Shown here one piece after another: positions 1-64,000 of a stretch of 64,000 nt of DNA. The notes under the pieces are model-generated. The model ran no database searches. It worked only from the letters and a program-made list of their open reading frames with translations, and was not told the origin of the DNA. The stretch's first letter is position 1; each line of letters begins with the position of its first letter. The translations under genes and the position numbers were made by a program. Origin of the DNA: Fervidicoccus fontis Kam940 (GTDB lineage Archaea > Thermoproteota > Thermoprotei_A > Sulfolobales > Fervidicoccaceae); the NCBI RefSeq assembly GCF_000258425.1, contig NC_017461.1, positions 496,001 to 560,000 of the forward strand, in the 5' to 3' direction.

Positions 1-115
1 CAACTAGATATATATTTCTGCTAGAGAACTCATTAAATACTTCTTTTTTTAATTCAAATTCAGTCTTTTTATTCTTCTTTTTCCTTGCAATATAATCCTC
101 AAGTGTTTCTTCCAA
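1..115 (-). CDS. N-terminal part of an unidentified protein, cut by the window edge
   Basis: An open minus-strand frame begins right after the stop of the DUF1616-like gene and runs off the left edge. About 38 residues are visible: acidic at first (MEETLEDYIARKKKNKK) and lysine-rich after that, so a soluble, possibly helical start. The likely start is TTG at 115-113, with GGTGG about 5 nt upstream; an in-frame GTG at 124-122 is the alternative. The tight junction suggests it belongs to the MoxR/DUF58 operon. Too little is visible for a family call. Confidence 0.4.
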   Translation of the reverse strand, partial: MEETLEDYIARKKKNKKTEFELKKEVFNEFSSRNIYLV

Positions 116-116
116 G

Positions 117-617
117 CTACCCACCTGGAAAAGTTATGTTTACATAAAGGTGATTCCAAATTCCTGTATACTGCCACTCATTTGTCGTTAAGTTGTATAT
201 CCAGAGCTCGAATATTAAGGCTACGCTCGTTTCATTATTATTAGCGTATACAGGTACACTCACGTGAAATGTTTCATTGTCATCATTATTGAGAACCCCC
301 CTCCAATTCTTTATTGCTAGTGATGAAGATGGAGTAGTATTAGTCGGAATTGTAAGGTTGTTGCCTATTTTATAGACCACTTCATAGTATATAGGATGGC
401 CCATATGATTATATACGAAAAGACAAAGGTTCACATTTGTTCCGTTAACTACAGTTGAGGGGTAGCTTCCTATTTGGCAGTTTTGGTCTAACAGGCCTAA
501 TGCAGTAAATGGCTCTTCAGATGATGGTCTTATTATCATAGCGACTCCAAGAACTGATCCTACTACGATTATAGCCAATATAACTGCAAAAACTTCTTCA
601 TCCATAATAAAGCTCAT
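117..617 (-). CDS. DUF1616-like membrane-anchored surface protein
   Basis: 166 residues: a short cytoplasmic start, one hydrophobic segment (about residues 8-28, AVILAIIVVGSVLGVAMII) and an outward domain rich in Asn-x-Ser/Thr sites that looks like a beta-sandwich. The layout fits the DUF1616 family of archaeal membrane proteins (family from memory). I choose ATG at 617, which overlaps the upstream TGA as ATGA and has GGTGA a few bases before it; a GTG six codons upstream is possible. Last complete gene of the MoxR/DUF58 operon. The extracytoplasmic domain suggests a surface component; no enzymatic motif is seen. Confidence 0.6.
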   Translation of the reverse strand: MSFIMDEEVFAVILAIIVVGSVLGVAMIIRPSSEEPFTALGLLDQNCQIGSYPSTVVNGTNVNLCLFVYNHMGHPIYYEVVYKIGNNLTIPTNTTPSSSLAIKNWRGVLNNDDNETFHVSVPVYANNNETSVALIFELWIYNLTTNEWQYTGIWNHLYVNITFPGG

Positions 618-1048
618 TTTTTCTTCACCAACCACTTTCTCCTACTGCGATACCAAATGCTCAAGTAGATCCGTGGCAGAAATACATAAGTCAAAACTGG
701 TATAGATAATAAAAGGATGATTTCTATAATCTTCAATGCTATTATTTTATAATAATTGCTTTCTGCACTAGGCATAAGTGCTGATATGTTCTCCTGCAAT
801 TGAGATATAATTAAAGATGATGCCGTAATGTTTCCTTCCTGCTCAAGCTTTACTGCATAGTTCAGTTTATTTACAAGCTGAGATACATTCACACCATGAT
901 CATATAAGTAAACAATTTCACCCAGCAACTGAGTGATTGTACTATTTGTCCCGATTACATCTTCGCTACTTTGAGAACTTACAATAATAAAGGGAGAAAT
1001 GATCACTATTAGTAATATAATTACGCTATAAACTTTGTAAGCTTTCAT
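614..1048 (-). CDS. Small membrane protein of the MoxR/DUF58 operon
   Basis: About 144 residues with an N-terminal hydrophobic signal or anchor (SVIILLIVIISPFIIV), a roughly 80-residue extracytoplasmic helical region with Asn-Xaa-Ser/Thr sites, a second hydrophobic segment near the C-terminus (IIALKIIEIILLLSIPVL) and a basic cytoplasmic tail (YRSRRKWLVKKK). The two-helix topology puts both ends inside. Start ATG 1048 overlaps the DUF58 stop as ATGA; the longer frame starting inside DUF58 is unlikely. Function unknown. Coupling to DUF58 and MoxR suggests a subunit or client of that system. Confidence 0.65.
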   Translation of the reverse strand: MKAYKVYSVIILLIVIISPFIIVSSQSSEDVIGTNSTITQLLGEIVYLYDHGVNVSQLVNKLNYAVKLEQEGNITASSLIISQLQENISALMPSAESNYYKIIALKIIEIILLLSIPVLTYVFLPRIYLSIWYRSRRKWLVKKK

Positions 1049-2325
1049 TTTTCTAGACCCTTCCAACTTATAACTTTCACGCCAAGCTTTTCAATTTTCT
1101 TTTTTGCTAGCGAATAGCTTGTAAATATCCTATAAGCATCCTCAATGTCAACCTCATCTTTCCAAGGCGAGTCTGGAGTGATAACAACAGCATTGTATCT
1201 TTTAATCCTGGATATTAAGTCTAAAATTCTTGAAGGGTCGTGAAATATATTTGAAACGAATATTGCAGTATCTGAACTACTACTGAGCTTTTCTCCTTTC
1301 TCATCAATAAGTAAAGAACCTTTATAGAACCTCGAAAGAATTTCATAAAGTTCTTGGAGCGTAAGCGGATAGACGTATTCGTGAAGCTTCATATCCTCTA
1401 CTGGAACAATTTTCTTTTCTAAAATTTTCCCAGTCAAATAACCTAAAAGTTTGAGGGGACTATCGAATCTCATAACCTTACTGCTGTCGTTTTCATAAAG
1501 CTGAATATCATTAATTCCTTCTTCATATATAAGTTGAGAAATAGAGAGAATTGATGAAGCCAAAAGATCACAGTTTCTCAACCCTGCACATGTATAGTCA
1601 ACCAGTAACATAACTGAGCCGTGAGGGTTTTCACCATATTCTCTAATAATAAGCCTCAAGTTTTTCATGCTGGACTTCCAGTCAATTCTCTTTGGAACAT
1701 CTCCGGGCTCAAAGAATCTGTTTCTTATGTACTCCCCGCTTCTGACATTTGGAATTAGAGCGATACCTTCCCCGAGATAGGTCACTTCAAAATAAGATGT
1801 TTTTCCAGAAGAAGCTAACCCAAGCAATCTGAGTCCTCTAACAATCCATACAAGCGTCTGCGGGAGAACTTTAATAGCAAGCTCTCTTTCAAAGCTTTTT
1901 TCAAGCCTGAATACATCAAATATAGATGACTGAAATATGTTGCCTGAAATTATATCATACTCACCTGAGGAATTAAAAAGAAGCTTAGCAGAGATGCTTA
2001 CCTTATCTCTAGCTTTCTTGATTTCTTCAACTTTAACAAAGCTGGAAAAAATTGCCTCTTTGAAATTTTTGCATTTATCTATTTTAATGTTTATTTTTGG
2101 AGTTTCGTAAACTAAAAACTTCTCACCAGCTTTAACATCCTTTATGTTCACTTCACATTTTTCTCTTCTCAAAAGGAAAGCTTGAAAAAGAGATGCTACG
2201 AGCAAAAAACAGAAAATGAGAAAAACTGAAAGAATAACTATCGATCGAGAAACTAAATACAGAGAGAAGAGAGATAGAGAAGAGAAGAAAATAGGAAAGA
2301 AGCCCTTACCGATTTTTATCTTCAA
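1045..2325 (-). CDS. DUF58 domain protein
   Basis: 426 residues. Two hydrophobic segments lie near the N-terminus (about residues 9-50), followed by a beta-rich region and the DUF58 signature around residues 205-245: FEPGDVPKRIDWKSS, then a vWA-like strand SVMLLVDYT with the DxT/S type acidic start. DUF58 proteins almost always pair with MoxR ATPases, as here, and are thought to act with them in metal-dependent assembly or maturation of other proteins. The start is TTG 2325, overlapping the MoxR stop (TTGA). The partnership is firm; the client is unknown, with the flanking membrane proteins obvious candidates. Confidence 0.85.
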   Translation of the reverse strand: MKIKIGKGFFPIFFSSLSLFSLYLVSRSIVILSVFLIFCFLLVASLFQAFLLRREKCEVNIKDVKAGEKFLVYETPKINIKIDKCKNFKEAIFSSFVKVEEIKKARDKVSISAKLLFNSSGEYDIISGNIFQSSIFDVFRLEKSFERELAIKVLPQTLVWIVRGLRLLGLASSGKTSYFEVTYLGEGIALIPNVRSGEYIRNRFFEPGDVPKRIDWKSSMKNLRLIIREYGENPHGSVMLLVDYTCAGLRNCDLLASSILSISQLIYEEGINDIQLYENDSSKVMRFDSPLKLLGYLTGKILEKKIVPVEDMKLHEYVYPLTLQELYEILSRFYKGSLLIDEKGEKLSSSSDTAIFVSNIFHDPSRILDLISRIKRYNAVVITPDSPWKDEVDIEDAYRIFTSYSLAKKKIEKLGVKVISWKGLEK

Positions 2326-3275
2326 ACCTTCGGCACCTCAACTTTTTCCAGCACAGAGGATATGATATTTTCAGACGTTACATTCTTCAGCTCAGCTTCT
2401 GGATTGAAAAACAATCTGTGCCTAAGTACATATCGAGCGATTTTCTTTACGTGATCGGGAGAAACATAATCATTTCCCTCTAAAAATGCGAGTGCTCTGC
2501 TTCCTTTGAAAAGCCAAACGGATGCTCTTGTGCTAGGTGCGATCACAAACATATCTTCTTTCTTTCTCAACTCTCCTACTATAGATGCTATGTACAGCTT
2601 AATCTTATCATCAACATAGACTTTCTTTATTTCCTCCTGTAGCATTAGGATGTCCTTTATTGAAAGGATCGGAGAAACGCTTGTGCTTTTTATCACTTCA
2701 TCGATTGCATCTACTTTATCTAAAACCTCTTTCTCCTTATCTGTTTCCAAGTAGTTAGTTATATATGAAAAGGCGAACCTATCGAGCAGAGTGGGGGTAA
2801 GCGGATAAATTCCTACCTCGCTTTTGGTCATCTGTGTAGCTATGAAGAGGTTTGGCCTTGGCAACTCCTTTGTAACCCCTTCTATGCTTGCTCTGCCTTC
2901 CTGCATTGCTTCTAAGAGTGCGCTTTGAGTTCTCGGCGATGCCCTATTGAGCTCATCGATAAAAATTACGTTCGCAAAAATGGGTCCTTCTCTAAATATC
3001 CATTCTCCTTTCCCTATATCGTAGAAGAATCCCCCTAAAATATCGCTTGGAAGCATATCTGGAGTCATCTGGATTCTCTTAAAAGTTCCCCCTATAGATA
3101 AAGCAAGTAATCTAGCTGTCAGCGTTTTTCCAGATCCAGGAGGACCTTCGATCAGCACATGACCTCCGCTAAGTAATGAGATAGAAAGAAGTTCGAATAA
3201 TTCTTCATATCCAATAATATATGACTTTAAAAATTCAATCACGTTCCTTAATTTTTCATCAATCTTCTTACTCAT
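2322..3275 (-). CDS. moxR: MoxR-family AAA+ ATPase
   Basis: 317 residues, normal MoxR length. Walker A GPPGSGKT is at residues 44-51, Walker B VIFIDELNRAS near 103-113, sensor 1 around FIATQMT, and a C-terminal helical lid with an arginine-bearing PSTRASVWL segment. MoxR proteins act as chaperone-like ATPases that load metals or assemble complexes, usually with a vWA/DUF58 partner. Here DUF58 follows directly, with a TTGA overlap. The start ATG overlaps the end of the DUF4350-like gene by 8 bp, so translation is coupled. No sign of decay in the ATPase motifs. Confidence 0.93.
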   Translation of the reverse strand: MSKKIDEKLRNVIEFLKSYIIGYEELFELLSISLLSGGHVLIEGPPGSGKTLTARLLALSIGGTFKRIQMTPDMLPSDILGGFFYDIGKGEWIFREGPIFANVIFIDELNRASPRTQSALLEAMQEGRASIEGVTKELPRPNLFIATQMTKSEVGIYPLTPTLLDRFAFSYITNYLETDKEKEVLDKVDAIDEVIKSTSVSPILSIKDILMLQEEIKKVYVDDKIKLYIASIVGELRKKEDMFVIAPSTRASVWLFKGSRALAFLEGNDYVSPDHVKKIARYVLRHRLFFNPEAELKNVTSENIISSVLEKVEVPKV

Positions 3276-4242
3276 TTTTATCTGCCTCTTTCATGAGCTT
3301 GATTAATACATCCTTATTCCACTCAGGGTGCACTTTCAGGATTTTTTCTAAATTTGATTTTTTCTTAGTTCTTTTTTTAACTAAATTAATATATATGTAA
3401 TTTCCAACGATATATGAAGCTAGTACTGAAATAAGAGCTAAAGGATAAACAATAGAGGGCAATATCTGGGAGAAAAAGTTAAAAGTATTTGTCCTCAATA
3501 CATCATAATTGTTCACATACCATTTATCATCTATTAAATAGGGAATTTTTCCGCTTATAAGAATAGTAGCCAACTTATGGTTGTCGCCCAAGTTGAGCAT
3601 AGAATTAATGAATGGGCTAGAATCCGAAAAAACATAGACTACTCCTTTTCCAATATTTTGCATATATGCAATACAGAAGGGACCTTTAGGGTAGCCGTTT
3701 AAATATTTTCCCGTGAGGTTGAGATCAAGATAGCTGAAGTAAGAGCTTTCACCTATGCAATTAAGGTTGCTATTTTGTGAGGTTATAACAGTAGCATAGT
3801 TGTAGTAAACATTCAGAGTTGTACCATTTACATTTACTTTTACTATTGGAAGCTGAAAGCTCTTATACATAAACAGCGGATCCCCTAATAAACTGCCATT
3901 CAATATTCCGTTTAAATTCATTATCTTAATAAGTTCATTTGATGTCCCAAAATCATCCATTATAACTAACTCTCCCCCGTTTTCCACATAGCTGAGAATT
4001 TCCATTCCTTCTTGCTCTGTAAAATTCTTGCTTGGACCTATTAAAAACACTACAGTTCCCTGCTTCAAATTGTTCAACGAATTTATAGGTATAAGTGTTA
4101 CGTTAAATTCATGAACAAAGTCTGCTAAACCATTGTAAAGCGGATTGTATGGAGAAAAATCGCTGGTAGAAGGAATAATGTAAATTGAAAATAAAGCTAT
4201 AATAAGGAATAAAACTGTCCCCAAGATGATGTAGTTTTTCAT
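3268..4242 (-). CDS. DUF4350-like membrane protein
   Basis: 324 residues with an N-terminal transmembrane helix (about residues 4-24), an extracytoplasmic alpha/beta domain and a second helix near 255-285, then a basic cytoplasmic tail. The central part contains VVFLIGPSKNFTEQEGMEIL and GGELVIMDDFG, typical of DUF4350, a glutamine-amidotransferase-like fold without the catalytic triad (family from memory). Such proteins recur in archaeal MoxR-DUF58 loci. Its ATG overlaps the preceding stop as ATGA. It probably binds or positions a surface ligand, which is inference. Confidence 0.75.
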   Translation of the reverse strand: MKNYIILGTVLFLIIALFSIYIIPSTSDFSPYNPLYNGLADFVHEFNVTLIPINSLNNLKQGTVVFLIGPSKNFTEQEGMEILSYVENGGELVIMDDFGTSNELIKIMNLNGILNGSLLGDPLFMYKSFQLPIVKVNVNGTTLNVYYNYATVITSQNSNLNCIGESSYFSYLDLNLTGKYLNGYPKGPFCIAYMQNIGKGVVYVFSDSSPFINSMLNLGDNHKLATILISGKIPYLIDDKWYVNNYDVLRTNTFNFFSQILPSIVYPLALISVLASYIVGNYIYINLVKKRTKKKSNLEKILKVHPEWNKDVLIKLMKEADKNE

Positions 4243-6008
4243 TTTTTCTTCCTCAGCAACTCGATTAAAGCTTTGACCTTTATTGAAACCTCTTCTTTCA
4301 ATTGGGTATACTTAACTCCCCCATATATGACCTTTTCAATTTTGAAAATAAGTTCCTCAACTAGCAAGTACGTCTTTTCATCGATCCTCTCCTTGATTGC
4401 AGAAAGATACTCTCTAAGCGTCATCCAGCCTTCCATCTTCACTTTGCTTATCATTTCTAGAGCTTCGAAAAATTCTCCTACAATCCCTTTATTTCTCAGA
4501 TTTGTCCCAGAGCTTGATTCTTCGGCTTTTTCCTTTTTATTTTCAGCTTTTCTCACAGAAGATGTCGATCTAGCTAAAGGAATTGCTACTGCAAAGGCTC
4601 CTGCTAAGGTTGAAAAAATCGCCAGTGAGTTGTAAGAAGGTATGCTCTCTTCTAGATATACTTCCTTATATGAAGGATTTTCGGGGTCGACTATAATATT
4701 CACAACAACTTTGCTGTTAATATAGGAAAGCGGTATTCTAAGTATTATACTATTTCCTTGAACTGTTGCATTTATTCCAGGTGAAGCTACAACGTATATG
4801 TCAAATGGTATTGTGCTATTGATTCTTATTTCGTAAGTCTTTCCAGAAAAAATTTGCTTAGGAATAGAAATGTTTAATTGAAGCGATTCTTTATAAACGG
4901 TCAGATTAGTAGACCAAGAGGTAGGCGCTAATTCCCCGTTAGGTAGAGAGTTTACGATAAGATTGTATATTCCCTCTTTAGCAGTTGCTGGTACTTCGAG
5001 AAGAATTCTACTCTCTTTTTCATTAGTAAAAGTAAGGTTCCATAAGTTTGAGGTTAAATTAAACTCTAAGATATAGTTGCTCTTAACGTCCAACTCAATA
5101 GTGCTTCCTGGAGTCACATATGTAGAATTTAAGGTTATAGAAACTTCAGGAACTATATAGCTTACTGTAACATTATATATTTGAGAAGAAGAGTAAGCAT
5201 AGATATATTTATCGTTGCCAGAAGGTATAAACTCTGAATATATTTGCACGCATGGCTGATAACTAGTGATTTTTTCATCTAAATTATATTGACCTGAACT
5301 GTTGGTATAAATAGTATAGATCTTCGCTCCAATATGAATCAGCACTTCTCTATCGCTTAAAGGATTGCCGCTCTCTTCAGTTAGAGAGCCCTGTATTGAA
5401 ACTTTTTCTCCCCAATTTACGTTTAAAGGAGAAACATTAATTGAAATTTTCGTTGGAATCAAATTTTGCCTGTTTTCTATTTCTTCTTTCAGAGTCAAGA
5501 TCTTCTCAAATAATAAATTTATTGCGGAGCCTATTCCATTGAAAGTATTGGTAACTCTAGAAGATGATATCGGAAGAGAAGAATAAAGTTCTAGCAGCTG
5601 TATATAGGTGGCATTTGCATTTGCGAGAGTAAATAAAGCCTGTCCCAAAAGGTTATCAGCATCTGAAAACCTATTATTCTGTATCAAAACAGTAGCATTG
5701 CTTATCATAAGCTTGGTCAGATTTAAAGAGTCCAGTATATTGCTTAAGAGTTCGTTTCCTCTCTGAAAAATGTACATATATGTTGAGGGAAAGCTAGATT
5801 GCAAAATATAAGTTAAATTTTGCTCAGCAGAAGAAAAATCCAAGCTTCCTATGCTATTAGAAATAGTCGAATATGCATTTAGAAGATCAGGTACATTGCT
5901 GTCCTCAGAAATAGTCGCAGGATCCACCTGTCTTGGAATACTCTCCGCGATAGGAGAAAGAGAAGTAATAAATATAATAAGCATCAGAAACATAGATAGC
6001 TTCTTCAT
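4239..6008 (-). CDS. Exported Ig-like multidomain protein with C-terminal membrane anchor
   Basis: 589 residues. A signal peptide (about 1-23) precedes an extracellular helical region (30-180), then several beta-sandwich modules; one (about 190-280) looks like a carboxypeptidase-regulatory or Ig-like repeat (LSDREVLIHIGAKIYT, NSSGQYNL). A transmembrane helix near 465-485 leads to a charged linker and a cytoplasmic helical domain (MEGWMTLREYLSAIKER) resembling the C-terminal part of DUF4129 proteins. Many Asn-Xaa-Ser/Thr sites suggest glycosylation. It is the largest product of the operon and spans the membrane, so it could connect a surface structure with MoxR/DUF58 inside. No catalytic residues recognised. 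Confidence 0.7.
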   Translation of the reverse strand: MKKLSMFLMLIIFITSLSPIAESIPRQVDPATISEDSNVPDLLNAYSTISNSIGSLDFSSAEQNLTYILQSSFPSTYMYIFQRGNELLSNILDSLNLTKLMISNATVLIQNNRFSDADNLLGQALFTLANANATYIQLLELYSSLPISSSRVTNTFNGIGSAINLLFEKILTLKEEIENRQNLIPTKISINVSPLNVNWGEKVSIQGSLTEESGNPLSDREVLIHIGAKIYTIYTNSSGQYNLDEKITSYQPCVQIYSEFIPSGNDKYIYAYSSSQIYNVTVSYIVPEVSITLNSTYVTPGSTIELDVKSNYILEFNLTSNLWNLTFTNEKESRILLEVPATAKEGIYNLIVNSLPNGELAPTSWSTNLTVYKESLQLNISIPKQIFSGKTYEIRINSTIPFDIYVVASPGINATVQGNSIILRIPLSYINSKVVVNIIVDPENPSYKEVYLEESIPSYNSLAIFSTLAGAFAVAIPLARSTSSVRKAENKKEKAEESSSGTNLRNKGIVGEFFEALEMISKVKMEGWMTLREYLSAIKERIDEKTYLLVEELIFKIEKVIYGGVKYTQLKEEVSIKVKALIELLRKKK

Positions 6009-6217
6009 ATTATCACTTCATATATTCTTATTGAAACAAATATAGCAAAGACTGCTATGAGAATTATAAAAAGCCAATCTCTTCCCTTTCTCCTAGGCCT
6101 AACTACAGCCTTGAGAACTGCATACTCCAATACAAACATAGATATATATGCATCTATTCTCGTTTCCCCTAAATAAGAAAAGGAGAATACTGTGAGGGTT
6201 ATGAATAAAGATAGCAA
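6005..6217 (-). CDS. Small two-helix membrane protein
   Basis: 70 residues: an N-terminal hydrophobic stretch, a short basic loop (VVRPRRKGRDW) and a second transmembrane helix (LFIILIAVFAIFVSIRI). The positive loop between the helices should face the cytoplasm. The predicted start is TTG 6217, 23 nt after the preceding stop; no ATG is available. The stop overlaps the next ATG (ATGA), which supports a real, translated gene. Family unknown; likely a membrane subunit of the MoxR/DUF58 complex by position. Confidence 0.6.
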   Translation of the reverse strand: MLSLFITLTVFSFSYLGETRIDAYISMFVLEYAVLKAVVRPRRKGRDWLFIILIAVFAIFVSIRIYEVII

Positions 6218-6240
6218 TGTGTTAAAGATGCGGTCTCTGC

Positions 6241-6915
6241 TTATCGTTCTATGCTCACCTTGATTATCTTATAGTTTTCGCTCTCGTCAAAAGAAACTAC
6301 AGAAGCCTCTCCTTTCAATATAGAAGCAATTGATCCTAAAATCAGACCGTAAAATCCTCCAAATGCCTTCGCAGTCCTCAAAGGATCCTTTATAAGTGTC
6401 CCGTAAACTTTAACAGAATATATATCATTACCCTCAGCACATTCTATCTTATCAGCAACATTAAGCTTTTCAACTAACACAAAATCAGCAGCTGAACAAA
6501 AAGAAGTATTACCCTCTATAATTTCTCTATTTATAGGAGATTCTAAAGATAAGACCGTTTTTCCATCAAGCACTGAAATTAGAAAATTTGGAGGTTCATC
6601 GGGCGCTTTCTCTAAAGATCCTTCAGAAAGAAATAAGTATACTTTTTCTCCGTATGCTACAAACTTATTAAAAGAGCTTATCCTGAAAGTCTCTAGCAAA
6701 GATGCTATGTTAGAAAATTCCGAATATAGCATAAGCGATAAGTCTTTTGAGACCCAGCTTTCTTCTTCAGGAGTAAGAAACATAGAAGCTCCTAATATTG
6801 AGATTCCAACGAAGAGAGCAGTGAAAGGTGTATTTCTTGTGAGCAAAAATATAAAGATAGCTGCAGGTATTCCGCTGATCATCAAAGATAAGCCTATTCC
6901 CCTATATATATTCAT
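6241..6915 (-). CDS. Membrane protein of unknown function, first gene of the MoxR/DUF58 operon
   Basis: 224 residues with two adjacent transmembrane helices at the N-terminus (about 5-45), a cytoplasmic alpha/beta domain of 150 residues and a mildly hydrophobic segment near 190-205 (GFYGLILGSIASIL). Not recognised. ATG 6915 is preceded by GGTGTAAAGTA, a usable ribosome site, and by an AT-rich promoter region, so it probably heads the operon that runs to the left edge of the window. The domain order recalls small membrane proteins encoded next to DUF58 in other crenarchaea, but this is weak. Confidence 0.6.
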   Translation of the reverse strand: MNIYRGIGLSLMISGIPAAIFIFLLTRNTPFTALFVGISILGASMFLTPEEESWVSKDLSLMLYSEFSNIASLLETFRISSFNKFVAYGEKVYLFLSEGSLEKAPDEPPNFLISVLDGKTVLSLESPINREIIEGNTSFCSAADFVLVEKLNVADKIECAEGNDIYSVKVYGTLIKDPLRTAKAFGGFYGLILGSIASILKGEASVVSFDESENYKIIKVSIER

Positions 6916-7031
6916 TACTTTACACCGACTATCTTAGGTATGCTGTTTATTTAGAATAGATTTTTGTTTCTAATTTAATATCAAATAAAAAATTCTTCCG
7001 CTTTTAAAACTATTCTTAAAATGGAGTTACC

Positions 7032-7340
7032 TTATTTTTCTTCTCCCTGTGCATTACCTTCGCTCCGCGTTTTCTGCTCCACATTCTGCTCCTGCTCTAA
7101 TTTCTTAAGCTCCTCATCTATCTCCTTCTCTATCTCCTCTATAGGCTTTGGAGGAGGAGTTGTTGCGAGAGTGTATCCTATCCATCCAACGATTCCGAAT
7201 ATCCCTAATATAGCTATGAATGCCGTCAGCTCAATAAGTATTCCTGAGTAGCTCGTTAAAAATAGTATGTACCCGTAGAGAACTATTACTATTGCGGAAA
7301 CCGAGATAAGTAGAATGCCTATATACTTGTCCTTTGACAT
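7032..7340 (-). CDS. Two-helix membrane protein with glutamate-rich tail
   Basis: 102 residues. Two transmembrane helices (about 8-30 and 36-58) are followed by a proline-rich TTPPPKPIEE hinge and a charged cytoplasmic coiled-coil-like tail (EEIEKEIDEELKKLEQEQ). Not recognised. It is flanked by AT-rich gaps on both sides, so it is likely a single-gene unit. A TATA-like TTTATTTAAAA lies about 35-45 nt upstream of the ATG. Confidence 0.6.
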   Translation of the reverse strand: MSKDKYIGILLISVSAIVIVLYGYILFLTSYSGILIELTAFIAILGIFGIVGWIGYTLATTPPPKPIEEIEKEIDEELKKLEQEQNVEQKTRSEGNAQGEEK

Positions 7341-7405
7341 TTTTCTAACCTCATTAGGTATATTAATTTTAAATAAAAAAATAGTTTGTTTTATTATTTA
7401 AAATT

Positions 7406-8839
7406 TTATTTTAATACGAAAAGAAGCCAAGGCATTCCGATTGCAATAAAGATTACATAATAGATAATCCCAAAAATCAGCCCAAGTTTCCAGAAGTCGT
7501 TTCCTTTTATGTATCCACTGCCGTAGTAAACAGGGGCAGGACCTGTAGCATATGGCGAGATAATCCCCATTATCCCTAGTGTATAGGACAGCGCGTATGC
7601 CGCAACGACTGGATTCATGCCGGAGATCCCCATTGCAGTAGCTAAAAATATTGGAAATAGAGCTGTCGCATGTGCAGTTAGGCTTGCAAACATGTAGTGG
7701 AGCCAATAAAATAGAGACACTATAACTATTAATGCTATTGTTGGACTCATCCACCCAATGCTGGTAGCTATTTCTTTTCCGACATAGCTGACAAAACCTA
7801 CCCTAGAAAGCCCATCAGCCAATGTAAATAATGTAGCGAACCAAACGAGCGTGTTCCAAGCTGATTCATACGTAAGTACATCCTTCCATGAATATACGTT
7901 TGAAAGCAGCGAGAGAGCTACAACTAGTAAAGCAACTGCAGTCGCATCTATGTAATTTGATCCAACTATCCACAAAACTAACGCCAATATAACTTCTATC
8001 AGAAAGGCAATTTCTCTTCCTTTAATCTTGCCCATCTTGTTTAGCTCTTCCTGTGCCCATTTTGGAGCTTCTGGAGATTCCTTGATCTCGGGGGGGTATA
8101 TCTTGAAAATCAGATAAGGAGTTATAATAAATAGAAATATACCTACAGGGGCAAAGCCAATGAACCAGGTGATCCAGCTGAATTGAATTCCTTGCTTGGC
8201 AGCCAGAGACTGAACTAATACGTTTGGTGCAAGCCCTGTTAGAAACATGCTGCTAGTTATACATGTAGCAGCAAATGCGGTCCACATAAGATAGGAGCCA
8301 ATTTTCTTCTCTGTTCCTTCACGTGGGCTTGAACCATACATCGGAGGAATATTGGATACTATGGGGAATATTGTCCCACCACTTCTAGCCGTATTTGAAG
8401 GCATAAAAGGTGCTAAAACTAAATCGGAAAGTGCTATAGCGTAGCCCAAGCCTAATGGTTTTTTTCCGAGGTATTTTATGAAAATTAGGGCAATCCTTCT
8501 TCCTAAGCCTGTTTTTGAATACCCTAAAGCGAAAAGGTATGCTGCAAATATCAGCCAGACAATGCTATTGGAAAAACCTGTGAGCCCCCAACTAATGCTA
8601 CTGCTCGGACTAGAATAAACAAGCCTTGCAACTACGGCTACTACTACTCCGATCAAGCTTATAGCAGCTATAGGCATAGGCTCAAGTATGGTCGCCGCGA
8701 TAACTGTGGCAAAAAGGGCGAAGTAATACCATGCATTAGAGGTGAGCGCAGATGGATGCGGAATTATTGCAATAATTATTCCAATTATAATAGGAATAAT
8801 TGCTTTAAGTAATTTTTCCCTATCCACTAAAACCACCAT
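7406..8839 (-). CDS. DASS/SLC13-family anion transporter, probably for C4-dicarboxylates
   Basis: 477 residues with about 12 transmembrane segments. Signature segments of the divalent anion:Na+ symporter family are visible: PFMPSNTARSGGTIFPIVSNI-type (SNTARSGGT) in the first half and TGLAPNVLVQSLA later, matching the paired SNT/xNxx hairpin motifs that bind Na+ and carboxylate. Length matches 2-oxoglutarate/malate translocators. It sits 24 nt downstream of the fumarase beta gene on the same strand, so malate, fumarate or succinate is the likely substrate; sulfate or citrate cannot be excluded from sequence alone. Confidence 0.85.
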   Translation of the reverse strand: MVVLVDREKLLKAIIPIIIGIIIAIIPHPSALTSNAWYYFALFATVIAATILEPMPIAAISLIGVVVAVVARLVYSSPSSSISWGLTGFSNSIVWLIFAAYLFALGYSKTGLGRRIALIFIKYLGKKPLGLGYAIALSDLVLAPFMPSNTARSGGTIFPIVSNIPPMYGSSPREGTEKKIGSYLMWTAFAATCITSSMFLTGLAPNVLVQSLAAKQGIQFSWITWFIGFAPVGIFLFIITPYLIFKIYPPEIKESPEAPKWAQEELNKMGKIKGREIAFLIEVILALVLWIVGSNYIDATAVALLVVALSLLSNVYSWKDVLTYESAWNTLVWFATLFTLADGLSRVGFVSYVGKEIATSIGWMSPTIALIVIVSLFYWLHYMFASLTAHATALFPIFLATAMGISGMNPVVAAYALSYTLGIMGIISPYATGPAPVYYGSGYIKGNDFWKLGLIFGIIYYVIFIAIGMPWLLFVLK

Positions 8840-8863
8840 TTAATTCTTGGAAGATAATTATAA

Positions 8864-9490
8864 TTATAAAAAGCCCATCTCTTTTAATTTTTTCTCTAAT
8901 TTTTCTCCGGTAACTCTCCCATTCATTATAGACTCTTCAAGGATTGCATCAGATAAGTTATTTCCACGCGTATCTATAGAGACAATGAGCGGACCGAACT
9001 CTTTTACTTTCAATATCCAAAGAGCTTCAGGCATTCCCAGATCTTCCCATTTAACGTCTATTACTTCCTCGACCTCGCTTGCTCCCAAGACCCCACAGCC
9101 GCCTGGAAATATCGCATAAATCGCTTTATGCTTGCTACATGCATCCGCGGTCTTTTTTCCCATCCCGCCTTTACCTATTATTATTTTTACCCCCGTTTTC
9201 TCAATGAACTCGTCTTCATAATACTCCATTCTCCTGCTTGTAGTTGGGCCTATTGATATGCACTGCCATTTCTCTCCTACTTTTTTCATAACAGGTCCTG
9301 CATGAAGAATTGCGAGGTCTTTTAAATCTATGGGCAATGACTCGCCATCAATTAAAAATCTCTTATGCACTGCATCCCTTGCCGTTACTAATATTCCGCT
9401 AAGGTAAAACATATCTCCTATTCTCAATTCTTCTAATTGAGAAGAATCAATAACCGGAGTTTTTATGATTATTTTACTTTCAGAGCTCAA
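8864..9490 (-). CDS. fumB: Class I fumarate hydratase, beta subunit
   Basis: 208 residues, the C-terminal half of the [4Fe-4S] fumarase/L-tartrate dehydratase family when split into two genes. Conserved segments IGPTTSRRMEYYEDEF, KGGMGKKTADAC and FPGGCGVLGA are present and belong to the substrate-binding swivel domain. It starts with TTG 9490 inside the end of the alpha gene (11-bp overlap), a usual arrangement for the two subunits. Together they interconvert fumarate and malate; with the malic enzyme upstream and transporter downstream they form a C4-acid module. Confidence 0.93.
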   Translation of the reverse strand: MSSESKIIIKTPVIDSSQLEELRIGDMFYLSGILVTARDAVHKRFLIDGESLPIDLKDLAILHAGPVMKKVGEKWQCISIGPTTSRRMEYYEDEFIEKTGVKIIIGKGGMGKKTADACSKHKAIYAIFPGGCGVLGASEVEEVIDVKWEDLGMPEALWILKVKEFGPLIVSIDTRGNNLSDAILEESIMNGRVTGEKLEKKLKEMGFL

Positions 9491-10388
9491 TTTTCACACC
9501 TCTATGCGAATATATTTCATAAGAAAGATCTGGCATTATTCTGATCCAACCTTTTCTAAGAGCCCAGCAGGATGTGCTTACACCAACTGCTAATGTTGCA
9601 GGATGCCTACCTGCGTATTCCACGTGAACTTCACCGATACTTGTTTTCCCTCCAAGCCCTTGAGGACCGAAGCCTAGATTATTCAACTCTTCTTCCAGAA
9701 ACTCTTCAAATTTAGCTATTTTAGGATTGATATTTCTTTCTCCCATTTTTCTCAGCAACGCCTTTTTAGAAAGCATTGCCGCTATTTCGGATGTCGCACC
9801 TATACCAACTCCTACGACCATAAGCGGGGGGCAAGCCGGCGGTCCATAACTAGAGACTACATCTATGACATACTTGGCAATACCGCTCCATCCTTCAGCA
9901 GGGTCAAGCGTTCTCGCGCTACCTGGCCTGCTCGCTCCCCCACCGGCAAGATAAAGCTGAACATCAGCATAATCGGAATTTTCCTCTATTTCTATTTCAA
10001 TCCATGGAATTTTAGGTCCAGTATTATCTCCGCTGTTCTTCTCTGTTGAAGGATCTACAACGTTAGGTCTCAGAAATCCGTTCTTAGTACTAATAACTGT
10101 GCCTTCCCTTATTGCTTTAAGAAGCATTGATTTATATGGGAAGTTTTCTCCAAATTTGACAAAAAACTCCAAAACACCGGTATCTTGGCAGAGAGGAGCT
10201 TTCCTCTCCAATGCCAAACTTAGATTTTTCTTTACAGCTTCATAGACCAACTTTCCAACATCGCTCTGCTCCTTCTCAATTAGCTCGTTAAGCTTTTCAT
10301 TGACATCGTCCGAAAGCTTTATAGCGACGACATTTATGAAGCCGCTGAGTATTTTTACAAGCTTATTGAAACTCTCATTTAATTCCAT
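9480..10388 (-). CDS. fumA: Class I fumarate hydratase, alpha subunit
   Basis: 302 residues carrying the catalytic Fe-S cluster domain. Three cysteines in the conserved settings PLCQDTGVLEFFVKFG, GPPACPPLMVVGVGIG and STSCWALRKGW can ligate the [4Fe-4S] cluster. The oxygen-sensitive cluster fits an anaerobic or microaerobic organism. ATG 10388 is preceded by GGAGGGAG, one of the stronger ribosome sites in the window, only 5 nt after the malic enzyme stop. Forms a heteromer with the overlapping beta gene. Confidence 0.94.
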   Translation of the reverse strand: MELNESFNKLVKILSGFINVVAIKLSDDVNEKLNELIEKEQSDVGKLVYEAVKKNLSLALERKAPLCQDTGVLEFFVKFGENFPYKSMLLKAIREGTVISTKNGFLRPNVVDPSTEKNSGDNTGPKIPWIEIEIEENSDYADVQLYLAGGGASRPGSARTLDPAEGWSGIAKYVIDVVSSYGPPACPPLMVVGVGIGATSEIAAMLSKKALLRKMGERNINPKIAKFEEFLEEELNNLGFGPQGLGGKTSIGEVHVEYAGRHPATLAVGVSTSCWALRKGWIRIMPDLSYEIYSHRGVKIEL

Positions 10389-10393
10389 GCTCG

Positions 10394-11719
10394 CTACTCC
10401 CTCCTATCTTCTATTATTCCATTTTTAATTGCAATATTCATGTATTTTTTAGGCCTTTCTATCATCTCTCTTATTTCCCTTTCGAGCTCATTTTTTGAAA
10501 TCTTTCTTCTAGCCAAACCCAGATCAATAGCTTTCAGGGCAACTGCCAAAGCCTCTTGAACGTAAAGCTCCATCTCATCCATTGATGCAATTATTCTATC
10601 CTTGCTCAGACCGGTCTTTTCCGTATAATCAGCGATAGCATACGCTGCAGCTAAGAACATATCATCGTTCATCTTCTTTGCCCCAACTGAAAGAACACCT
10701 CTAAATACAGCGGGAAAGCCAAGGCTATTATTTACTTGATTTGGAAAGTCGCTCCTCCCCGTAGCTACAATTTTCGCACCTGTCTCTTTAGCTTCCCAAG
10801 GCCATATTTCAGGTATTGGATTGGCCTCAGCAAAAACTATAGCATCTTTATTCATCTTGCTGACCCACTCCTTCTTTATGGTTCCGGGTCCAGGAGCCGA
10901 TGCCGCTATTACTACATCTGCACCATTCATGGCTTCTGGGATTCCTCCCCTAATTTCAGGAGAGGTCTCCTCTGCAACTTTGAAAAGCCATGGATTCCTA
11001 TCTTTTTCCCTTTTTATGTCGTCTCTCTCAGGATGAACTATTCCGTTTTTATCAACAGCTATGATGTTTTTTGGATTTGCACCAGCTACCTTCAAATATC
11101 TATATGTAGCCATGTTTGCAGCTCCAATTCCTACAAGCACAATTTTTGTATCCTTTATTCTTCTCCCAGTAAGCTTCAAGGCATTTATTAAAGCGCTAAG
11201 TATTACCAAAGCCGTCCCTTGCTGATCGTCATGCCATACAGGTATGTTTAATATTTCCTGCAACCTTTCAAGGATGTAAAAGCATTTTGGAGATTCGATG
11301 TCTTCTAAATTAATCGCCCCAAATGTTGGCTCTAAAGCCTTCACAACTGCTATAAATTTCTCCGGATCTCTTTCTCCTAAAACCAATGGTATTGCATCTA
11401 CTCCTCCAAGATACTTAAATAAGAGGGATTTGCCCTCCATTACAGGTAAGCCTGCACTAGGACCAATGTTACCCAATCCAAGAACCCTGGTCCCATCGCT
11501 TATGACTGCGGCATAATTCCACCTTAAAGTATATTCATAAGAGAGATCTTCGTCTTTGTTTATTCTTTTGCACGGTTCTGCTACGCCAGGAGTGTACCAT
11601 ATACTAAAATCATCTAGGCTAGTAATAGGAACCTTAGGCAAAACTTCAATTTTTCCCCTATATGACTTATGAAGCTTTTCAGAAATAGAAGCCCAATCTT
11701 TTTTCTCTCCTCTGCTCAT
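10394..11719 (-). CDS. maeB: Malate dehydrogenase (oxaloacetate-decarboxylating), malic enzyme
   Basis: About 441 residues. N-terminal malic domain with YTPGVAEPCKRI, NIGPSAGLPVMEGKSLLFK and the metal/substrate segment WHDDQQGTA, followed by a Rossmann NAD(P) domain with LVGIGAANMATYRYL. It converts malate to pyruvate and CO2. There is no phosphotransacetylase extension. ATG 11719 (MSRGEKKDW) is chosen over an in-frame TTG five codons upstream. It heads the mae-fum-DASS operon and has a clear TATA element upstream. Coenzyme preference cannot be told by eye. Confidence 0.92.
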   Translation of the reverse strand: MSRGEKKDWASISEKLHKSYRGKIEVLPKVPITSLDDFSIWYTPGVAEPCKRINKDEDLSYEYTLRWNYAAVISDGTRVLGLGNIGPSAGLPVMEGKSLLFKYLGGVDAIPLVLGERDPEKFIAVVKALEPTFGAINLEDIESPKCFYILERLQEILNIPVWHDDQQGTALVILSALINALKLTGRRIKDTKIVLVGIGAANMATYRYLKVAGANPKNIIAVDKNGIVHPERDDIKREKDRNPWLFKVAEETSPEIRGGIPEAMNGADVVIAASAPGPGTIKKEWVSKMNKDAIVFAEANPIPEIWPWEAKETGAKIVATGRSDFPNQVNNSLGFPAVFRGVLSVGAKKMNDDMFLAAAYAIADYTEKTGLSKDRIIASMDEMELYVQEALAVALKAIDLGLARRKISKNELEREIREMIERPKKYMNIAIKNGIIEDRRE

Positions 11720-11757
11720 TTTAATACACTTCAAAGTTTTTTGATTACAAATTATTA

Positions 11758-11776
11758 TAACTTTTTAAATATATAT
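11758..11776 (-). promoter_or_regulatory. Putative TATA promoter of the malic enzyme operon
   Basis: Read on the minus strand, the segment contains ATATATTTAAAAAG, an A/T-rich TATA-like element about 40-55 nt upstream of the malic enzyme ATG. With a start site some 25 nt downstream the leader would be about 20 nt. Inferred by spacing and composition only. Confidence 0.45.
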
Positions 11777-11937
11777 TTGTATCAAAAATTTTCTGGAACC
11801 TCGTAAAAACAACCGAAAGCCCAGCTTTTCAAGGCAGAATGATTTTTAAATATTTTTAAGATTTTATCTTTAGAAAAAAGATCTCTGACCGCCCTCTCTG
11901 TTCCGTATATGTAAGATGTAAAAACGAATAGATGCAA

Positions 11938-11973
11938 GGAACCTCTCGCTCTTTAGGACAGGGAAGAGGAGAG
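11938..11973 (+). mobile_element. Probable relic of an IS200/IS605 (TnpB) right end
   Basis: The stretch reads GGAACCTCTCGCTCTTTAG followed by GACAGGGAAGAGGAG. It closely resembles the conserved 3' end of TnpB elements, where GAACC is followed by a hairpin around CTCTTTAGGGC and a G-rich GGGGAGGAG tail (the 3' part of the omega RNA; from memory). The hairpin is imperfect here and no tnpA or tnpB frame survives nearby, so it is a decayed end. It lies in a 405-bp gap between malic enzyme and the DUF134 gene in which I otherwise see only AT-rich promoter-like sequence. Confidence 0.4.
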
Positions 11974-12124
11974 TTTTTGATTATGGTGGAAACAGCGAAA
12001 AGGTTATCTTAAAAACAAAACAATTTTCTAGTTTTTTCATTAATTTTTAAGCGTGGAGGTAATACGATAATTATAATACTTTCTCAATAAATAAAAAATA
12101 CATGAATTTAACGAGGCAATTGCC

Positions 12125-12460
12125 ATGAAAAGAATGAGAAGGGGCAGAGGCTGCTGGAGAGGACGACCTCCTATAGATATAAGGAGTTCAATGAAAATTG
12201 AAGAAATTACTTTTCTTCCCATAAAAGAGGTAAAGGGCCTGAGCGAAGAAAATGCTGTAGAAATTTATGATTATGAGCTTGAAGCTTTAAAGCTTATTCA
12301 TATCGATAACCTAACTACAGATGAGGCTTCTTTAAAAATGGGTATATCGAAAGCGACCTTCTGGAGAGTTCTTGAAGACTGCAGGTTTAAAATTGCAATG
12401 GCTTTATTGGAGCAAAAACCTATTAAAATTGTTTCAAAATCGCTTGAAGAAAAGGCATAA
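12125..12460 (+). CDS. DUF134 family predicted DNA-binding protein
   Basis: 111 residues. A basic start rich in Arg, Gly and Cys (KRMRRGRGCWRGRPP) and the segment YDYELEALKLIHIDNLTTDEASLKMGISKATFWRVL match DUF134, whose second half is a sigma-factor-like helix-turn-helix (residues about 58-82). The family is of unknown function and often sits near small metal- or nitrogen-related proteins. ATG 12125 has GAGG 9 nt upstream, and a TATA-like AATTATAATAC lies near 12070. The next gene, DUF5320-like, starts 56 nt later and is probably functionally linked. Confidence 0.8.
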   Translation: MKRMRRGRGCWRGRPPIDIRSSMKIEEITFLPIKEVKGLSEENAVEIYDYELEALKLIHIDNLTTDEASLKMGISKATFWRVLEDCRFKIAMALLEQKPIKIVSKSLEEKA

Positions 12461-12516
12461 GTAATAGCAAAAAATTTATTAACTTTTGAAATATATTTCA
12501 CTATTGGTGATAAAAA

Positions 12517-12768
12517 ATGGCATGGGGAAAAAGATTTGGAACATATCCTGGTAATGGTCCTTGGAGCAATTTACCTCCATGGGAGAGGCCCGGATGGAAG
12601 TACGGAAGAGGATGGTGTTGGCAAGGATACGGAAGAGTAGCCTGGCCATACTCTGAATCACCTTTGAGTAAAGAAGAAGAAATAAGATATTTAGAAGAGC
12701 AGAAGAAATATTTGGAAGATTCACTGAAAGAAATTGATGAAAGATTAAAGGTCTTAAAAAACCAGTAA
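12517..12768 (+). CDS. DUF5320-like Gly/Trp/Pro-rich protein with coiled-coil tail
   Basis: 83 residues. The first half is unusual in composition: glycine, tryptophan, proline and aromatic residues (GNGPWSNLPPWERPGWKYG, GWCWQGYG); the second half is a charged coiled coil (EEEIRYLEEQKKYLEDSLK). The architecture fits DUF5320-type proteins, typically encoded next to DUF134 genes (from memory). GGTGAT lies 6 nt before the ATG, an optimal ribosome site. Function unknown; the coiled coil suggests oligomerisation. Confidence 0.7.
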   Translation: MAWGKRFGTYPGNGPWSNLPPWERPGWKYGRGWCWQGYGRVAWPYSESPLSKEEEIRYLEEQKKYLEDSLKEIDERLKVLKNQ

Positions 12769-12785
12769 ATTAAAAAGTTAGACTT

Positions 12786-13436
12786 CTAAGCACTATTTCT
12801 TTTTATCCTTTTTCTAAAATCTTGAACTTGTTTTTCTAAACTCTCAAAAGGCAGGACTTTTGGGACTCCTGCGACTTTGCTAAGTATATATACTTTCGAT
12901 ATTCTCTCGACCAGAACCAAAATTTCTAAAGCTTCATCGATAGTTTCTCCACAAGCAACTATGCCATGATTCGCAAGAAGAACTGCTTTTCTTTCATGTA
13001 AAGCTTTAACAGCATTTTCAGCGAGTTCATCCGTACCAGATGGAGCATATTCTGCAACTTTTACGTCTCCGCCTGTGAGAGAGACCATTTCCTCAACCAA
13101 TGGAGGAAGAGGTTCTCGAGCGACTGCAAGTGCTGTAGAGTATATTCCATGCGCATGTATTACGGCATTTATGTAGTCATAATTTTTATATATCGCTAAA
13201 TGAAGTGGCATTTCAACTGATGGCTTTCTCTTTCCCTCTATTGTTTTTCCCGACAGATCCACAACAGCTATATCATCTTCAGCCAGAGCTGATTTTTTCA
13301 CACCCGTTGGTGTTATAAGAATATGTCCCGTGTCCTGAATTCTAATGCTCACGTTTCCAGATCTTCCATAATTAAGCTCATGCTGTTCCATGAATTTCAT
13401 TACTTCTACTACTTTCTTTTTTAAATCATCATACAT
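12786..13436 (-). CDS. fucA: Class II aldolase (fuculose-1-phosphate aldolase type)
   Basis: 216 residues, normal for the class II aldolase/adducin family. Motifs: GNVSIR (phosphate binding), TPTGVKKS, the catalytic glutamate in SVEMPLHLAIY, the zinc histidines in HAHGIYSTALA and a third in LANHGIVACG. It cleaves a sugar phosphate or related 2-hydroxy-acid phosphate to dihydroxyacetone phosphate plus aldehyde. In archaea such enzymes can serve in aldol or 5-deoxypentose chemistry, and the substrate cannot be assigned. AAGGTG lies 6 nt before the ATG. It is transcribed divergently from the rhomboid gene. Confidence 0.85.
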   Translation of the reverse strand: MYDDLKKKVVEVMKFMEQHELNYGRSGNVSIRIQDTGHILITPTGVKKSALAEDDIAVVDLSGKTIEGKRKPSVEMPLHLAIYKNYDYINAVIHAHGIYSTALAVAREPLPPLVEEMVSLTGGDVKVAEYAPSGTDELAENAVKALHERKAVLLANHGIVACGETIDEALEILVLVERISKVYILSKVAGVPKVLPFESLEKQVQDFRKRIKRNSA

Positions 13437-13529
13437 TCAGAACACCTTTTTATTATGAATTTTTTCGAAAAAATATTTATCATTACTGTTTTTAACAAAT
13501 ATATAAGAAATTTGAAAGAGGTTCTTTCC

Positions 13530-14873
13530 TTGGTTGTTATTCCAAGAGAGGAGCAACCAGCTTTAAAGAAAGCGTGGTTCACCTATTCTCTAATTCTAAT
13601 CAATATTATTGTATATGTTTACACGAGCTACAACAACTTACTATTAACATCTACAAATGAAAGCATATATAAGCTAGGATTCATACCGCAGATACTTCTG
13701 GAGGATCCTGTCCAGGGAGTATTGAGAATTTTTACAAGCATGTTTACACATGCTAACATCTTCCATATCTTTTTTAATATGTACTTTTTATGGATATTTG
13801 GAAGAAGCGTTGAAAATGCTATTGGACATAAAAGATTTTTAATCCTTTATCTTCTCTCTGGAATAGCAGCTTCGATCTTTTACTTTGCGTTCATTCCAAT
13901 AGGTGGATATGATTCGCTTGTTATACCAGCCATAGGAGCATCTGGTGCAATAAGCGGAATCTTAGGCGCATATCTATTGCTTTTTCCTAACACTAAATTA
14001 ATGTTCTGTCTTTTCTTCATATTTATACCAATTTGCATTCCTGTATCATCGATTATATTTCTAATTATATGGTTCTCTGAACAAGTTATTTATGGCTTTC
14101 TTGAGCTCGGAGGAGTGGCATATTTTGCGCATGTTGGAGGGTTCATTACAGGTATTTTTTTGTCATATGTTTTCTTCAAAGATAGCTCTGTAAGGTTGAA
14201 TTATCATTTATTGATGGAATATTCCAGCATGATGGAAAAAATAGGCATAAAGGGTATGCCTCGTAGAATTGGAAAATGGACTAAATATTTTTTGACGTTT
14301 CTCTTCATTTTAATATTATTGGCATTTTCTTCGGGAACAGCTGAGGTATATGCGACAAATACAAATATTTACTTTCTGAATGTAACCGCGAATGGACAAA
14401 GCGATGTTGTTGTCTTGAAGCTATATTCTGGTAAGGCAGAGGTTTCTCAAAGTAGCGTGGATGAAGTAAGAATTCTGTTAAACAGAATTCCAGAAAGTTT
14501 TATTTGCAATAAAGAGCTTGCTAACAAAAACATAACATATAGAGAATTCTATAATGTAACCATTAATGGAGTCAGCGTCCCCGTTTTTCTAGATGCGGTT
14601 TTTTCTTACCGATATGATGGGATCGTCGATTATGCCAGTGGAAACATTTCCACTTATATAGTGTTAACGGATATATACGGAAATTCGAACCTAGATGGAA
14701 AAGTAAATATCAGCTTTAATATGACATCTCAATACACAAACATAAAGGAACCTCTTGTTATATCCTCATCTGCATCTATACTTTTAACTATCGGCGCTAT
14801 AATATCACTTTTCAGGATAGAAGAAGCTTTAAGCGTTTCCTTCTATGATTTATGGAGAGAGCGTTGGATATAA
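13530..14873 (+). CDS. Rhomboid-family intramembrane serine protease with C-terminal extension
   Basis: About 447 residues. The six-helix rhomboid core occupies the first 230: HIFFNMYFLW (oxyanion His/Asn), GASGAISG with the catalytic serine, and FAHVGGFITG with the catalytic histidine. After it come another transmembrane helix, a roughly 130-residue extracytoplasmic domain with Asn-Xaa-Ser/Thr sites, and a last helix before a short tail. The extension is unusual. I choose TTG 13530 (MVVIPREEQP), as rhomboids normally begin this way and GAGGT lies 6 nt upstream; the ATG at 13455 would leave only 18 bp to the divergent aldolase start. Confidence 0.85.
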   Translation: MVVIPREEQPALKKAWFTYSLILINIIVYVYTSYNNLLLTSTNESIYKLGFIPQILLEDPVQGVLRIFTSMFTHANIFHIFFNMYFLWIFGRSVENAIGHKRFLILYLLSGIAASIFYFAFIPIGGYDSLVIPAIGASGAISGILGAYLLLFPNTKLMFCLFFIFIPICIPVSSIIFLIIWFSEQVIYGFLELGGVAYFAHVGGFITGIFLSYVFFKDSSVRLNYHLLMEYSSMMEKIGIKGMPRRIGKWTKYFLTFLFILILLAFSSGTAEVYATNTNIYFLNVTANGQSDVVVLKLYSGKAEVSQSSVDEVRILLNRIPESFICNKELANKNITYREFYNVTINGVSVPVFLDAVFSYRYDGIVDYASGNISTYIVLTDIYGNSNLDGKVNISFNMTSQYTNIKEPLVISSSASILLTIGAIISLFRIEEALSVSFYDLWRERWI

Positions 14874-14897
14874 AGAACGGAAGTTGAGATAAAAAAA

Positions 14898-15611
14898 TTA
14901 TTTTAATGTATAGTACATTCTTTTTCTATTTTTGCCTTTATTTTCAATCTTTGTAATAACTATTTCGCCTATTTCACCGGTATTTTTAACATGTGGTCCT
15001 CCATCTGCCTGGATATCCACTCCCGGTATCTCCACTATTCTAAGTTTTTTCACATTAGGGGGCATTCTAGCAGCTAGCTTTACTATTCCAGGAATTTTCA
15101 TAGCTTCTTCCCTATCTAGCCAGTATATTTTTAATTCGATATTCTTTTTAACAACTTCATTTGCCTTTTGTACGACTTTATCAAATATGCTCCTATCTGA
15201 ACTCTCTAAGCTATAATCATCATAAGCGTATTCTGGAGTTATGTTACCCCCTGTTATGAGCGCGTTGTAGTCGTTGTATATTATTGCTGCAATTATGTGA
15301 GATGCCGTATGCAACTTCATCATTTTATACCTTCTCTCCCAATCAAGAGCCAAATGAACTCTGTCTCCTGGATTCAGCCCATCTACTGTATCAAGTTGAT
15401 GTAAAACATCTTCGCTGTCTTTCTCTTGTAACACATTTAGTACTTTATATCTCCTTCCATTTACCTCTAGGAATCCCGTATCAGATTCAAGACCACCAGC
15501 CCTTGGGTGAAAGATTGTTTTGTCCAATATTATGCTATTATCTTTAATGCTTACTATTATCGAATCATATTCTTTAAGATAAGAATCTAACTGATAAATA
15601 TGCTCAGTCAT
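14898..15611 (-). CDS. alaX: Alanyl-tRNA editing protein AlaX-type
   Basis: About 237 residues: an AlaRS-like editing domain with an N-terminal beta-barrel (FHPRAGGLESDTG). Zinc motif HTASH is at residues 101-105, and the second metal site reads ADGGPH (202-207), where CxGGxH is more usual, so the cysteine is replaced. AlaX hydrolyses mischarged Ser-tRNA-Ala or Gly-tRNA-Ala. ATG 15611 with GTGGT upstream is preferred over a longer frame with a Tyr-rich, AT-rich start. It is convergent with the rhomboid gene. Confidence 0.88.
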   Translation of the reverse strand: MTEHIYQLDSYLKEYDSIIVSIKDNSIILDKTIFHPRAGGLESDTGFLEVNGRRYKVLNVLQEKDSEDVLHQLDTVDGLNPGDRVHLALDWERRYKMMKLHTASHIIAAIIYNDYNALITGGNITPEYAYDDYSLESSDRSIFDKVVQKANEVVKKNIELKIYWLDREEAMKIPGIVKLAARMPPNVKKLRIVEIPGVDIQADGGPHVKNTGEIGEIVITKIENKGKNRKRMYYTLK

Positions 15612-15705
15612 GTTTACCACTTTTTTATTATAATAATAATGCATCAATATTAAATATTTTTGTTAAAAGAAATTTAGATAATTAGCTAAAAATAATAAAT
15701 AAAAA

Positions 15706-16641
15706 TTATTCGGTATCTATAATGAAATCGCTGAAGACTGATTCAAATAGCTTTCTGTCAAATATGCTTTTGCCATTTACTTCAATTTTGGTTGTTCCTG
15801 GGCTAATGCTTGGATAGCTTTTAATCACATTTTTAAGCCTTTCTTCATATGTTGGCAATAGAGAGTTTTCATAGAAAATGCCTACTGGTATCTTTTCCTC
15901 TTCGAAAGACTTTCTTATAGCGTTAAGAGCCTTTTCCTCAATATCTTTTGGATCCCTTACTACGGGATCCCACCCTTCGTCTTCAAGCTTGTATATTTTC
16001 TTCTTGAAGTAATCAGCGGTATGTATATCATTGAATGTTACACATGGTTGTAGAACATCGACTAAAGAAACTCCTCTATGCATTATAGCTTTTTTAATTA
16101 TTTCCTTCAAATGCTCGCTATCGAAAGCATAAGCTCTCGCAACAAATGTATATCCGGATGATATAGCTAGTGCTATGGGATTGATATCGGTATATATATT
16201 TGGAATGGCTAATGCTTTAGTCTTTACGCCCAATGGCAAAGTAGGAGCTGCTTGCCCTTTAGTCAGTCCATATACCCTGTTGTCATGGAGTATTATTGTC
16301 ATTTGTAAGTTCCTTCTCCCTAAAGCTACGAAGTGGCCAGCGCCAATTCCCAAAAGATCGCCATCTCCTCCATTTACTATGACAGTTAAATCTGGTCTGA
16401 CTAGCTTGATTCCTATAGCAAAAGGAATAGCTCTACCGTGAAGCGAATGAACGCCGTTTGCATTTATATAGTGTATTATTTTCGCTGAGCATCCTATGCC
16501 GGAAACTATTGCTATTTTTGACGGCTCCAGATTCAGCTCCTCAAGTGCTTTTATTTCCGATGCAAGTATGCCAAAGTTGCCGCAACCCGGACACCAATCA
16601 ATCCAAAGATCCGTTCTGTATTTTCCAGGATTATGCTCCAT
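15706..16641 (-). CDS. korB: 2-oxoacid:ferredoxin oxidoreductase, beta subunit
   Basis: 311 residues. Thiamine diphosphate/Mg2+ binding motif [13 protein letters not shown] with a downstream [11 protein letters not shown], and cysteines in [12 protein letters not shown] and GIGCSAKI that bind the Fe-S cluster. Size and motifs match the beta subunit of the two-subunit crenarchaeal enzyme, which oxidatively decarboxylates 2-oxoglutarate, pyruvate or related acids to acyl-CoA with ferredoxin. It overlaps the alpha gene by 11 bp. Together they may link the malate/pyruvate module to acetyl-CoA. Confidence 0.93.
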
Positions 16642-18532
16642 GCTCTAACACCACTCTTTTTTCTCTTTTCTCCAAAATCAACTTTATTGATTTCTTTACT
16701 TCATCAATTGTAATAGGTCTTCCATTATATTTCACAATAGATTTTTCAATATTTATACCGCTGCTCATTTTTACAAGCTTGCTTATTAGAGAATCATACG
16801 TATAATCTATTGCAATAATATCTTCACTAATTTTTAAGTATTTTTTGACCTCCTCAGACGGGAATGGCCACAGCATCTTCACATTGATATAAGCACCATT
16901 CATTCCCTCGCTCTTGAGCTCTTTTATAGCCTCAACAGAAGCTCCCTTTACACTCCCCCATCCTAATAGAAGGAAGTCAAAATTTTCACTTCCGTATATG
17001 CTTAGTTTTTTATCTTCAGGAGTTTCTTTACTGACGAGCTCAAGCTTCTTAATTCTCTTCTCATACATTTTCTTCCTGTTTTCAGGATCTTCAGATATAT
17101 GTCCAATTTCGTCGTGCTCATCGCCGGTGTACCACATAACGGAATTTGATCCTATGAAAGCCCTTGGTGATATAAGGCTACTTAAGTCAAATCTCTTGTA
17201 GTTTTTGGTATCGTTAACTATGATTCCCCTTTCAATACTGACTTTTTCAAGTTCTGGAATCGGTATTACGCTAAGTGTATTTGCTAAAAATTTATCTAGA
17301 AGATGTATCACAGGCAACTGGTATTTTTCAGCGATGTTGAAGGCCTCAATAGCGTCATAAAATGCTTCAGTATGATCCCCAGATGAAAGCACAACTCTTG
17401 CGAACTCTCCATGTCCGGAGAATATCGCAGTGAATAAATCTCCTTGACCTCCTCTAGTAGCCATACCAGTGCTTGGACCAGCCCTCTGATAGAATGTTAT
17501 GACAAGAGGAACCTCATTCATTCCAGCAAAAGATATAGATTCCGCCATCAAATCAAAACCTGGACCGCTAGTTGAAGTAGAGCTTCTAACTCCAGCTAAA
17601 GCGGCGCCTATTGCACTAGTTGCTGCAGCAATTTCGTCCTCTGTTTGCAATACAAGTAGGTTCCCTAAATTATTATCTTGGAACTTTGAATATGCGAGCC
17701 TTTCAAGTAGAAGGCATTCGTCTACTGCAGGAGTTATAGGATAATAGCTTTCGAACCTCTCTCCTCCTACGATTTTCCCTATTGCCACAATGTCATTCCC
17801 TGAAACAATAAGCCTTTTTGAACCTTTTAATTTTCCCGGTTCTAACTTAATATGAGCATTATTGGTTTTGACTATTTTACCAACTTCTTTTACAAGCTCT
17901 ATATTGTGCTGAACTCTATCTGACCTTCCTTTGAATTGAATTGAATAAGAATACATCAAATCGTCGAGATTTAATTCGAGAACTGACCAAACAGCTCCTA
18001 CCAATATAGAGCTGAGATATCTTGACATGTAGCTTAAAGGTAATTTATGCATCTCGGCGATTCTTCTTAAAATTTCATTGTAATTGAAGCTTACAAGCTT
18101 TATTTTTCTCTCATTCTCAAGAAAACTCAAAAGGGAAGAGACTTTATCCGAAATGCCCTTCTCTTCAAGCTCCTTGCTAATTTTTTCTCTTATGCTTTCT
18201 TCCAAGCTTACTATTTCGCTCAATTTTTTTTCTTCATCACTCTTATTATAGATTAAAATTCCTCCTTCTTCAACATCTTTGTAGTGTACAAATATTGTTT
18301 CTGCATCCAAAGAAGCTAGAAGCTGAACTGGATACCTTATACTTAAAGGGATTTCTGATGATTTTATTCTTATATGCGCATAGCTGTGTCTTCCAGCAAT
18401 ATTTGAAAAGTACTCCCTTTCCGCAATGACTCCATAGCCAGATCTACCCAATCCTCTTACTATCACACTCATCGATGTATCTATTCCCCCTCCTTGAGGA
18501 CCCCCCAAAATTATATTTATCTCGTCATTCAT
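16631..18532 (-). CDS. korA: 2-oxoacid:ferredoxin oxidoreductase, fused gamma-alpha subunit
   Basis: 633 residues. The N-terminal gamma domain (about 1-200; [20 protein letters not shown]) is fused to the alpha domain, which carries the substrate motif YPITP near residue 265 and the segments [12 protein letters not shown] and RGGQGDL. This fusion is typical of Sulfolobales-type StKOR. The YPITPxxDE context fits a broad 2-oxoacid specificity. The leader contains AGAGGG shortly before the ATG, and CTATAAAAGC about 75 nt upstream may be its TATA box. Confidence 0.93.
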
Positions 18533-18837
18533 CTTAGATGCCCTCTTTTATGTGTTGTGCGTTTTTTCTCTAACCTTAGACAAAGATTGAAAAGTAGCTT
18601 TTATAGATTTTTTTCTATATGTATACAATCATTACCACCAACATTTCGCTACGGCAACCTTATTTTGCATTCCTGATTTTTTTGAAGGACATTAATAAAT
18701 AAATTTATATTCTGAACTAAGGATAAATTGAAAAATAATTTTTCATCTTTTTTGTTAAAAAATAGAAAATTTTTCAAAAAAGAGATTATTTGAGATGTAT
18801 TTTATTTTCAATTTTCAGAAAAAGAAGCTTTCGTGTT
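18533..18837. other. Intergenic region between korA and guaA (305 bp)
   Basis: Very AT-rich. The right-hand side of korA carries its likely promoter (TATA-like CTATAAAAG on the minus strand around 18600-18612). Towards guaA there are several T tracts that could end guaA transcription. No open frame, tRNA or clear hairpin was found. Confidence 0.5.
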
Positions 18838-20406
18838 TTAACAAGGCTCAATAGTGCTTGGCGGCTTAGAAGTTATTGCATATGTCACCATCGTCACGCT
18901 TTTAATAGATCCCGTGATCTTCTTAACAATTTCATCTAAAATTTCATATGGCATCCTAACATAGTTAGCCGTCATGCCGTCAGTGCTTTCTACTATTCTT
19001 ATAGTCACTATATAGCCGTAGCTCCTTGAATCGCCTTTTACTCCAACCCATTTATCCTCGCCAACTGTAGCAAATGCCTGCCAAACTTTTTCGTAAAGTC
19101 CATACTTCTTCAACACATCTTCTACTATTTTTGAGGATTTTTTTGCCACTTCTAGCTTTTCCCTAGAGAATTTTCCGATCACCCTTACCGCAAGTCCTGG
19201 ACCAGGAAAAGGATGTCTCTTGATTAAAGTCTCAGGCACTCCGAGAATAGTTCCAATTTTCCTGACTTCATCTTTGTATAGGAATTTTAAAGGCTCTATG
19301 ATTTTTACCTTCTCTTTAAACCAATCAGGTAATCCGCCTACGTTGTGATGGCTTTTTATCACTGCAGCTGAACCCTGAGTCTTTCCGCTTTCAACTACAT
19401 CGGGGTATGTTGTTCCCTGCACGAAATATCTTATCCCTTCTTTTTCAATGATCTCTTCAAATATCTTCGCAAATTCTTCCCCAATGATCCTTCTCCTTTC
19501 TTCACAGTCTGAAATCCCTTCAAGCCTATTTAGAAATCTCTCCTCCGCATCTATCACTAATGGCTTAAGCTCTAAAAAATTGAGCATTTCGATGACTTCT
19601 TCTTTTTCCCCTTCTCTTAAAAGTCCATGGTCTACAAAAGCAGTGATCAGCCTGTCACCGAATATTTTTTTAGCTATTATGGCAGAAACTGTAGAATCTA
19701 TCCCGCCACTTACAGCGACCAAAGCTTTACCATCGTCACTAACTTCCTTTCTCAAGCCCTCAATAATGCTATTTACGTATATCTCAGGTCTCCAATTTCT
19801 TTCGACCGATGAGAGCTCCAGAAAGTTCTCAAACAATATTACGCCTTTAGGAGTATGTACTACTTCTGGATGAAACTGTACTCCATAGATAACTTTTCCG
19901 TTTAAATCTAGCTTTAATGCAGCTATATATCCATTTTCAGAAACAGATATTACTTCTGAGTTCTGAGGGGGTTTAGATACGCAGTCTCCGTGACTCATCC
20001 AAACTTTTTCCTCATTGTTCCATCCTTTAAACAGAGGATCATTTTTAAGGATTTTTACCTTTGTCTCTCCATATTCACCGCAATCGTGGTTCACTTTGCC
20101 CCCGAAGTAATAAGAAAGGATTTGAAGACCGAAACATATTCCTAAAACAGTTCCATTAAAAGATCTTATAGCATCAATCGCCTTTTCAAGACTTTCTTTG
20201 CTGAAATTTTCAATGCTCATGTGACTGCCTGAGAGGATCATGGATTTAAAGCTATTAATTTCGATGTCATTCAGCCTGTTATACGGCACAATAATCGTAA
20301 ATGCTCCAAGTTCCCTGATCCTTCTTGATATTAAATGCGTATATTGTCCTCCGAAGTCTATAATAAGCACGCTACTTTCTTTTGTGCTCAATTTCGCCCC
20401 ACTCAT
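18838..20406 (-). CDS. guaA: GMP synthase (glutamine-hydrolysing), fused
   Basis: About 522 residues with the full bacterial-type order. The class I glutamine amidotransferase domain has nucleophile Cys91 in GICFGLQI and GVQFHPEV for the catalytic His/Glu pair; the ATP-pyrophosphatase loop SGGIDSTV follows near residue 220, then the GMPS dimerisation domain (GPGLAVRVIG, ending in STIEPC). It converts XMP to GMP. Many archaea split this enzyme in two; here it is one chain. ATG 20406 (MSGAKLSTK) is preferred to a GTG four codons earlier. Divergent from purA. Confidence 0.95.
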   Translation of the reverse strand: MSGAKLSTKESSVLIIDFGGQYTHLISRRIRELGAFTIIVPYNRLNDIEINSFKSMILSGSHMSIENFSKESLEKAIDAIRSFNGTVLGICFGLQILSYYFGGKVNHDCGEYGETKVKILKNDPLFKGWNNEEKVWMSHGDCVSKPPQNSEVISVSENGYIAALKLDLNGKVIYGVQFHPEVVHTPKGVILFENFLELSSVERNWRPEIYVNSIIEGLRKEVSDDGKALVAVSGGIDSTVSAIIAKKIFGDRLITAFVDHGLLREGEKEEVIEMLNFLELKPLVIDAEERFLNRLEGISDCEERRRIIGEEFAKIFEEIIEKEGIRYFVQGTTYPDVVESGKTQGSAAVIKSHHNVGGLPDWFKEKVKIIEPLKFLYKDEVRKIGTILGVPETLIKRHPFPGPGLAVRVIGKFSREKLEVAKKSSKIVEDVLKKYGLYEKVWQAFATVGEDKWVGVKGDSRSYGYIVTIRIVESTDGMTANYVRMPYEILDEIVKKITGSIKSVTMVTYAITSKPPSTIEPC

Positions 20407-20585
20407 GAAAAAATGCACTATTCCCTTTAAAAAAGAAAATCATGCTTTTTTTCAGATTTATAAAGGTTTTATAATTTTTATAATTATATAAAAACAGAAC
20501 CGGCTTCATTTCTTTTCTAAGCCCTTTTCACTTTAAAATTATAATTTTGTATTGTCGACTTTTCCTCAATATGTCCAACAAAATG

Positions 20586-20640
20586 TTTTTAAATACAATA
20601 AATTTCTATGTTTAATGGTTTGAACTTTAAAAGAGGAAGA
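20586..20640 (+). promoter_or_regulatory. Putative purA promoter and ribosome site
   Basis: TATA-like TTTTTAAATA at 20586-20595 is centred 55 nt before the purA ATG. A start near 20616 would give a leader of about 30 nt containing GAGGAAGA (20633-20640), which ends 5 nt before the ATG. The A/T-rich block around 20465-20495 probably serves guaA on the other strand. Read by eye. Confidence 0.5.
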
Positions 20641-20645
20641 AGAAT

Positions 20646-21653
20646 ATGCTGACCGTTATCGTAGGGGGATTTTTCGGTGATGAAGGTAAGGGAAAAATAG
20701 CTGCTTATCTAGCTATAGCTGATAATTGCAGGTATGCTGTAAGAACAGGATCTATCAATGCTGGGCATACAGTTTACTTTGAGGGAAAAGCATACAAGCT
20801 CAGGAGCATACCATCTGGCTTTGTGAATAAAAGCACAGAGCTTCTCATAGCTCCTGGAGCGCTGATAAGACTAGATGTGCTTTGGAATGAGCTGAAAGAG
20901 CTTAATGTAAAAGAAAGAACCAAAATAGACTATAACGCAGGAATAATTGAAGAGAAGCATATAGAATTGGAGAAAAGGGACTCCGTGCTTACATCTATTG
21001 GTTCAACTTTCCAAGGCGTAGGTGCGGCAATGTCTGATAGGGTTCTCAGAAAGCTTAAACTGGCTAAGGATACAGAAGAACTAAGAGGTATGCTAATCGA
21101 TGTCTCTGAAAAAGTTAACTATGCTGTTGATAGCGGGGAAAATGTAATAATTGAGGGCACACAAGGGACTTTCCTATCGCTTTATCATGGAACATATCCT
21201 TATGTCACGAGCAGGGATACTACCGCATCAGGAATAATCTCTGAAGTTGGTATAGGTCCGAAAAAAGTAGGCGATGTGATTTTAGTTTTTAAATCTTTTG
21301 TAACAAGAGTTGGTGAAGGCCCTCTAGAAAATGAGATGAGCAAAGAGGAAGCCGAGAAGTTGGGTCTTGTTGAAAAGGGGACGGTGACGGGAAGGATGAG
21401 GAGAGTGGCCCCATTTAACGTAAACCTCGCTAAAAGGGCGATAATGCTTAACTCCGCTACACAAATAGCCATAACAAAAATTGACTGGCTGTTCAAAGAG
21501 GCATATGGTGTAAAGGAGTGGAGCAAACTTCCACCTGAAGCGAGGAAATGGATAGAGGGCTTAGAAGCTGAGCTGAAAGTGCCAATTACATTAGTTGGTA
21601 CAGGAGAAGACACTATGCAGGTAGTTGACAGAAGAAAGGAGGTCGGCTTGTAA
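20646..21653 (+). CDS. purA: Adenylosuccinate synthetase (short archaeal form)
   Basis: 335 residues, about 100 shorter than bacterial PurA, as usual for archaea. N-terminal P-loop-like [17 protein letters not shown] with the catalytic Asp, [10 protein letters not shown] with the catalytic His, and [21 protein letters not shown]. It joins IMP and aspartate with GTP to give adenylosuccinate, the first AMP-branch step; PurB encoded at 35077 completes it. Transcribed with the following FAD dehydrogenase gene and divergent from guaA, so the two branches from IMP start here side by side. Confidence 0.95.
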
Positions 21654-21654
21654 C

Positions 21655-23079
21655 ATGAATGATTTTGATGTTGCGATTGTTGGAGCGGGTCCTGCAGGCT
21701 TGTTTGCTGCAATAGAGCTGGTAAAAACCGGAAGCGGAAAATTAAACATAGCTCTGATTGATAAAGGATTTAAGGTGGAGAAGAGAATATGCCCAATTAC
21801 TGTGAAAAGGGAAAAGAGCTTAGTATCTAACAATGACAGAAGCATTAACTGTCAGGCATGTCCAATTTGCCATATAATGTACGGCATTGGAGGTGCTGGC
21901 ACGCTTAGCAGTGGGATCATTAATTTGAGGCCCGATGTAGGCGGAGATCTTGACAAGCTTCTCGGAGACTGGATGAAGGCTGAAGAGCTTATAAACTATA
22001 TTGACAAGCTGTTCATGGAGTTCGGCGCACCGGAGGACAGCTTGATTGTTCCGAATGATAAAAAATCAAGGATAATAGAAAGGCTCGCAGCGAAGGCAGG
22101 AGCAAAATATATCCCGACGCCGCAGAGAGTTCTCGGAACAGATGTAATGGTAAAGGTGATAAGCAACATAACGGGTTTCCTAGAGAAGAACGAAGTAAAG
22201 ATCATGGAAGGCACCGATGTAAAAGATTTGAAAAAAGAAAATGGGCAGATTAAGCTAATTACGGATAAAGGGGAGATTTTTGCGAAAAAGGTCCTGCTCG
22301 CTCCTGGAAGGGGAGGGGCAAGATGGTTCCATGACTTAGCACAGAAAATAGGGATAGATATAGAGCCTGGTCCCCTAGATATCGGTGTGAGAGTGGAAAT
22401 ACCATACTATATAACAGAGCATATTACTAGCATAAACCATGACCCAAAAATAGTAATGTATACGAAGTTTTATGATGACAAAGTTAGAACATTTTGCACT
22501 AACCCACACGGCTTTGTTCTTAAGGAATATTATGATGACGGCACTGTAGGAGTGAACGGAGAGACTTACAAAAACTTAAAGTCAAAGAACACGAACTTTG
22601 CACTCCTAGTAACTTTAAAACTGACGGATCCGTATTCAGACGTCTTAGAATTTGGAAAATCCATAGCTAAAATGGCTACCAAGGTGGGAATGGGGAAGCC
22701 AATCGTTCAGAGAGTTGGAGATCTTGAGAAGGGAAGGAGGAGCACTTGGGAGAGAATTGGCAGGAGTGTAATTACTCCAACGCTCAAATCCGTAACGCCA
22801 GGAGACATAAGCTTAATTTTGCCTTATAGGGTTGTCTCAAACATTCTTGAAGCTTTAAGCAGGCTCGAAGAAGTTTATCCGGGTGTCTCATCTCCTCAGA
22901 CTCTGCTCTATGCTCCAGAGATCAAGTATTACGGAGTAAAAGCAAAAGTCACGCCTTCACTTGAAACCAATATAGATAACATTTACGTCGCAGGCGATGG
23001 AGCAGGACTTTCTAGAGGAATAAATGTAGCAGCTTCTACCGGAGTAATTGCTGCCAGAGCGATATTAGGTATTTTATAA
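21655..23079 (+). CDS. FAD-dependent dehydrogenase (COG2509-like)
   Basis: 474 residues. Dinucleotide-binding VGAGPAGLFAAIEL at the N-terminus, a cysteine set (Cys46, then CQACPIC at 66-72), IMYGIGGAGTLSSG, and a C-terminal FAD segment VAGDGAGLSRGINVAAS. The pattern matches uncharacterised FAD dehydrogenases of the COG2509 type (from memory). The four cysteines could hold an Fe-S cluster or zinc. AGGAGGT lies 11 nt before ATG 21655, one base after the purA stop; longer frames start inside purA and are unlikely. Co-transcription with purA is unexplained: no known purine step needs it. Confidence 0.8.
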   Translation: MNDFDVAIVGAGPAGLFAAIELVKTGSGKLNIALIDKGFKVEKRICPITVKREKSLVSNNDRSINCQACPICHIMYGIGGAGTLSSGIINLRPDVGGDLDKLLGDWMKAEELINYIDKLFMEFGAPEDSLIVPNDKKSRIIERLAAKAGAKYIPTPQRVLGTDVMVKVISNITGFLEKNEVKIMEGTDVKDLKKENGQIKLITDKGEIFAKKVLLAPGRGGARWFHDLAQKIGIDIEPGPLDIGVRVEIPYYITEHITSINHDPKIVMYTKFYDDKVRTFCTNPHGFVLKEYYDDGTVGVNGETYKNLKSKNTNFALLVTLKLTDPYSDVLEFGKSIAKMATKVGMGKPIVQRVGDLEKGRRSTWERIGRSVITPTLKSVTPGDISLILPYRVVSNILEALSRLEEVYPGVSSPQTLLYAPEIKYYGVKAKVTPSLETNIDNIYVAGDGAGLSRGINVAASTGVIAARAILGIL

Positions 23080-23271
23080 GTTTAAAATTTTTTAGAAAAT
23101 TTTTGGCTTATTTTTAAAAAAATCATTACAAATGATTTGCTTTATTTCTTTAATTCTAAATTATAATTATAGCAATTCATTTACTTTGATCTCTTTTTTC
23201 TAATATTATTTTTATTATTTCATCTTAATGGTAAATTACTTATTGAAATTAAATATGCAGAGGAAATAAAA

Positions 23272-24009
23272 ATGGAACCATCATTTTTTCCTATATATGT
23301 TGGGAAGAGCAAGAATATTTATAAACATCCTTATGATGAAAAACTCCTGATAATGGAGTTTAAAGACGATGTAACAGCTGGAGATGGCGCTATTCGAACG
23401 ATAGCTCCTCATAAGGGAATAATTAATGCGAGGACCAGCCATTTCTTTTTCAAATTGCTGGAAGGGAAAGGTTTAAAAACCCATATGGTAGAATTTAACG
23501 GCAACAACAAAATGATAGTAAAAAGGTTGAAAATGATCCCTATAGAATTCATCGCAAGGAACTACGCGTATGGATCCCTTCTCAAGCGATTGCCTCTTTT
23601 CAAATTAATGCAACCCCTGGATCCTCCTTTAATAGAGTTTCACTATAAAGATGACAGCCTACATGATCCTCTAATTACGCATGATGATATAATCCTTTCG
23701 GGTCTTTTAACAAAAGGACAATTGGGAAAAATAGTCAGTATAACTGCAGATATCAATATGATATTAAGAACCTTTCTCGAAGAAAAAGGATTGAAGCTAG
23801 TAGATATAAAGCTTGAATATGGTTTCGATGAAAACGGCGAGATAATACTTGCTGATGAAATTACAGGCGATGGATTCAGAGTAGTCGATGAAAGAGGAAA
23901 TCATCTGGATAAGGAGATCTTCAGAAAGACTAAGGATGTAAAGTTACTTATAGAATCCTATATGAAGCTCGCCAGTATATTAGGTATAGATTTAAGCGAC
24001 ATTAAGTAA
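23272..24009 (+). CDS. purC: SAICAR synthetase
   Basis: 245 residues, normal length. VGKSKNIYKHPYD (ATP-binding start), FKDDVTAGDGA, VKRLKMIPIEFIARNYA and LADEITGDGFRVVD are the family hallmarks. It condenses CAIR with aspartate. It follows a 192-bp AT-rich gap that must hold the promoter of the long purine operon; GAGGAAATAAAA precedes the ATG. The next gene starts within 20 nt, and the run continues almost without gaps to 37487. Confidence 0.95.
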   Translation: MEPSFFPIYVGKSKNIYKHPYDEKLLIMEFKDDVTAGDGAIRTIAPHKGIINARTSHFFFKLLEGKGLKTHMVEFNGNNKMIVKRLKMIPIEFIARNYAYGSLLKRLPLFKLMQPLDPPLIEFHYKDDSLHDPLITHDDIILSGLLTKGQLGKIVSITADINMILRTFLEEKGLKLVDIKLEYGFDENGEIILADEITGDGFRVVDERGNHLDKEIFRKTKDVKLLIESYMKLASILGIDLSDIK

Positions 24010-24026
24010 GAGGGATGTATTTAGAA

Positions 24027-25286
24027 ATGCCATTGGGATTTTTGGGATTGGTCGCATTTGAAAATGACTGGGACATTTTTCCATATGCATCATATGGTTT
24101 GCTTGCATTGCAACACAGGGGTGGAGAAAGACAGATCATATGCGGAGATTTCAAGGGTTCACTTAAATGCATGAACCTTAATGAATATGAAAGTGATAAA
24201 AATGAAATTAAAATGAGCTTTATAGCTGCAACAATGAACGGAACCTCTGGAAGCATTGAGGAAGTTCAGCTAGATGGCGAAAAAATTATAGCTATATCTG
24301 AATATGAAAGAGATACTCTCAGAGACTTGCTTAGTGAGATTATCAAGCTTAAGGATGAGAAAGTCACTAAACTTAAAAAATTAATAGATGAATACAGCGA
24401 ACATGAAGTCCCATCTTTCATGGCAATTACTAATAGAAACGAAGTAATAGTGTGGAGAAGCCCAAACGGAATTACACCTTTGTCCATAGGCAACTATGGA
24501 TTTGACATGGTTCTTTTCTCCTCGGAAACATCAGCAATAGATGTTTTAGACTGCGATTTCAGAAAGCACTTAATTCCTGGAGAGGTTGCGTACGCTTCTC
24601 CAAAAATTTTCAAGATCTTCAAAGGTAAAAACTCAAAAGAAAAAGGATCCATATGCCTCTTCGAGCTATTATATACAGCGAGACACGACTCAATAATTGA
24701 TGGAGTTCCTGTATATGATTTCAGAAAGGAACTTGGAAAAGAACTTGCTTTAAACTTTTCTCATGATGTCGATATAGTAGTCGGCGTCCCCGAAACTGCA
24801 TACCCTTATGCTATAGGGTTTTCACAGGCGATAAGAAAGCCGTTTGAACTAAGCTTTATTCCAACTGCAGGAAGGATGAGGTCTATGCTTAAAGCTTCAG
24901 GGATAGAAAGGCTGATCGCCGTCCACTTGAAAATGAACCCTGTAAAAAGCGCAATGGAGGGAAAAAGGATCGCGCTAATAGATGATAGTATGGTAACCGG
25001 GTCAACTATAAAGACTGTTTCGCAAATACTGAGGAATAGAGTTGGCGTGGAGGAGATACATCTTTTAATAGCCAGCCCCAAAATTGTTTCAAGTTGCCCA
25101 TACAGGATCTTTCCACTAGAGGAGAGGAATCTCATCGCTTCTAACTTGGAAGATACAAATATTACAAGATATCTTGATGTTGATAGCCTTACATGGCTAA
25201 GCAATGAAAGCGTTAAAAAAGTAGCAGATAAGTACGGAATAAGTTTCTGCGATAGGTGTTTTAACAAAAATTCTGAGGTGCTCTGA
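24027..25286 (+). CDS. PurF paralogue lacking the catalytic N-terminal cysteine
   Basis: About 419 residues. The N-terminal glutaminase fold is recognisable (GLLALQHRGGERQI, VVWRSPNGITPLSIG), but the MCGI start of active PurF is replaced by MPLGFLGL: leucine stands where the nucleophilic cysteine should be. The phosphoribosyltransferase half keeps the PRPP loop ALIDDSMVTGST and a C-terminal CDRCF resembling the cluster cysteines of PurF. It may make phosphoribosylamine from free ammonia, or regulate the true PurF at 31555. ATG 24027 sits 12 nt after GAGGG; ATG 24015 is adjacent to it and less likely. Confidence 0.85.
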   Translation: MPLGFLGLVAFENDWDIFPYASYGLLALQHRGGERQIICGDFKGSLKCMNLNEYESDKNEIKMSFIAATMNGTSGSIEEVQLDGEKIIAISEYERDTLRDLLSEIIKLKDEKVTKLKKLIDEYSEHEVPSFMAITNRNEVIVWRSPNGITPLSIGNYGFDMVLFSSETSAIDVLDCDFRKHLIPGEVAYASPKIFKIFKGKNSKEKGSICLFELLYTARHDSIIDGVPVYDFRKELGKELALNFSHDVDIVVGVPETAYPYAIGFSQAIRKPFELSFIPTAGRMRSMLKASGIERLIAVHLKMNPVKSAMEGKRIALIDDSMVTGSTIKTVSQILRNRVGVEEIHLLIASPKIVSSCPYRIFPLEERNLIASNLEDTNITRYLDVDSLTWLSNESVKKVADKYGISFCDRCFNKNSEVL

Positions 25287-25289
25287 AAA

Positions 25290-26795
25290 ATGAGGGTTTT
25301 AATTGTTGGATCAGGCGCTAGAGAGCATGCGCTGGCGAAGCTTTTCATGGATAGTACTATGCTTTCAAGAATTTACGTTTTTGCTGATTATTTAAATCCT
25401 GGCCTAAAAAGGGAGACTGAGAAAACAGGAGGTAGTATTGTTATAATGAATACGAATAATGCTGAAACTGTGAGAGAGAAAGCTAAGGAGGTAAATCCAG
25501 ACTTAATAGTAATAGGAGGGGAGGAACCCCTTTTCATGGGAGTTTCCGATGCTTTAAGAGAAGAGGGTTTTTTTGTTTTTGGAGCATCTAGAAAGAACGC
25601 AATGATCGAGCAAAGCAAAGTTTTTGCAAGATCATTCATGTGGAGGAATGAGATACCTGGTAGGCTTTTCTTCCAAGCATTTAAGGATCTTAGCGAAGCA
25701 GAAGAATTTATGAAATATGCAGGTGATGTCGTAGTTAAGCCTGCTAGACAAGCAGGAGGGAAGGGAGTTAGGGTTATAAGAGATACTAAAGCTTATCTTT
25801 CCGAAGAAAAGAGCTCTGTAAAGATGAAAGTTGCGGAAGATGTTTACAAGCAGCTTAGCGGATATGATGATATCGATTATAAAATACTTCTTGAGCAGAG
25901 AGCTGAAGGTGTTGAATATACTTTGCATGTTATCTCTGATGGATTTTATTCGATACCTCTTCCAATAATTCAGGATCATGCCCACGCTTTTGAATATGAC
26001 ATAGGACCTGAAACTGGAGGTATGGGGTGCATTTCTGGTCCGGGCATGTATCCGCCTTTTCTAACAAAAGAGGAGTTCAACAAAACAAAGGAAATTGTTG
26101 AAAAAGTTCTGGAGAACTTGAAGAAGGAGACAAAGGAACCATACGTTGGCGTTTTGGCAGGACAGATGATGTTAACTTGGGTATGGGGACCTACTGTGAT
26201 CGAATTCTACAGCAGATTTGGAGATCCTGAAATTAGTGCCTTATTGCCGTTAGTAGAGGGAGACTTCTTAGAATTCGTTGATAAAGCATCAAGAGAAAAG
26301 CTATCGAGTGCTAGCTTGAAATTCAAAGATGATGTTTCTGTAGTAGTTAAAGCAATAGCTCCGTTGGGTTATCCTTTATATAGAAATGAAGCATCAAACC
26401 ATCCTATCACTATTGATGAGAAAAAGATTAGGAACCTCGGTTGCGAAGCTCTATACGGAAGTGTCGAACAAAAAGATGGAAAAATGCTGACAAAAGGGTC
26501 AAGAGCTATTGAGATAGTTTGCTACGACAGCAAATATGAAGTTGCATATGAAAAAAGCGAAAAAGCTTCAAATCTTATAGAAGCTGAAGATGGGTGGCCA
26601 CTTTTTTACAGAAGCGACATAGGCTCGCTGAGCATGATAAGAGAAAGAACTAAAGTCGCTGAGAGGATGAGGAGGGCATACAAATATAGAGAGAAAAAGG
26701 GGTTGCTTGGAGAGTTCTTTGTTTGGTTGCCTGAGAAAGGGATCATTTCTAACCCATTATTAGGATTTAAAAAGGTGAGCGAAAGTGAGAAATAG
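25290..26795 (+). CDS. purD: Phosphoribosylamine-glycine ligase (GAR synthetase)
   Basis: 501 residues, longer than bacterial PurD (about 430) but usual for crenarchaea. Starts MRVLIVGSGAREHALAKLF. ATP-grasp motifs VVKPARQAGGKGVRVI and DIGPETGGMGCISGPGMYP, plus a metal-binding FYSRFGDPEIS, are in place. It joins glycine to phosphoribosylamine. It begins 3 nt after the PurF paralogue, which supplies or influences its unstable substrate, an order that may help channel phosphoribosylamine. GAGGTG lies near the start. Confidence 0.94.
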   Translation: MRVLIVGSGAREHALAKLFMDSTMLSRIYVFADYLNPGLKRETEKTGGSIVIMNTNNAETVREKAKEVNPDLIVIGGEEPLFMGVSDALREEGFFVFGASRKNAMIEQSKVFARSFMWRNEIPGRLFFQAFKDLSEAEEFMKYAGDVVVKPARQAGGKGVRVIRDTKAYLSEEKSSVKMKVAEDVYKQLSGYDDIDYKILLEQRAEGVEYTLHVISDGFYSIPLPIIQDHAHAFEYDIGPETGGMGCISGPGMYPPFLTKEEFNKTKEIVEKVLENLKKETKEPYVGVLAGQMMLTWVWGPTVIEFYSRFGDPEISALLPLVEGDFLEFVDKASREKLSSASLKFKDDVSVVVKAIAPLGYPLYRNEASNHPITIDEKKIRNLGCEALYGSVEQKDGKMLTKGSRAIEIVCYDSKYEVAYEKSEKASNLIEAEDGWPLFYRSDIGSLSMIRERTKVAERMRRAYKYREKKGLLGEFFVWLPEKGIISNPLLGFKKVSESEK

Positions 26796-27999
26796 CCTTC
26801 CACTAACTACTCTTTCAAAACCAATTAAAGTCATGCTATTGGGAAGCGGAGAGCTTGGGAAGGAGATTTCTATAGAAGCGCAGAGGCTTGGGGCTGAAAC
26901 AATTGCGGTCGATAGATATGACTTCGCCCCCGCAATGCACGTCTCAAGTAAAAGATATATTGTTGATATGATGAACAAGGAGGCAATTAAGGCACTAGCA
27001 TATAGGGAAAGACCTGATGTAATTATTCCTGAAGTAGAAGCAATATCATTTGAAGCATTAGAAGAACTCGAAGATGAAGGATTTGAAGTTATACCTAATT
27101 CGGATGCAGTAAGGATTGCAATGAATAGAATTGAGCTGAGAAATGTAGCATCGGTCCAACTTAACCTTCCTACAACGAGATATTTTGTAGCTGAGAATGA
27201 GGAAGAAGCTATTGAAGGTTGTGAAAAAGTGGGATACCCTTGCATTATAAAACCTGAAATGAGTAGTAGCGGGCATGGACATTTCAAAATTAAGGAAGGA
27301 AGCAAGGAAGAGATCAGAAAAGGCTACACCTATGCAATAGGTCATGCGAGAGGAAAGAGTAAAAGAGTTATTGTAGAGGAGTTTGTAGAGCTTGAGACGG
27401 AACTCACTGTTTTAGTTTATAGATATGAAAGTGAAAGTGGAGGAATAAGTACTGAGACATGCGAGCCAGTTGAGCACTGGAGGTATGGAAAATATCACTA
27501 CATCGAGTCATGGCAACCTTCAGTAAAGGATAAGAATATCCTGGCTAGTGCTAAAAGCATAGCTATTAAGGTCGCTAATAGGTTAGGAGGAAAAGGAATA
27601 TTTGGAGTAGAGCTTTTCTTGACGAAAGATGGGAGAGTTCTTTTCAGTGAAGTTGCTCCAAGGCCTCATGACACAGGTATGGTGACTATGGTCACTCAAG
27701 ACTTTAATGAATTTGCTATTCATGTGAGAGCTGCTTTAGGGCTTCCTGTTCCAAAAGTCGATATAATTTCTCCAGGTGCAAGCCTCGCAATTTATTCCAG
27801 CTTAGAAAATAGTTGGAGTTCCGTAATTGAGGGCGTATACAGCGCACTTTCAATACCTGGCGTAGGTTTGAGGATATTCGGCAAACCTTTCAGCTATAAA
27901 GACAGAAGAATGGCACTACTCCTGGCGAGAGGGAAAAATACGGAAGAAGCGCTAGAGAAAGTAAGGAAAGCATCGTCTTTTTTGAAAATAAAACAATAA
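26785..27999 (+). CDS. purT: Formate-dependent GAR transformylase
   Basis: 404 residues of the ATP-grasp superfamily. GSGELGKEISIEAQRLGAE, VDRYDFAPAMHVS, KPEMSSSGHGHF, ESWQP and EVAPRPHDTGMVT are PurT signatures and separate it from PurK. It makes formyl-GAR from formate and ATP, so no folate is needed, in keeping with the absence of purN. GTG 26785 lies inside the end of purD (11-bp overlap), indicating coupled translation. Confidence 0.95.
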   Translation: MRNSLPLTTLSKPIKVMLLGSGELGKEISIEAQRLGAETIAVDRYDFAPAMHVSSKRYIVDMMNKEAIKALAYRERPDVIIPEVEAISFEALEELEDEGFEVIPNSDAVRIAMNRIELRNVASVQLNLPTTRYFVAENEEEAIEGCEKVGYPCIIKPEMSSSGHGHFKIKEGSKEEIRKGYTYAIGHARGKSKRVIVEEFVELETELTVLVYRYESESGGISTETCEPVEHWRYGKYHYIESWQPSVKDKNILASAKSIAIKVANRLGGKGIFGVELFLTKDGRVLFSEVAPRPHDTGMVTMVTQDFNEFAIHVRAALGLPVPKVDIISPGASLAIYSSLENSWSSVIEGVYSALSIPGVGLRIFGKPFSYKDRRMALLLARGKNTEEALEKVRKASSFLKIKQ

Positions 28000-28017
28000 G
28001 GAGGGGTGTAATTAGAT

Positions 28018-28422
28018 TTGACCTGTAAGGGAAAAGTCTCTATAATAGTTGGAAGCGAAAGAGATCTACCTTTTTCAGAAAGGGCTTCAAAGATTTTAAA
28101 AGAAAATAGCATAGAGTTCGAAATAAAAGTTCTGAGCGCTCACAGGAATCCAAAAGATCTTGAGAATTACATATCAAATTCCGACGTAGACGTTTTTATT
28201 GCAATGGCTGGGCTGTCCGCACATCTCCCTGGGTTTATCGCTTCAAGAACAAATAAGCCCGTTATTGGAGTTCCTTTAAATGTAAGTCTAGGAGGGTTGG
28301 ATTCTCTGTTAAGCATAGTCCAGATGCCGAAGGGTGTGCCTGTGGCAACGGTTGGGATCGATAATCCTGAGAATGCAGCTCATTTGGCTGTGAGAATTAT
28401 AAGCCTATGCAGAGGTGTTTAG
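28018..28422 (+). CDS. purE: PurE, AIR carboxylase / N5-CAIR mutase family
   Basis: 134 residues. Motifs: [13 protein letters not shown] (the usual GSxSD is altered to GSERD), [26 protein letters not shown] and [21 protein letters not shown]. The SAHR form is class I-like, yet no PurK is encoded in the cluster. It may therefore use CO2 directly, or PurK lies elsewhere. It starts with TTG 28018 behind a strong GGAGGGGTG ribosome site about 8 nt upstream. Confidence 0.92.
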
Positions 28423-28423
28423 A

Positions 28424-28681
28424 TTGGGTCTGTACAAAGTCGAAGTGATTATAACTTATAGAAAAGAGCTAAGAGATCCTGAAAGCGAAATAATTCATAA
28501 AGACCTCATTTTAAAAAAAGGTTATGCTAACGTAAAAAAAGTAACAACTGGAAAATACTTTTCAATGCTCGTAGAATCAGATACCAAAGAAAATGCGATA
28601 AGTACTGTTAGAGAGCTTTGCGAAAAGCTTAGAATATATAACCCGATAGCTCAGGAAATTGAGGTGTTTGTGCGTGAATAA
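28424..28681 (+). CDS. purS: FGAM synthetase, PurS subunit
   Basis: About 85 residues, the standard PurS size. It opens LYKVEVIITYRKELRDPE, where PurS normally has YKVEVxxxLKxGVLDPxG, and has the expected alternating beta strands. PurS bridges PurL and PurQ in the three-protein formylglycinamidine synthase. TTG 28424 is best: GAGGTG is 6 nt upstream and the protein then begins as in relatives. A GTG at 28415 would overlap purE. Confidence 0.9.
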   Translation: MGLYKVEVIITYRKELRDPESEIIHKDLILKKGYANVKKVTTGKYFSMLVESDTKENAISTVRELCEKLRIYNPIAQEIEVFVRE

Positions 28682-29363
28682 GGTCGCAGTGATTAGCTTT
28701 CCAGGAACTAATTGCGACCTTGACACGGTCTCAGCCATTAAAGAGCTGACTAGTTTAGATGCAGAAATAGTTTGGCATAAAGACTTCAAGGGTAAAAAAT
28801 ATGATGCGATAATAATTCCGGGAGGGTTCAGCTATGGTGATTGGCTGAGGGCAGGTGCTATAGCTGCGAGATCTAAGGCAATGGAAGAAGTTGTTGAAGA
28901 GGCAATAAACGGAAAGCCTGTCCTGGGAATATGCAATGGGTTCCAAATTCTTGTCGAATCTTCCCTTCTTCCTGGAGTTCTGCTTCCAAACGAGTTGGGA
29001 AGATTTATATGCAGATGGACTAGAGTGAGTATAGAGAACCCAAAAGGTCCATGGCTTAAGCTTGCCAATAAAAAAGAAAAAATAGACATGCCTATAGCTC
29101 ATGCTGAGGGAAGATTCTACATTGATAGCGAAAAGTTCAAAGCTATTTCAAATTCCTCACCGATTATTTACTATGAAAACGGTTGGAATCCGAACGGAAG
29201 CTTTTATGATATCGCTGGCATAGGAAATGAGGAAGGCAATGTGCTTGGACTGATGCCACATCCAGAGAGGGCATATACAGAGATTCTTTCTCCTAGGGGC
29301 TTTCACGGAAATGGAGGCTTGTTCTTCAAAAGCCTTGAAGATTCTCTAAAGAGGGGATGGTAA
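28674..29363 (+). CDS. purQ: FGAM synthetase, PurQ glutaminase subunit
   Basis: About 229 residues of a class I glutamine amidotransferase. VAVISFPGTNCDLDT at the start, GGFSYGDWLRAG (oxyanion region), catalytic Cys in VLGICNGFQILVE, and GLMPHPERAY for the His/Glu pair. It supplies ammonia to PurL. GTG 28674 overlaps the purS stop (GTGAATAA) and has GAGGTG 7 nt upstream; two earlier TTG codons are less likely. Confidence 0.95.
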   Translation: MNKVAVISFPGTNCDLDTVSAIKELTSLDAEIVWHKDFKGKKYDAIIIPGGFSYGDWLRAGAIAARSKAMEEVVEEAINGKPVLGICNGFQILVESSLLPGVLLPNELGRFICRWTRVSIENPKGPWLKLANKKEKIDMPIAHAEGRFYIDSEKFKAISNSSPIIYYENGWNPNGSFYDIAGIGNEEGNVLGLMPHPERAYTEILSPRGFHGNGGLFFKSLEDSLKRGW

Positions 29364-31549
29364 TGCCTTTAACGAAGGAAGAAGTTCAAGAAATAAAAAG
29401 TTTGCTAGGTAGAGAGCCTACAGGCGAAGAACTTGCAATGTTTGAAGCACAATGGAGCGAGCACTGCTCATATAAAAGCAGCAGAGACCTTCTGAAGCTT
29501 TTATATACTAGAGGTGAGCATGTAGTTGTTGGAATTGGGAAAGATGCTCCTGCGGTCGAGCTCTTCCCCGATACACTCGTAGTATTTAAAATAGAAAGCC
29601 ACAATCACCCTTCTGCTGTAGATCCTTATAACGGCGCTGCAACAGGAATAGGAGGAGTGGTGAGAGATGTTCTCACCTTAGGGGCTAAACCTGTTGCTCT
29701 ATTAGATCTTCTTTACTTAGGGGAACCTAAAAATCCTCACGCTAATTGGCTAATTAAAGGCATTGTAAAGGGAATAAGTGATTACGGCAATAGAATCGGA
29801 GTCCCTACAGTATCTGGAGATACGTGGTTTGATCCTTCTTTCAACACCCAGCCACTGGTCAATGTTGGGTGCGTAGGAATAGTTAAAAAGGAGAATTTAA
29901 TGAAGGGAAAAGCGGAAAGTGGCAACTTGATCGTTGTAATTGGGAACCCTACTGGAAGAGACGGAATACTCGGAAGTAGCTTCGCATCAAAGTCGCTGAG
30001 CGGGGAGCCTGAAAAGGAGATCGGGGCGGTGCAAATAGGTGACGCGCTTACTGAAAAGCTCTTGATAAGTGCCATACTTGAAATGATAGAGAGGAAATTA
30101 GTAAACTATGTAAAGGATCTGGGAGGGGGAGGACTTACTACAGCACTCAGCGAAACGCTCTCAGAATTCTCCTTGGGGGCTGAAGTCAAACTTGATAAGC
30201 TACACCTGAGGACCAATCTCACTCCTCTTGAAATGCTCGTTTCGGAAAGCCAGGAGAGAATGCTACTTATAATTGATGGGAAAAATTTTGAAGATGTTAA
30301 GAAAATACTTGAAAAATATGAAATAGCTTATTCAGTCATCGGGACTTTAAACAATTCCGGAATATTATCAATATATTATTATGAAAATAAAGTCGCAGAA
30401 GTGCCGGCTAAAGAGCTTGCAAGACCAAAAAGCATTAAGAGGGAATCTAAGCCTTCTGATACGTCGCTTCTTGGGCTCTATCCTGTTCAGAATATCGATG
30501 ATACAGACTTGGAAGGATCTATATTGAAGCTGATTTCATCTTTGAATATAGCATCAAAGAGGTGGATTTACGAACAGTATGATCATGAAGTTGGAATAAG
30601 AACCGTAATTAAACCTGGGTATGGAGATGCCGCAGTCCTCAGGTTAGGACCAGGAGATAAAAGGGGGTTTGCTGTAAAAGGAGATGGAAATCCTAGATAT
30701 ACTTTTTTAGATCCTTTTAAAGGTTCAGCGAACATAGTAGCAGAAAACTATAGAAATCTTACCGCAGTAGGAGCTGAGCCTTTAGCTATAGTAGATGAGC
30801 TTAATGCGGGAAACCCAGAAAAACCCGATCACTATTGGTACTTTGAAAAGATGATAAAAGGAGTTTCCTGGATGAGTGAACAATTAAACCTTCCTGTTGT
30901 AGGGGGAAAAGTCAGCTTCTATAATGAAGATTCTAAGGGGAAGATGATTAAACCGACTACTACTATTATTGGAATAGGAAGAATTGATGACGTATCTATT
31001 GCTAAAACTTTAGATTTCAAAGAAGCTGGATCTATTATCGCAATAGTTGGGGAAACTCTTCCTGAAATTGGAGGCAGCGAGTATTTGTATGCAATTCATG
31101 GAAAAGAGTTCGGTGAAATTCCTTATCCTAGACCCTTAGCAGAAGTTAAAGCTGGAAGCTTTGTGAGAGAGCTCATAAAAAGAAATATTCCTCTTGCAGT
31201 ACATGATATAGGCTCAGGCGGAATTTCTGTAGCTATTATGGAAATGAGCATTTCAGGAAAAATCGGTGCAACCGTCGATTTATCCTTAGTGCCGAATAGG
31301 GGTTGCAAGACTTTGACAGAGGTATTGTTTTCGGAAAGCGGAGCCAGATACATCCTGGAAATACCGAGGGAGATGAAAGATACTGTCATACAAATAGCAA
31401 GGACATTTAAGGTTGACCTATCGTTTATTGGGATGGTCTCAGACAATAATAGAATTGAGTTTAAAAATGGGGACAGAACAGTTGCTTCACTAAGCTTACA
31501 AGACGCGGAAAAAGTTTACGAGAACAGCCTGCAGGAGAATTTGGGGTAA
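29363..31549 (+). CDS. purL: FGAM synthetase, PurL subunit (small type)
   Basis: About 728 residues, the length of small PurL that works with PurS and PurQ. FEAQWSEHCSYKSSRD, IESHNHPSAVDPYNGAATG, VKDLGGGGLTTALSE and HDIGSGGISVAIME are conserved ATP- and FGAR-binding segments, seen as two internally repeated halves. ATG 29363 overlaps the purQ stop (TAATG) with GAGGGG 6 nt upstream; an ATG two codons earlier is directly adjacent to that site. Confidence 0.96.
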   Translation: MPLTKEEVQEIKSLLGREPTGEELAMFEAQWSEHCSYKSSRDLLKLLYTRGEHVVVGIGKDAPAVELFPDTLVVFKIESHNHPSAVDPYNGAATGIGGVVRDVLTLGAKPVALLDLLYLGEPKNPHANWLIKGIVKGISDYGNRIGVPTVSGDTWFDPSFNTQPLVNVGCVGIVKKENLMKGKAESGNLIVVIGNPTGRDGILGSSFASKSLSGEPEKEIGAVQIGDALTEKLLISAILEMIERKLVNYVKDLGGGGLTTALSETLSEFSLGAEVKLDKLHLRTNLTPLEMLVSESQERMLLIIDGKNFEDVKKILEKYEIAYSVIGTLNNSGILSIYYYENKVAEVPAKELARPKSIKRESKPSDTSLLGLYPVQNIDDTDLEGSILKLISSLNIASKRWIYEQYDHEVGIRTVIKPGYGDAAVLRLGPGDKRGFAVKGDGNPRYTFLDPFKGSANIVAENYRNLTAVGAEPLAIVDELNAGNPEKPDHYWYFEKMIKGVSWMSEQLNLPVVGGKVSFYNEDSKGKMIKPTTTIIGIGRIDDVSIAKTLDFKEAGSIIAIVGETLPEIGGSEYLYAIHGKEFGEIPYPRPLAEVKAGSFVRELIKRNIPLAVHDIGSGGISVAIMEMSISGKIGATVDLSLVPNRGCKTLTEVLFSESGARYILEIPREMKDTVIQIARTFKVDLSFIGMVSDNNRIEFKNGDRTVASLSLQDAEKVYENSLQENLG

Positions 31550-31554
31550 TGTTG

Positions 31555-32979
31555 ATGTGCGGAATAAGCGCATTTTTAGATGAAGCTACATTTAAAGAAG
31601 CGATTGAAGAGATCGCGATGATGCTTTATAGCTTACAGCATAGAGGCCAGGAAGCTTTTGGTATATCAGTTTTAAGCAAAGACAGAAAATTCCTCGTTAT
31701 GCGATCTAGGCATCAGCTTTTCTCCCTGTTTTTAAAATCGTGGAAAAAGGAGCTGATAGAGAAAAAAGTGATCGGTGGAATAGGCCATGTCAGGTATTCC
31801 ACCACAGGAAGTTACAGTGCACCAAGCCAACCGGTTTTGCTTGAATCTAACGATATAAAATTTAGCTTAGCTTTCAACGGAACAATTGCAAATTATAAAG
31901 AGCTTGATTCAAAGCTAGCAAGAAGAAAAGGTGAATACAGGATCTCCCCTAAAATTAAGAATAACGATTCTATAACTTTAGCCAACGTCCTTTATTCTCT
32001 GTACATTGACAATGAAAAAGACATAGTGGAAGCGTTAAGATATCTCCCCAACTATGTAATAGGAGGATACAGTATTGTTGTTGAAACCAACGAGCCTAGA
32101 ATTGTTATCGCAAAGGATCCTTATGGATTTAGGCCTCTTTCGTACTCTTACGAGTCCGGTTTTTATGCAGCATCAGAGAATCCTGCACTTGAGCTTATAG
32201 GAAAGAAGTCTTGGAAGGAAGTTCTTCCTGGGGAAATAGTCTCTTATGATGGAGGAAAACTTGAAAGAATATATAGCGAAAGAAAAGTCGAGCCTTCGCC
32301 ATGTTTATTTGAATACGTTTACTTTAGCAGATCCGACTCCGTTTTCAATGGAATAAGCATATATGATGCGAGAATTAATATGGGCAGATATCTTGCAGAA
32401 TATGCTCCTGTAGATGGAGATGTAGTAATACCTGTACCTGATAGCGGCAGAGTGATAGCACTGGGTTATAGCAAAGCATCAGGGATCCCGATAGAAGAAG
32501 GCATAGTTGTTAATAAATACCTCGGAAGGGGATTCATCACTCCCCCGTTTCAAAGACCACTCGTTACTAAAATAAAGTACAATATTGTTGAGGAGGCTGT
32601 AAGAGGGAAGGAAGTTGTCTTGATAGATGATTCGATAGTAAGGGGCACTACAATGAGCGATCTTGTACCAAAGCTTAAATTAAAAGGCGCAAAAAAAGTG
32701 CATATAAGAATAGGCTCACCTCCTTATAAATGCCCATGCTATATGGGGATAGACGTTCCTACAAAGAGTGAAGTAATTGCTAAAAACGACGAAAAAGTGA
32801 TCGCGAAAATGATTGGTGCCGACTCTCTCATATACAACTCACTAGATAATCTAATAAAAGCTGTACCGCTGAGAAACCTTTGTCATGCATGTTTTTCATG
32901 CAAATATCCTTTTTCTGAGAAGAGCTCATGTGAATATATAAAAATGTTGATAGATAGAGGAGGGAGAAATGAGATATAA
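31555..32979 (+). CDS. purF: Amidophosphoribosyltransferase (PurF)
   Basis: About 474 residues. With ATG 31555 the protein starts MCGISAF, so the catalytic cysteine becomes residue 1 after methionine removal. Further on: LYSLQHRGQEAFG, GHVRYSTTGSY, DPYGFRPLSY, PRPP loop VVLIDDSIVRGTT, and CPCYMGID plus LCHACFSCKYP, which carry Fe-S-type cysteines as in Bacillus PurF. It makes phosphoribosylamine from PRPP and glutamine. The active partner of the cysteine-less copy at 24027. An ATG at 31549 would add two residues and block maturation. Confidence 0.95.
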   Translation: MCGISAFLDEATFKEAIEEIAMMLYSLQHRGQEAFGISVLSKDRKFLVMRSRHQLFSLFLKSWKKELIEKKVIGGIGHVRYSTTGSYSAPSQPVLLESNDIKFSLAFNGTIANYKELDSKLARRKGEYRISPKIKNNDSITLANVLYSLYIDNEKDIVEALRYLPNYVIGGYSIVVETNEPRIVIAKDPYGFRPLSYSYESGFYAASENPALELIGKKSWKEVLPGEIVSYDGGKLERIYSERKVEPSPCLFEYVYFSRSDSVFNGISIYDARINMGRYLAEYAPVDGDVVIPVPDSGRVIALGYSKASGIPIEEGIVVNKYLGRGFITPPFQRPLVTKIKYNIVEEAVRGKEVVLIDDSIVRGTTMSDLVPKLKLKGAKKVHIRIGSPPYKCPCYMGIDVPTKSEVIAKNDEKVIAKMIGADSLIYNSLDNLIKAVPLRNLCHACFSCKYPFSEKSSCEYIKMLIDRGGRNEI

Positions 32980-33979
32980 AGATGCAGGAGTAGACCTGCA
33001 GAAGCATAACAATATTCACGAGATTGCGAAAATGCATGTTTTTAAGCTCAGCAATGAGCTGGGATCTATCATAGGAGGAGTAGGAGGATATTCACCTTAC
33101 ATGAGAATATTCGGAAGAGAATTAACTCTGCATGTAGACGGTGTTGGGACAAAGGTCCAAATACTGAGTAAGTTTAAAAAGCTCGATGTTGCAGGATGGG
33201 ACTGCATAGCCATGAATGCAAATGATATGGCTTGCGAAGGTTTTAGGACGTTGGCATTTTCTGACTACATAGCGATGGATAGCGCAGACGAAGAGGGTTT
33301 TGAGGAGATAATTAAGGGAATGATAGATGCGTTGAGAAAAGTTAAGGCGCCTCTCCTTTCTGGAGAGACTGCTATAATGCCTGGAATCGTGAGCGGCAAG
33401 GATGTTGTATGCTTTGCTTTAGGGTCAAGAGAAATTGAATTCAAAAACAAAGCGAAGGAGGGAGATGTTGTTGTTGGAGTAGAGAGCAACGGATTGCATT
33501 CAAATGGCTACAGCTTAGTCAGAAAAGTAGTCGAAGAAAAAATTGGAGGTTATGATAGAGAAATAGAAGGTTTGGACTTAAAAGTTGAGCTCACAAAGCC
33601 AACATTTCTGTATTATAACCTCATCATTGAATCCATAAAAAAAGATCTAATTAACAGTGCAGCGCATGTGACTGGAGGGGGATGGAAGAAGCTTAAAAGA
33701 GTCTTAGGAGAAGTGTTAGATATGAACCTCTCTCCGCCCCCTCCTCCTCAGATATTTGAGGTTTTACTGAAATACGGGGAAATACCTATTGAAGAAGCAT
33801 ATAGCGTTTTCAATATGGGAGTCGGTTTAGTTTTTACTACTGAGAAAGAAAGCTTAGAAGAATTAATTGAGCTTATAGAAAGACACAGCTTTCGCCCAGT
33901 TATTTTGGGCGAGGTTTCCAAAGGCTCAGGACTTTTAAAAATAGAGGCGAATAAATATGGGAAGAATTTCGTCTTATGA
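32969..33979 (+). CDS. purM: AIR synthetase
   Basis: 336 residues. IIGGVGGYSPYMRIFG, TLHVDGVGTKVQIL, DCIAMNANDMACEG and SNGLHSNGYSLVRK are PurM signatures, and HVTGGGWKKLKRVLGE follows. It closes the imidazole ring of FGAM. There is a run of five prolines (SPPPPPQIF) near residue 255, a likely site of slow translation needing aIF5A. ATG lies within the end of purF (11-bp overlap), GGAGGG 5 nt before it. Confidence 0.94.
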   Translation: MRYKDAGVDLQKHNNIHEIAKMHVFKLSNELGSIIGGVGGYSPYMRIFGRELTLHVDGVGTKVQILSKFKKLDVAGWDCIAMNANDMACEGFRTLAFSDYIAMDSADEEGFEEIIKGMIDALRKVKAPLLSGETAIMPGIVSGKDVVCFALGSREIEFKNKAKEGDVVVGVESNGLHSNGYSLVRKVVEEKIGGYDREIEGLDLKVELTKPTFLYYNLIIESIKKDLINSAAHVTGGGWKKLKRVLGEVLDMNLSPPPPPQIFEVLLKYGEIPIEEAYSVFNMGVGLVFTTEKESLEELIELIERHSFRPVILGEVSKGSGLLKIEANKYGKNFVL

Positions 33980-35066
33980 AATTGAAAGAATAATAAAAAA
34001 TAGTGGGAAAATAAGCGTATCTGCGGTAGCAAGCCATTCTGCACTGGATGTTTTCGATGGGGCTCACGATGAAGGGTTCAAAACGATTGCTATATGTCAA
34101 AAAGGTAGGGAGAAAACATATGAAAGGTTCATCTCCGTAATAAGTGAAGTTATTATATTAGAAAAATTCTCCGACATCGTAAAAAAAGAACACCAAAAGA
34201 AGCTTCAAGAAAAAAACTCGATATTTGTGCCGAACAGGAGCTTTTCTGTATATGTGGGGTATGATAAGATAGAAGAAGAATTTGAAATCCCAATTTTCGG
34301 TAATAGATTTATGCTCAGGTATGAGGAAAGAACTGGCGAAAAGAACTACTATAAACTTCTAGATAAAGCAGGAATAAGAAGGCCGAAAACTTTCGCCAAT
34401 CCTGATGAAATTGATAGACCTGTAATTGTAAAAATGCTACATGCGGTTAAGAAGGTAGAAAGGGGATTCTTTATAGCTATTGACAGAGAGGACTTCTACA
34501 GAAAATTCAATAGGCTTGTTAACGACGGCATAGTCAATAAAGAGGATATAAACCATGCGTCCATAGAAGAGCTCGTCATTGGGTCACACTTCAATGTAAA
34601 CTACTTCAATTCTATAGCATTTAATAGGAACGAAATAATCAGCATAGATAGAAGAATACAAACGGATCTAGACGGCTTTCTCAGGCTCCCTGCAGATATA
34701 CAGCTTGATTTAAAGGAATTTATAGACGTTGAAATGATTGAAATAGGTCACGAACCTGTGACCATAAGAGAAAGCATGCTTGAGAAGCTTTTTGAAATCG
34801 GAGATAAATTTGTTGAAGCTTCAAGAGAAATTGAGTCTCCTGGAATAATAGGTCCTTACACATTGCAACTTATAGTTACGAAAAACCTTGAGCCTATAGT
34901 ATTTGATGTCGCCACAAGAATCGGAGGGGGGACAAATGCATACATGGGAATTGGCAGTCAATATAGTAAGCTTTACTTTGGCAAGCCAATAAGCCTCGGC
35001 AGGAGGATCTCGATTGAATTAAAAGAATGCTTAACCAAAGGTTGTCTGGAAGAAATTCTTACTTGA
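33957..35066 (+). CDS. Divergent PurP-family protein (ATP-grasp)
   Basis: 369 residues with the two-part DUF1246/DUF1297 fold of PurP. VASHSALDVFDGAHDEGFKT matches the N-terminal AICAR-binding segment, and ATRIGGGTNAYMGIG the C-terminal ATP-grasp end. The FxPHGSxxxYVG motif of PurP is changed to FVPNRSFSVYVG, losing the His-Gly pair, and the GSPYS near the end becomes GSQYS. It may be a PurP with altered substrate, a regulatory subunit, or a distinct ligase. It overlaps purM by 23 bp and has GAGG 10 nt before the ATG. Confidence 0.85.
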   Translation: MGRISSYEIERIIKNSGKISVSAVASHSALDVFDGAHDEGFKTIAICQKGREKTYERFISVISEVIILEKFSDIVKKEHQKKLQEKNSIFVPNRSFSVYVGYDKIEEEFEIPIFGNRFMLRYEERTGEKNYYKLLDKAGIRRPKTFANPDEIDRPVIVKMLHAVKKVERGFFIAIDREDFYRKFNRLVNDGIVNKEDINHASIEELVIGSHFNVNYFNSIAFNRNEIISIDRRIQTDLDGFLRLPADIQLDLKEFIDVEMIEIGHEPVTIRESMLEKLFEIGDKFVEASREIESPGIIGPYTLQLIVTKNLEPIVFDVATRIGGGTNAYMGIGSQYSKLYFGKPISLGRRISIELKECLTKGCLEEILT

Positions 35067-35076
35067 GGTGAGAGAG

Positions 35077-36423
35077 ATGAATAAAGATGTTATTTGCGTA
35101 TTTGATTGGAGGTACGGATCTGATGAAATGAGAGAGATATTTTCTCTGAAGAATATTGTAAAGACATATATAAAAGTGGAAAATGCTCTTATGAACGGAC
35201 TTATAGATGCAGGATTTGCCCCTCCAGCTTGCAGAGACTCAGTAGTTAAATGTGGGGGCAATATATCTCCAGAGGAAGTATATGAAAAAGAAAAAGTCCT
35301 TGGGCACGATATTGCATCCCTCACATATATACTTGGAGAAGTTTGCGGAGAGTGCGGGAAATACGTTCATTTGGGCGCTACAAGCTACGATATTGTCGAT
35401 ACTACATGGTCCCTACTAATAAAACAAGCTGATGATGTACTGATATCAAAGCTTAAGAAGATCATTGAAAAGCTTATTGAATTGGCAAAGAACTACGCCA
35501 ACTATGTAGAGCCAGGCAGAACTCATGGGCAACATGCAGATCCTATAACTTTCGGATTCAAATTTGCAAATTACATATATGAGCTGACAAGGAGCCTGGA
35601 AAGGATTAAGGATGCGGAAAAAAGGACTGTGAAAATTAAAATGTCAGGTGCAGTTGGAACGATGGCTGCCTGGAATGGAAAAGGGCTGGAAATTGAAGAA
35701 AGCGTAAGCAAGCAATTAAACATTGAACCTCATCTAATAAGCACGCAGGTTGCTCCAAGAGATGGATTGGCAGAAGTTATTTCTTCTCTCGCTATTCTCG
35801 CCTCCCAACTAGACAGATTTGCCTTAGAAGTGAGGGAGCTTTCAAGAACTGAAATAAATGAAATGTATGAGTACGCTGAGAGAATAGGCAGCAGTACAAT
35901 GCCTCACAAAAGAAACCCTGTCACTGCAGAAAGAATATCGGGTCTTGCAAAAATAATGAGAGCATTTGTGATTTCCACTCTTGAAAACATCCCTCTGATG
36001 CATGAAAGAGATCTAACCAATAGCTCAAGTGAAAGGGTAATTCTTCCTCACGCATACTTAACTATGGACCAAATGATGGATGACATGATTAAGCTTCTAA
36101 ATACCTTATATATAAATACTGAAGCCGCTAAAAAGAACTTAGAAATTACTAAAGGAGCAACATTGAGCGAAAAACTTATGCTCCTTTTAGTTGAAAGGGG
36201 ATTTGCAAGGCATGAAGCTCACAAAAAAGTCATGCAGATATCTAGAGCGCTGAAAGAAGGAGAGAGCTTAATAGATGCTGCGCTAAGAGATGAAGATATT
36301 TCCAAGTTATTTACTAGAGAAGAGCTGGAAAGAGAGCTGAAGCCCGAAAAATATCTTGGAAACTATAGGGAGCTCATCGAAAGAACCATAAGTTATGCAG
36401 AAAAGAGGCTTCATGAGTTATGA
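35077..36423 (+). CDS. purB: Adenylosuccinate lyase
   Basis: About 448 residues of the fumarase/aspartase superfamily. The signature GSSTMPHKRNPVTAERI (catalytic loop) lies near residue 270, with GRTHGQHADPITFGFK (catalytic His) and LGATSYDIVDTTWS upstream. It acts twice: SAICAR to AICAR, and adenylosuccinate to AMP. ATG 35077 has GGTGAGAG just upstream; a GTG three codons earlier is less likely. The stop overlaps the next ATG. Confidence 0.95.
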   Translation: MNKDVICVFDWRYGSDEMREIFSLKNIVKTYIKVENALMNGLIDAGFAPPACRDSVVKCGGNISPEEVYEKEKVLGHDIASLTYILGEVCGECGKYVHLGATSYDIVDTTWSLLIKQADDVLISKLKKIIEKLIELAKNYANYVEPGRTHGQHADPITFGFKFANYIYELTRSLERIKDAEKRTVKIKMSGAVGTMAAWNGKGLEIEESVSKQLNIEPHLISTQVAPRDGLAEVISSLAILASQLDRFALEVRELSRTEINEMYEYAERIGSSTMPHKRNPVTAERISGLAKIMRAFVISTLENIPLMHERDLTNSSSERVILPHAYLTMDQMMDDMIKLLNTLYINTEAAKKNLEITKGATLSEKLMLLLVERGFARHEAHKKVMQISRALKEGESLIDAALRDEDISKLFTREELERELKPEKYLGNYRELIERTISYAEKRLHEL

Positions 36424-37487
36424 GTGTAAAAAGCTTAATCGAAAAATACGACCTTGAAAACCTTACTATTGCTACTTTGGCAAGCCATTCCTCTCTCCAA
36501 ATAGTCCACGGAGCGAAAAAGGAGGGATTTAAGACAGCGCTTATTACGCTCCATGATAGAGAGCATTTTTATAGAAATTTCGAAAACCTCATTGACCACC
36601 TGATTGTTGTGAACAGCTGGAATGAAATTTGTACTGAAAAAGTAGAAAAAAAGCTGGAAAGCTTAAATTCTATTTTTGTCCCTCACGGAAGCCTTGTGGA
36701 ATATGTTGGAATTAAATGTGCCGAGTCCTTCAAGATTCCTTATTTTGGGACGAGGAAAATGTTTAGAATTGAAGCCGATCAGTACAAGAAGATGTCCCTT
36801 TTATATCAAGCAGGCATCCCAATTCCCAAGGAATATTCTCTTGAAGATGATATAGAAAAGCCCGTGATCGTAAAATTGCCAGGAGCCAAAGGCGGAAAAG
36901 GTTACTTTATAGCAACATCGAAAAAAGACATAAAAGAAAAATTGAGCGATCTCAAAAAAAGTGGAATAATAGATGATGAGAAAAATGTGATAATTCAAGA
37001 ATACGTAATAGGAACCCCTGCTTACTTTCATTACTTTTATAGTCCAATAAAGAACAGAATTGAAATACTAGGTGCAGATATAAGATATGAGAGCAATATT
37101 GATGGACTGAAGAGGCTACCATCCGAATTTGGTATTACAAACTTTATTGAGCCTTCATTTGTAGTTGTCGGCAATCTGCCAATGGTTCTGAGAGAAAGCT
37201 TGCTCCCTAAAGTATTAGATTACGGGGAGAGGTTTGTAAAAGCATCAAAAACTGAAGCGCAACCTGGTATAATTGGACCATTCAGCATAGAAACCATAAT
37301 AAGGGATGACCTAGAGATTATAGCTTTTGAGTTTTCAGGCAGGATCGTAGCTGGGACTAACTTATATATTAGCGGAAGTCCATATTCATGGCTTTACTTT
37401 AATGAAGAAATGAGCATGGGAAGGAGGATTGCTAGAGAAATAAAAATGGCTAAAGAAAATAACAGCTTGGAACTGGTATTAACCTAA
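36420..37487 (+). CDS. purP: PurP, formate-dependent AICAR formyltransferase (FAICAR synthetase)
   Basis: 355 residues with canonical motifs: [44 protein letters not shown] (ATP-grasp), and [20 protein letters not shown]. It formylates AICAR with formate and ATP, the archaeal replacement of PurH transformylase. The last enzyme of the operon. No IMP cyclohydrolase (PurO or PurH) is seen in the window, so that gene must be elsewhere. ATG overlaps the purB stop as ATGA. Confidence 0.95.
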
Positions 37488-37639
37488 TCATTTTTTTAAA
37501 GATTTCTCTCTTTCTACATTTTTTTAAATATATCATACCTCTCCAGATACTCATCATCAAAACAAAGTAATTTCTATAAGCATTTTCATGAAATAACACG
37601 TCAATCTCAAGTCTAGGCCTTAACTCTGAGAACTCACCT

Positions 37640-37881
37640 GAGTAGCCAATAGTTAGCCACTAATTCTCTTGGCTATGGGACCTGTGATAGGCAGAACCCA
37701 AAACGCTGTTGAGGAAATTTCAAATATTTTGAAGTTATCTGAAAAACATATTCTTTATTCGGGGGTTCAGGTTTTATATAAGTTCATAGATCAATATTAT
37801 CCCCTCATCTCCATTCCCCTGCATCCCGATCCCGATTGGTTCTACATGTGGCTTAGAGGCTTCCGAGAGCAAGGTATTTGA
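37640..37881 (+). pseudogene. C-terminal fragment of a nitroreductase-family gene
   Basis: A degraded frame. Around 37655-37685 one frame reads LATNSLGYGTC, the typical nitroreductase segment; the reading then shifts to VIGRTQNAVEEISNILKLSE, matching the family region just after it (IG...NxxEEISxLLxLPE). A TAG lies in frame upstream, and the end has lost the usual GYP motif. So at least one frameshift and one stop are present. The open part (37669-37881) looks like a gene but is better read as a relic. The matching N-terminal half lies at 37958-38158 on the other strand. Confidence 0.45.
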
Positions 37882-37925
37882 GGAATATATTTTCTAGCTC
37901 AAATCAGATAATCAATATCAGCCCC

Positions 37926-37965
37926 TATAAACCTTTATGAAACTCAAAACACTTTGTCTAGGCTA
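37926..37965 (+). repeat. 40-bp dispersed repeat, copy A
   Basis: Begins TATAAACCTTTATGAAAC and ends TTTGTCTAGGCTA. Matches copy B at 41053-41092 in 35 of 40 positions in direct orientation. ATAAANNTTTAT inside is a small palindrome. The right end coincides with the point where the nitroreductase fragment on the other strand stops (its TAG lies in the repeat), which suggests that the repeat marks a recombination or insertion boundary. Confidence 0.7.
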
Positions 37966-38158
37966 TCTTTTCTTTTAATTTCTCATCAGTTATTCTTATC
38001 GCGCTCCATAGCTGGAGAGATCAATCCGTTGGTGCTCTCCTTCCTGCTTCCATTATTTTCTTAACATCATTTTCAGGAACTTTCTTGTCTATGTATTTTC
38101 TTATCGACCTTCTAGAAAGAATTGCATTAAAAACTTCTTCAGAAATCTTCCTAACCAA
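37958..38158 (-). pseudogene. N-terminal fragment of a nitroreductase-family gene
   Basis: Read from TTG 38158, the frame gives NAILSRRSIRKYIDKKVPEN, then KKIMEAGRRAPTD, an in-frame TGA at 38023-38021, then SLQLWSAIRITDEKLKEKIA before a TAG at 37960. This is the FMN-binding start of nitroreductases (SRRSIRKY, APTD..LQxWS.IRI). One internal stop and loss of the rest mark it as a pseudogene. It sits 8 nt from the end of the MFS gene and is truncated at repeat copy A. Confidence 0.65.
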
Positions 38159-38166
38159 GTAGAAAA

Positions 38167-39381
38167 TTAAAGACTAGGTTTATATGTTTCTCTCGTGAAC
38201 AAAATTGATGCTAAAATTCCAAATAATGAAACTCCTATGCTGACAATTATCATAGAACTGATGCTTAAAAAACCTGAGATGGTCTGCAATATAGCAATGC
38301 CGAAAAAGACCTGAACATTAAACATTGCTGTAGCTGTTCCTGAGTATTTTGATTGAACTTCTTCTCTTGCCATAACAGGAGCTACTATTTGTAAAGCTAT
38401 TGAAAGTCCAAGAGATATCATTGAAGCATAGAGCAAAATACTATTGTGTAAGTAAAATGAAATATAAATTAAAAACCATCCAATAAGTGAAGAGAGCGGA
38501 GTGGAGATTAAAATTGGCTTTCTCCTCTTTATAACATTATCGCTTATAAAGCCTACTATAGGAGAGAAAATAGTAGCCGTTATAGCAATTATCATAAGCA
38601 TAATGCTTGCCTTTCCTATACTGAACCCAAACATTTCAGTTAGGTTCCTTTGACCCCATGTGGCTTGATATGCGATGCTAGTGCCATATCCGGCTAAAGC
38701 GGCTATTCCGACACCCCATATGTGCTTTTCTGAAGCTATTTTCTTCATTTCGGCAAATCTTTCTCTTAGCTTAGAAGTTTTTTCTATGCTTCCTACATCA
38801 CTCGATTTTTTAAAAACTAAGTAAGAAAGCAAGGAAGATATAGAGGCCAATATTAAAAGTGTTGTTGTGTAGCCGAACCTCTGAAGAAAAATCCTTAATG
38901 GATAAGTCGAGACTATTGTACTGAAGTTCCCAATCATTATTGCGAAAGAGGTTAATTTTGCTTGCATCGATTTGCTAAAATATAGAGAAGATGATCTCAT
39001 ATAAGAAAGAAATGCGACAGCTGCCGCAAAGCCTATTAAAGTCCTTCCTACAATTAGGCCAAACTCATTTTTTAAAAGCATAAGGATAGTACCCAATGAA
39101 AGTACTGCAAGCATGGTGGCACCTATTCTCTTAACTCCATAAGAGTCTAATAGTGGACCGGTTATAAGCTGGGAGGTTGCATATGCATAAAAGTATGCTG
39201 AAGACATTGTAGATAGAAGAATATTGGCATTTATGCCATAATATCGAGAAAATTCATCAACTTCAGGCTTCATAATACCAGTCATTGTCCTGTGAAAATA
39301 TACTAGGGCATATGCAATCAATAAAATGATCATTATCGAATAATAACTGTTATTCGACCCCTTTGCAGTCAATTCAATCAC
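38167..39381 (-). CDS. MFS transporter
   Basis: 404 residues with 12 predicted transmembrane segments, two six-helix halves and a central cytoplasmic loop (around KKSSDVGSIEKTSKLRERF). The N-terminal half has YFHRTMTGIMKPEVDEF, as in organic-anion or hexose-phosphate MFS groups. The substrate is not assignable. It is divergent from a PHS-type MFS gene across a 202-bp promoter region with a 20-bp palindrome, and both lie between copies of a 40-bp repeat. Confidence 0.85.
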   Translation of the reverse strand: MIELTAKGSNNSYYSIMIILLIAYALVYFHRTMTGIMKPEVDEFSRYYGINANILLSTMSSAYFYAYATSQLITGPLLDSYGVKRIGATMLAVLSLGTILMLLKNEFGLIVGRTLIGFAAAVAFLSYMRSSSLYFSKSMQAKLTSFAIMIGNFSTIVSTYPLRIFLQRFGYTTTLLILASISSLLSYLVFKKSSDVGSIEKTSKLRERFAEMKKIASEKHIWGVGIAALAGYGTSIAYQATWGQRNLTEMFGFSIGKASIMLMIIAITATIFSPIVGFISDNVIKRRKPILISTPLSSLIGWFLIYISFYLHNSILLYASMISLGLSIALQIVAPVMAREEVQSKYSGTATAMFNVQVFFGIAILQTISGFLSISSMIIVSIGVSLFGILASILFTRETYKPSL

Positions 39382-39500
39382 TAATCTTTTTATTGATTAG
39401 AGTAGGTGTAAACTATTTTTTAATTTTCTTGTATTTATTTTTTAAATTATAATTCAATTCTTTTGGTACTTTCATCCGAAGAAGCCTTCTATATATCTTT

Positions 39501-39520
39501 TATATTTTTATAAAAATATA
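39501..39520. promoter_or_regulatory. 20-bp perfect palindrome between divergent MFS genes
   Basis: TATATTTTTATAAAAATATA is its own reverse complement. It lies 64 bp before the PHS-type MFS start and 119 bp from the other MFS start, embedded in TATA-like A/T sequence. It may be an operator that controls one or both genes, or simply A/T-rich promoter DNA; composition makes chance palindromes more likely here. Confidence 0.4.
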
Positions 39521-39583
39521 TAAATTCTATAAATTTATGCAAAAAAGTATAAAAATAGCCAATTAAGAATAAAAAGTATAGAA

Positions 39584-41020
39584 ATGGGGGAAGTGTATAA
39601 ATTGTCAAATGCTTTCAGTGAACTTGATAGGGCAAAGCTGAGCTGGGGACACATAAAGGTAATGATCGTTTCTGGCTTAGGCTTTTTTACAGATGCCTAC
39701 GACCTTTTTGTAATTGGAATAGTTCTCATGCTTCTATCTGGACCGTATCAAACTTCATTCCACTTATCAGGGCATGAGATCGGGGCTGTTGGTGCATCAT
39801 CACTTGCTTTTGCAATGATAGGACAACTTCTTTTTGGGAAGATCGCCGATAAATATGGTAGAAAAAAAATATATGGAATTGAGCTTTCTATTTTGATAAT
39901 TGGAGCGCTACTGAGTGCAATATCATGGAATTTCGAGTCACTTTTAATCTCAAGGATTTTTTTGGGTATAGGAATTGGGGGAGACTACCCAGTAAGTGCA
40001 ACTATAATGAGCGAATATGCAAATGCCAAAGATAGAGGGAAGCTTGTAGGATTGGTATTCGCCATGCAGGGCTTTGGAGCAATAACAGCTGTGGTAGCTT
40101 CTGTAATATTGGTTTCTTATCTTCCTGCTGAAATTACTTGGAGAGCACTCTTAGCTATCGGAGCAATCCCTCCACTCTCGGTCGTCTATCTAAGAAGAAA
40201 AGTACCTGAAACTCCGAGGTATGCATTGCTCGTATCAAACAATCAAGAAGAGGCTAAAAAGGCATCCAAAATCATTATAGGGAAAGAGATAAGATTTAAT
40301 GTAGGTAACAACGGCATAAATCACTTAACGTTCAGAGAGTTTTTGGAAAAATACTGGAAGTCTTTGTTTATAGCTTCTTTTGCTTGGTTTCTAATGGACA
40401 TAGCTTTCTACGGAACGGGCATTTACTCATCTTTTATCGTCCCCCAAATGATTTCTGTAGACTCAATACATATGAAAATCTTAATATCGGGAATACCATA
40501 CTTCGTTGGCGCCTTTGGATACTTCTTTGCAGCCTTCCTAATGGATTCACTAGGAAGGAAGAGGATACAAATACAGGGCTTTATAGCAATGGCCGCAATT
40601 TATCTAATCGTTGCACTATCTCTTGTTAGTAATGGGAAAGACGTATTGGGATTCTATGTACCTAAATATTTAGCATTTCTGATATACAGTCTTTCATTTT
40701 TCTTTATAAACTTCGGACCAAATGAAACAACATTCGTATTTCCAACAGAGCTTTTCCCAACGAAATATAGATCTACATCGCATGGAATTGCTGCAGCTAC
40801 GGGAAAGGCTGGAGCGGCATTAAGTACATATTTATTCCCATTAGCTTTGGAATCTATAGGTATCAGGGGAGTTTTGTTTATACTGTCAGGAGTGTCAATG
40901 CTTGGAGCGATTATATCAATATGGCTAAAAGAACCTGCTGGCAAATCGCTTGAAGAAATTACGGAAGAGAAAGTTGCGATCGAAGTTCCAATTTCTGTTC
41001 CTCATCCATATTCTAACTAA
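39584..41020 (+). CDS. MFS transporter of the PHS (phosphate:H+ symporter)/sugar porter type
   Basis: 478 residues, 12 helices. FFTDAYDLFVIGIV in helix 1, GKIADKYGRKKIYG (MFS signature loop), and GIGIGGDYPVSATIMSEYA in helix 4 match the phosphate:H+ symporter family and its relatives in crenarchaea, many of which carry organic acids or unknown solutes. A C-terminal tail of about 40 residues is cytoplasmic. ATG 39584 begins an A-rich leader with no obvious Shine-Dalgarno motif, suggesting a short-leader transcript. Confidence 0.85.
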   Translation: MGEVYKLSNAFSELDRAKLSWGHIKVMIVSGLGFFTDAYDLFVIGIVLMLLSGPYQTSFHLSGHEIGAVGASSLAFAMIGQLLFGKIADKYGRKKIYGIELSILIIGALLSAISWNFESLLISRIFLGIGIGGDYPVSATIMSEYANAKDRGKLVGLVFAMQGFGAITAVVASVILVSYLPAEITWRALLAIGAIPPLSVVYLRRKVPETPRYALLVSNNQEEAKKASKIIIGKEIRFNVGNNGINHLTFREFLEKYWKSLFIASFAWFLMDIAFYGTGIYSSFIVPQMISVDSIHMKILISGIPYFVGAFGYFFAAFLMDSLGRKRIQIQGFIAMAAIYLIVALSLVSNGKDVLGFYVPKYLAFLIYSLSFFFINFGPNETTFVFPTELFPTKYRSTSHGIAAATGKAGAALSTYLFPLALESIGIRGVLFILSGVSMLGAIISIWLKEPAGKSLEEITEEKVAIEVPISVPHPYSN

Positions 41021-41052
41021 AAAATCTTTATTTTATCTCATCAACATCAAAA

Positions 41053-41092
41053 TATAAACTTTTATGAAACCCGAAACTGTTTGTCTAGGCTA
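41053..41092 (+). repeat. 40-bp dispersed repeat, copy B
   Basis: Direct-orientation copy of 37926-37965 (35 of 40 identical), just after the PHS-type MFS gene. A partial third copy, TAACCTTTATGAAA, is near 41143-41156. The end can form a small hairpin, TGTCTAGGCTAAGGACA. With copy A it frames a segment of about 3.1 kb holding both MFS genes and the nitroreductase fragment. Confidence 0.7.
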
Positions 41093-41264
41093 AGGACAGA
41101 AAGAAGAAGGATGAGACAATAAGGTTTCGTATAAAAATAACCTTTATGAAAATTTTAAGTAAAGTAGTAATTAGCAAAAAATACGCTCTTAATAGACCCT
41201 ATTTGAACGAAAATTCTTTTAGTTAAAAATAACAAAATTAGTAAAAATAGAATTGGTGTAAATT

Positions 41265-41657
41265 ATGGGTATTTTTACTTTTGAAAAAGAGTATAATAAA
41301 AATGTTAGTCTGAGCGAAATTTTAGATAAGTTTTCCAACTACTTAAAAAATAACGGATGGCAAGTTCAACAAAAAACCGGAGTAGATAAAGCTATCCTTC
41401 AAGCGAGAAAGGGGGGGATATTGAGAGATCTATTTGCTGCAGGAAGGGCGCTTACTTTCACTTTTGAGCAAGAGCCTGAGAAACTGAGAGTTAAAGTTGG
41501 AATTGGAAATTGGATCCAGAATATAGCTATAACAACAATTGAAACATTATTTTTGAGCTCACTTTTCTTACTAGTAGATATTCCGGAAATGCTTTGGAAC
41601 AAACATATAGAAGAAGAGATTTTAAAAGAATTAGACAAAATAATTAACAATGCATAA
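41265..41657 (+). CDS. Hypothetical protein with possible amphipathic helix
   Basis: 130 residues, not recognised. Begins MGIFTFEKEYNKNV, then an alpha/beta region (NNGWQVQQKTGVDKAILQARK) and a moderately hydrophobic segment (IETLFLSSLFLLVDIPEML) that may be a membrane or buried helix. GGTG is 6 nt before the ATG. The next gene starts about 20 nt later, so the two are probably a unit. Confidence 0.6.
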   Translation: MGIFTFEKEYNKNVSLSEILDKFSNYLKNNGWQVQQKTGVDKAILQARKGGILRDLFAAGRALTFTFEQEPEKLRVKVGIGNWIQNIAITTIETLFLSSLFLLVDIPEMLWNKHIEEEILKELDKIINNA

Positions 41658-41679
41658 AATTGAAGTGACGTAGTTGAAA

Positions 41680-41976
41680 ATGTCCGAGCAGATTAGAATA
41701 GAGGGAGTAAGCATAAAATTATCTGAAAATAAGCCAGGAATTTACAAAATAACGATTTTTATAAAAAACGTTGGGGAAGTTAAAGCTGATATAAATAGCG
41801 CATATGTTTTCAACATCTATGGAAACGTATTTTGCTCTGAAATTTTAAACATTAGCCTTCAGCCTGGCGAAGTGAATACTATATCATTAGAGTGCAAGCT
41901 TGAAGAAAGAGCTCCTTATTTCGCAAAAGTAGCAACAAAAAAGGGACAGGAATCTCTTTACTCATTTAATATCTAG
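41680..41976 (+). CDS. Hypothetical Ig-like/CARDB-like protein
   Basis: 98 residues predicted as an all-beta sandwich: KITIFIKNVGEVKADINSAYV, ending with LQPGEVNTISLEC, the pattern of CARDB or Ig-like modules. No signal peptide, so it may be cytoplasmic or a misread surface domain. ATG 41680 (MSEQIRIEG) is preferred to the in-frame TTG two codons before. Convergent with the antiporter gene and overlaps its end by 11 bp. Confidence 0.6.
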   Translation: MSEQIRIEGVSIKLSENKPGIYKITIFIKNVGEVKADINSAYVFNIYGNVFCSEILNISLQPGEVNTISLECKLEERAPYFAKVATKKGQESLYSFNI

Positions 41977-43684
41977 ATATTTTCCTATTTTCCGTATTCC
42001 TTTTAACAGCTTCTCTCCTTCTAGTCATAAAGAACAAGGTTAGAAAGATTATCATTAAAGCAAAAGCAAGATTTATGCCAAAAAACTCTATTCCAAAATA
42101 CTCTTTTGTCCAGCTCAAAGATTCGTAAAGAAGCTGAAGCTCTATAACTAAAGTTATCCCGCCAAACAAATAAACAAAGACCCTTCCTATATTTCCAGAG
42201 CTGGAATTTGATAACATATTAAATCTCTTTGAAATAAATCTCAGCATAGAATTTGTGGTGACTATGAAAGCCAACAGCACAAGAGAAGATCCTAATACTC
42301 CTATTATTACCCGTATAATTATTTCTATAGAAAATGATAAATTAATATGTTGAAATATTAAGGAGAACATATCGCTAAGATATGAAACCAACAAAACAAT
42401 TGCTACAAATCTCGTTAGTATCGCAAAAGTCCCAACAAGCGTCTCAATGCTGCTGAAATATAGCTTAGAAATTCCATCTAAGGCCTTTCTCGTATTAAGA
42501 GGAATGAACGAAATAAGTTTTAATGCAAAGGTATCAATTCTTGAAGATATAGCTCCACTTACAATTAAAGTCGACATAACCGCTATAGTTGATATGCCAA
42601 CCATTTGACTTGCAAGCATTCCAGATGATGCCAACGTATCTGCAAATATAATTCCGCTTTCTGCTATAGGGAAAAGGGTTAATGAGATGAGTGAGGCATT
42701 TTCAGGAGTCACTCCACCTAGAATCCCACCGATAAACAAACCGATCATTCTTATTGGTACTGCCAGCATCCCTAAAATGATTCCATACTTTATTACTTTT
42801 ATACTATTGAAAAGACCTATATCTGCTCCTAGAGAAGAGAAGTAAAATAACATACCAATCTCTTTCATCCCTACAAGCATGTCAGCTATCTCCCCCGCAC
42901 CTAAAGTTGATGAAAAGGCGAGGCCCGAGATGAATGCGCCAAATAACGGAGGGAGACCGAAGTATTGAGAGATAGATACATATCCGAGAGCTATAGCGAG
43001 AGATAGAATAAACTTATTGGTTTTTTCCTGCACCAATGCAGAGCTGCTCAAAATCCTGAGTATTAAATAAGCAGAAGCAAACATAATTAGAGAAAGAGCT
43101 GCAATCTTTAAGAAAAGCTGGAACCCGCTAATTATCCCAACATTAGAACTGCTGAATGAAAAAAGTATTGAGAATAAACTGAACTGTACAATATCTTCCA
43201 TGCTGAACTGCAAAGTAGCAATCTGCTTAATTTTTGTCCCCAATCTTCCTCTATCACTGGATATAAGATAGAAAGTGACCATAGAGCAGTTTACAAGGAG
43301 AAGAAAAGTAAAAAGCCTTTCAATTTGAGAAAAGCCCAAAGTAAAAGAAACGATGCTGCTCAGAGTCCAAATGAACGTTATAGATACTAATTCTATAGCT
43401 ACAACTCTAGAAAAAGATGCCCGCAGTCCTGAAATGCTTATCGATGAACCAGCTTCGAAAAAGAAAAGTACCAAACCTATTTCTCTCAATGCATCTGTAT
43501 AACTGAAGTCAACAGAAATATGAAAATGCAAAGCGATATACGCTATAATAATTCCTCCAAAAATATAACCGAGGATCCTTCCAAAGCCAAATCTCTGAAA
43601 AGTTGAAGCTATGAATCCACTGACTGTCAGCAAAATCAGCACTGATAGCAAAGGATCCAATAGGCTTCCCTCATATAAAAACAA
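41966..43684 (-). CDS. Kef-type cation/H+ antiporter (CPA2 family)
   Basis: 572 residues. About 12 helices of the Na+/H+ exchanger fold make up the first 400 (YIFGGIIIAYIAL, IGLVLFFFEAGSS, FGAFISGLAFSSTLGAGEI); further helices follow near the C-terminus with a basic tail. It exchanges Na+ or K+ for protons. No TrkA-N domain is attached, unlike KefB/C, although a separate TrkA-type protein is encoded at 49314-50015. The extra C-terminal helices are not part of the usual core. Confidence 0.85.
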   Translation of the reverse strand: MFLYEGSLLDPLLSVLILLTVSGFIASTFQRFGFGRILGYIFGGIIIAYIALHFHISVDFSYTDALREIGLVLFFFEAGSSISISGLRASFSRVVAIELVSITFIWTLSSIVSFTLGFSQIERLFTFLLLVNCSMVTFYLISSDRGRLGTKIKQIATLQFSMEDIVQFSLFSILFSFSSSNVGIISGFQLFLKIAALSLIMFASAYLILRILSSSALVQEKTNKFILSLAIALGYVSISQYFGLPPLFGAFISGLAFSSTLGAGEIADMLVGMKEIGMLFYFSSLGADIGLFNSIKVIKYGIILGMLAVPIRMIGLFIGGILGGVTPENASLISLTLFPIAESGIIFADTLASSGMLASQMVGISTIAVMSTLIVSGAISSRIDTFALKLISFIPLNTRKALDGISKLYFSSIETLVGTFAILTRFVAIVLLVSYLSDMFSLIFQHINLSFSIEIIIRVIIGVLGSSLVLLAFIVTTNSMLRFISKRFNMLSNSSSGNIGRVFVYLFGGITLVIELQLLYESLSWTKEYFGIEFFGINLAFALMIIFLTLFFMTRRREAVKRNTENRKISRY

Positions 43685-43723
43685 AAGTATTAAAATAAAA
43701 AAACTTTATCTATTAAATTGAAT

Positions 43724-43999
43724 TCAAGCCTCGATCTTTCTCTTCTTTACTGCCCTATCAAAGACAAGCCAGTTGTTGTACCACTCCTCATTTTCCTTTT
43801 TTAAAAGCTCAAGAACCTCCTTCATTAAGTCCTTTGTCGCTATCTCGCTTACCCCTCTTTCAAGCAATCTGCCTTCAATTATTTTTGCTATTTTTCTAGC
43901 AACCTCAGGTGTCGCTCCAGTTTTTACAAGACTGACAATTATTTTTTCTGGCATGAACTCTTCTTTTTCTCCATTTCTTTTTAAAACTGAAATATTCAT
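43724..43999 (-). CDS. Stand-alone ATP-cone domain protein
   Basis: 91 residues. VLKRNGEKEEFMPEKIIVSLVKTGATPEVARKI and the following helices match the ATP-cone, a nucleotide-sensing module normally found in ribonucleotide reductase, NrdR or phosphoglycerate kinase variants. Here nothing is attached except a short charged tail. It may act as a separate ATP/dATP sensor. The gene stands alone, 40 bp from the antiporter start. Confidence 0.8.
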   Translation of the reverse strand: MNISVLKRNGEKEEFMPEKIIVSLVKTGATPEVARKIAKIIEGRLLERGVSEIATKDLMKEVLELLKKENEEWYNNWLVFDRAVKKRKIEA

Positions 44000-44162
44000 T
44001 ATTCCACCATAAAGTTCTGTCTATAAAATATTAATGGATAACATAATAATAAGTTTTTAAAAGCAAAATTCTATTCGTAGCTGAAAGCGAGAATACGTTG
44101 GTAATCTTTATTAGTATTATTTTTTATAAATAATAACCTGGTAATGTAAAGGAAGATGCGAC

Positions 44163-45065
44163 ATGATACCTGAAGAGCTTGTCTCAAAGTATGTGACCCC
44201 TTCAATAAAAGGGCTGATTATACATAACTTAGTAAAAAGAGGGTATGGACAATTTAAAGTTGGAAAACTACTAGGAATATCCCAACCTATGGTTAACAAA
44301 TACTTAAGCGTAAATGAATCCATATATATTGAAAAACTGAAAAAAGTTGGGATAAATGAGGAAGAAGTAAGTAGGCTTGTAGAAGTCCTTTCTGAAACGC
44401 TTCACGACAACAGACCGTTTGATTATATAAAGTTGCTCCATTCGTATACTGCTTCATTATTAGAGAGAGGCGTGCTATGCAATTTTCATAGAAAAATTTA
44501 CCCAATAATTCCAGGTGATTGTAATATATGCCTAACATCGCATAAAGAAAAGAAAGATATCTTAATAGATGAGGTTAGAACCGCTTTTGAGTTGTTCAAT
44601 TCTAACCCTAATAGTTATCTCCTCATTCCTGAAGTTGGTTCTAACATTGTGGCATTTCCAGAAAGCGGGAGGTCTTATATAGAAGCAGTCGGCTTTTCTG
44701 GTAAAATTGTAAACATTGGAAGCAGAGTTATAGCTGTAGGAGAACCGATGAGGGGAGGGAGCAGGCACACAGCGACAGTTCTTTCTAAAGTCAAAAATAG
44801 GTTCAATGAAGTGTGTGGTGTCATTGTAATAAGATATGATAGAAAGATAATTGAAAAAATGGATCGTCTTGGATATAAAATTTCTAAAGTTAAGCCGCAT
44901 AGCTCTATGGAGGAATTTTACCTATATCTTGATGAGCTGTTAGGAGAGCTTAAAGATCCCCCTGATGTGATTGTAGATGAAGGCGGAGAAGGGATAGAAC
45001 CTGTCTGTTACATATTTGGAAAAAATGCAATTGACGCGGTTAAAAAAGCTCTAAACACTATTTAA
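44163..45065 (+). CDS. thiR: ThiR-type regulator: HTH plus ThiN domain
   Basis: 300 residues. An N-terminal helix-turn-helix (about 15-50; KVGKLLGISQPMVNKYLSV), a cysteine/histidine group (Cys106, His109, Cys120, Cys123) that could bind zinc, and a C-terminal ThiN-like domain (about 130-298; VGSNIVAFPESG, RGGSRHTATVL). ThiN is a thiamine-phosphate synthase domain; fused to HTH it serves as a thiamine-phosphate-sensing repressor in archaea. The adjacent HMP/thiamine transporter genes support this. RBS is AAGGAAG upstream of the ATG, and a TATA-like TTTTTATAAATAATAA lies near 44120-44135. Confidence 0.85.
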   Translation: MIPEELVSKYVTPSIKGLIIHNLVKRGYGQFKVGKLLGISQPMVNKYLSVNESIYIEKLKKVGINEEEVSRLVEVLSETLHDNRPFDYIKLLHSYTASLLERGVLCNFHRKIYPIIPGDCNICLTSHKEKKDILIDEVRTAFELFNSNPNSYLLIPEVGSNIVAFPESGRSYIEAVGFSGKIVNIGSRVIAVGEPMRGGSRHTATVLSKVKNRFNEVCGVIVIRYDRKIIEKMDRLGYKISKVKPHSSMEEFYLYLDELLGELKDPPDVIVDEGGEGIEPVCYIFGKNAIDAVKKALNTI

Positions 45066-45080
45066 TTTATTATCTGCATA

Positions 45081-45635
45081 CTATTGATTTCTCCTTATAC
45101 TTTTTGCAGCATAAGTGGCAATAAATCCATAAACTGCACCGCTAACCATTGATGCAATCACCCATAGAGACATCTCAATGCTACTTCCAATTGTCCCAAA
45201 CAACAAAGCATCTAATGCCACTGCAACAGGTCCGGCGGCAATCGCTGAAAGAACTCCAGAGATAATATCCCATCTTTTATATCTGAAAAGGAAATATACA
45301 AATTCCGATGCGAGTCCCTGCAAAAGCCCGTAAATTATGTTAGTTATTCCGCCTGCTGGAGCTATTAAAGTTTCAACGAATGCCCCTATTACTTCCCCAA
45401 ATAGAGCTGAAAGAGGCTTTCTTATAAGCGTGGCAGCAAGAGGAGCACCTATAAACCAAAGGCCGTATGAAGCCAATCTTGCGCCAACTGGACCTCCTAC
45501 AGCTTCAACTGCATAATAAATTGACCATGATCCAGCAAATATAATTCCTGTTACTACACCAACGAGTGCTAAAATTGCGAGGTCAATGCCTGTATAGCTT
45601 GTTTTCTTCTTTTCTTTTTTCTCTGCACTGTTCAT
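45081..45635 (-). CDS. ykoE: Thiamine/HMP ECF transporter, substrate-binding membrane subunit
   Basis: 184 residues with five or six helices. WSIYYAVEAVGGPVGARLASYGLWFIGAPLAA and FVETLIAPAGGITNIIYGLLQG are YkoE-type segments. YkoE is the S component of an ECF transporter for hydroxymethylpyrimidine or thiamine. It follows the EcfT gene after a 58-bp gap with a TATA-like element, so it may also be transcribed alone. Convergent with the ThiR-like gene, 15 bp apart. Confidence 0.85.
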   Translation of the reverse strand: MNSAEKKEKKKTSYTGIDLAILALVGVVTGIIFAGSWSIYYAVEAVGGPVGARLASYGLWFIGAPLAATLIRKPLSALFGEVIGAFVETLIAPAGGITNIIYGLLQGLASEFVYFLFRYKRWDIISGVLSAIAAGPVAVALDALLFGTIGSSIEMSLWVIASMVSGAVYGFIATYAAKSIRRNQ

Positions 45636-45693
45636 ATGAGACCATCAAAACATTAAATGTAATAATAAGGATATAAAGTTATTGATTGTAAAG

Positions 45694-46416
45694 TTATAAA
45701 AATTTTACAAATATAATCGCAATCGCCCATTCTACTGCAATTAAACTTAGTATAAATATATCATATATAGAAAGTTTCTCCTTTTTTATCCTCTTCCTAA
45801 GCTTTACGCCTCTAAGCTCTGCAGAAATTCCGCTCCACTGGGCTCTTTCATAGCTTACATTTAATATAGAAATTAAAACTTCTTTTAAGATTAAAGGATT
45901 GAGTATATTTGTACCAGCCTTCCTCTCTTTTCTGGCTATCTGAAGCTCTCTGTAGTCTCTAGAAATTAATGGAAAAAGCCTAAAAGCGTGGGATATAGAA
46001 AATGCTATCCACGGCGGCATTCCAAGGTCTCGCTCTAAAGACCTGATCAGCTCTCTGGAACCTCCACTCATACCCAACATGAAGAGAGTTGAACCGATTA
46101 TTAGGAAGAACCTTAAATTTACAAGCAAAAAGGATGTTAATGCGTTGTACCTAACAGAGAGCCCTCCTATTTTAAACAACATAGGACCGGTATTGTGAAA
46201 ATAGATGCCGTTGATGAGGGCCCCCCACGCATTTATCATCAAAATAACAAAAATAAGCTTCATTGGAAGGGTCTTCCTTCCATAGCAAATACCTAATATG
46301 AAATTCAACAATGAGGGTATTAAGAGAGAGCTTGGCAAATTAAAAACAAATGCCATAATTGATACCGCAATCGCATATATGAAAAGCATAGAAGGCTTGA
46401 TTTTTCTATGCTCCAT
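45694..46416 (-). CDS. ykoC: ECF transporter transmembrane subunit EcfT
   Basis: 240 residues, five to six helices, and the coupling helices with the paired Ala-Arg-Gly-like motifs: QIARKERKAGT and SAELRGVKLRKR, where EcfT contacts its ATPases. In B. subtilis the equivalent is YkoC. It overlaps the ATPase gene by 11 bp, so translation is coupled. Together with the double ATPase and YkoE it forms a complete transporter. Confidence 0.88.
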   Translation of the reverse strand: MEHRKIKPSMLFIYAIAVSIMAFVFNLPSSLLIPSLLNFILGICYGRKTLPMKLIFVILMINAWGALINGIYFHNTGPMLFKIGGLSVRYNALTSFLLVNLRFFLIIGSTLFMLGMSGGSRELIRSLERDLGMPPWIAFSISHAFRLFPLISRDYRELQIARKERKAGTNILNPLILKEVLISILNVSYERAQWSGISAELRGVKLRKRIKKEKLSIYDIFILSLIAVEWAIAIIFVKFL

Positions 46417-47854
46417 GACTTACACCTGAAATGGTCTCTAGCTTTTTCGCTTCATCAATAGGATCCACTTCTTTGATACTTCCATTATATGTAGCATAAG
46501 CTCTATCTGCAATTTCAGACAAGACTCTTGGATCGTGAGTAGAAATCAGGAAAGAAGTGCCTTTTTCTTTAAGCTTGATAACATTGCTGAAAAAATCAAA
46601 TAGCATAAACTTGTCAAGTCCAACAGTAGGTTCATCAAAAAGAACGATTGAAGGTTCGTAGCTCCATGCTATTACTGCAGAAAGCCACCTCCTTTGCCCA
46701 AGGCTAAGCGTGTAAGGTGAAGAGTTCTTTCTGCTTTCATAGAAGTCGAGCAGTGCTATTAATTCATCCTTTCTCTTTCCGGTCTTTTTCGATAGGAATT
46801 CGAGCTCTTCTTTCAAAGTGTTTTTTATAAACAAATAGTCAGGAACTTGAGGTACATAAAAAGGCTTGACATTCTTTCTTTCCGCATAAATTTTTATCTC
46901 TCCACTATATTTTTTATGAAAGCCTGCGATAGTTTTTAAGAGAGTTGTCTTCCCGGAGCCGTTTGGACCTACTAATGCAACAACCTCTCCCCTTCTCAAA
47001 TCCAGATCAATATTTCTCAATATGTAGTCGCTTTCGTCATACCAGCATTCAACCCCTCTCATTTCTAGAATTTTTTCTCTCCTATTTTCATCTTTTTTCT
47101 TCTTGGTTTCAGAAACAGGATAAGAATCTACACCCAAAGAATCTAATTTTTCCAAAAATTCAGGAGAAATAGTGATGTCCTTGAAATAAGTGGTATCTGA
47201 ATTTTTTCCCAATACTATAAGCTCAGATGCCATATCAATAAAATATTTTACTTTATGTTCTACCACAATAATGCTTTTTCCCATCCTTATTTCGCTAGCA
47301 ATAAAATTTCTAACATCATTAATACCCCATGGATCTAAAGATGCTGTAGGCTCGTCGAATATAATTATAGGGGGATCATGAGCTATTGCAGAAGCCAATG
47401 ATAGTCTTCTTTTCTCTCCTCCGGATAGGTTTTCAACATGCTCAAACATCTTTTTCTTCAAACCAAATGTTTCTAAAAGGTTTTCCGTCTTTTTCTTTGC
47501 TTCACTTTCTTCGAAGCCAAAGTTTTCAAGTGTGAACATCACTTCATCAAATGGCGTTGGCATTAAAAGTTGCCTATCAGGATCTTGAAGGACAAAACCG
47601 AAGATTTTGCCAGAAAATGAAAGCGGCTCATCTAGCTTCAGTATGTCTGTTGAACGGTAAATAACTTTTCCATCAGCCCATCCTTTTAATAAAGATGTAA
47701 GCACGCCAGTAATAGCAAAAAGCAAAGTAGTTTTTCCAGAACCTGAATGACCTCCTATTAAAATGAGTTTACCGCTTTCAGCATCAAAACTGATATTGTT
47801 CAGTATTTTTTCGCTTTCATTATAACCAGCAGAGTTTATACGTACACTTAGCAT
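46406..47854 (-). CDS. ykoD: ECF transporter duplicated ATPase
   Basis: About 482 residues holding two ABC ATPase domains in tandem. First: Walker A GGHSGSGKTTLL, signature LSGGEKRRLSLA, Walker B PPIIIFDEPTASLD. Second: Walker A GPNGSGKTTLLKT, signature LSLGQRRWLSA, Walker B SIVLFDEPTVGLD. This is the YkoD arrangement of the thiamine/HMP transporter. ATG 47854 (MLSVRINSAGY) is preferred to a TTG four codons upstream. First gene of the transporter operon. Confidence 0.92.
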   Translation of the reverse strand: MLSVRINSAGYNESEKILNNISFDAESGKLILIGGHSGSGKTTLLFAITGVLTSLLKGWADGKVIYRSTDILKLDEPLSFSGKIFGFVLQDPDRQLLMPTPFDEVMFTLENFGFEESEAKKKTENLLETFGLKKKMFEHVENLSGGEKRRLSLASAIAHDPPIIIFDEPTASLDPWGINDVRNFIASEIRMGKSIIVVEHKVKYFIDMASELIVLGKNSDTTYFKDITISPEFLEKLDSLGVDSYPVSETKKKKDENRREKILEMRGVECWYDESDYILRNIDLDLRRGEVVALVGPNGSGKTTLLKTIAGFHKKYSGEIKIYAERKNVKPFYVPQVPDYLFIKNTLKEELEFLSKKTGKRKDELIALLDFYESRKNSSPYTLSLGQRRWLSAVIAWSYEPSIVLFDEPTVGLDKFMLFDFFSNVIKLKEKGTSFLISTHDPRVLSEIADRAYATYNGSIKEVDPIDEAKKLETISGVSHGA

Positions 47855-47920
47855 AAAAATCAGCAATAATACTATTATCTTTTTATTGATAAATATATTA
47901 TTATAAAAAAGATTAAAAAA

Positions 47921-48670
47921 TTAGATCCTTTTGATTACTGCTTCAGGGAATTCTCTGAGAACTTCCTCTAAAACCTTTTCTGAAAAAACTTCCAGCTTAT
48001 ATACATTTAAAAATTCCATAGTGAGGTCTACTACCGTCATGTTCTTTTCTAATCCCAAAAGAACAGTTGGTTCTGATGACAGCTCCCCTTTTATCTTTGA
48101 GACTATTTCTTTAACTCTCTCTAAAGCCTCCAATGGCTTCACTGTTTGAGGGATGTAGATTCTTACTCTATACATATACCCTATGGGGGTCGTTCTGTTT
48201 ATAATTATTGAATTGCTCAGTCTTATATTTGAAATAAAGATTCTCTCCCTTCTAGCTGTTTCCAAAAATATGCCATTGTCCTCAATGCTTATAACCCTTC
48301 CGAAAATGCCATCAACTTCGATCCAGTCCCCTATTTTAAAAGACTTTGTTCCTCTTAGCAAAAATTGAATCCCCCAGTTCCTAAGGACGTCAGCAAACGA
48401 AATTACTATAGCTAAGCCCAGCAATAAGATAATAACGTCTAATATAGAAGTTTGAGGAGAAATTATAGATATTGCAATCAAAGCTCCTAAAACATATATT
48501 GCATATGAAAAGACGGATTTTACTTCTAGTCTAAGTGAAGGATCTATCCTTGAAAAGACCTTATTTATTAGCTTATCTAAGTACTTTACGAAAAAATATA
48601 TAAAAATTATAAATATGACTGATATTATAACTCTTATTACAAATTCATTAGACAAACCGAAAAGGATCAT
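47921..48670 (-). CDS. mscS: MscS-family mechanosensitive channel
   Basis: 249 residues: three N-terminal helices, the pore segment ILLLGLAIVISFADVLRNWGIQ, then the beta domain (FKIGDWIEVDGIFGRVISIE, characteristic of MscS) and an alpha/beta C-terminal domain. It opens under membrane tension to release solutes after hypo-osmotic shock. Its ATG overlaps the HAD gene stop (ATGA). Last gene of a four-gene osmotic set with a glycosyltransferase, TrkA protein and HAD phosphatase. Confidence 0.92.
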   Translation of the reverse strand: MILFGLSNEFVIRVIISVIFIIFIYFFVKYLDKLINKVFSRIDPSLRLEVKSVFSYAIYVLGALIAISIISPQTSILDVIILLLGLAIVISFADVLRNWGIQFLLRGTKSFKIGDWIEVDGIFGRVISIEDNGIFLETARRERIFISNIRLSNSIIINRTTPIGYMYRVRIYIPQTVKPLEALERVKEIVSKIKGELSSEPTVLLGLEKNMTVVDLTMEFLNVYKLEVFSEKVLEEVLREFPEAVIKRI

Positions 48671-49317
48671 TTTTTATCACCTAAATTTTCAATTATTCTT
48701 ATGGCTGAGCAAAGATCTTTCACTGCATATGTGGCCTTATTCTTCAAAAAACATGGTACATTTCCGTTGTCTATTAAAATTGACTTGTCCGCCTCTAAAA
48801 ACATGCACAAATCGACTATTGAGTCTCCTATTGCGAGAGTAAACTCGTCCTTATTCCTCCTAACTATATACCTTTTGCACACAGGACAGTTGAGGCACCA
48901 GGGAGTTTCTATCTTCCCAATTGAAATCTTTACGCCTATAACTTTGGAGTTTTCCCTTTCTACAACAAGCTCGGGAGCAAATATGTTTACATTTGAAATG
49001 TTCAGCTTATATTTAAATAGCGCTTGAATTGGTTGCTTATATGCGAGAGAGACTATGTTTATTTCGAATCCTTTTTCTTTTAATAAATTGAGAAGCTTTT
49101 CTGTGCAATCAAAGATTTTTGTATTAAGGACAGCCTTATTTATTCCTCGTAAATCTATTCCGCTTAAAAGGTTTGAGATCTTTATAGATTTGATGTACTC
49201 ATCTTCTCTTGACAAAAGAATTTGTCTAGTTTTTTCCTCAAGTCCAAAGCTTCTGCTTATAACAAATGCTGTTCTCTCTGATGTAATAGTAAGATCAAGG
49301 TCTATAAATGCCTTCAT
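48667..49317 (-). CDS. HAD-superfamily phosphatase with CxxCxxC insert
   Basis: 216 residues. Catalytic FIDLDLTIT (Asp6 nucleophile, Asp8 acid), and AIGDSIVDLCMFLEA, the metal-binding motif III of phosphoserine-phosphatase-like enzymes. An inserted CLNCPVC (Cys141, 144, 147) could bind a metal. The substrate is unknown. Because a GpgS-like enzyme is encoded in the same operon, dephosphorylation of glucosyl-3-phosphoglycerate is a reasonable guess; it is not a standard MpgP by motif. Overlaps neighbours on both sides. Confidence 0.8.
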   Translation of the reverse strand: MKAFIDLDLTITSERTAFVISRSFGLEEKTRQILLSREDEYIKSIKISNLLSGIDLRGINKAVLNTKIFDCTEKLLNLLKEKGFEINIVSLAYKQPIQALFKYKLNISNVNIFAPELVVERENSKVIGVKISIGKIETPWCLNCPVCKRYIVRRNKDEFTLAIGDSIVDLCMFLEADKSILIDNGNVPCFLKNKATYAVKDLCSAIRIIENLGDKK

Positions 49318-50015
49318 GTTTCTTTCAGCCCTAAGGTCTTTTTTACAAAATCTTTAATTTTTTCTTGAAAACCTTCAGATTTTTCCTTTTCAATTGCAAA
49401 AATCAAATAATCGCCCTGCTCTATCTCATCTATATTCTTTGGTTTATTTTCCTTGGAAGACAAAACTCTTATTGCCTTTACTTCATTCTTGGTGTTAATA
49501 TTCTTAACAAAACTTACTAGAGCTTCTTTTCCCTCTAGTAACTTAGAAGGTCTCAATGCTAAAATGTCCAGACCGAGAAAATTGGGAAGCTCGTACTTAA
49601 CAGGTCTGTCTATAGCTATAATACTTTTCACATAGTTCTCTAAAAAAAGCGTAGGATCAATGATAAAATCAGCTCCAGCTTCACGCATGTTTTCATAGTT
49701 CATAGGATTGTTAATAAGTCCAACAACTATTGGAACGGAAAAATCCTTTTTTGCAAATGAGCAGAGCTTTATATTTAAAGCATCAGAGTCAGTTAAAGAA
49801 AAGAATGTATCTGCCAAATTTATCTCTGCACTTTCAAGCACTTTTTTGTCCCTGAGATCGCCTGCAACTGCTTTTCCATTTACTTGCTTTGCCATAATGG
49901 TTGCTACTTCTATAGACCTTTCTATTACTATTATTATTCCACTCGGATCCGCTTCTCTAATCCCTTTCAGCGCAAATGTAGTAAAATGTGTTGAACCTAC
50001 AATTACATGCCTCAC
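49314..50015 (-). CDS. trkA: TrkA-type K+ transport regulator
   Basis: 233 residues. A Rossmann RCK-N domain (HVIVGSTHFTTFALKGI, then GDLRDKKVLESAEINLADTFFSLT) is followed by a TrkA-C-like domain at the C-terminus (residues about 140-215, ending in a basic tail). Such proteins bind NAD(H) and ATP and gate K+ uptake or antiporters. No Trk channel gene is nearby, but the Kef-type antiporter at 41966-43684 lacks a TrkA domain and could be a partner. GTG start overlaps the glycosyltransferase stop. Confidence 0.88.
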   Translation of the reverse strand: MRHVIVGSTHFTTFALKGIREADPSGIIIVIERSIEVATIMAKQVNGKAVAGDLRDKKVLESAEINLADTFFSLTDSDALNIKLCSFAKKDFSVPIVVGLINNPMNYENMREAGADFIIDPTLFLENYVKSIIAIDRPVKYELPNFLGLDILALRPSKLLEGKEALVSFVKNINTKNEVKAIRVLSSKENKPKNIDEIEQGDYLIFAIEKEKSEGFQEKIKDFVKKTLGLKET

Positions 50016-50761
50016 ATTTCTTCACCCTCTTCATATTTTTGAGTTTTACTTTCTTCTATGTATTTCGCAAGCAATTCTTCGCCTTTAGATTCAGATATCT
50101 TCCCATCTTGGGTAGCTCTTCTAATTATAGTTTGTGCAACTTCGTAAGCCATCTCAGTAAGCATTGGCAATGGTTTCATGTCATGATCTTTAAATCCTAA
50201 ATTTTCTTCCTTAATTTTGAAACCGGCTTTATATATATCTAGTACTATCCCAATATCAACCCCCCACCCCAACTCCCAATTTACCTTAGAAAAAGCTTCA
50301 GAAGTTCCAGCAATTTCGCCGCTTAATGGCTGAGAAAGATACGAAAGCTCAGGATAAAAGATCCTGAGCAGAGGTTTAGCCACAAGCTCAGTTACTCTCC
50401 CTGATTTCCTTCCAAATGTTCCCTTTACGAAGTCCGTCTCACCCTTCAAGATCGGTTCAATAAGCTTATTAATAAAATCAGGAGTGAGGTTCTTTATATC
50501 TGCATCTAGAAAAACAATTATATCTTTGGTCGAGTAATAGTAACCATCTCTCATCGCAACCCCTTTTCCTGGATACTTTAAAATGCTTTGGAAGATAACT
50601 TTTGCTCCAAGTTTTTTCGCAATAGCAGGTGTATTATCAACGCTTCCTCCGTCCACTAAAATGATTTCCCTTACGTTCTTTGCTTTTTTTGCAGTTTTTA
50701 CAGAATGTGCAATGAATTTTTCTTCATCTTTCGCTGGAAAGATTACAGAAACTTCTTTCAT
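50012..50761 (-). CDS. gpgS: GT-A glycosyltransferase, GpgS-like (glucosyl-3-phosphoglycerate synthase)
   Basis: 249 residues. NTP-sugar binding VSVIFPAKDEEKFI, metal site VFLDADIKN (Asp86-Asp88), and the stretch GRVTELVAKPLLRIFYPEL followed by QPLSGEIAGTSEAF, which closely resembles the GT81 GpgS family (from memory). GpgS makes glucosyl-3-phosphoglycerate, the precursor of the compatible solute glucosylglycerate. A TATA-like ATATAAATATC lies only about 20-25 nt before the ATG, so the transcript may be nearly leaderless. First gene of the osmotic operon. Confidence 0.85.
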   Translation of the reverse strand: MKEVSVIFPAKDEEKFIAHSVKTAKKAKNVREIILVDGGSVDNTPAIAKKLGAKVIFQSILKYPGKGVAMRDGYYYSTKDIIVFLDADIKNLTPDFINKLIEPILKGETDFVKGTFGRKSGRVTELVAKPLLRIFYPELSYLSQPLSGEIAGTSEAFSKVNWELGWGVDIGIVLDIYKAGFKIKEENLGFKDHDMKPLPMLTEMAYEVAQTIIRRATQDGKISESKGEELLAKYIEESKTQKYEEGEEM

Positions 50762-51090
50762 CTTCGATCTTTTAGATATTTATATTTCATTAATAATATT
50801 TTTTTAGCTTTAAATGTTTTCTCTACAAGCCAAGTATCTATTTTAATAGTTTTTCCATTTTAATATTAGTTGATTGCTTATTTCACGAGAATGAAAACAC
50901 TGACCTTCTCTCGCGCCTGGTCTGAACTTTTATCTTCTTCGCAGATGAAATATCTATTTACAAATGAATGAAGGGAGCCAGTAAACTCCCTAAAAGAAAC
51001 TTATTTCCAAAGGAATGAGATGAATCAGTTTAAAATTTATATTCTTAAAAAGCAATATACTGTGTTTAGCTCCTTTTATGAGGTGTTTTT
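50762..51090. other. Intergenic region upstream of the Rpo13 candidate (329 bp)
   Basis: It separates two divergent genes. Two possible hairpins are visible: CGAGA (50886-50890) with TCTCG (50909-50913), and GGGAG (50973-50977) with CTCCC (50986-50990). A TATA-like CTTAAAAAG (51044-51052) and GAGGTG (51080-51085) precede the plus-strand gene. No open frame of substance; a small RNA is possible but not shown. Confidence 0.45.
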
Positions 51091-51408
51091 ATGAGTGAGG
51101 AAGAAGAGGTAGAAGAGGTAGAAATTGAAGAGGAGGAAGAAAAGGAAGAAGCATCTGAAATGGAAGAGGAGGAAAGCTCTATAGGTTTTGACATATCTCC
51201 GGACGAAATCAATACAATGATTGAAATAGTAGAGAAAATTGAACAAGCAAGCGAGGGAAAAATAAGCAAAGAAGATCTCGATAAGGCTTATGGAGAGCTC
51301 ATTTCACACAAAGCTAAAGAAAAAGAAAAGAAGGAAAAGAGCGAAAGAAAGAAGGAAAAAAGCAACAAAAGTAAAAAAGGCAGAAAACCAAAGGCTAAGA
51401 AAAGTTAA
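51091..51408 (+). CDS. rpo13: Candidate RNA polymerase subunit Rpo13
   Basis: 105 residues with three zones: an extremely acidic start (1-29, mostly Glu), a helical centre (about 35-71; ISPDEINTMIEIVEKI, SEGKISKEDLDKAYGEL) and a lysine/serine-rich basic tail (74-105). This is the plan of Sulfolobus Rpo13 (about 104 residues: acidic head, helix-turn-helix with IQDIELLM and NGKITLEEAKKLF, lysine-rich tail; recalled from memory). The centre aligns in length and at I, D/E, M, E, GKI, E. A generic charged protein is the alternative. It has its own TATA and GAGGTG. Confidence 0.65.
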   Translation: MSEEEEVEEVEIEEEEEKEEASEMEEEESSIGFDISPDEINTMIEIVEKIEQASEGKISKEDLDKAYGELISHKAKEKEKKEKSERKKEKSNKSKKGRKPKAKKS

Positions 51409-51436
51409 ACGTCATTGACAAATTTCACGTATTTCT

Positions 51437-52594
51437 TTAAATTATTAATGACGCGAAGGAAATTGCTGTAATTATCGCTGGAATAGAGAAAAATATAGGA
51501 CTCTCTCCAAAAGTGAGCATTAATCCTGATAATACGCTTCCGATTAGATTTCCAACTTCTCTAGCCATATAATAAGAATGGTTTCCGTATCCGCTTGTAA
51601 GCTCTACAAAATAGTTATAGAGAGTAGAGTTTATAATTGAATACATTATGAGAGAGAATGCAATATATATTGGAAGGAATTGCGGATTTCTCGCAGCATC
51701 CAGGAAAAATATGAACCAAGCGCCTCTTATAAGTATAGAAAATGAAGCTAGTGAAAGGCTTTTGACTTTTGTTGATGATAGCATCAAGAGAACTAAGCCC
51801 ATTAATACATACGCAACTCCATTTGAAAGCCACATAATATGCATAGGAACACTTGATCGCAGAACAATAGGAAGTGCAGTAATCATGTAGTTTCCAACCA
51901 ACGTTGTTCCAAGAATTGCTATAAGTATGGAGATTGAGCTTTTGCTTTTTCTTATGCCTTCAAATTTTTTGAGGTAATAGCTATTGCTTATCAAATCTGA
52001 AGAAGTAAACCCACCGAGATAGAAGTTTATCCAGTTGAAGCTTTGCGAGAAAGCGTGAAACTTCCTCTCAAATCCGAATGGTATGGAAGGCAACGAAAGA
52101 AAGAATAATATTGAAAGAATTACAGCTATGAGCATGAATATATCTAAAGACAAGCCTAAAAATACTCCTCCTATTAGGATTAAAAGAACTCCTCTTGTTA
52201 TATACGAAATCATGTTCTGAAGAATTGATTTTTTTGACCACTGAGAGCTGTCATTCATTTCAAATATCGTGGTAGTAAGGGAGAGCGTCGAGCTTGAATT
52301 GCTAATGGCATTCAGTAAAAATGCTATAGTTACAGATAAAAAACTGTGAACATAGAGCAAGACAAATGAAGTCGCCATAGTAATAACTGAAATTGCACTT
52401 AGCAATTTATTATCTTCTGAATCTGAAAGAGGAGAAAGTATTTTATTTGACAGAATAAAAGTTACGCTCCACATAGCAGTAATGAATCCGTAAACTTGAG
52501 AAGATACATGAAAATTATATGCTATATAAGTTGAAAGTGCGCTGTTTATAAATGAAAGAAAAGACAGCGATATAGTTCCAATAAAAAACCACAT
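51437..52594 (-). CDS. MFS-like membrane transporter
   Basis: 385 residues with about 11-12 transmembrane helices and short loops. The usual MFS loop motif is only weak (SPLSDSEDNKLLSAIS after helix 2). Few charged residues in the helices. Not assignable to a substrate. It is convergent with the small charged gene, 28 bp apart, and 95 bp from the pyrophosphatase stop. Confidence 0.75.
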   Translation of the reverse strand: MWFFIGTISLSFLSFINSALSTYIAYNFHVSSQVYGFITAMWSVTFILSNKILSPLSDSEDNKLLSAISVITMATSFVLLYVHSFLSVTIAFLLNAISNSSSTLSLTTTIFEMNDSSQWSKKSILQNMISYITRGVLLILIGGVFLGLSLDIFMLIAVILSILFFLSLPSIPFGFERKFHAFSQSFNWINFYLGGFTSSDLISNSYYLKKFEGIRKSKSSISILIAILGTTLVGNYMITALPIVLRSSVPMHIMWLSNGVAYVLMGLVLLMLSSTKVKSLSLASFSILIRGAWFIFFLDAARNPQFLPIYIAFSLIMYSIINSTLYNYFVELTSGYGNHSYYMAREVGNLIGSVLSGLMLTFGESPIFFSIPAIITAISFASLII

Positions 52595-52688
52595 CAGCTA
52601 ATCCACCGTAATAATCAATTTAACGAAAATACCTTTAAAAGAAAAAGACCCTTTCCTTTTTTCATTATTTATTTTAAAAAACAAAAAA

Positions 52689-54983
52689 TTATGGCAAGAC
52701 CGAACTCAATAACCATATCATGTATATCGGAATAAATACCAATGATATTGTATTTAATAATTTAATTACTATATGTAATGATGGCCCTGCAGTGTCCTTT
52801 AATGGATCTCCAACGGTATCTCCAACTACTGCTGCTGCATGCGCAGGTGATTTCTTTCCTCCGAAATGACCAGCTTCTATGTACTTTTTAGCATTATCCC
52901 ACGCTGCTCCTCCCCACATCATTAAAATTGCTAAAGTTACAGCACTTGCAGTTGCACCCACAACTAGAGCACCAACAGCAGCTCCTCCGAACAAAATTCC
53001 TATAACCAAAGGCGGCAATATGACTGTTAGTGCGGGAGAGATCATGTTTCTAATCGCATATTGAGTGCTAATATCAACCGCTCTATAGTAATCAGGCTTT
53101 TCCTTCCATTCTAATATCCCTGGTCTCTCCTTAAACTGTCTCCTGACCTCTTCAACCATCATCCATGCTGCCCTTGTCACAGCATCTAATGCGAAAGAAC
53201 TGAACAAATATGGAATCATTGCGCCTATTAAGAAGCTCAGCATTATATCAGGTCTAATCAAAACTAGCCTGTTGATAAATTGCTGCATAATTACAAGGAA
53301 GTTCTGCATATTTATTTGAGCAATTCCACTAACTAGCTGAATTACCGAAGGATCTCTCGCAACATAATCTTGAACAAATGCCTGAAATAGCAGTAAAGCT
53401 GCAAGAGATGCGCTTCCCATCGCAAATCCCTTGGTCAAGGCCTTTGTAACGTTTCCTAAAACATCAAGAGGATCGAGCCTATTTCTAACCTCTTCTTCCA
53501 GTCCAGCCATTTCAGCGATTCCACCAGCATTGTCAGAAATAGGTCCTGCACCATCGAGAGTCATTATGATCCCTGAAAGCGATAACATTCCTAATGTAGC
53601 TAAAGCGGTTCCAAAAATTCCGTAAAGGAATTTTTCTATTGGAATGCCTGCTATTGCCAATGAATTAGAAGTCGAAGGAAGTGGCATATGCATGCCTATC
53701 ATGAAAGCAATAAGAAGAGCTGATGAAATTACGATAATAGGCACGAATGTCGCCCTCATTCCTATCGTGAGCCCTTTCAGAATTGTCAAAGCAGAGCTGG
53801 ATTGCGAGACTTGAGCTATTTCAACAACTGCTTTAGATTCCCTACCGGTATAATAGTTCGTAGCTAGCACTATTATAACAGCAGAAATTATTCCTATCAG
53901 CGATTCTGAGAGAAGATATCCCCAATACTGCCTAAAGAAAAGAATATATACGATCGCGAATCCAATTAATGCGACAACAGCTGTTACTATAACCCCGTTC
54001 CTCATGGGCTCAATCGGGTCATTAAACTTCTTCTGGGAAGCTGCTGTTACAACTCCTGGTATAGTTGAGATTATCTTTACAGCTCCTATCAGCAATGGCA
54101 ATAGCATGAATTTAATAGCCGTATCCTGGGAAGTTCCTGCATTAATCAATATAAAGTAAACTGCCCAACCAACGATCATAGAACCTAGCAGTTCTGCAGT
54201 AATAGATTCGAAAATGTCTGCCCCTCTTCCCGCACAGTCACCAACGTTATCTCCGACCTGGTCTGCTATTACGGCCGGATTTCTAGGATCGTCTTCAGGT
54301 ATTCCCGCTTCAACCTTTCCAACAAGATCTGCACCCATGTCCGCAGCTTTTGTATATATTCCTCCTCCAACTTGAGCAAATAATGCCGAAAGGCTTGCCC
54401 CAAAAGCAAATCCTGCCAAACTGTCAAGTACAATTCTTATGCTTAAAGGATTGCTACCGCCTACAAAGAAAGAATATACTAGATAGAGCAGAGAGAGCAT
54501 AAAGACGCTCATTGATGGCACTAAAAATCCTAGCACACTTCCTCCTAAAACTGCAGTCCTGAGCGCTTCCCAAGTTCCTCTCCTTGCGGCCTCGGTTGTT
54601 CTCACATTAGCCTTTGTTGATGCATCCATACTTAAAAACGCTGCTGTTACAGATGATGCACTACCCAAAACTACTGAGACGGCAATAAGAATGGACTCTG
54701 AAATAACTTCGCTTCTCATTTCCGGATGTTGTGGCAAAAGCTTCACATCGTACCCGATGTAAACGCTGATACCAGCAATAACAGCCATAATAAAAGAGAA
54801 CACAATTATTGTTTTTAATTGCCTTTTCATATATGCTGAAGCTCCTTCTCTTATCGATTTCCATATCTCGACCATTTTTTCCGTGCCTGTAGGTTGCCTT
54901 CCAATCCAGTTATAGATATATAAAGCACTTATTATTCCTAGAAGACCTGCAATTAGACCCACATATACGAACAGCACTTTCAT
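52689..54983 (-). CDS. hppA: K+-independent H+-translocating membrane pyrophosphatase
   Basis: 764 residues with about 16 helices. Substrate motifs DMGADLVGKVEAGIPEDDPR and DQVGDNVGDCAGRGADIFES near residue 215-250, and GDTVGDPLKDTAGPS near the C-terminus. The discriminating segment is GNVTKALTKGFAMGSA: lysine after GNxT marks the K+-independent H+-pumping class, where the K+-dependent class has alanine. It pumps protons with pyrophosphate released by biosynthesis. GGTGAA precedes the ATG. Confidence 0.96.
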   Translation of the reverse strand: MKVLFVYVGLIAGLLGIISALYIYNWIGRQPTGTEKMVEIWKSIREGASAYMKRQLKTIIVFSFIMAVIAGISVYIGYDVKLLPQHPEMRSEVISESILIAVSVVLGSASSVTAAFLSMDASTKANVRTTEAARRGTWEALRTAVLGGSVLGFLVPSMSVFMLSLLYLVYSFFVGGSNPLSIRIVLDSLAGFAFGASLSALFAQVGGGIYTKAADMGADLVGKVEAGIPEDDPRNPAVIADQVGDNVGDCAGRGADIFESITAELLGSMIVGWAVYFILINAGTSQDTAIKFMLLPLLIGAVKIISTIPGVVTAASQKKFNDPIEPMRNGVIVTAVVALIGFAIVYILFFRQYWGYLLSESLIGIISAVIIVLATNYYTGRESKAVVEIAQVSQSSSALTILKGLTIGMRATFVPIIVISSALLIAFMIGMHMPLPSTSNSLAIAGIPIEKFLYGIFGTALATLGMLSLSGIIMTLDGAGPISDNAGGIAEMAGLEEEVRNRLDPLDVLGNVTKALTKGFAMGSASLAALLLFQAFVQDYVARDPSVIQLVSGIAQINMQNFLVIMQQFINRLVLIRPDIMLSFLIGAMIPYLFSSFALDAVTRAAWMMVEEVRRQFKERPGILEWKEKPDYYRAVDISTQYAIRNMISPALTVILPPLVIGILFGGAAVGALVVGATASAVTLAILMMWGGAAWDNAKKYIEAGHFGGKKSPAHAAAVVGDTVGDPLKDTAGPSLHIVIKLLNTISLVFIPIYMIWLLSSVLP

Positions 54984-55229
54984 TTCACCAATGTTTAAAA
55001 CTGTAATTACCTTGAAAAAATAAAGCCGAATGGTTAAAAAACTTAATCTTTTTTTATCATTTGCTGTTTTTGCAATAAAAATTTTTCCTTTTTCAATTTT
55101 TAAATATTAAAATTTATTCATTTTTTAATATTAATAATTATTATAAAATTTAACTATTTTTATTTGAAGTAGCTATAAATTGCACTTTTTTTAAATATTT
55201 GCACCTGCAATATTTAACAAGGTGAAAAA
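54984..55229. other. Divergent promoter region of hppA and the methyltransferase (246 bp)
   Basis: Extremely A/T-rich with many TTTTTAA/TTATTAAT runs; a TATA box cannot be singled out. TTTAAATATTTGCACC before the methyltransferase start is the best candidate on the plus strand. Nothing else seen. Confidence 0.4.
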
Positions 55230-55787
55230 ATGAGCAAACATTACCACCATCATATGCATTCCAACAAGAAAAGACTCGAGGAAAATTTGCTTCTTGAATT
55301 GGCTCAACTCAGCAACGAAGATGTTATTTTGGACATAGGATCAGGAGACGGTTATTATTCCTTCATATTTTCTAAACATGCAAAGAAGGTCTACGCTATT
55401 GATAAAGCATATATGGATGAAAGCCTTATGAATAGCTTAATTCAAGAGGGTAAAGAAAAGGGCATTAGCAACTTGGAATTTTTGGCGAAAGACGTTTGTG
55501 AAGGCCTAGAAATAAAGTATTTCAATTTAGCGTTTTTCTCTAATAGCTTTCATGATATAAATTGCAAAAAAGAGTTGCTTAGCTATTTATATAAAAATTC
55601 TGCTGAAAATGGAAGATTACTGATAATAGAGTTTAAGCCTTCAGATTCATGGTTATTTGGTCCTCCACCTCATATAAGAATAAAACCAGAGGATCTCGTC
55701 AAAATGGCAACTGAAGTTGGCTTTAAATTAGACAAAATGATCGAGAGAGATTCTCAGTATATTGCAATTTTTAAAAAAGAAAAATAG
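55230..55787 (+). CDS. Class I SAM-dependent methyltransferase with His-rich N-terminus
   Basis: 185 residues. Motif I VILDIGSGDGYYSF and the following acidic end of strand 2 (VYAIDKAY) identify the SAM-binding Rossmann fold; SNSFHDI is motif IV. The N-terminus is HYHHHMHS (residues 4-11), six histidines or near-histidines that could bind Ni2+, Co2+ or Zn2+. Substrate unknown; UbiE- and arsenite-methyltransferase-like proteins have related folds but not the key cysteines. GGTG precedes the ATG. Confidence 0.8.
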   Translation: MSKHYHHHMHSNKKRLEENLLLELAQLSNEDVILDIGSGDGYYSFIFSKHAKKVYAIDKAYMDESLMNSLIQEGKEKGISNLEFLAKDVCEGLEIKYFNLAFFSNSFHDINCKKELLSYLYKNSAENGRLLIIEFKPSDSWLFGPPPHIRIKPEDLVKMATEVGFKLDKMIERDSQYIAIFKKEK

Positions 55788-55922
55788 TTCATCGAAGAGA
55801 GCGAAAAATTGGGATAAATGATCTTCTTTACCTTTTCCATAACTATATCTAATGATTTTTGTATTTATTTGTATATCAAAAAACTTTATTCTAAAGATAT
55901 TTCGCACTTTTGATTTAAGTAG

Positions 55923-56008
55923 CGCCGGGGGCGGGATTTGAACCCGCGCTCCCCGTATGGGGAACTGGCTCTCCAGGCCAGCCCCTTAGTCCGCTCGGGC
56001 ACCCCGGC
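55923..56008 (-). tRNA. tRNA-Ser (GGA)
   Basis: 86 nt. Acceptor GCCGGGG pairs with CCCCGGC, discriminator G; the anticodon arm is CTGGC-CTGGAGA-GCCAG with anticodon GGA; a long variable arm CCCC-ATAC-GGGG, as class II serine tRNAs need; T arm GCGGG-TTCAAAT-CCCGC. No intron; CCA is not encoded. Its 5' end directly follows the stop codon of the nucleotidyltransferase gene, and a TATA-like CTATAAGG lies about 28 nt upstream inside that gene. Confidence 0.97.
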
Positions 56009-56716
56009 TCAAAAACTAAATACTTTTTTCTCCCTTATAGCTTTATCCACTTCTTCAAGATCTTTGTGGCTATCAATGCTTTTCCAGTATATGTCAAAAT
56101 ACTTTTTCCCCTTTAATTTATTTTGTTCTGCAACTTTCGGAAAAGTTTCCTTCTCAATATCCCCTTTTTTTGGAAGCATTTCAAATATTTCGCTTTTTAG
56201 TAAGTACACTCCGGCATTTATCCATATGCCCTCTATCTTTGGCTTTTCTCTGAAACCTCTTATATGACCGTTGGTATCTACATCGACAACTCCATACTGG
56301 CTTTGAAGAGGAGCGAGAGCAATTACGCCAATCTCATCCTCCAAATCGCTGACCATTTCATAAGGGTTCAGGTTCGTTATAATATCTCCATTTACAACAA
56401 AGAAATATTTTTCATCTTTCATTACGTTATAAGCATTTTTAATTGCTCCTCCAGTTCCTAAAGGCTCATTTTCAAAGGAATATTTTATTTCAACTTTAAG
56501 CTTTTCACCATTGCCAAAATAGCTTTTTATAATCTCGCCTAAGTATCCAACTAGAAGGACAAATTTTTTTATACCAAGGCTTCTAAGCCAAAGCATCTGC
56601 CACTCTAATATGGGTCTTCCTCCAACCTCTATCATTGGCTTAGGAATGGAGTCTGTTAAAGGTCTCAGCCTTTTGCCATATCCTCCCGCAAGTATTGCAG
56701 CAGTTTCTACTTTCAT
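56009..56716 (-). CDS. Sugar-phosphate nucleotidyltransferase
   Basis: About 235 residues. N-terminal AAILAGGYGKRLRPLTDSIPKP (nucleotide binding), ENEPLGTGGAIKNAY, NGDIITNLNP (metal) and WINAGVYLL are features of mannose-1-phosphate guanylyltransferase/glucose-1-phosphate nucleotidyltransferase proteins. It lacks the left-handed beta-helix that bifunctional versions carry. The NTP and sugar cannot be told. ATG 56716 with GGTGA upstream is preferred to GTG 56725. The stop abuts the tRNA-Ser gene. Confidence 0.88.
   Translation of the reverse strand: MKVETAAILAGGYGKRLRPLTDSIPKPMIEVGGRPILEWQMLWLRSLGIKKFVLLVGYLGEIIKSYFGNGEKLKVEIKYSFENEPLGTGGAIKNAYNVMKDEKYFFVVNGDIITNLNPYEMVSDLEDEIGVIALAPLQSQYGVVDVDTNGHIRGFREKPKIEGIWINAGVYLLKSEIFEMLPKKGDIEKETFPKVAEQNKLKGKKYFDIYWKSIDSHKDLEEVDKAIREKKVFSF
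56033..56040 (-). promoter_or_regulatory. TATA-like element for tRNA-Ser inside the nucleotidyltransferase gene
   Basis: Minus-strand CTATAAGG centred about 28 nt upstream of the tRNA 5' end, the expected TATA distance for an archaeal tRNA gene. It lies within the last 12 codons of the upstream coding sequence. Confidence 0.5.
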
Positions 56717-56853
56717 AGTTTTCACCGCAGTTAATCTAATATTAAAACTCTCATCGACAATTTAAATCAAATTCGAACACTTCAACTATAAAATATTTTA
56801 ATCTATTTAAATTTTAAGATACTTTTATACAAAAATAATGTGGCGGTAAGCAA

Positions 56854-57207
56854 ATGGAAAGGATGATTCTAATCGCTAGAGCGCAAGATGTCAGCGAGGA
56901 GACCGCTCTTGGGCTGAAAAAATGCATTGATGACTACAGCATAAAGTCCTTTCCTTTGATAAACCCTTTAATATATGACACTAGGGCTTTCAATTGGTCT
57001 GAAGGTAAGTATACGGAATTAGTTATTAAGCTGTTAAGAGAGCAACTTTCTTTTGAAGAAGTCCCAGCTGTGATAATTGTAGGAGATTTAATTGATATAA
57101 AAGGATATGCTTGCAACAAAGCTTTAAAAGTATGCTTGCTTCAAAAAGATTTTGTAAAAACCGATGGTGTCATAAAGGAAATTTTAAGTGCTTTAGAATT
57201 TTTTTAG
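56854..57207 (+). CDS. Hypothetical protein
   Basis: 117 residues, not recognised. A short alpha/beta protein: it begins [18 protein letters not shown], with strands [14 protein letters not shown] in the second half and three cysteines. GGTAAGC precedes the ATG and a TATA-like ACTTTTATAC lies about 30 nt upstream. It is convergent with rps10 and overlaps its stop by 4 bp. Confidence 0.6.
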
Positions 57208-57515
57208 ATCAGCTCAATTTCGATATAAACGTCTTCTGGCACTCTGACCCTCATTATCTGTCTCATAATCCTTTCGTCACTTGCTATATCTATAAGCCTC
57301 TTATGTATCCTCATTTCCCAGTGCTCCCAGTGTTTTGAACCTTCACCGTGAGGTAATCTAAGAACCGGAACTACCAACCTTTTAGTTGGAAGGGGCACCG
57401 GTCCTCTCATCTTTACTCCTCCTTTCTCTGCTATAGCCTTTATTTGGCTTGTAACCTTATCTAGCGATTCAACATTCGCACTCCATAACCTTATCCTTGC
57501 CATTGTAGCCGGCAT
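57204..57515 (-). CDS. rps10: Ribosomal protein S10 (uS10)
   Basis: 103 residues. [43 protein letters not shown] and [16 protein letters not shown] are clear uS10 sequences. ATG 57515 ([11 protein letters not shown]) lies 7 nt after GGGAGTGA; a longer frame starting with TTG and a shorter one at the inner ATG are less likely. Located after the EF-1A gene as in other crenarchaea. Confidence 0.97.
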
Positions 57516-57595
57516 AAGCTTCACTCCCAATTTTTATTTAAGATAAAAAAACAAAAACTTAAAAATATTTTGGATTTTAGCATTCGATAAAAATT

Positions 57596-58906
<1,311 letters not shown>

Positions 58907-59025
58907 TGGGATCACTCTCACTGTGTTTTTAATTTTTACATTAAAGGATATTTAAAACTACTATGATATTTGATATATGGTGTTATAAGTTTTTTGAAAA
59001 TAATAAATTTTTCAAAAAAGCTTTT

Positions 59026-59628
59026 TTACCTAGAGCTCAAAGCTATTCTTTCTACTTCTTCTTTCTTCGCTATTGAATAGCTCTTTGGATCATTGTTGGC
59101 TACTGCAATGATCTCATCAGCTAAGCACTCCTCAATTGGCTTAGGTCCGTTGAATGCACAGTTTCTGGCACCATCAGTTATATTTCTAAGAGCTAAGTCG
59201 ACTCTTCTCTGAGGAGCGACATCGACGGCGACATGGTAGATGATCCCTCCGTACATAATTCTCGTTGTCTCCTCTCTAGGAGCCGCATTTTCTATCGCTC
59301 TAACTAGAACCTGAAGTGGGTTCTGTTTTGTTTGAAGGTAAATTATTTCAAATGCATTTTTTACAATATTGTAAGCGAGGTGTTTTTTCCCCATGTTTCT
59401 TCCGTGCTTCATTAGGTTGTTTATGAGCCTCTCGACTATAGGTATTCTCGACTTTCCAAATCTGACATGTTCATGCCTTCCCCCGGTATGAGGAAGGAAC
59501 ACCGGTCTAAGAGATATGTACTTTTTCAGGCTCGGGTCTCTGATCTCTATTCCTTCATAACTCCACTTATCGAACAGTTTTATTTCTACAGCCTTAATCT
59601 CCTCGTTTTCTGCCAATACAATCACCAT
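59026..59628 (-). CDS. rps7: Ribosomal protein S7 (uS7)
   Basis: 200 residues. [32 protein letters not shown]-type start (visible as [18 protein letters not shown]), [16 protein letters not shown] and [17 protein letters not shown] are uS7 hallmarks. ATG 59628 is listed, but TTG 59616 is equally possible because GGTGAT lies 4 nt before it. It is separated from rps12 by 2.6 kb of plus-strand genes, although the two are usually adjacent. Confidence 0.96.
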
Positions 59629-59888
59629 TTTAATGAACTTAAACTACTGAAACTAATTAGTTTTAAAGCTTTTATAAAATTACCTCTAATAGTATCGAAG
59701 CTTTAAAACTAAAAATGATTTATAAACATTCAACCTCATTGATTTATCTAGTAGTTTTTAATGGTGTTATTTAATTATACAATTATGTAATCTCGTTAAA
59801 ATGGTTTTCAGTCGAAAGTTTTTTATATTCGATGATTCATTAAATAATTTTCAACAATTGATTTATTGAGTTTCAACAAAAAATAAAA
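59629..59888. other. Divergent promoter region of rps7 and pycB (260 bp)
   Basis: A/T-rich with several TATA-like runs on each strand. TTTATATTCGATG near 59820 and TTATAAACATTC near 59722 are candidates. No frame or RNA gene is seen. Confidence 0.4.
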
Positions 59889-59900
59889 ATGGTGTACCGC

Positions 59901-61271
59901 TTGGTTAAAATTATTGATACTACTTTAAGAGATGCTCACCAATCATTAATTGCGACAAGACTTTCTCAAGACGACGCTAGAGATATTGCTGAAATAATAG
60001 ATAGAGCTGGATTCTACAGCTTGGAGGTTTGGGGAGGAGCTACATTTGACGTTGATGTAAGATATTTAAAGGAAGATCCTTGGAGCCGGCTTAAAAAAAT
60101 CAGGGAAGTGGTAAAGAAGACTAAGCTACAAATGCTTTTGAGAGGAAGGAATTTAGTAGGTTATAGAAAGTATCCCATAGATGTCTCAAAGGCATTTATA
60201 GAAAAGGCATATGAAAACGGCATAGATATCTTCAGGATTTTCGATGCTTTAAATGATATAGACAACATTGCGGAAGTTATAAAAATTGCAAAGCGGACGG
60301 GTGCGATAGTTCAGGGAGCATTGAGCTACACTATCAGCCCAATTCATACAGTTGACTACTATGTTAAACTTGCAGAGAGCTATTTAGAAGCGGGGGCTGA
60401 TTTAATAACAATCAAGGATATGGCAGGACTTTTAGATCCTTCAACCGCGAGGAGCCTTATTAGCAGAATTAAGAAGGAGCTAAAAGTTAAAGTAAATATT
60501 CACACTCATGATTCTTGTGGGCTTTCAGTTGCGACGTATTTAGCCTCAATTGAAGCAGGTGCTGATTTTATTGATACGAGCATTTACCCGTTGGCTTTTG
60601 GGACTGCACAGCCAGCTATTCAAACAGTATACAACATACTCCTTAAAAAAGACAGGAAAAAACTCAAAATGAGTGAAATAGAGAAGGCCTCAAGACATAT
60701 AGATTCCCTTTTGAAGAAAAGATATTCTCAATTATATAATCCAAAGCTTCAAGTTCCCGATCCGAGAGCCATGATCCATCAGATTCCTGGCGGAATGCTT
60801 TCTAATATGATCGCACAGCTAAATGAGCTACAAGCTTTAGATAGGCTTGAGGAAGTCTTAATGGAAATTCCAAAAATCAGGAAGGAGCTTGGCTGGCCTC
60901 CTTTAGTTACACCGATGTCTCAAATTGTTGGGGCACAAGCAGTTTTAAATGTAATAAGCGGAGAAAGGTATAGCATTGTAGTTAAAGAGTTGGTTGACTA
61001 TGTTAAGGGTTTGTATGGAAAACCTCCTGCACCAATTGACAAAAACGTCGCTGAAATTATACTAGCAGGAGATGGAGGGTTACCTGAAAAGTCTCTCAGC
61101 TTGATTGAGTGCAGGGAATACATGAAAAAATTGCTCAATGATCCGAGGGAAGAGGACGTAATAACATTTTGCCTCTTTCCAAAAGAGGCTGAGGCATTCT
61201 TTAAAGAAAAATTTGTATCCGTGTCACCCATTTCACAGCTTTCAGCTCAAAAGCAGCTTGAGAAGCAATAA
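59901..61271 (+). CDS. pycB: Pyruvate carboxylase subunit B / oxaloacetate decarboxylase alpha
   Basis: About 456 residues. MVKIIDTTLRDAHQSLIATR, EVWGGATFDVDVRYL, MLLRGRNLVGYRKY, the metal-binding HTHDSCGLSVATY and LAFGTAQPAI are carboxyltransferase motifs of this family. It moves carboxyl groups between biotin and pyruvate/oxaloacetate. The protein ends near residue 456 without a biotinyl domain (no AMKM motif), so the carrier must be separate. TTG 59901 with GGTG 6 nt upstream is my start; ATG 59889 is the alternative. Confidence 0.92.
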   Translation: MVKIIDTTLRDAHQSLIATRLSQDDARDIAEIIDRAGFYSLEVWGGATFDVDVRYLKEDPWSRLKKIREVVKKTKLQMLLRGRNLVGYRKYPIDVSKAFIEKAYENGIDIFRIFDALNDIDNIAEVIKIAKRTGAIVQGALSYTISPIHTVDYYVKLAESYLEAGADLITIKDMAGLLDPSTARSLISRIKKELKVKVNIHTHDSCGLSVATYLASIEAGADFIDTSIYPLAFGTAQPAIQTVYNILLKKDRKKLKMSEIEKASRHIDSLLKKRYSQLYNPKLQVPDPRAMIHQIPGGMLSNMIAQLNELQALDRLEEVLMEIPKIRKELGWPPLVTPMSQIVGAQAVLNVISGERYSIVVKELVDYVKGLYGKPPAPIDKNVAEIILAGDGGLPEKSLSLIECREYMKKLLNDPREEDVITFCLFPKEAEAFFKEKFVSVSPISQLSAQKQLEKQ

Positions 61272-61289
61272 TTTTTTCATTCAAAATTT

Positions 61290-61298
61290 TTATAATCT
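61290..61298 (+). promoter_or_regulatory. TATA-like element of tRNA-Phe
   Basis: TTTATAATC is centred about 29 nt upstream of the tRNA 5' end, a normal archaeal tRNA promoter spacing. It lies just after the pycB stop codon. Confidence 0.5.
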
Positions 61299-61322
61299 TT
61301 TAGAGATAGATTATTATTAAGA

Positions 61323-61420
61323 GCCGCCGTAGCTCAGCCCGGGAGAGCGCCCGAGAGGTAGATACCTCGGCGAAGCTGAAGACCGGGTTGTCGGGGGTTC
61401 AAATCCCCCCGGCGGCACCA
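61323..61420 (+). tRNA. tRNA-Phe (GAA) with a 21-nt intron at position 30/31
   Basis: Acceptor GCCGCCG/CGGCGGC, D stem GCTC/GAGC, T arm GGGGG-TTCAAAT-CCCCC, discriminator A, encoded CCA. Read without an intron, the anticodon arm is broken; removing 61354-61374 restores CCCGG-CTGAAGA-CCGGG with anticodon GAA (61378-61380). At the junctions, CGCC pairs with GGCG, flanked by 3-nt bulges CG|A and AA|G, and the intron folds as GAGGT-AGAT-ACCTC. That is a bulge-helix-bulge cut after the second bulge base on each side. The site lies in the anticodon stem, not at the common 37/38. Confidence 0.96.
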
Positions 61421-61762
61421 GAGCTTTATTCCTTTTTCGCGAAGAAAAATTTTCAAAAAACCTGAATAGGCTTGTTTTGCCATTTTATTTTTAATAAAAA
61501 ACCCACTCAATATTACGTTTTAGATTTTCCATGAACAGTAGAACCATTCTCTCATGTGAAATTGAACTAGATAGGTGGAAGTAGTTTCAAGCATAAAGGT
61601 TAAGGTGAAACCCATTCCAGAGAGACCTATAATGATTTAGGGCGGAAAACGGGAAAGATCCAAAACTTATGAGATTGCTTTTGTTTGAATTTTTCAAAAT
61701 GTTATTTAACTCCTATTTGAAAAATGTTATAGGAAAATACCAAAACTTATGGCGCTACGGAG
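61421..61762. other. Intergenic region between tRNA-Phe and the DUF151 gene (342 bp)
   Basis: A T5 tract right after the tRNA (61431-61436) may end transcription. CCAAAACTTATG occurs twice (61660-61671 and 61740-61751), with AAATGTTAT twice in between. The second copy lies near the DUF151 start and may be part of the promoter or leader. No convincing gene. Confidence 0.45.
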
Positions 61763-62215
61763 ATGAATGAAACTACCCGGAAAAATGGGAAGCTTTTAAA
61801 GGCTGTTGAGATGGATGCATATATAGCATCAAAAGATCCACTCATTCCCGTTATTCTTTTAATTCTCGAGAACGGGGATGAATTTGAGCTCTATAATGTC
61901 CCGCTGGAAATTGCCAGATTCGTAATTAATGGCTCTTCAATCTTAAATGGAAATGAAAAGAAGGAAAGGATAGATATTTTTTCATTTATCGCAATGCATG
62001 AGGACATACTGAATCTTATCAAAGATGATCTTGAAAAAGTCGTAATAGACGAATATGATCCAACAACAATGCTGTACACTGCTAAAGTTTATTTCAGAAA
62101 GGGAAAAACCATGCTCGTGAGAAGATTCATTCCGAGCCATGCTATATTTTTGGCAATGATTGCTGGAAAAGATGTTTATGTATCTGAAAGGATATTGAAT
62201 ATACAGAAGAACTAA
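61763..62215 (+). CDS. DUF151 (bifunctional-nuclease-like) protein
   Basis: 150 residues. The C-terminal segment RRFIPSHAIFLAMIAGKDVYVSERIL matches DUF151, where PSDAIALALR.GAPIYVSEEVL is typical (seen here as PSHAIFLAMIAGK). An upstream domain of 90 residues has alternating strands. DUF151 proteins have been called bifunctional nucleases, but the role in archaea is unknown. CGGAG lies directly before the ATG. It converges on rps12, 12 bp apart. Confidence 0.8.
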   Translation: MNETTRKNGKLLKAVEMDAYIASKDPLIPVILLILENGDEFELYNVPLEIARFVINGSSILNGNEKKERIDIFSFIAMHEDILNLIKDDLEKVVIDEYDPTTMLYTAKVYFRKGKTMLVRRFIPSHAIFLAMIAGKDVYVSERILNIQKN

Positions 62216-62227
62216 AATTTAAAAATT

Positions 62228-62671
62228 TTACCTTACCGGCTTTTGCTTCTTCCCTTTCAGCAGAGCATCTAAACTTACTCCATTGACCATAACTACTTTG
62301 TATCGAACGCCGGGAATATCTCCCATTGATCTGCCCTTAGGTCCTCCTATTCCCTCAATGACAACCTCATCGTGTTCATCTATGAAGTTTAATCCACCGT
62401 CGCTAGGCACGAATGCTGTTACGACCTTTCCGTTCTTTACAAGCTGGACTCTCACGCACTTTCTCACTGCAGAGTTAGGCTGTCTAGATTCCACTCCAAC
62501 CTTCTCCAAAACAATTCCACTCGCTCTCGGAGCACCCTCAAGAGGATCAGCCTTCTTCTTTAAGTTTAGCATCCTCCTTTTGAACTCTCTCTGACTCCAT
62601 CTGAATTTTAGCTTCTTTCTTCTTAGAGTTCTCGCTGCAAACAATCCAAGGGGCGATTTCTTACCTGGCAA
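62228..62671 (-). CDS. rps12: Ribosomal protein S12 (uS12)
   Basis: 147 residues. [36 protein letters not shown] and [18 protein letters not shown] are uS12 motifs, with the basic N-terminal region of the archaeal form. Start TTG 62671 follows GGAGGTTTGATC. It is on the minus strand after nusA with a 64-nt gap. Its normal neighbour rps7 is displaced to 59026-59628. Confidence 0.97.
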
Positions 62672-62735
62672 ACTAGATCAAACCTCCATTTATTCACATT
62701 AAAGGAAAACACTCGAGCCTTATAAAGTTTCTTTT

Positions 62736-63167
62736 TTAAACAATTATCACATTTGAAACATCATAGTATCTTTTAAGCAGTAGCTTAGCCCTTGTTACAT
62801 TTTTGCCATTTTTCCCAATTGCAACACCCTTATCGCTAGGTTCAACAGTTATGTAAACAGTCTTCTTCGATGGAGTCTCAACTACCTTCACTGCCTTAAC
62901 CCTCGCAGGCGCGACAGCATTCTTAGCGAGCTCCTCAAGCGTAGTTCCGTCCTCAACTATCTCTATTTCTTTTCCCAAAACCTTTCTCAACTTCTTTATG
63001 TTTGAGCCTCCTCTTCCTATAGCAGCTCCTGCTTCTCCCTTCTTAACAACAAAAATTATCATGTTATTTTCATTGTCTATTATGCAATCTTTCACAGTGG
63101 TTCCTGTAACATCCTGAAAAAGGGCTATATGCCTCAGCTCTTCAGGTGTTAGCTTAATCTCTGGCAT
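62736..63167 (-). CDS. nusA: NusA-like KH-domain protein
   Basis: 143 residues, the short archaeal NusA with two KH domains only: first KKGEAGAAIGRGGSNIKKL, second PSDKGVAIGKNGKNVTRAK; the GxxG loops are intact. It binds RNA and is thought to assist transcription elongation. GGTGG precedes ATG 63167. Part of the rpoA2-rpl30e-nusA-rps12 operon with gaps of 2-64 nt. Confidence 0.96.
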   Translation of the reverse strand: MPEIKLTPEELRHIALFQDVTGTTVKDCIIDNENNMIIFVVKKGEAGAAIGRGGSNIKKLRKVLGKEIEIVEDGTTLEELAKNAVAPARVKAVKVVETPSKKTVYITVEPSDKGVAIGKNGKNVTRAKLLLKRYYDVSNVIIV

Positions 63168-63181
63168 TATTTTACCACCCT

Positions 63182-63484
63182 TTATGTCTCTACCAGCTCC
63201 AATATCTTTGAATCGCCCACGTCTATTATTGATAGCGCCTGTATCGGGAAAGGTTTCCCAAGCAATGTTCCAAGCTCAACAGATGTACCTTGAAAGACAT
63301 ATATGGGCGTTTGGGACAGCTTGGCATAGTATTCTATGTCCTTCTTAACTGAAGGATCTGCATTAGAAGCTATTACAACCATTTTTGACTTGCCATGCTT
63401 TAAGGTTTTTATTGTAGACTGGGAACCTATTTCTAATTTTCCAGTTCTTATTACCATTTTTATCTCGTTTTCGAATGACGCCAT
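63182..63484 (-). CDS. rpl30e: Ribosomal protein L30e (eL30)
   Basis: 100 residues of the L7Ae/L30e fold: MASFENEIKMVIRTGKLEIG, then KMVVIASNADPSVKKDIEYY and TPIYVFQGTSVELGTLLGK. It is the standard archaeal eL30 between rpoA2 and nusA. ATG 63484 lies 2 nt after the rpoA2 stop. Confidence 0.96.
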   Translation of the reverse strand: MASFENEIKMVIRTGKLEIGSQSTIKTLKHGKSKMVVIASNADPSVKKDIEYYAKLSQTPIYVFQGTSVELGTLLGKPFPIQALSIIDVGDSKILELVET

Positions 63485-63486
63485 AT

Positions 63487-64000
63487 TTACATTTCACCAT
63501 TTCCACTTTCTTTTTCATTTAAAATTTGTCTTTTATCCTTTTCAATATGAGGAGTGAAATAAAGTTCGATCATTCCCGTACCAACAGGTATAACCTGACC
63601 AACTATCACGTTTTCAGTTACTCCTTTAAGTTCATCTGTTTTTCCCTGTGTAGATGCCTCAAATAAATGTTTCGTTGTCATTTCGAATGCAGCCCTAGCG
63701 AGGAAGCTCTCCTTTTCTCCAGAAACCCCATGCCTTCCGATCTGCCTCACGACTCCCGTCTGAGTCATGATGTCTGCAACAAGGTAAACGTGCCTCACAT
63801 CAACGTCCAAACCTTGCTCCCTTAGAACGTTCATTATCTCATTTATTATGACCTTCCTCGCGGCTTCTATTCCCAAAACCATCATCGTTTCATAAACGCT
63901 GTTTGTCCTTGTTCTTGTAGGATCTACTCCTTTTACCTTTAAGACCTGCTCCAGATTAGAGCCATCAGTAACTATTACATACTCCTCTCTTCCGTCCTCT
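63487..64000 (-). CDS. rpoA2: RNA polymerase subunit A'' (Rpo1C), 3' part
   Basis: The last 170 residues or so are visible; the 5' part is outside the window. [61 protein letters not shown] and [18 protein letters not shown] are conserved A'' sequences. The frame is open to 64000 without a start, so internal ATG 63885 is not the start. It heads the ribosomal/transcription operon that continues leftward. Confidence 0.97.

Follow-up and report, generated by a model that had tools for sequence, protein, structure and literature searches.

Purine synthesis is taken to need just one enzyme for its first committed step. In 2011 Brown et al. described second copies of PurF in Crenarchaeota, named them PurF' and proposed that they are an ammonia-dependent enzyme; mutants of PurF with Cys changed to Ala or Ser retain ammonia-dependent activity (PMC3261824). 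The PurF' genes of that study are second PurF-like genes of pur clusters, without the N-terminal cysteine, forming a separate cluster and present with PurF as one copy each per genome. These features apply to the gene described here, from a 64,000-nucleotide stretch (the window) of the Fervidicoccus fontis Kam940 genome, although in the window purF lies seven genes away and is not adjacent. As a member of the PurF' family the window copy is not, therefore, new in kind. A literature search, with most subscription journals outside its reach, found no later study of PurF'. What is new is that the family is extended to further archaeal phyla and that its residue conservation is quantified. A strictly conserved copy with a dead glutaminase in small genomes, and again in Clostridia, suggests that the step differs across much of archaea.

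PurF itself (EC 2.4.2.14) is known from the structures 1ecf and 1ecc (E. coli), 1gph and 1ao0 (B. subtilis) and 6lbp (Arabidopsis). Its two-domain fold is common to PurF', as are the PRPP loop, the PPi loop, the loop residues Arg332 and Lys349 and the four Fe-S cysteines of the B. subtilis type. Unlike PurF, PurF' has neither the glutaminase nucleophile nor the glutamine-binding residues, its ammonia-channel residues are altered and Arg371 is replaced by Thr or Ser in about 60% of sequences (47/79).

The second purF gene of the window

The features of the locus are collected in Table 1. The genes between purF' and the canonical purF are, in order, purD, purT, purE, purS, purQ and purL, and the genome, a single contig of 1,319,206 bases, has exactly two PurF-like genes, both in the pur operon. 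An earlier, sequence-only reading of the window had reported this reading frame, with purD immediately after it and a PurF starting MCGIS further on, and its gene order agrees with the coordinates found.

Table 1 Features of the purF' locus (positions in the window)
Feature	Position	Strand	Remarks
purC	23272..24009	+	directly 5' of purF'
purF' gene, glutaminase-dead PurF paralogue, 419 aa (P0001)	24027..25286	+	basis: ORF, profile match, tree, AlphaFold2 model, Foldseek
N-terminal class-II glutaminase-like (Ntn) domain	24027..24626	+	without Cys1, R73, Y74, N101, G102, D127
LQHRG motif	24108..24122	+	R31-G32 (E. coli R26-G27) in 79/79 PurF'
Phosphoribosyltransferase (PRTase) domain	24648..25262	+	conservation equal to that of PurF
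Cys210, predicted Fe-S ligand	24654..24656	+	B. subtilis PurF C236; 75/79 PurF'
PRTase flexible (catalytic) loop	24855..24941	+	motif F277/T280, R285 (E. coli R332), K302 (E. coli K349)
PRPP loop DDSMVTGST	24981..25007	+	D319, D320, S321, G325 invariant, T327 in 78/79; Arg371 replaced by Thr
Cys357, predicted Fe-S ligand	25095..25097	+	B. subtilis C382; 79/79 PurF'
Cys408-x-x-Cys411, predicted Fe-S ligands	25248..25259	+	B. subtilis C437, C440; 79/79 each
purD	25290..26795	+	starts at 25290, 3 nt past the purF' stop
canonical purF (MCGIS), 474 aa (P0002)	31555..32979	+	seventh gene 3' of purF'

The window PurF' starts MPLGFLGL. That it is a PurF copy without the catalytic cysteine, as had been claimed earlier, is true of any possible start: VRGMYLE are the sole in-frame residues between the preceding stop and the methionine and are free of cysteine, so an alternative start restoring the cysteine was ruled out. 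A GAGGG stretch 12 nt upstream of the ATG makes 24027 a plausible start.

Against TIGR01134 the window PurF' scored 169 bits (E = 2e-49), below the equivalog cut-off of 350 bits, and the canonical PurF downstream scored 354 bits. The two proteins are 30% identical over 286 residues. A single-chain AlphaFold2 model of PurF' had a pLDDT of 89 and a pTM of 0.89, with the lowest pLDDT values (62-76) in the flexible loop; when the model was submitted to Foldseek, PurF structures ranked first, with TM-scores up to 0.85. The E-value, the identity and the structural matches show that the resemblance to PurF is not due to chance.

An FAD-dependent oxidoreductase is encoded beside the purine genes of the window, at 21661-23079. 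Its family matches are weak (the best being TIGR00275), and a homologue adjoins purine genes in three distant archaeal loci (L064, L161, L162).

Residue conservation in the two domains

Residues were counted in an alignment of 79 PurF' sequences, using E. coli numbering. Cys1 is missing in 78/79, being replaced by Ala, Ser, Thr, Pro, Gly or another residue. R73, Y74 and T76 are gone across the family, N101 has become Asp in 62/79 and D127 is kept in 24/79. In the window protein position 1 is Leu and positions 73, 74, 101, 102 and 127 are Met, Asn, Glu, Tyr and Thr; a Thr aligned with T76 stands where the alignment is uncertain and most PurF' have a gap. By comparison, every full-length row of canonical archaeal PurF has all of R73, T76, N101, G102 and D127. 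An MNG in the window protein was considered as an oxyanion motif and rejected as a chance occurrence, as it sits in a shortened loop and is missing from other PurF'. The ammonia-channel positions Y74, F334 and I335 are N, M and L in the window PurF', and F334 is absent from all 79 sequences, with Ala or Met in its place. Roles for Y74, R73, T76, G102, T333, I335, R342, K349 and R371 in PurF are given in PMC7953260.

On these residues PurF' almost certainly cannot use glutamine. The glutaminase half had earlier been described as kept in outline; this stands as far as a folded domain is concerned, about 25 residues shorter than that of PurF, but R73, Y74, N101, G102 and D127 have been lost in addition to the cysteine. 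In one archaeal family (f21; L158, L159, L166, L179) PurF' is shortened to about 380 residues with a strongly diverged glutaminase-like part, and three of these four loci have purD next to it.

Both domains of PurF' are under strong purifying selection. Over 18 close pairs, which are not independent of each other, the median dN/dS of PurF' was 0.09 for the glutaminase-like domain and 0.047 for the PRTase domain, the corresponding values for PurF being 0.13 and 0.054. In 61 genomes with both copies the mean pairwise identity of the PRTase domain was 0.49 for PurF' and 0.48 for PurF, and that of the glutaminase domains 0.34 and 0.38, respectively. These values imply that the glutaminase-like domain of PurF' is not decaying.

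In PurF, R332, K349 and R342 sit in a loop that closes over PRPP (PMC7953260); the roles of the PRPP and flexible loops are also described in PMC7056826. The window PurF' keeps the PRPP loop, the PPi loop and the Arg and Lys of the flexible loop (D319, D320, S321, G325, T327, P255, T257, R285 and K302), and DDSMVTGST and the C-terminal CDRCF were found as the sequence-only reading had them. Across the family, Y258, R261, D263, P302, T304, R332, K349, D366, D367, S368 and G372 are present in 79/79, T374 is kept in 78/79 and R342 is matched by Arg or Lys throughout. These PRPP-site residues, whose loss would have spoken against the earlier reading, are conserved in the orthologues, and retention of PRPP binding is predicted with good confidence. 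Archaeal PurF is laxer than PurF', with K349 in 76/102 and R261 and D263 also less strict. A division of labour in which PurF loses K349 where PurF' is present was considered and rejected: the lysine is kept in 19/34 PurF without PurF' and in 57/68 with the partner. Residues invariant in PurF' only are F11, Y23, G158-F159-D160, G253, F277, T280, L301 and P358.

The loss of the N-R-Y motif of the catalytic loop in PurF is mostly limited to a Sulfolobaceae-like group (f11; L019, L030, L047-L060), whose canonical PurF is without N-R-Y-V-G (e.g. RTISSK-RSFIMP) and still has R332, F334 and I335.

C236, C382, C437 and C440 of B. subtilis PurF are its Fe-S ligands. With four cysteines aligned to these, the window PurF' fits the [4Fe-4S] subtype of PurF, and a cluster is predicted. 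Ser replaces the first predicted Fe-S cysteine in the PurF' of family f8 (L017, L018, L020, L021).

Gene neighbourhood, spread and ancestry

Gene order was read in 48 representative PurF' loci. PurD is a same-strand neighbour of PurF' in 43/48 by script (39 downstream, 4 upstream) and in 44/48 at the upper reading, which bears out the link to PurD proposed from the window. In L175 the upstream PurD of the tally was an artefact of a long ORF, and the order on re-reading is purF-purF'-purD; in L176 and L177 neither purF nor purD adjoins purF'. PurF neighbours PurF' in 39/48 loci (35 on the same strand upstream, 4 on the opposite strand). PurD stays beside PurF' although PurF has moved off in the window and in L061, L141, L142, L166 and L179, and PurF stays without an adjacent PurD in L152, L167 and L159; the difference between PurD and PurF is small and the events few.

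A profile made from 24 PurF' sequences was searched against 397 genomes of the window's phylum; how complete a genome is, how a MAG is labelled and where contigs end all affect the presence calls. The co-occurrence of both copies, which had been put forward as a check, was seen in 104 of the 106 genomes with PurF', with two matches each. The remaining two (G206 and G212) gave a strong PurF' as their single match, and these genes are at contig ends. PurF occurs alone in many other genomes, and neither copy was found in 117/397 at the search threshold. Among named genome contigs, PurF' was present in those of Ignisphaera, Desulfurococcaceae, Aramenus, Methanomethylicota, Bathyarchaeota, a Nitrososphaeria MAG, Theionarchaea and the Asgard Candidatus Jordarchaeum, as labelled in the records; in phyla other than that of the window these are single records.

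In a PRTase-domain tree of 135 rows, obtained by a quick IQ-TREE search and rooted at the midpoint, a branch with an SH-aLRT of 100 sets 56 PurF' rows, including the window protein, apart from all archaeal and bacterial PurF. PurF' is, on this tree, an ancient paralogue of PurF forming one clade, and the midpoint root leaves the duplication undated. PurF rows from genomes with and without PurF' intermingle, which indicates repeated loss or gain of PurF'.

The PurF' of Jordarchaeum (L064:4495-5829, the same as L221), which lies inside the PurF' clade, has kept the cysteine (SKERCGVIG), N101 and G102 and has lost R73. It is an apparent intermediate, and a cysteine without R73 suggests that glutamine binding can go ahead of the nucleophile.

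A second PurF with Ser at position 1 was found in Clostridia MAGs from rumen and gut (L087, L089 and L106, the same as L224, L223 and L222; L233-L252). Ser1 is present in 20/20 sequences and Asp101 in 19/20, with Gly74 in most and Ser102, and the PRTase domain is nearly canonical. The gene is near purN-like and purH-like genes. A Cys-bearing PurF is present elsewhere in all three genomes that were read, and more than one PurF match was obtained in 22/24 genomes with a close homologue, the cysteine state having been read in three. By their residues the Ser copies presumably lack glutaminase activity. This family is separate from PurF', and so PurF sisters with a dead glutaminase would have arisen beside a live PurF at least twice. 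Mlab_0150 of Methanocorpusculum labreanum likewise has Ser in the place of the cysteine and is the second PurF of a genome with a normal one; it is a recent duplicate of that organism's own PurF and falls outside the PurF' cluster (PMC3261824).

Possible roles of PurF'

The reading given most weight, with a probability of roughly 0.4, is that PurF' works alongside PurF and PurD as a phosphoribosylamine synthase that uses ammonia. With its glutaminase domain dead yet kept as a folded domain and its PRPP site intact, it would form phosphoribosylamine from PRPP and ammonia, the ammonia being either free or let go by the neighbouring true PurF. The unstable phosphoribosylamine would then be passed to PurD, probably within an assembly of PurF, PurF' and PurD. 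Catalysis, ammonia as the donor and a physical complex are what we infer here from sequence. The retained PRPP residues, the loss of Cys1, the adjacency of PurD, purifying selection, co-occurrence with PurF and the parallel in Clostridia support the ammonia synthase. Ammonia-dependent activity of yeast PurF, and ammonia moving between neighbouring molecules, have been discussed (PMC12017579), and uptake by PurF' of ammonia lost by PurF would fit this. Against it, a stand-alone enzyme would be expected to take the place of PurF now and then, and no such case turned up among the genomes with PurF'; that PurF is constantly present speaks rather for a role as its partner. The channel-lining residues are changed (Y74 lost, F334 to Ala or Met), and the residues invariant in PurF' only hint at a specialised role outside the model.

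The main rival, tentative but to be taken seriously, is a regulatory subunit that would form mixed oligomers with PurF, bind PRPP or purine nucleotides at its intact site and set the activity of PurF without turnover. Encoding together with PurF, the 104/106 co-occurrence with exceptions at contig ends, and the retained two-domain fold and Fe-S cysteines all suit such a subunit, and the frequent replacement of Arg371 with the loss of F334 and Y74 could end catalysis and spare ligand binding. However, a nucleotide sensor would need neither K349 nor R332, the invariant residues through which the closed loop acts on PRPP, K349 being kept more strictly than in archaeal PurF; these residues favour PRPP chemistry over pure nucleotide sensing. 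It is improbable that PurF' is instead a hand-over protein, binding phosphoribosylamine made by PurF, shielding it from heat and passing it to PurD. PurD is its most regular neighbour, even where PurF has moved away, and transfer from PurF to PurD has been discussed for E. coli, where no stable complex was found (PMC10912719); the residues on the pyrophosphate side, however, would not be needed for holding phosphoribosylamine. An explanation by heat alone is weakened by Bathyarchaeota MAGs whose record titles point to soil and which also carry PurF'. There is an equally slim chance that PurF' is a phosphoribosyltransferase that links PRPP to some amine, but not to ammonia. The flexible-loop motifs found in PurF' only and the smaller residue at F334 could open an acceptor pocket, but PurF' is regularly placed among purine genes and no known orphan step fits. 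Loss of the catalytic cysteine and the glutamine-binding residues might also point to a decaying duplicate without function. This is contradicted by the dN/dS values, on which a pseudogene was rejected, and by one ancient clade across many lineages with invariant residues of its own, and its probability is close to nil.

A wider statement of the ammonia-synthase reading would be that archaea of several phyla, and independently some Clostridia, have a two-gene PRPP amidotransferase, in which a glutamine-splitting PurF is joined by a dead-glutaminase sister carrying out PRPP chemistry with ammonia, the archaeal sister passing its labile product to PurD. In this general form the proposal is unlikely, if some way from negligible. 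The residue map makes the function of PurF', a question raised in 2011, directly testable.

Class-II glutaminase domains that are kept without glutaminase activity have precedents in beta-lactam synthetase and carbapenam synthetase, relatives of AsnB, whose synthetase domain and chemistry are other than those of PurF'. Both were among the Foldseek matches of the PurF' model, with TM-scores below 0.3.
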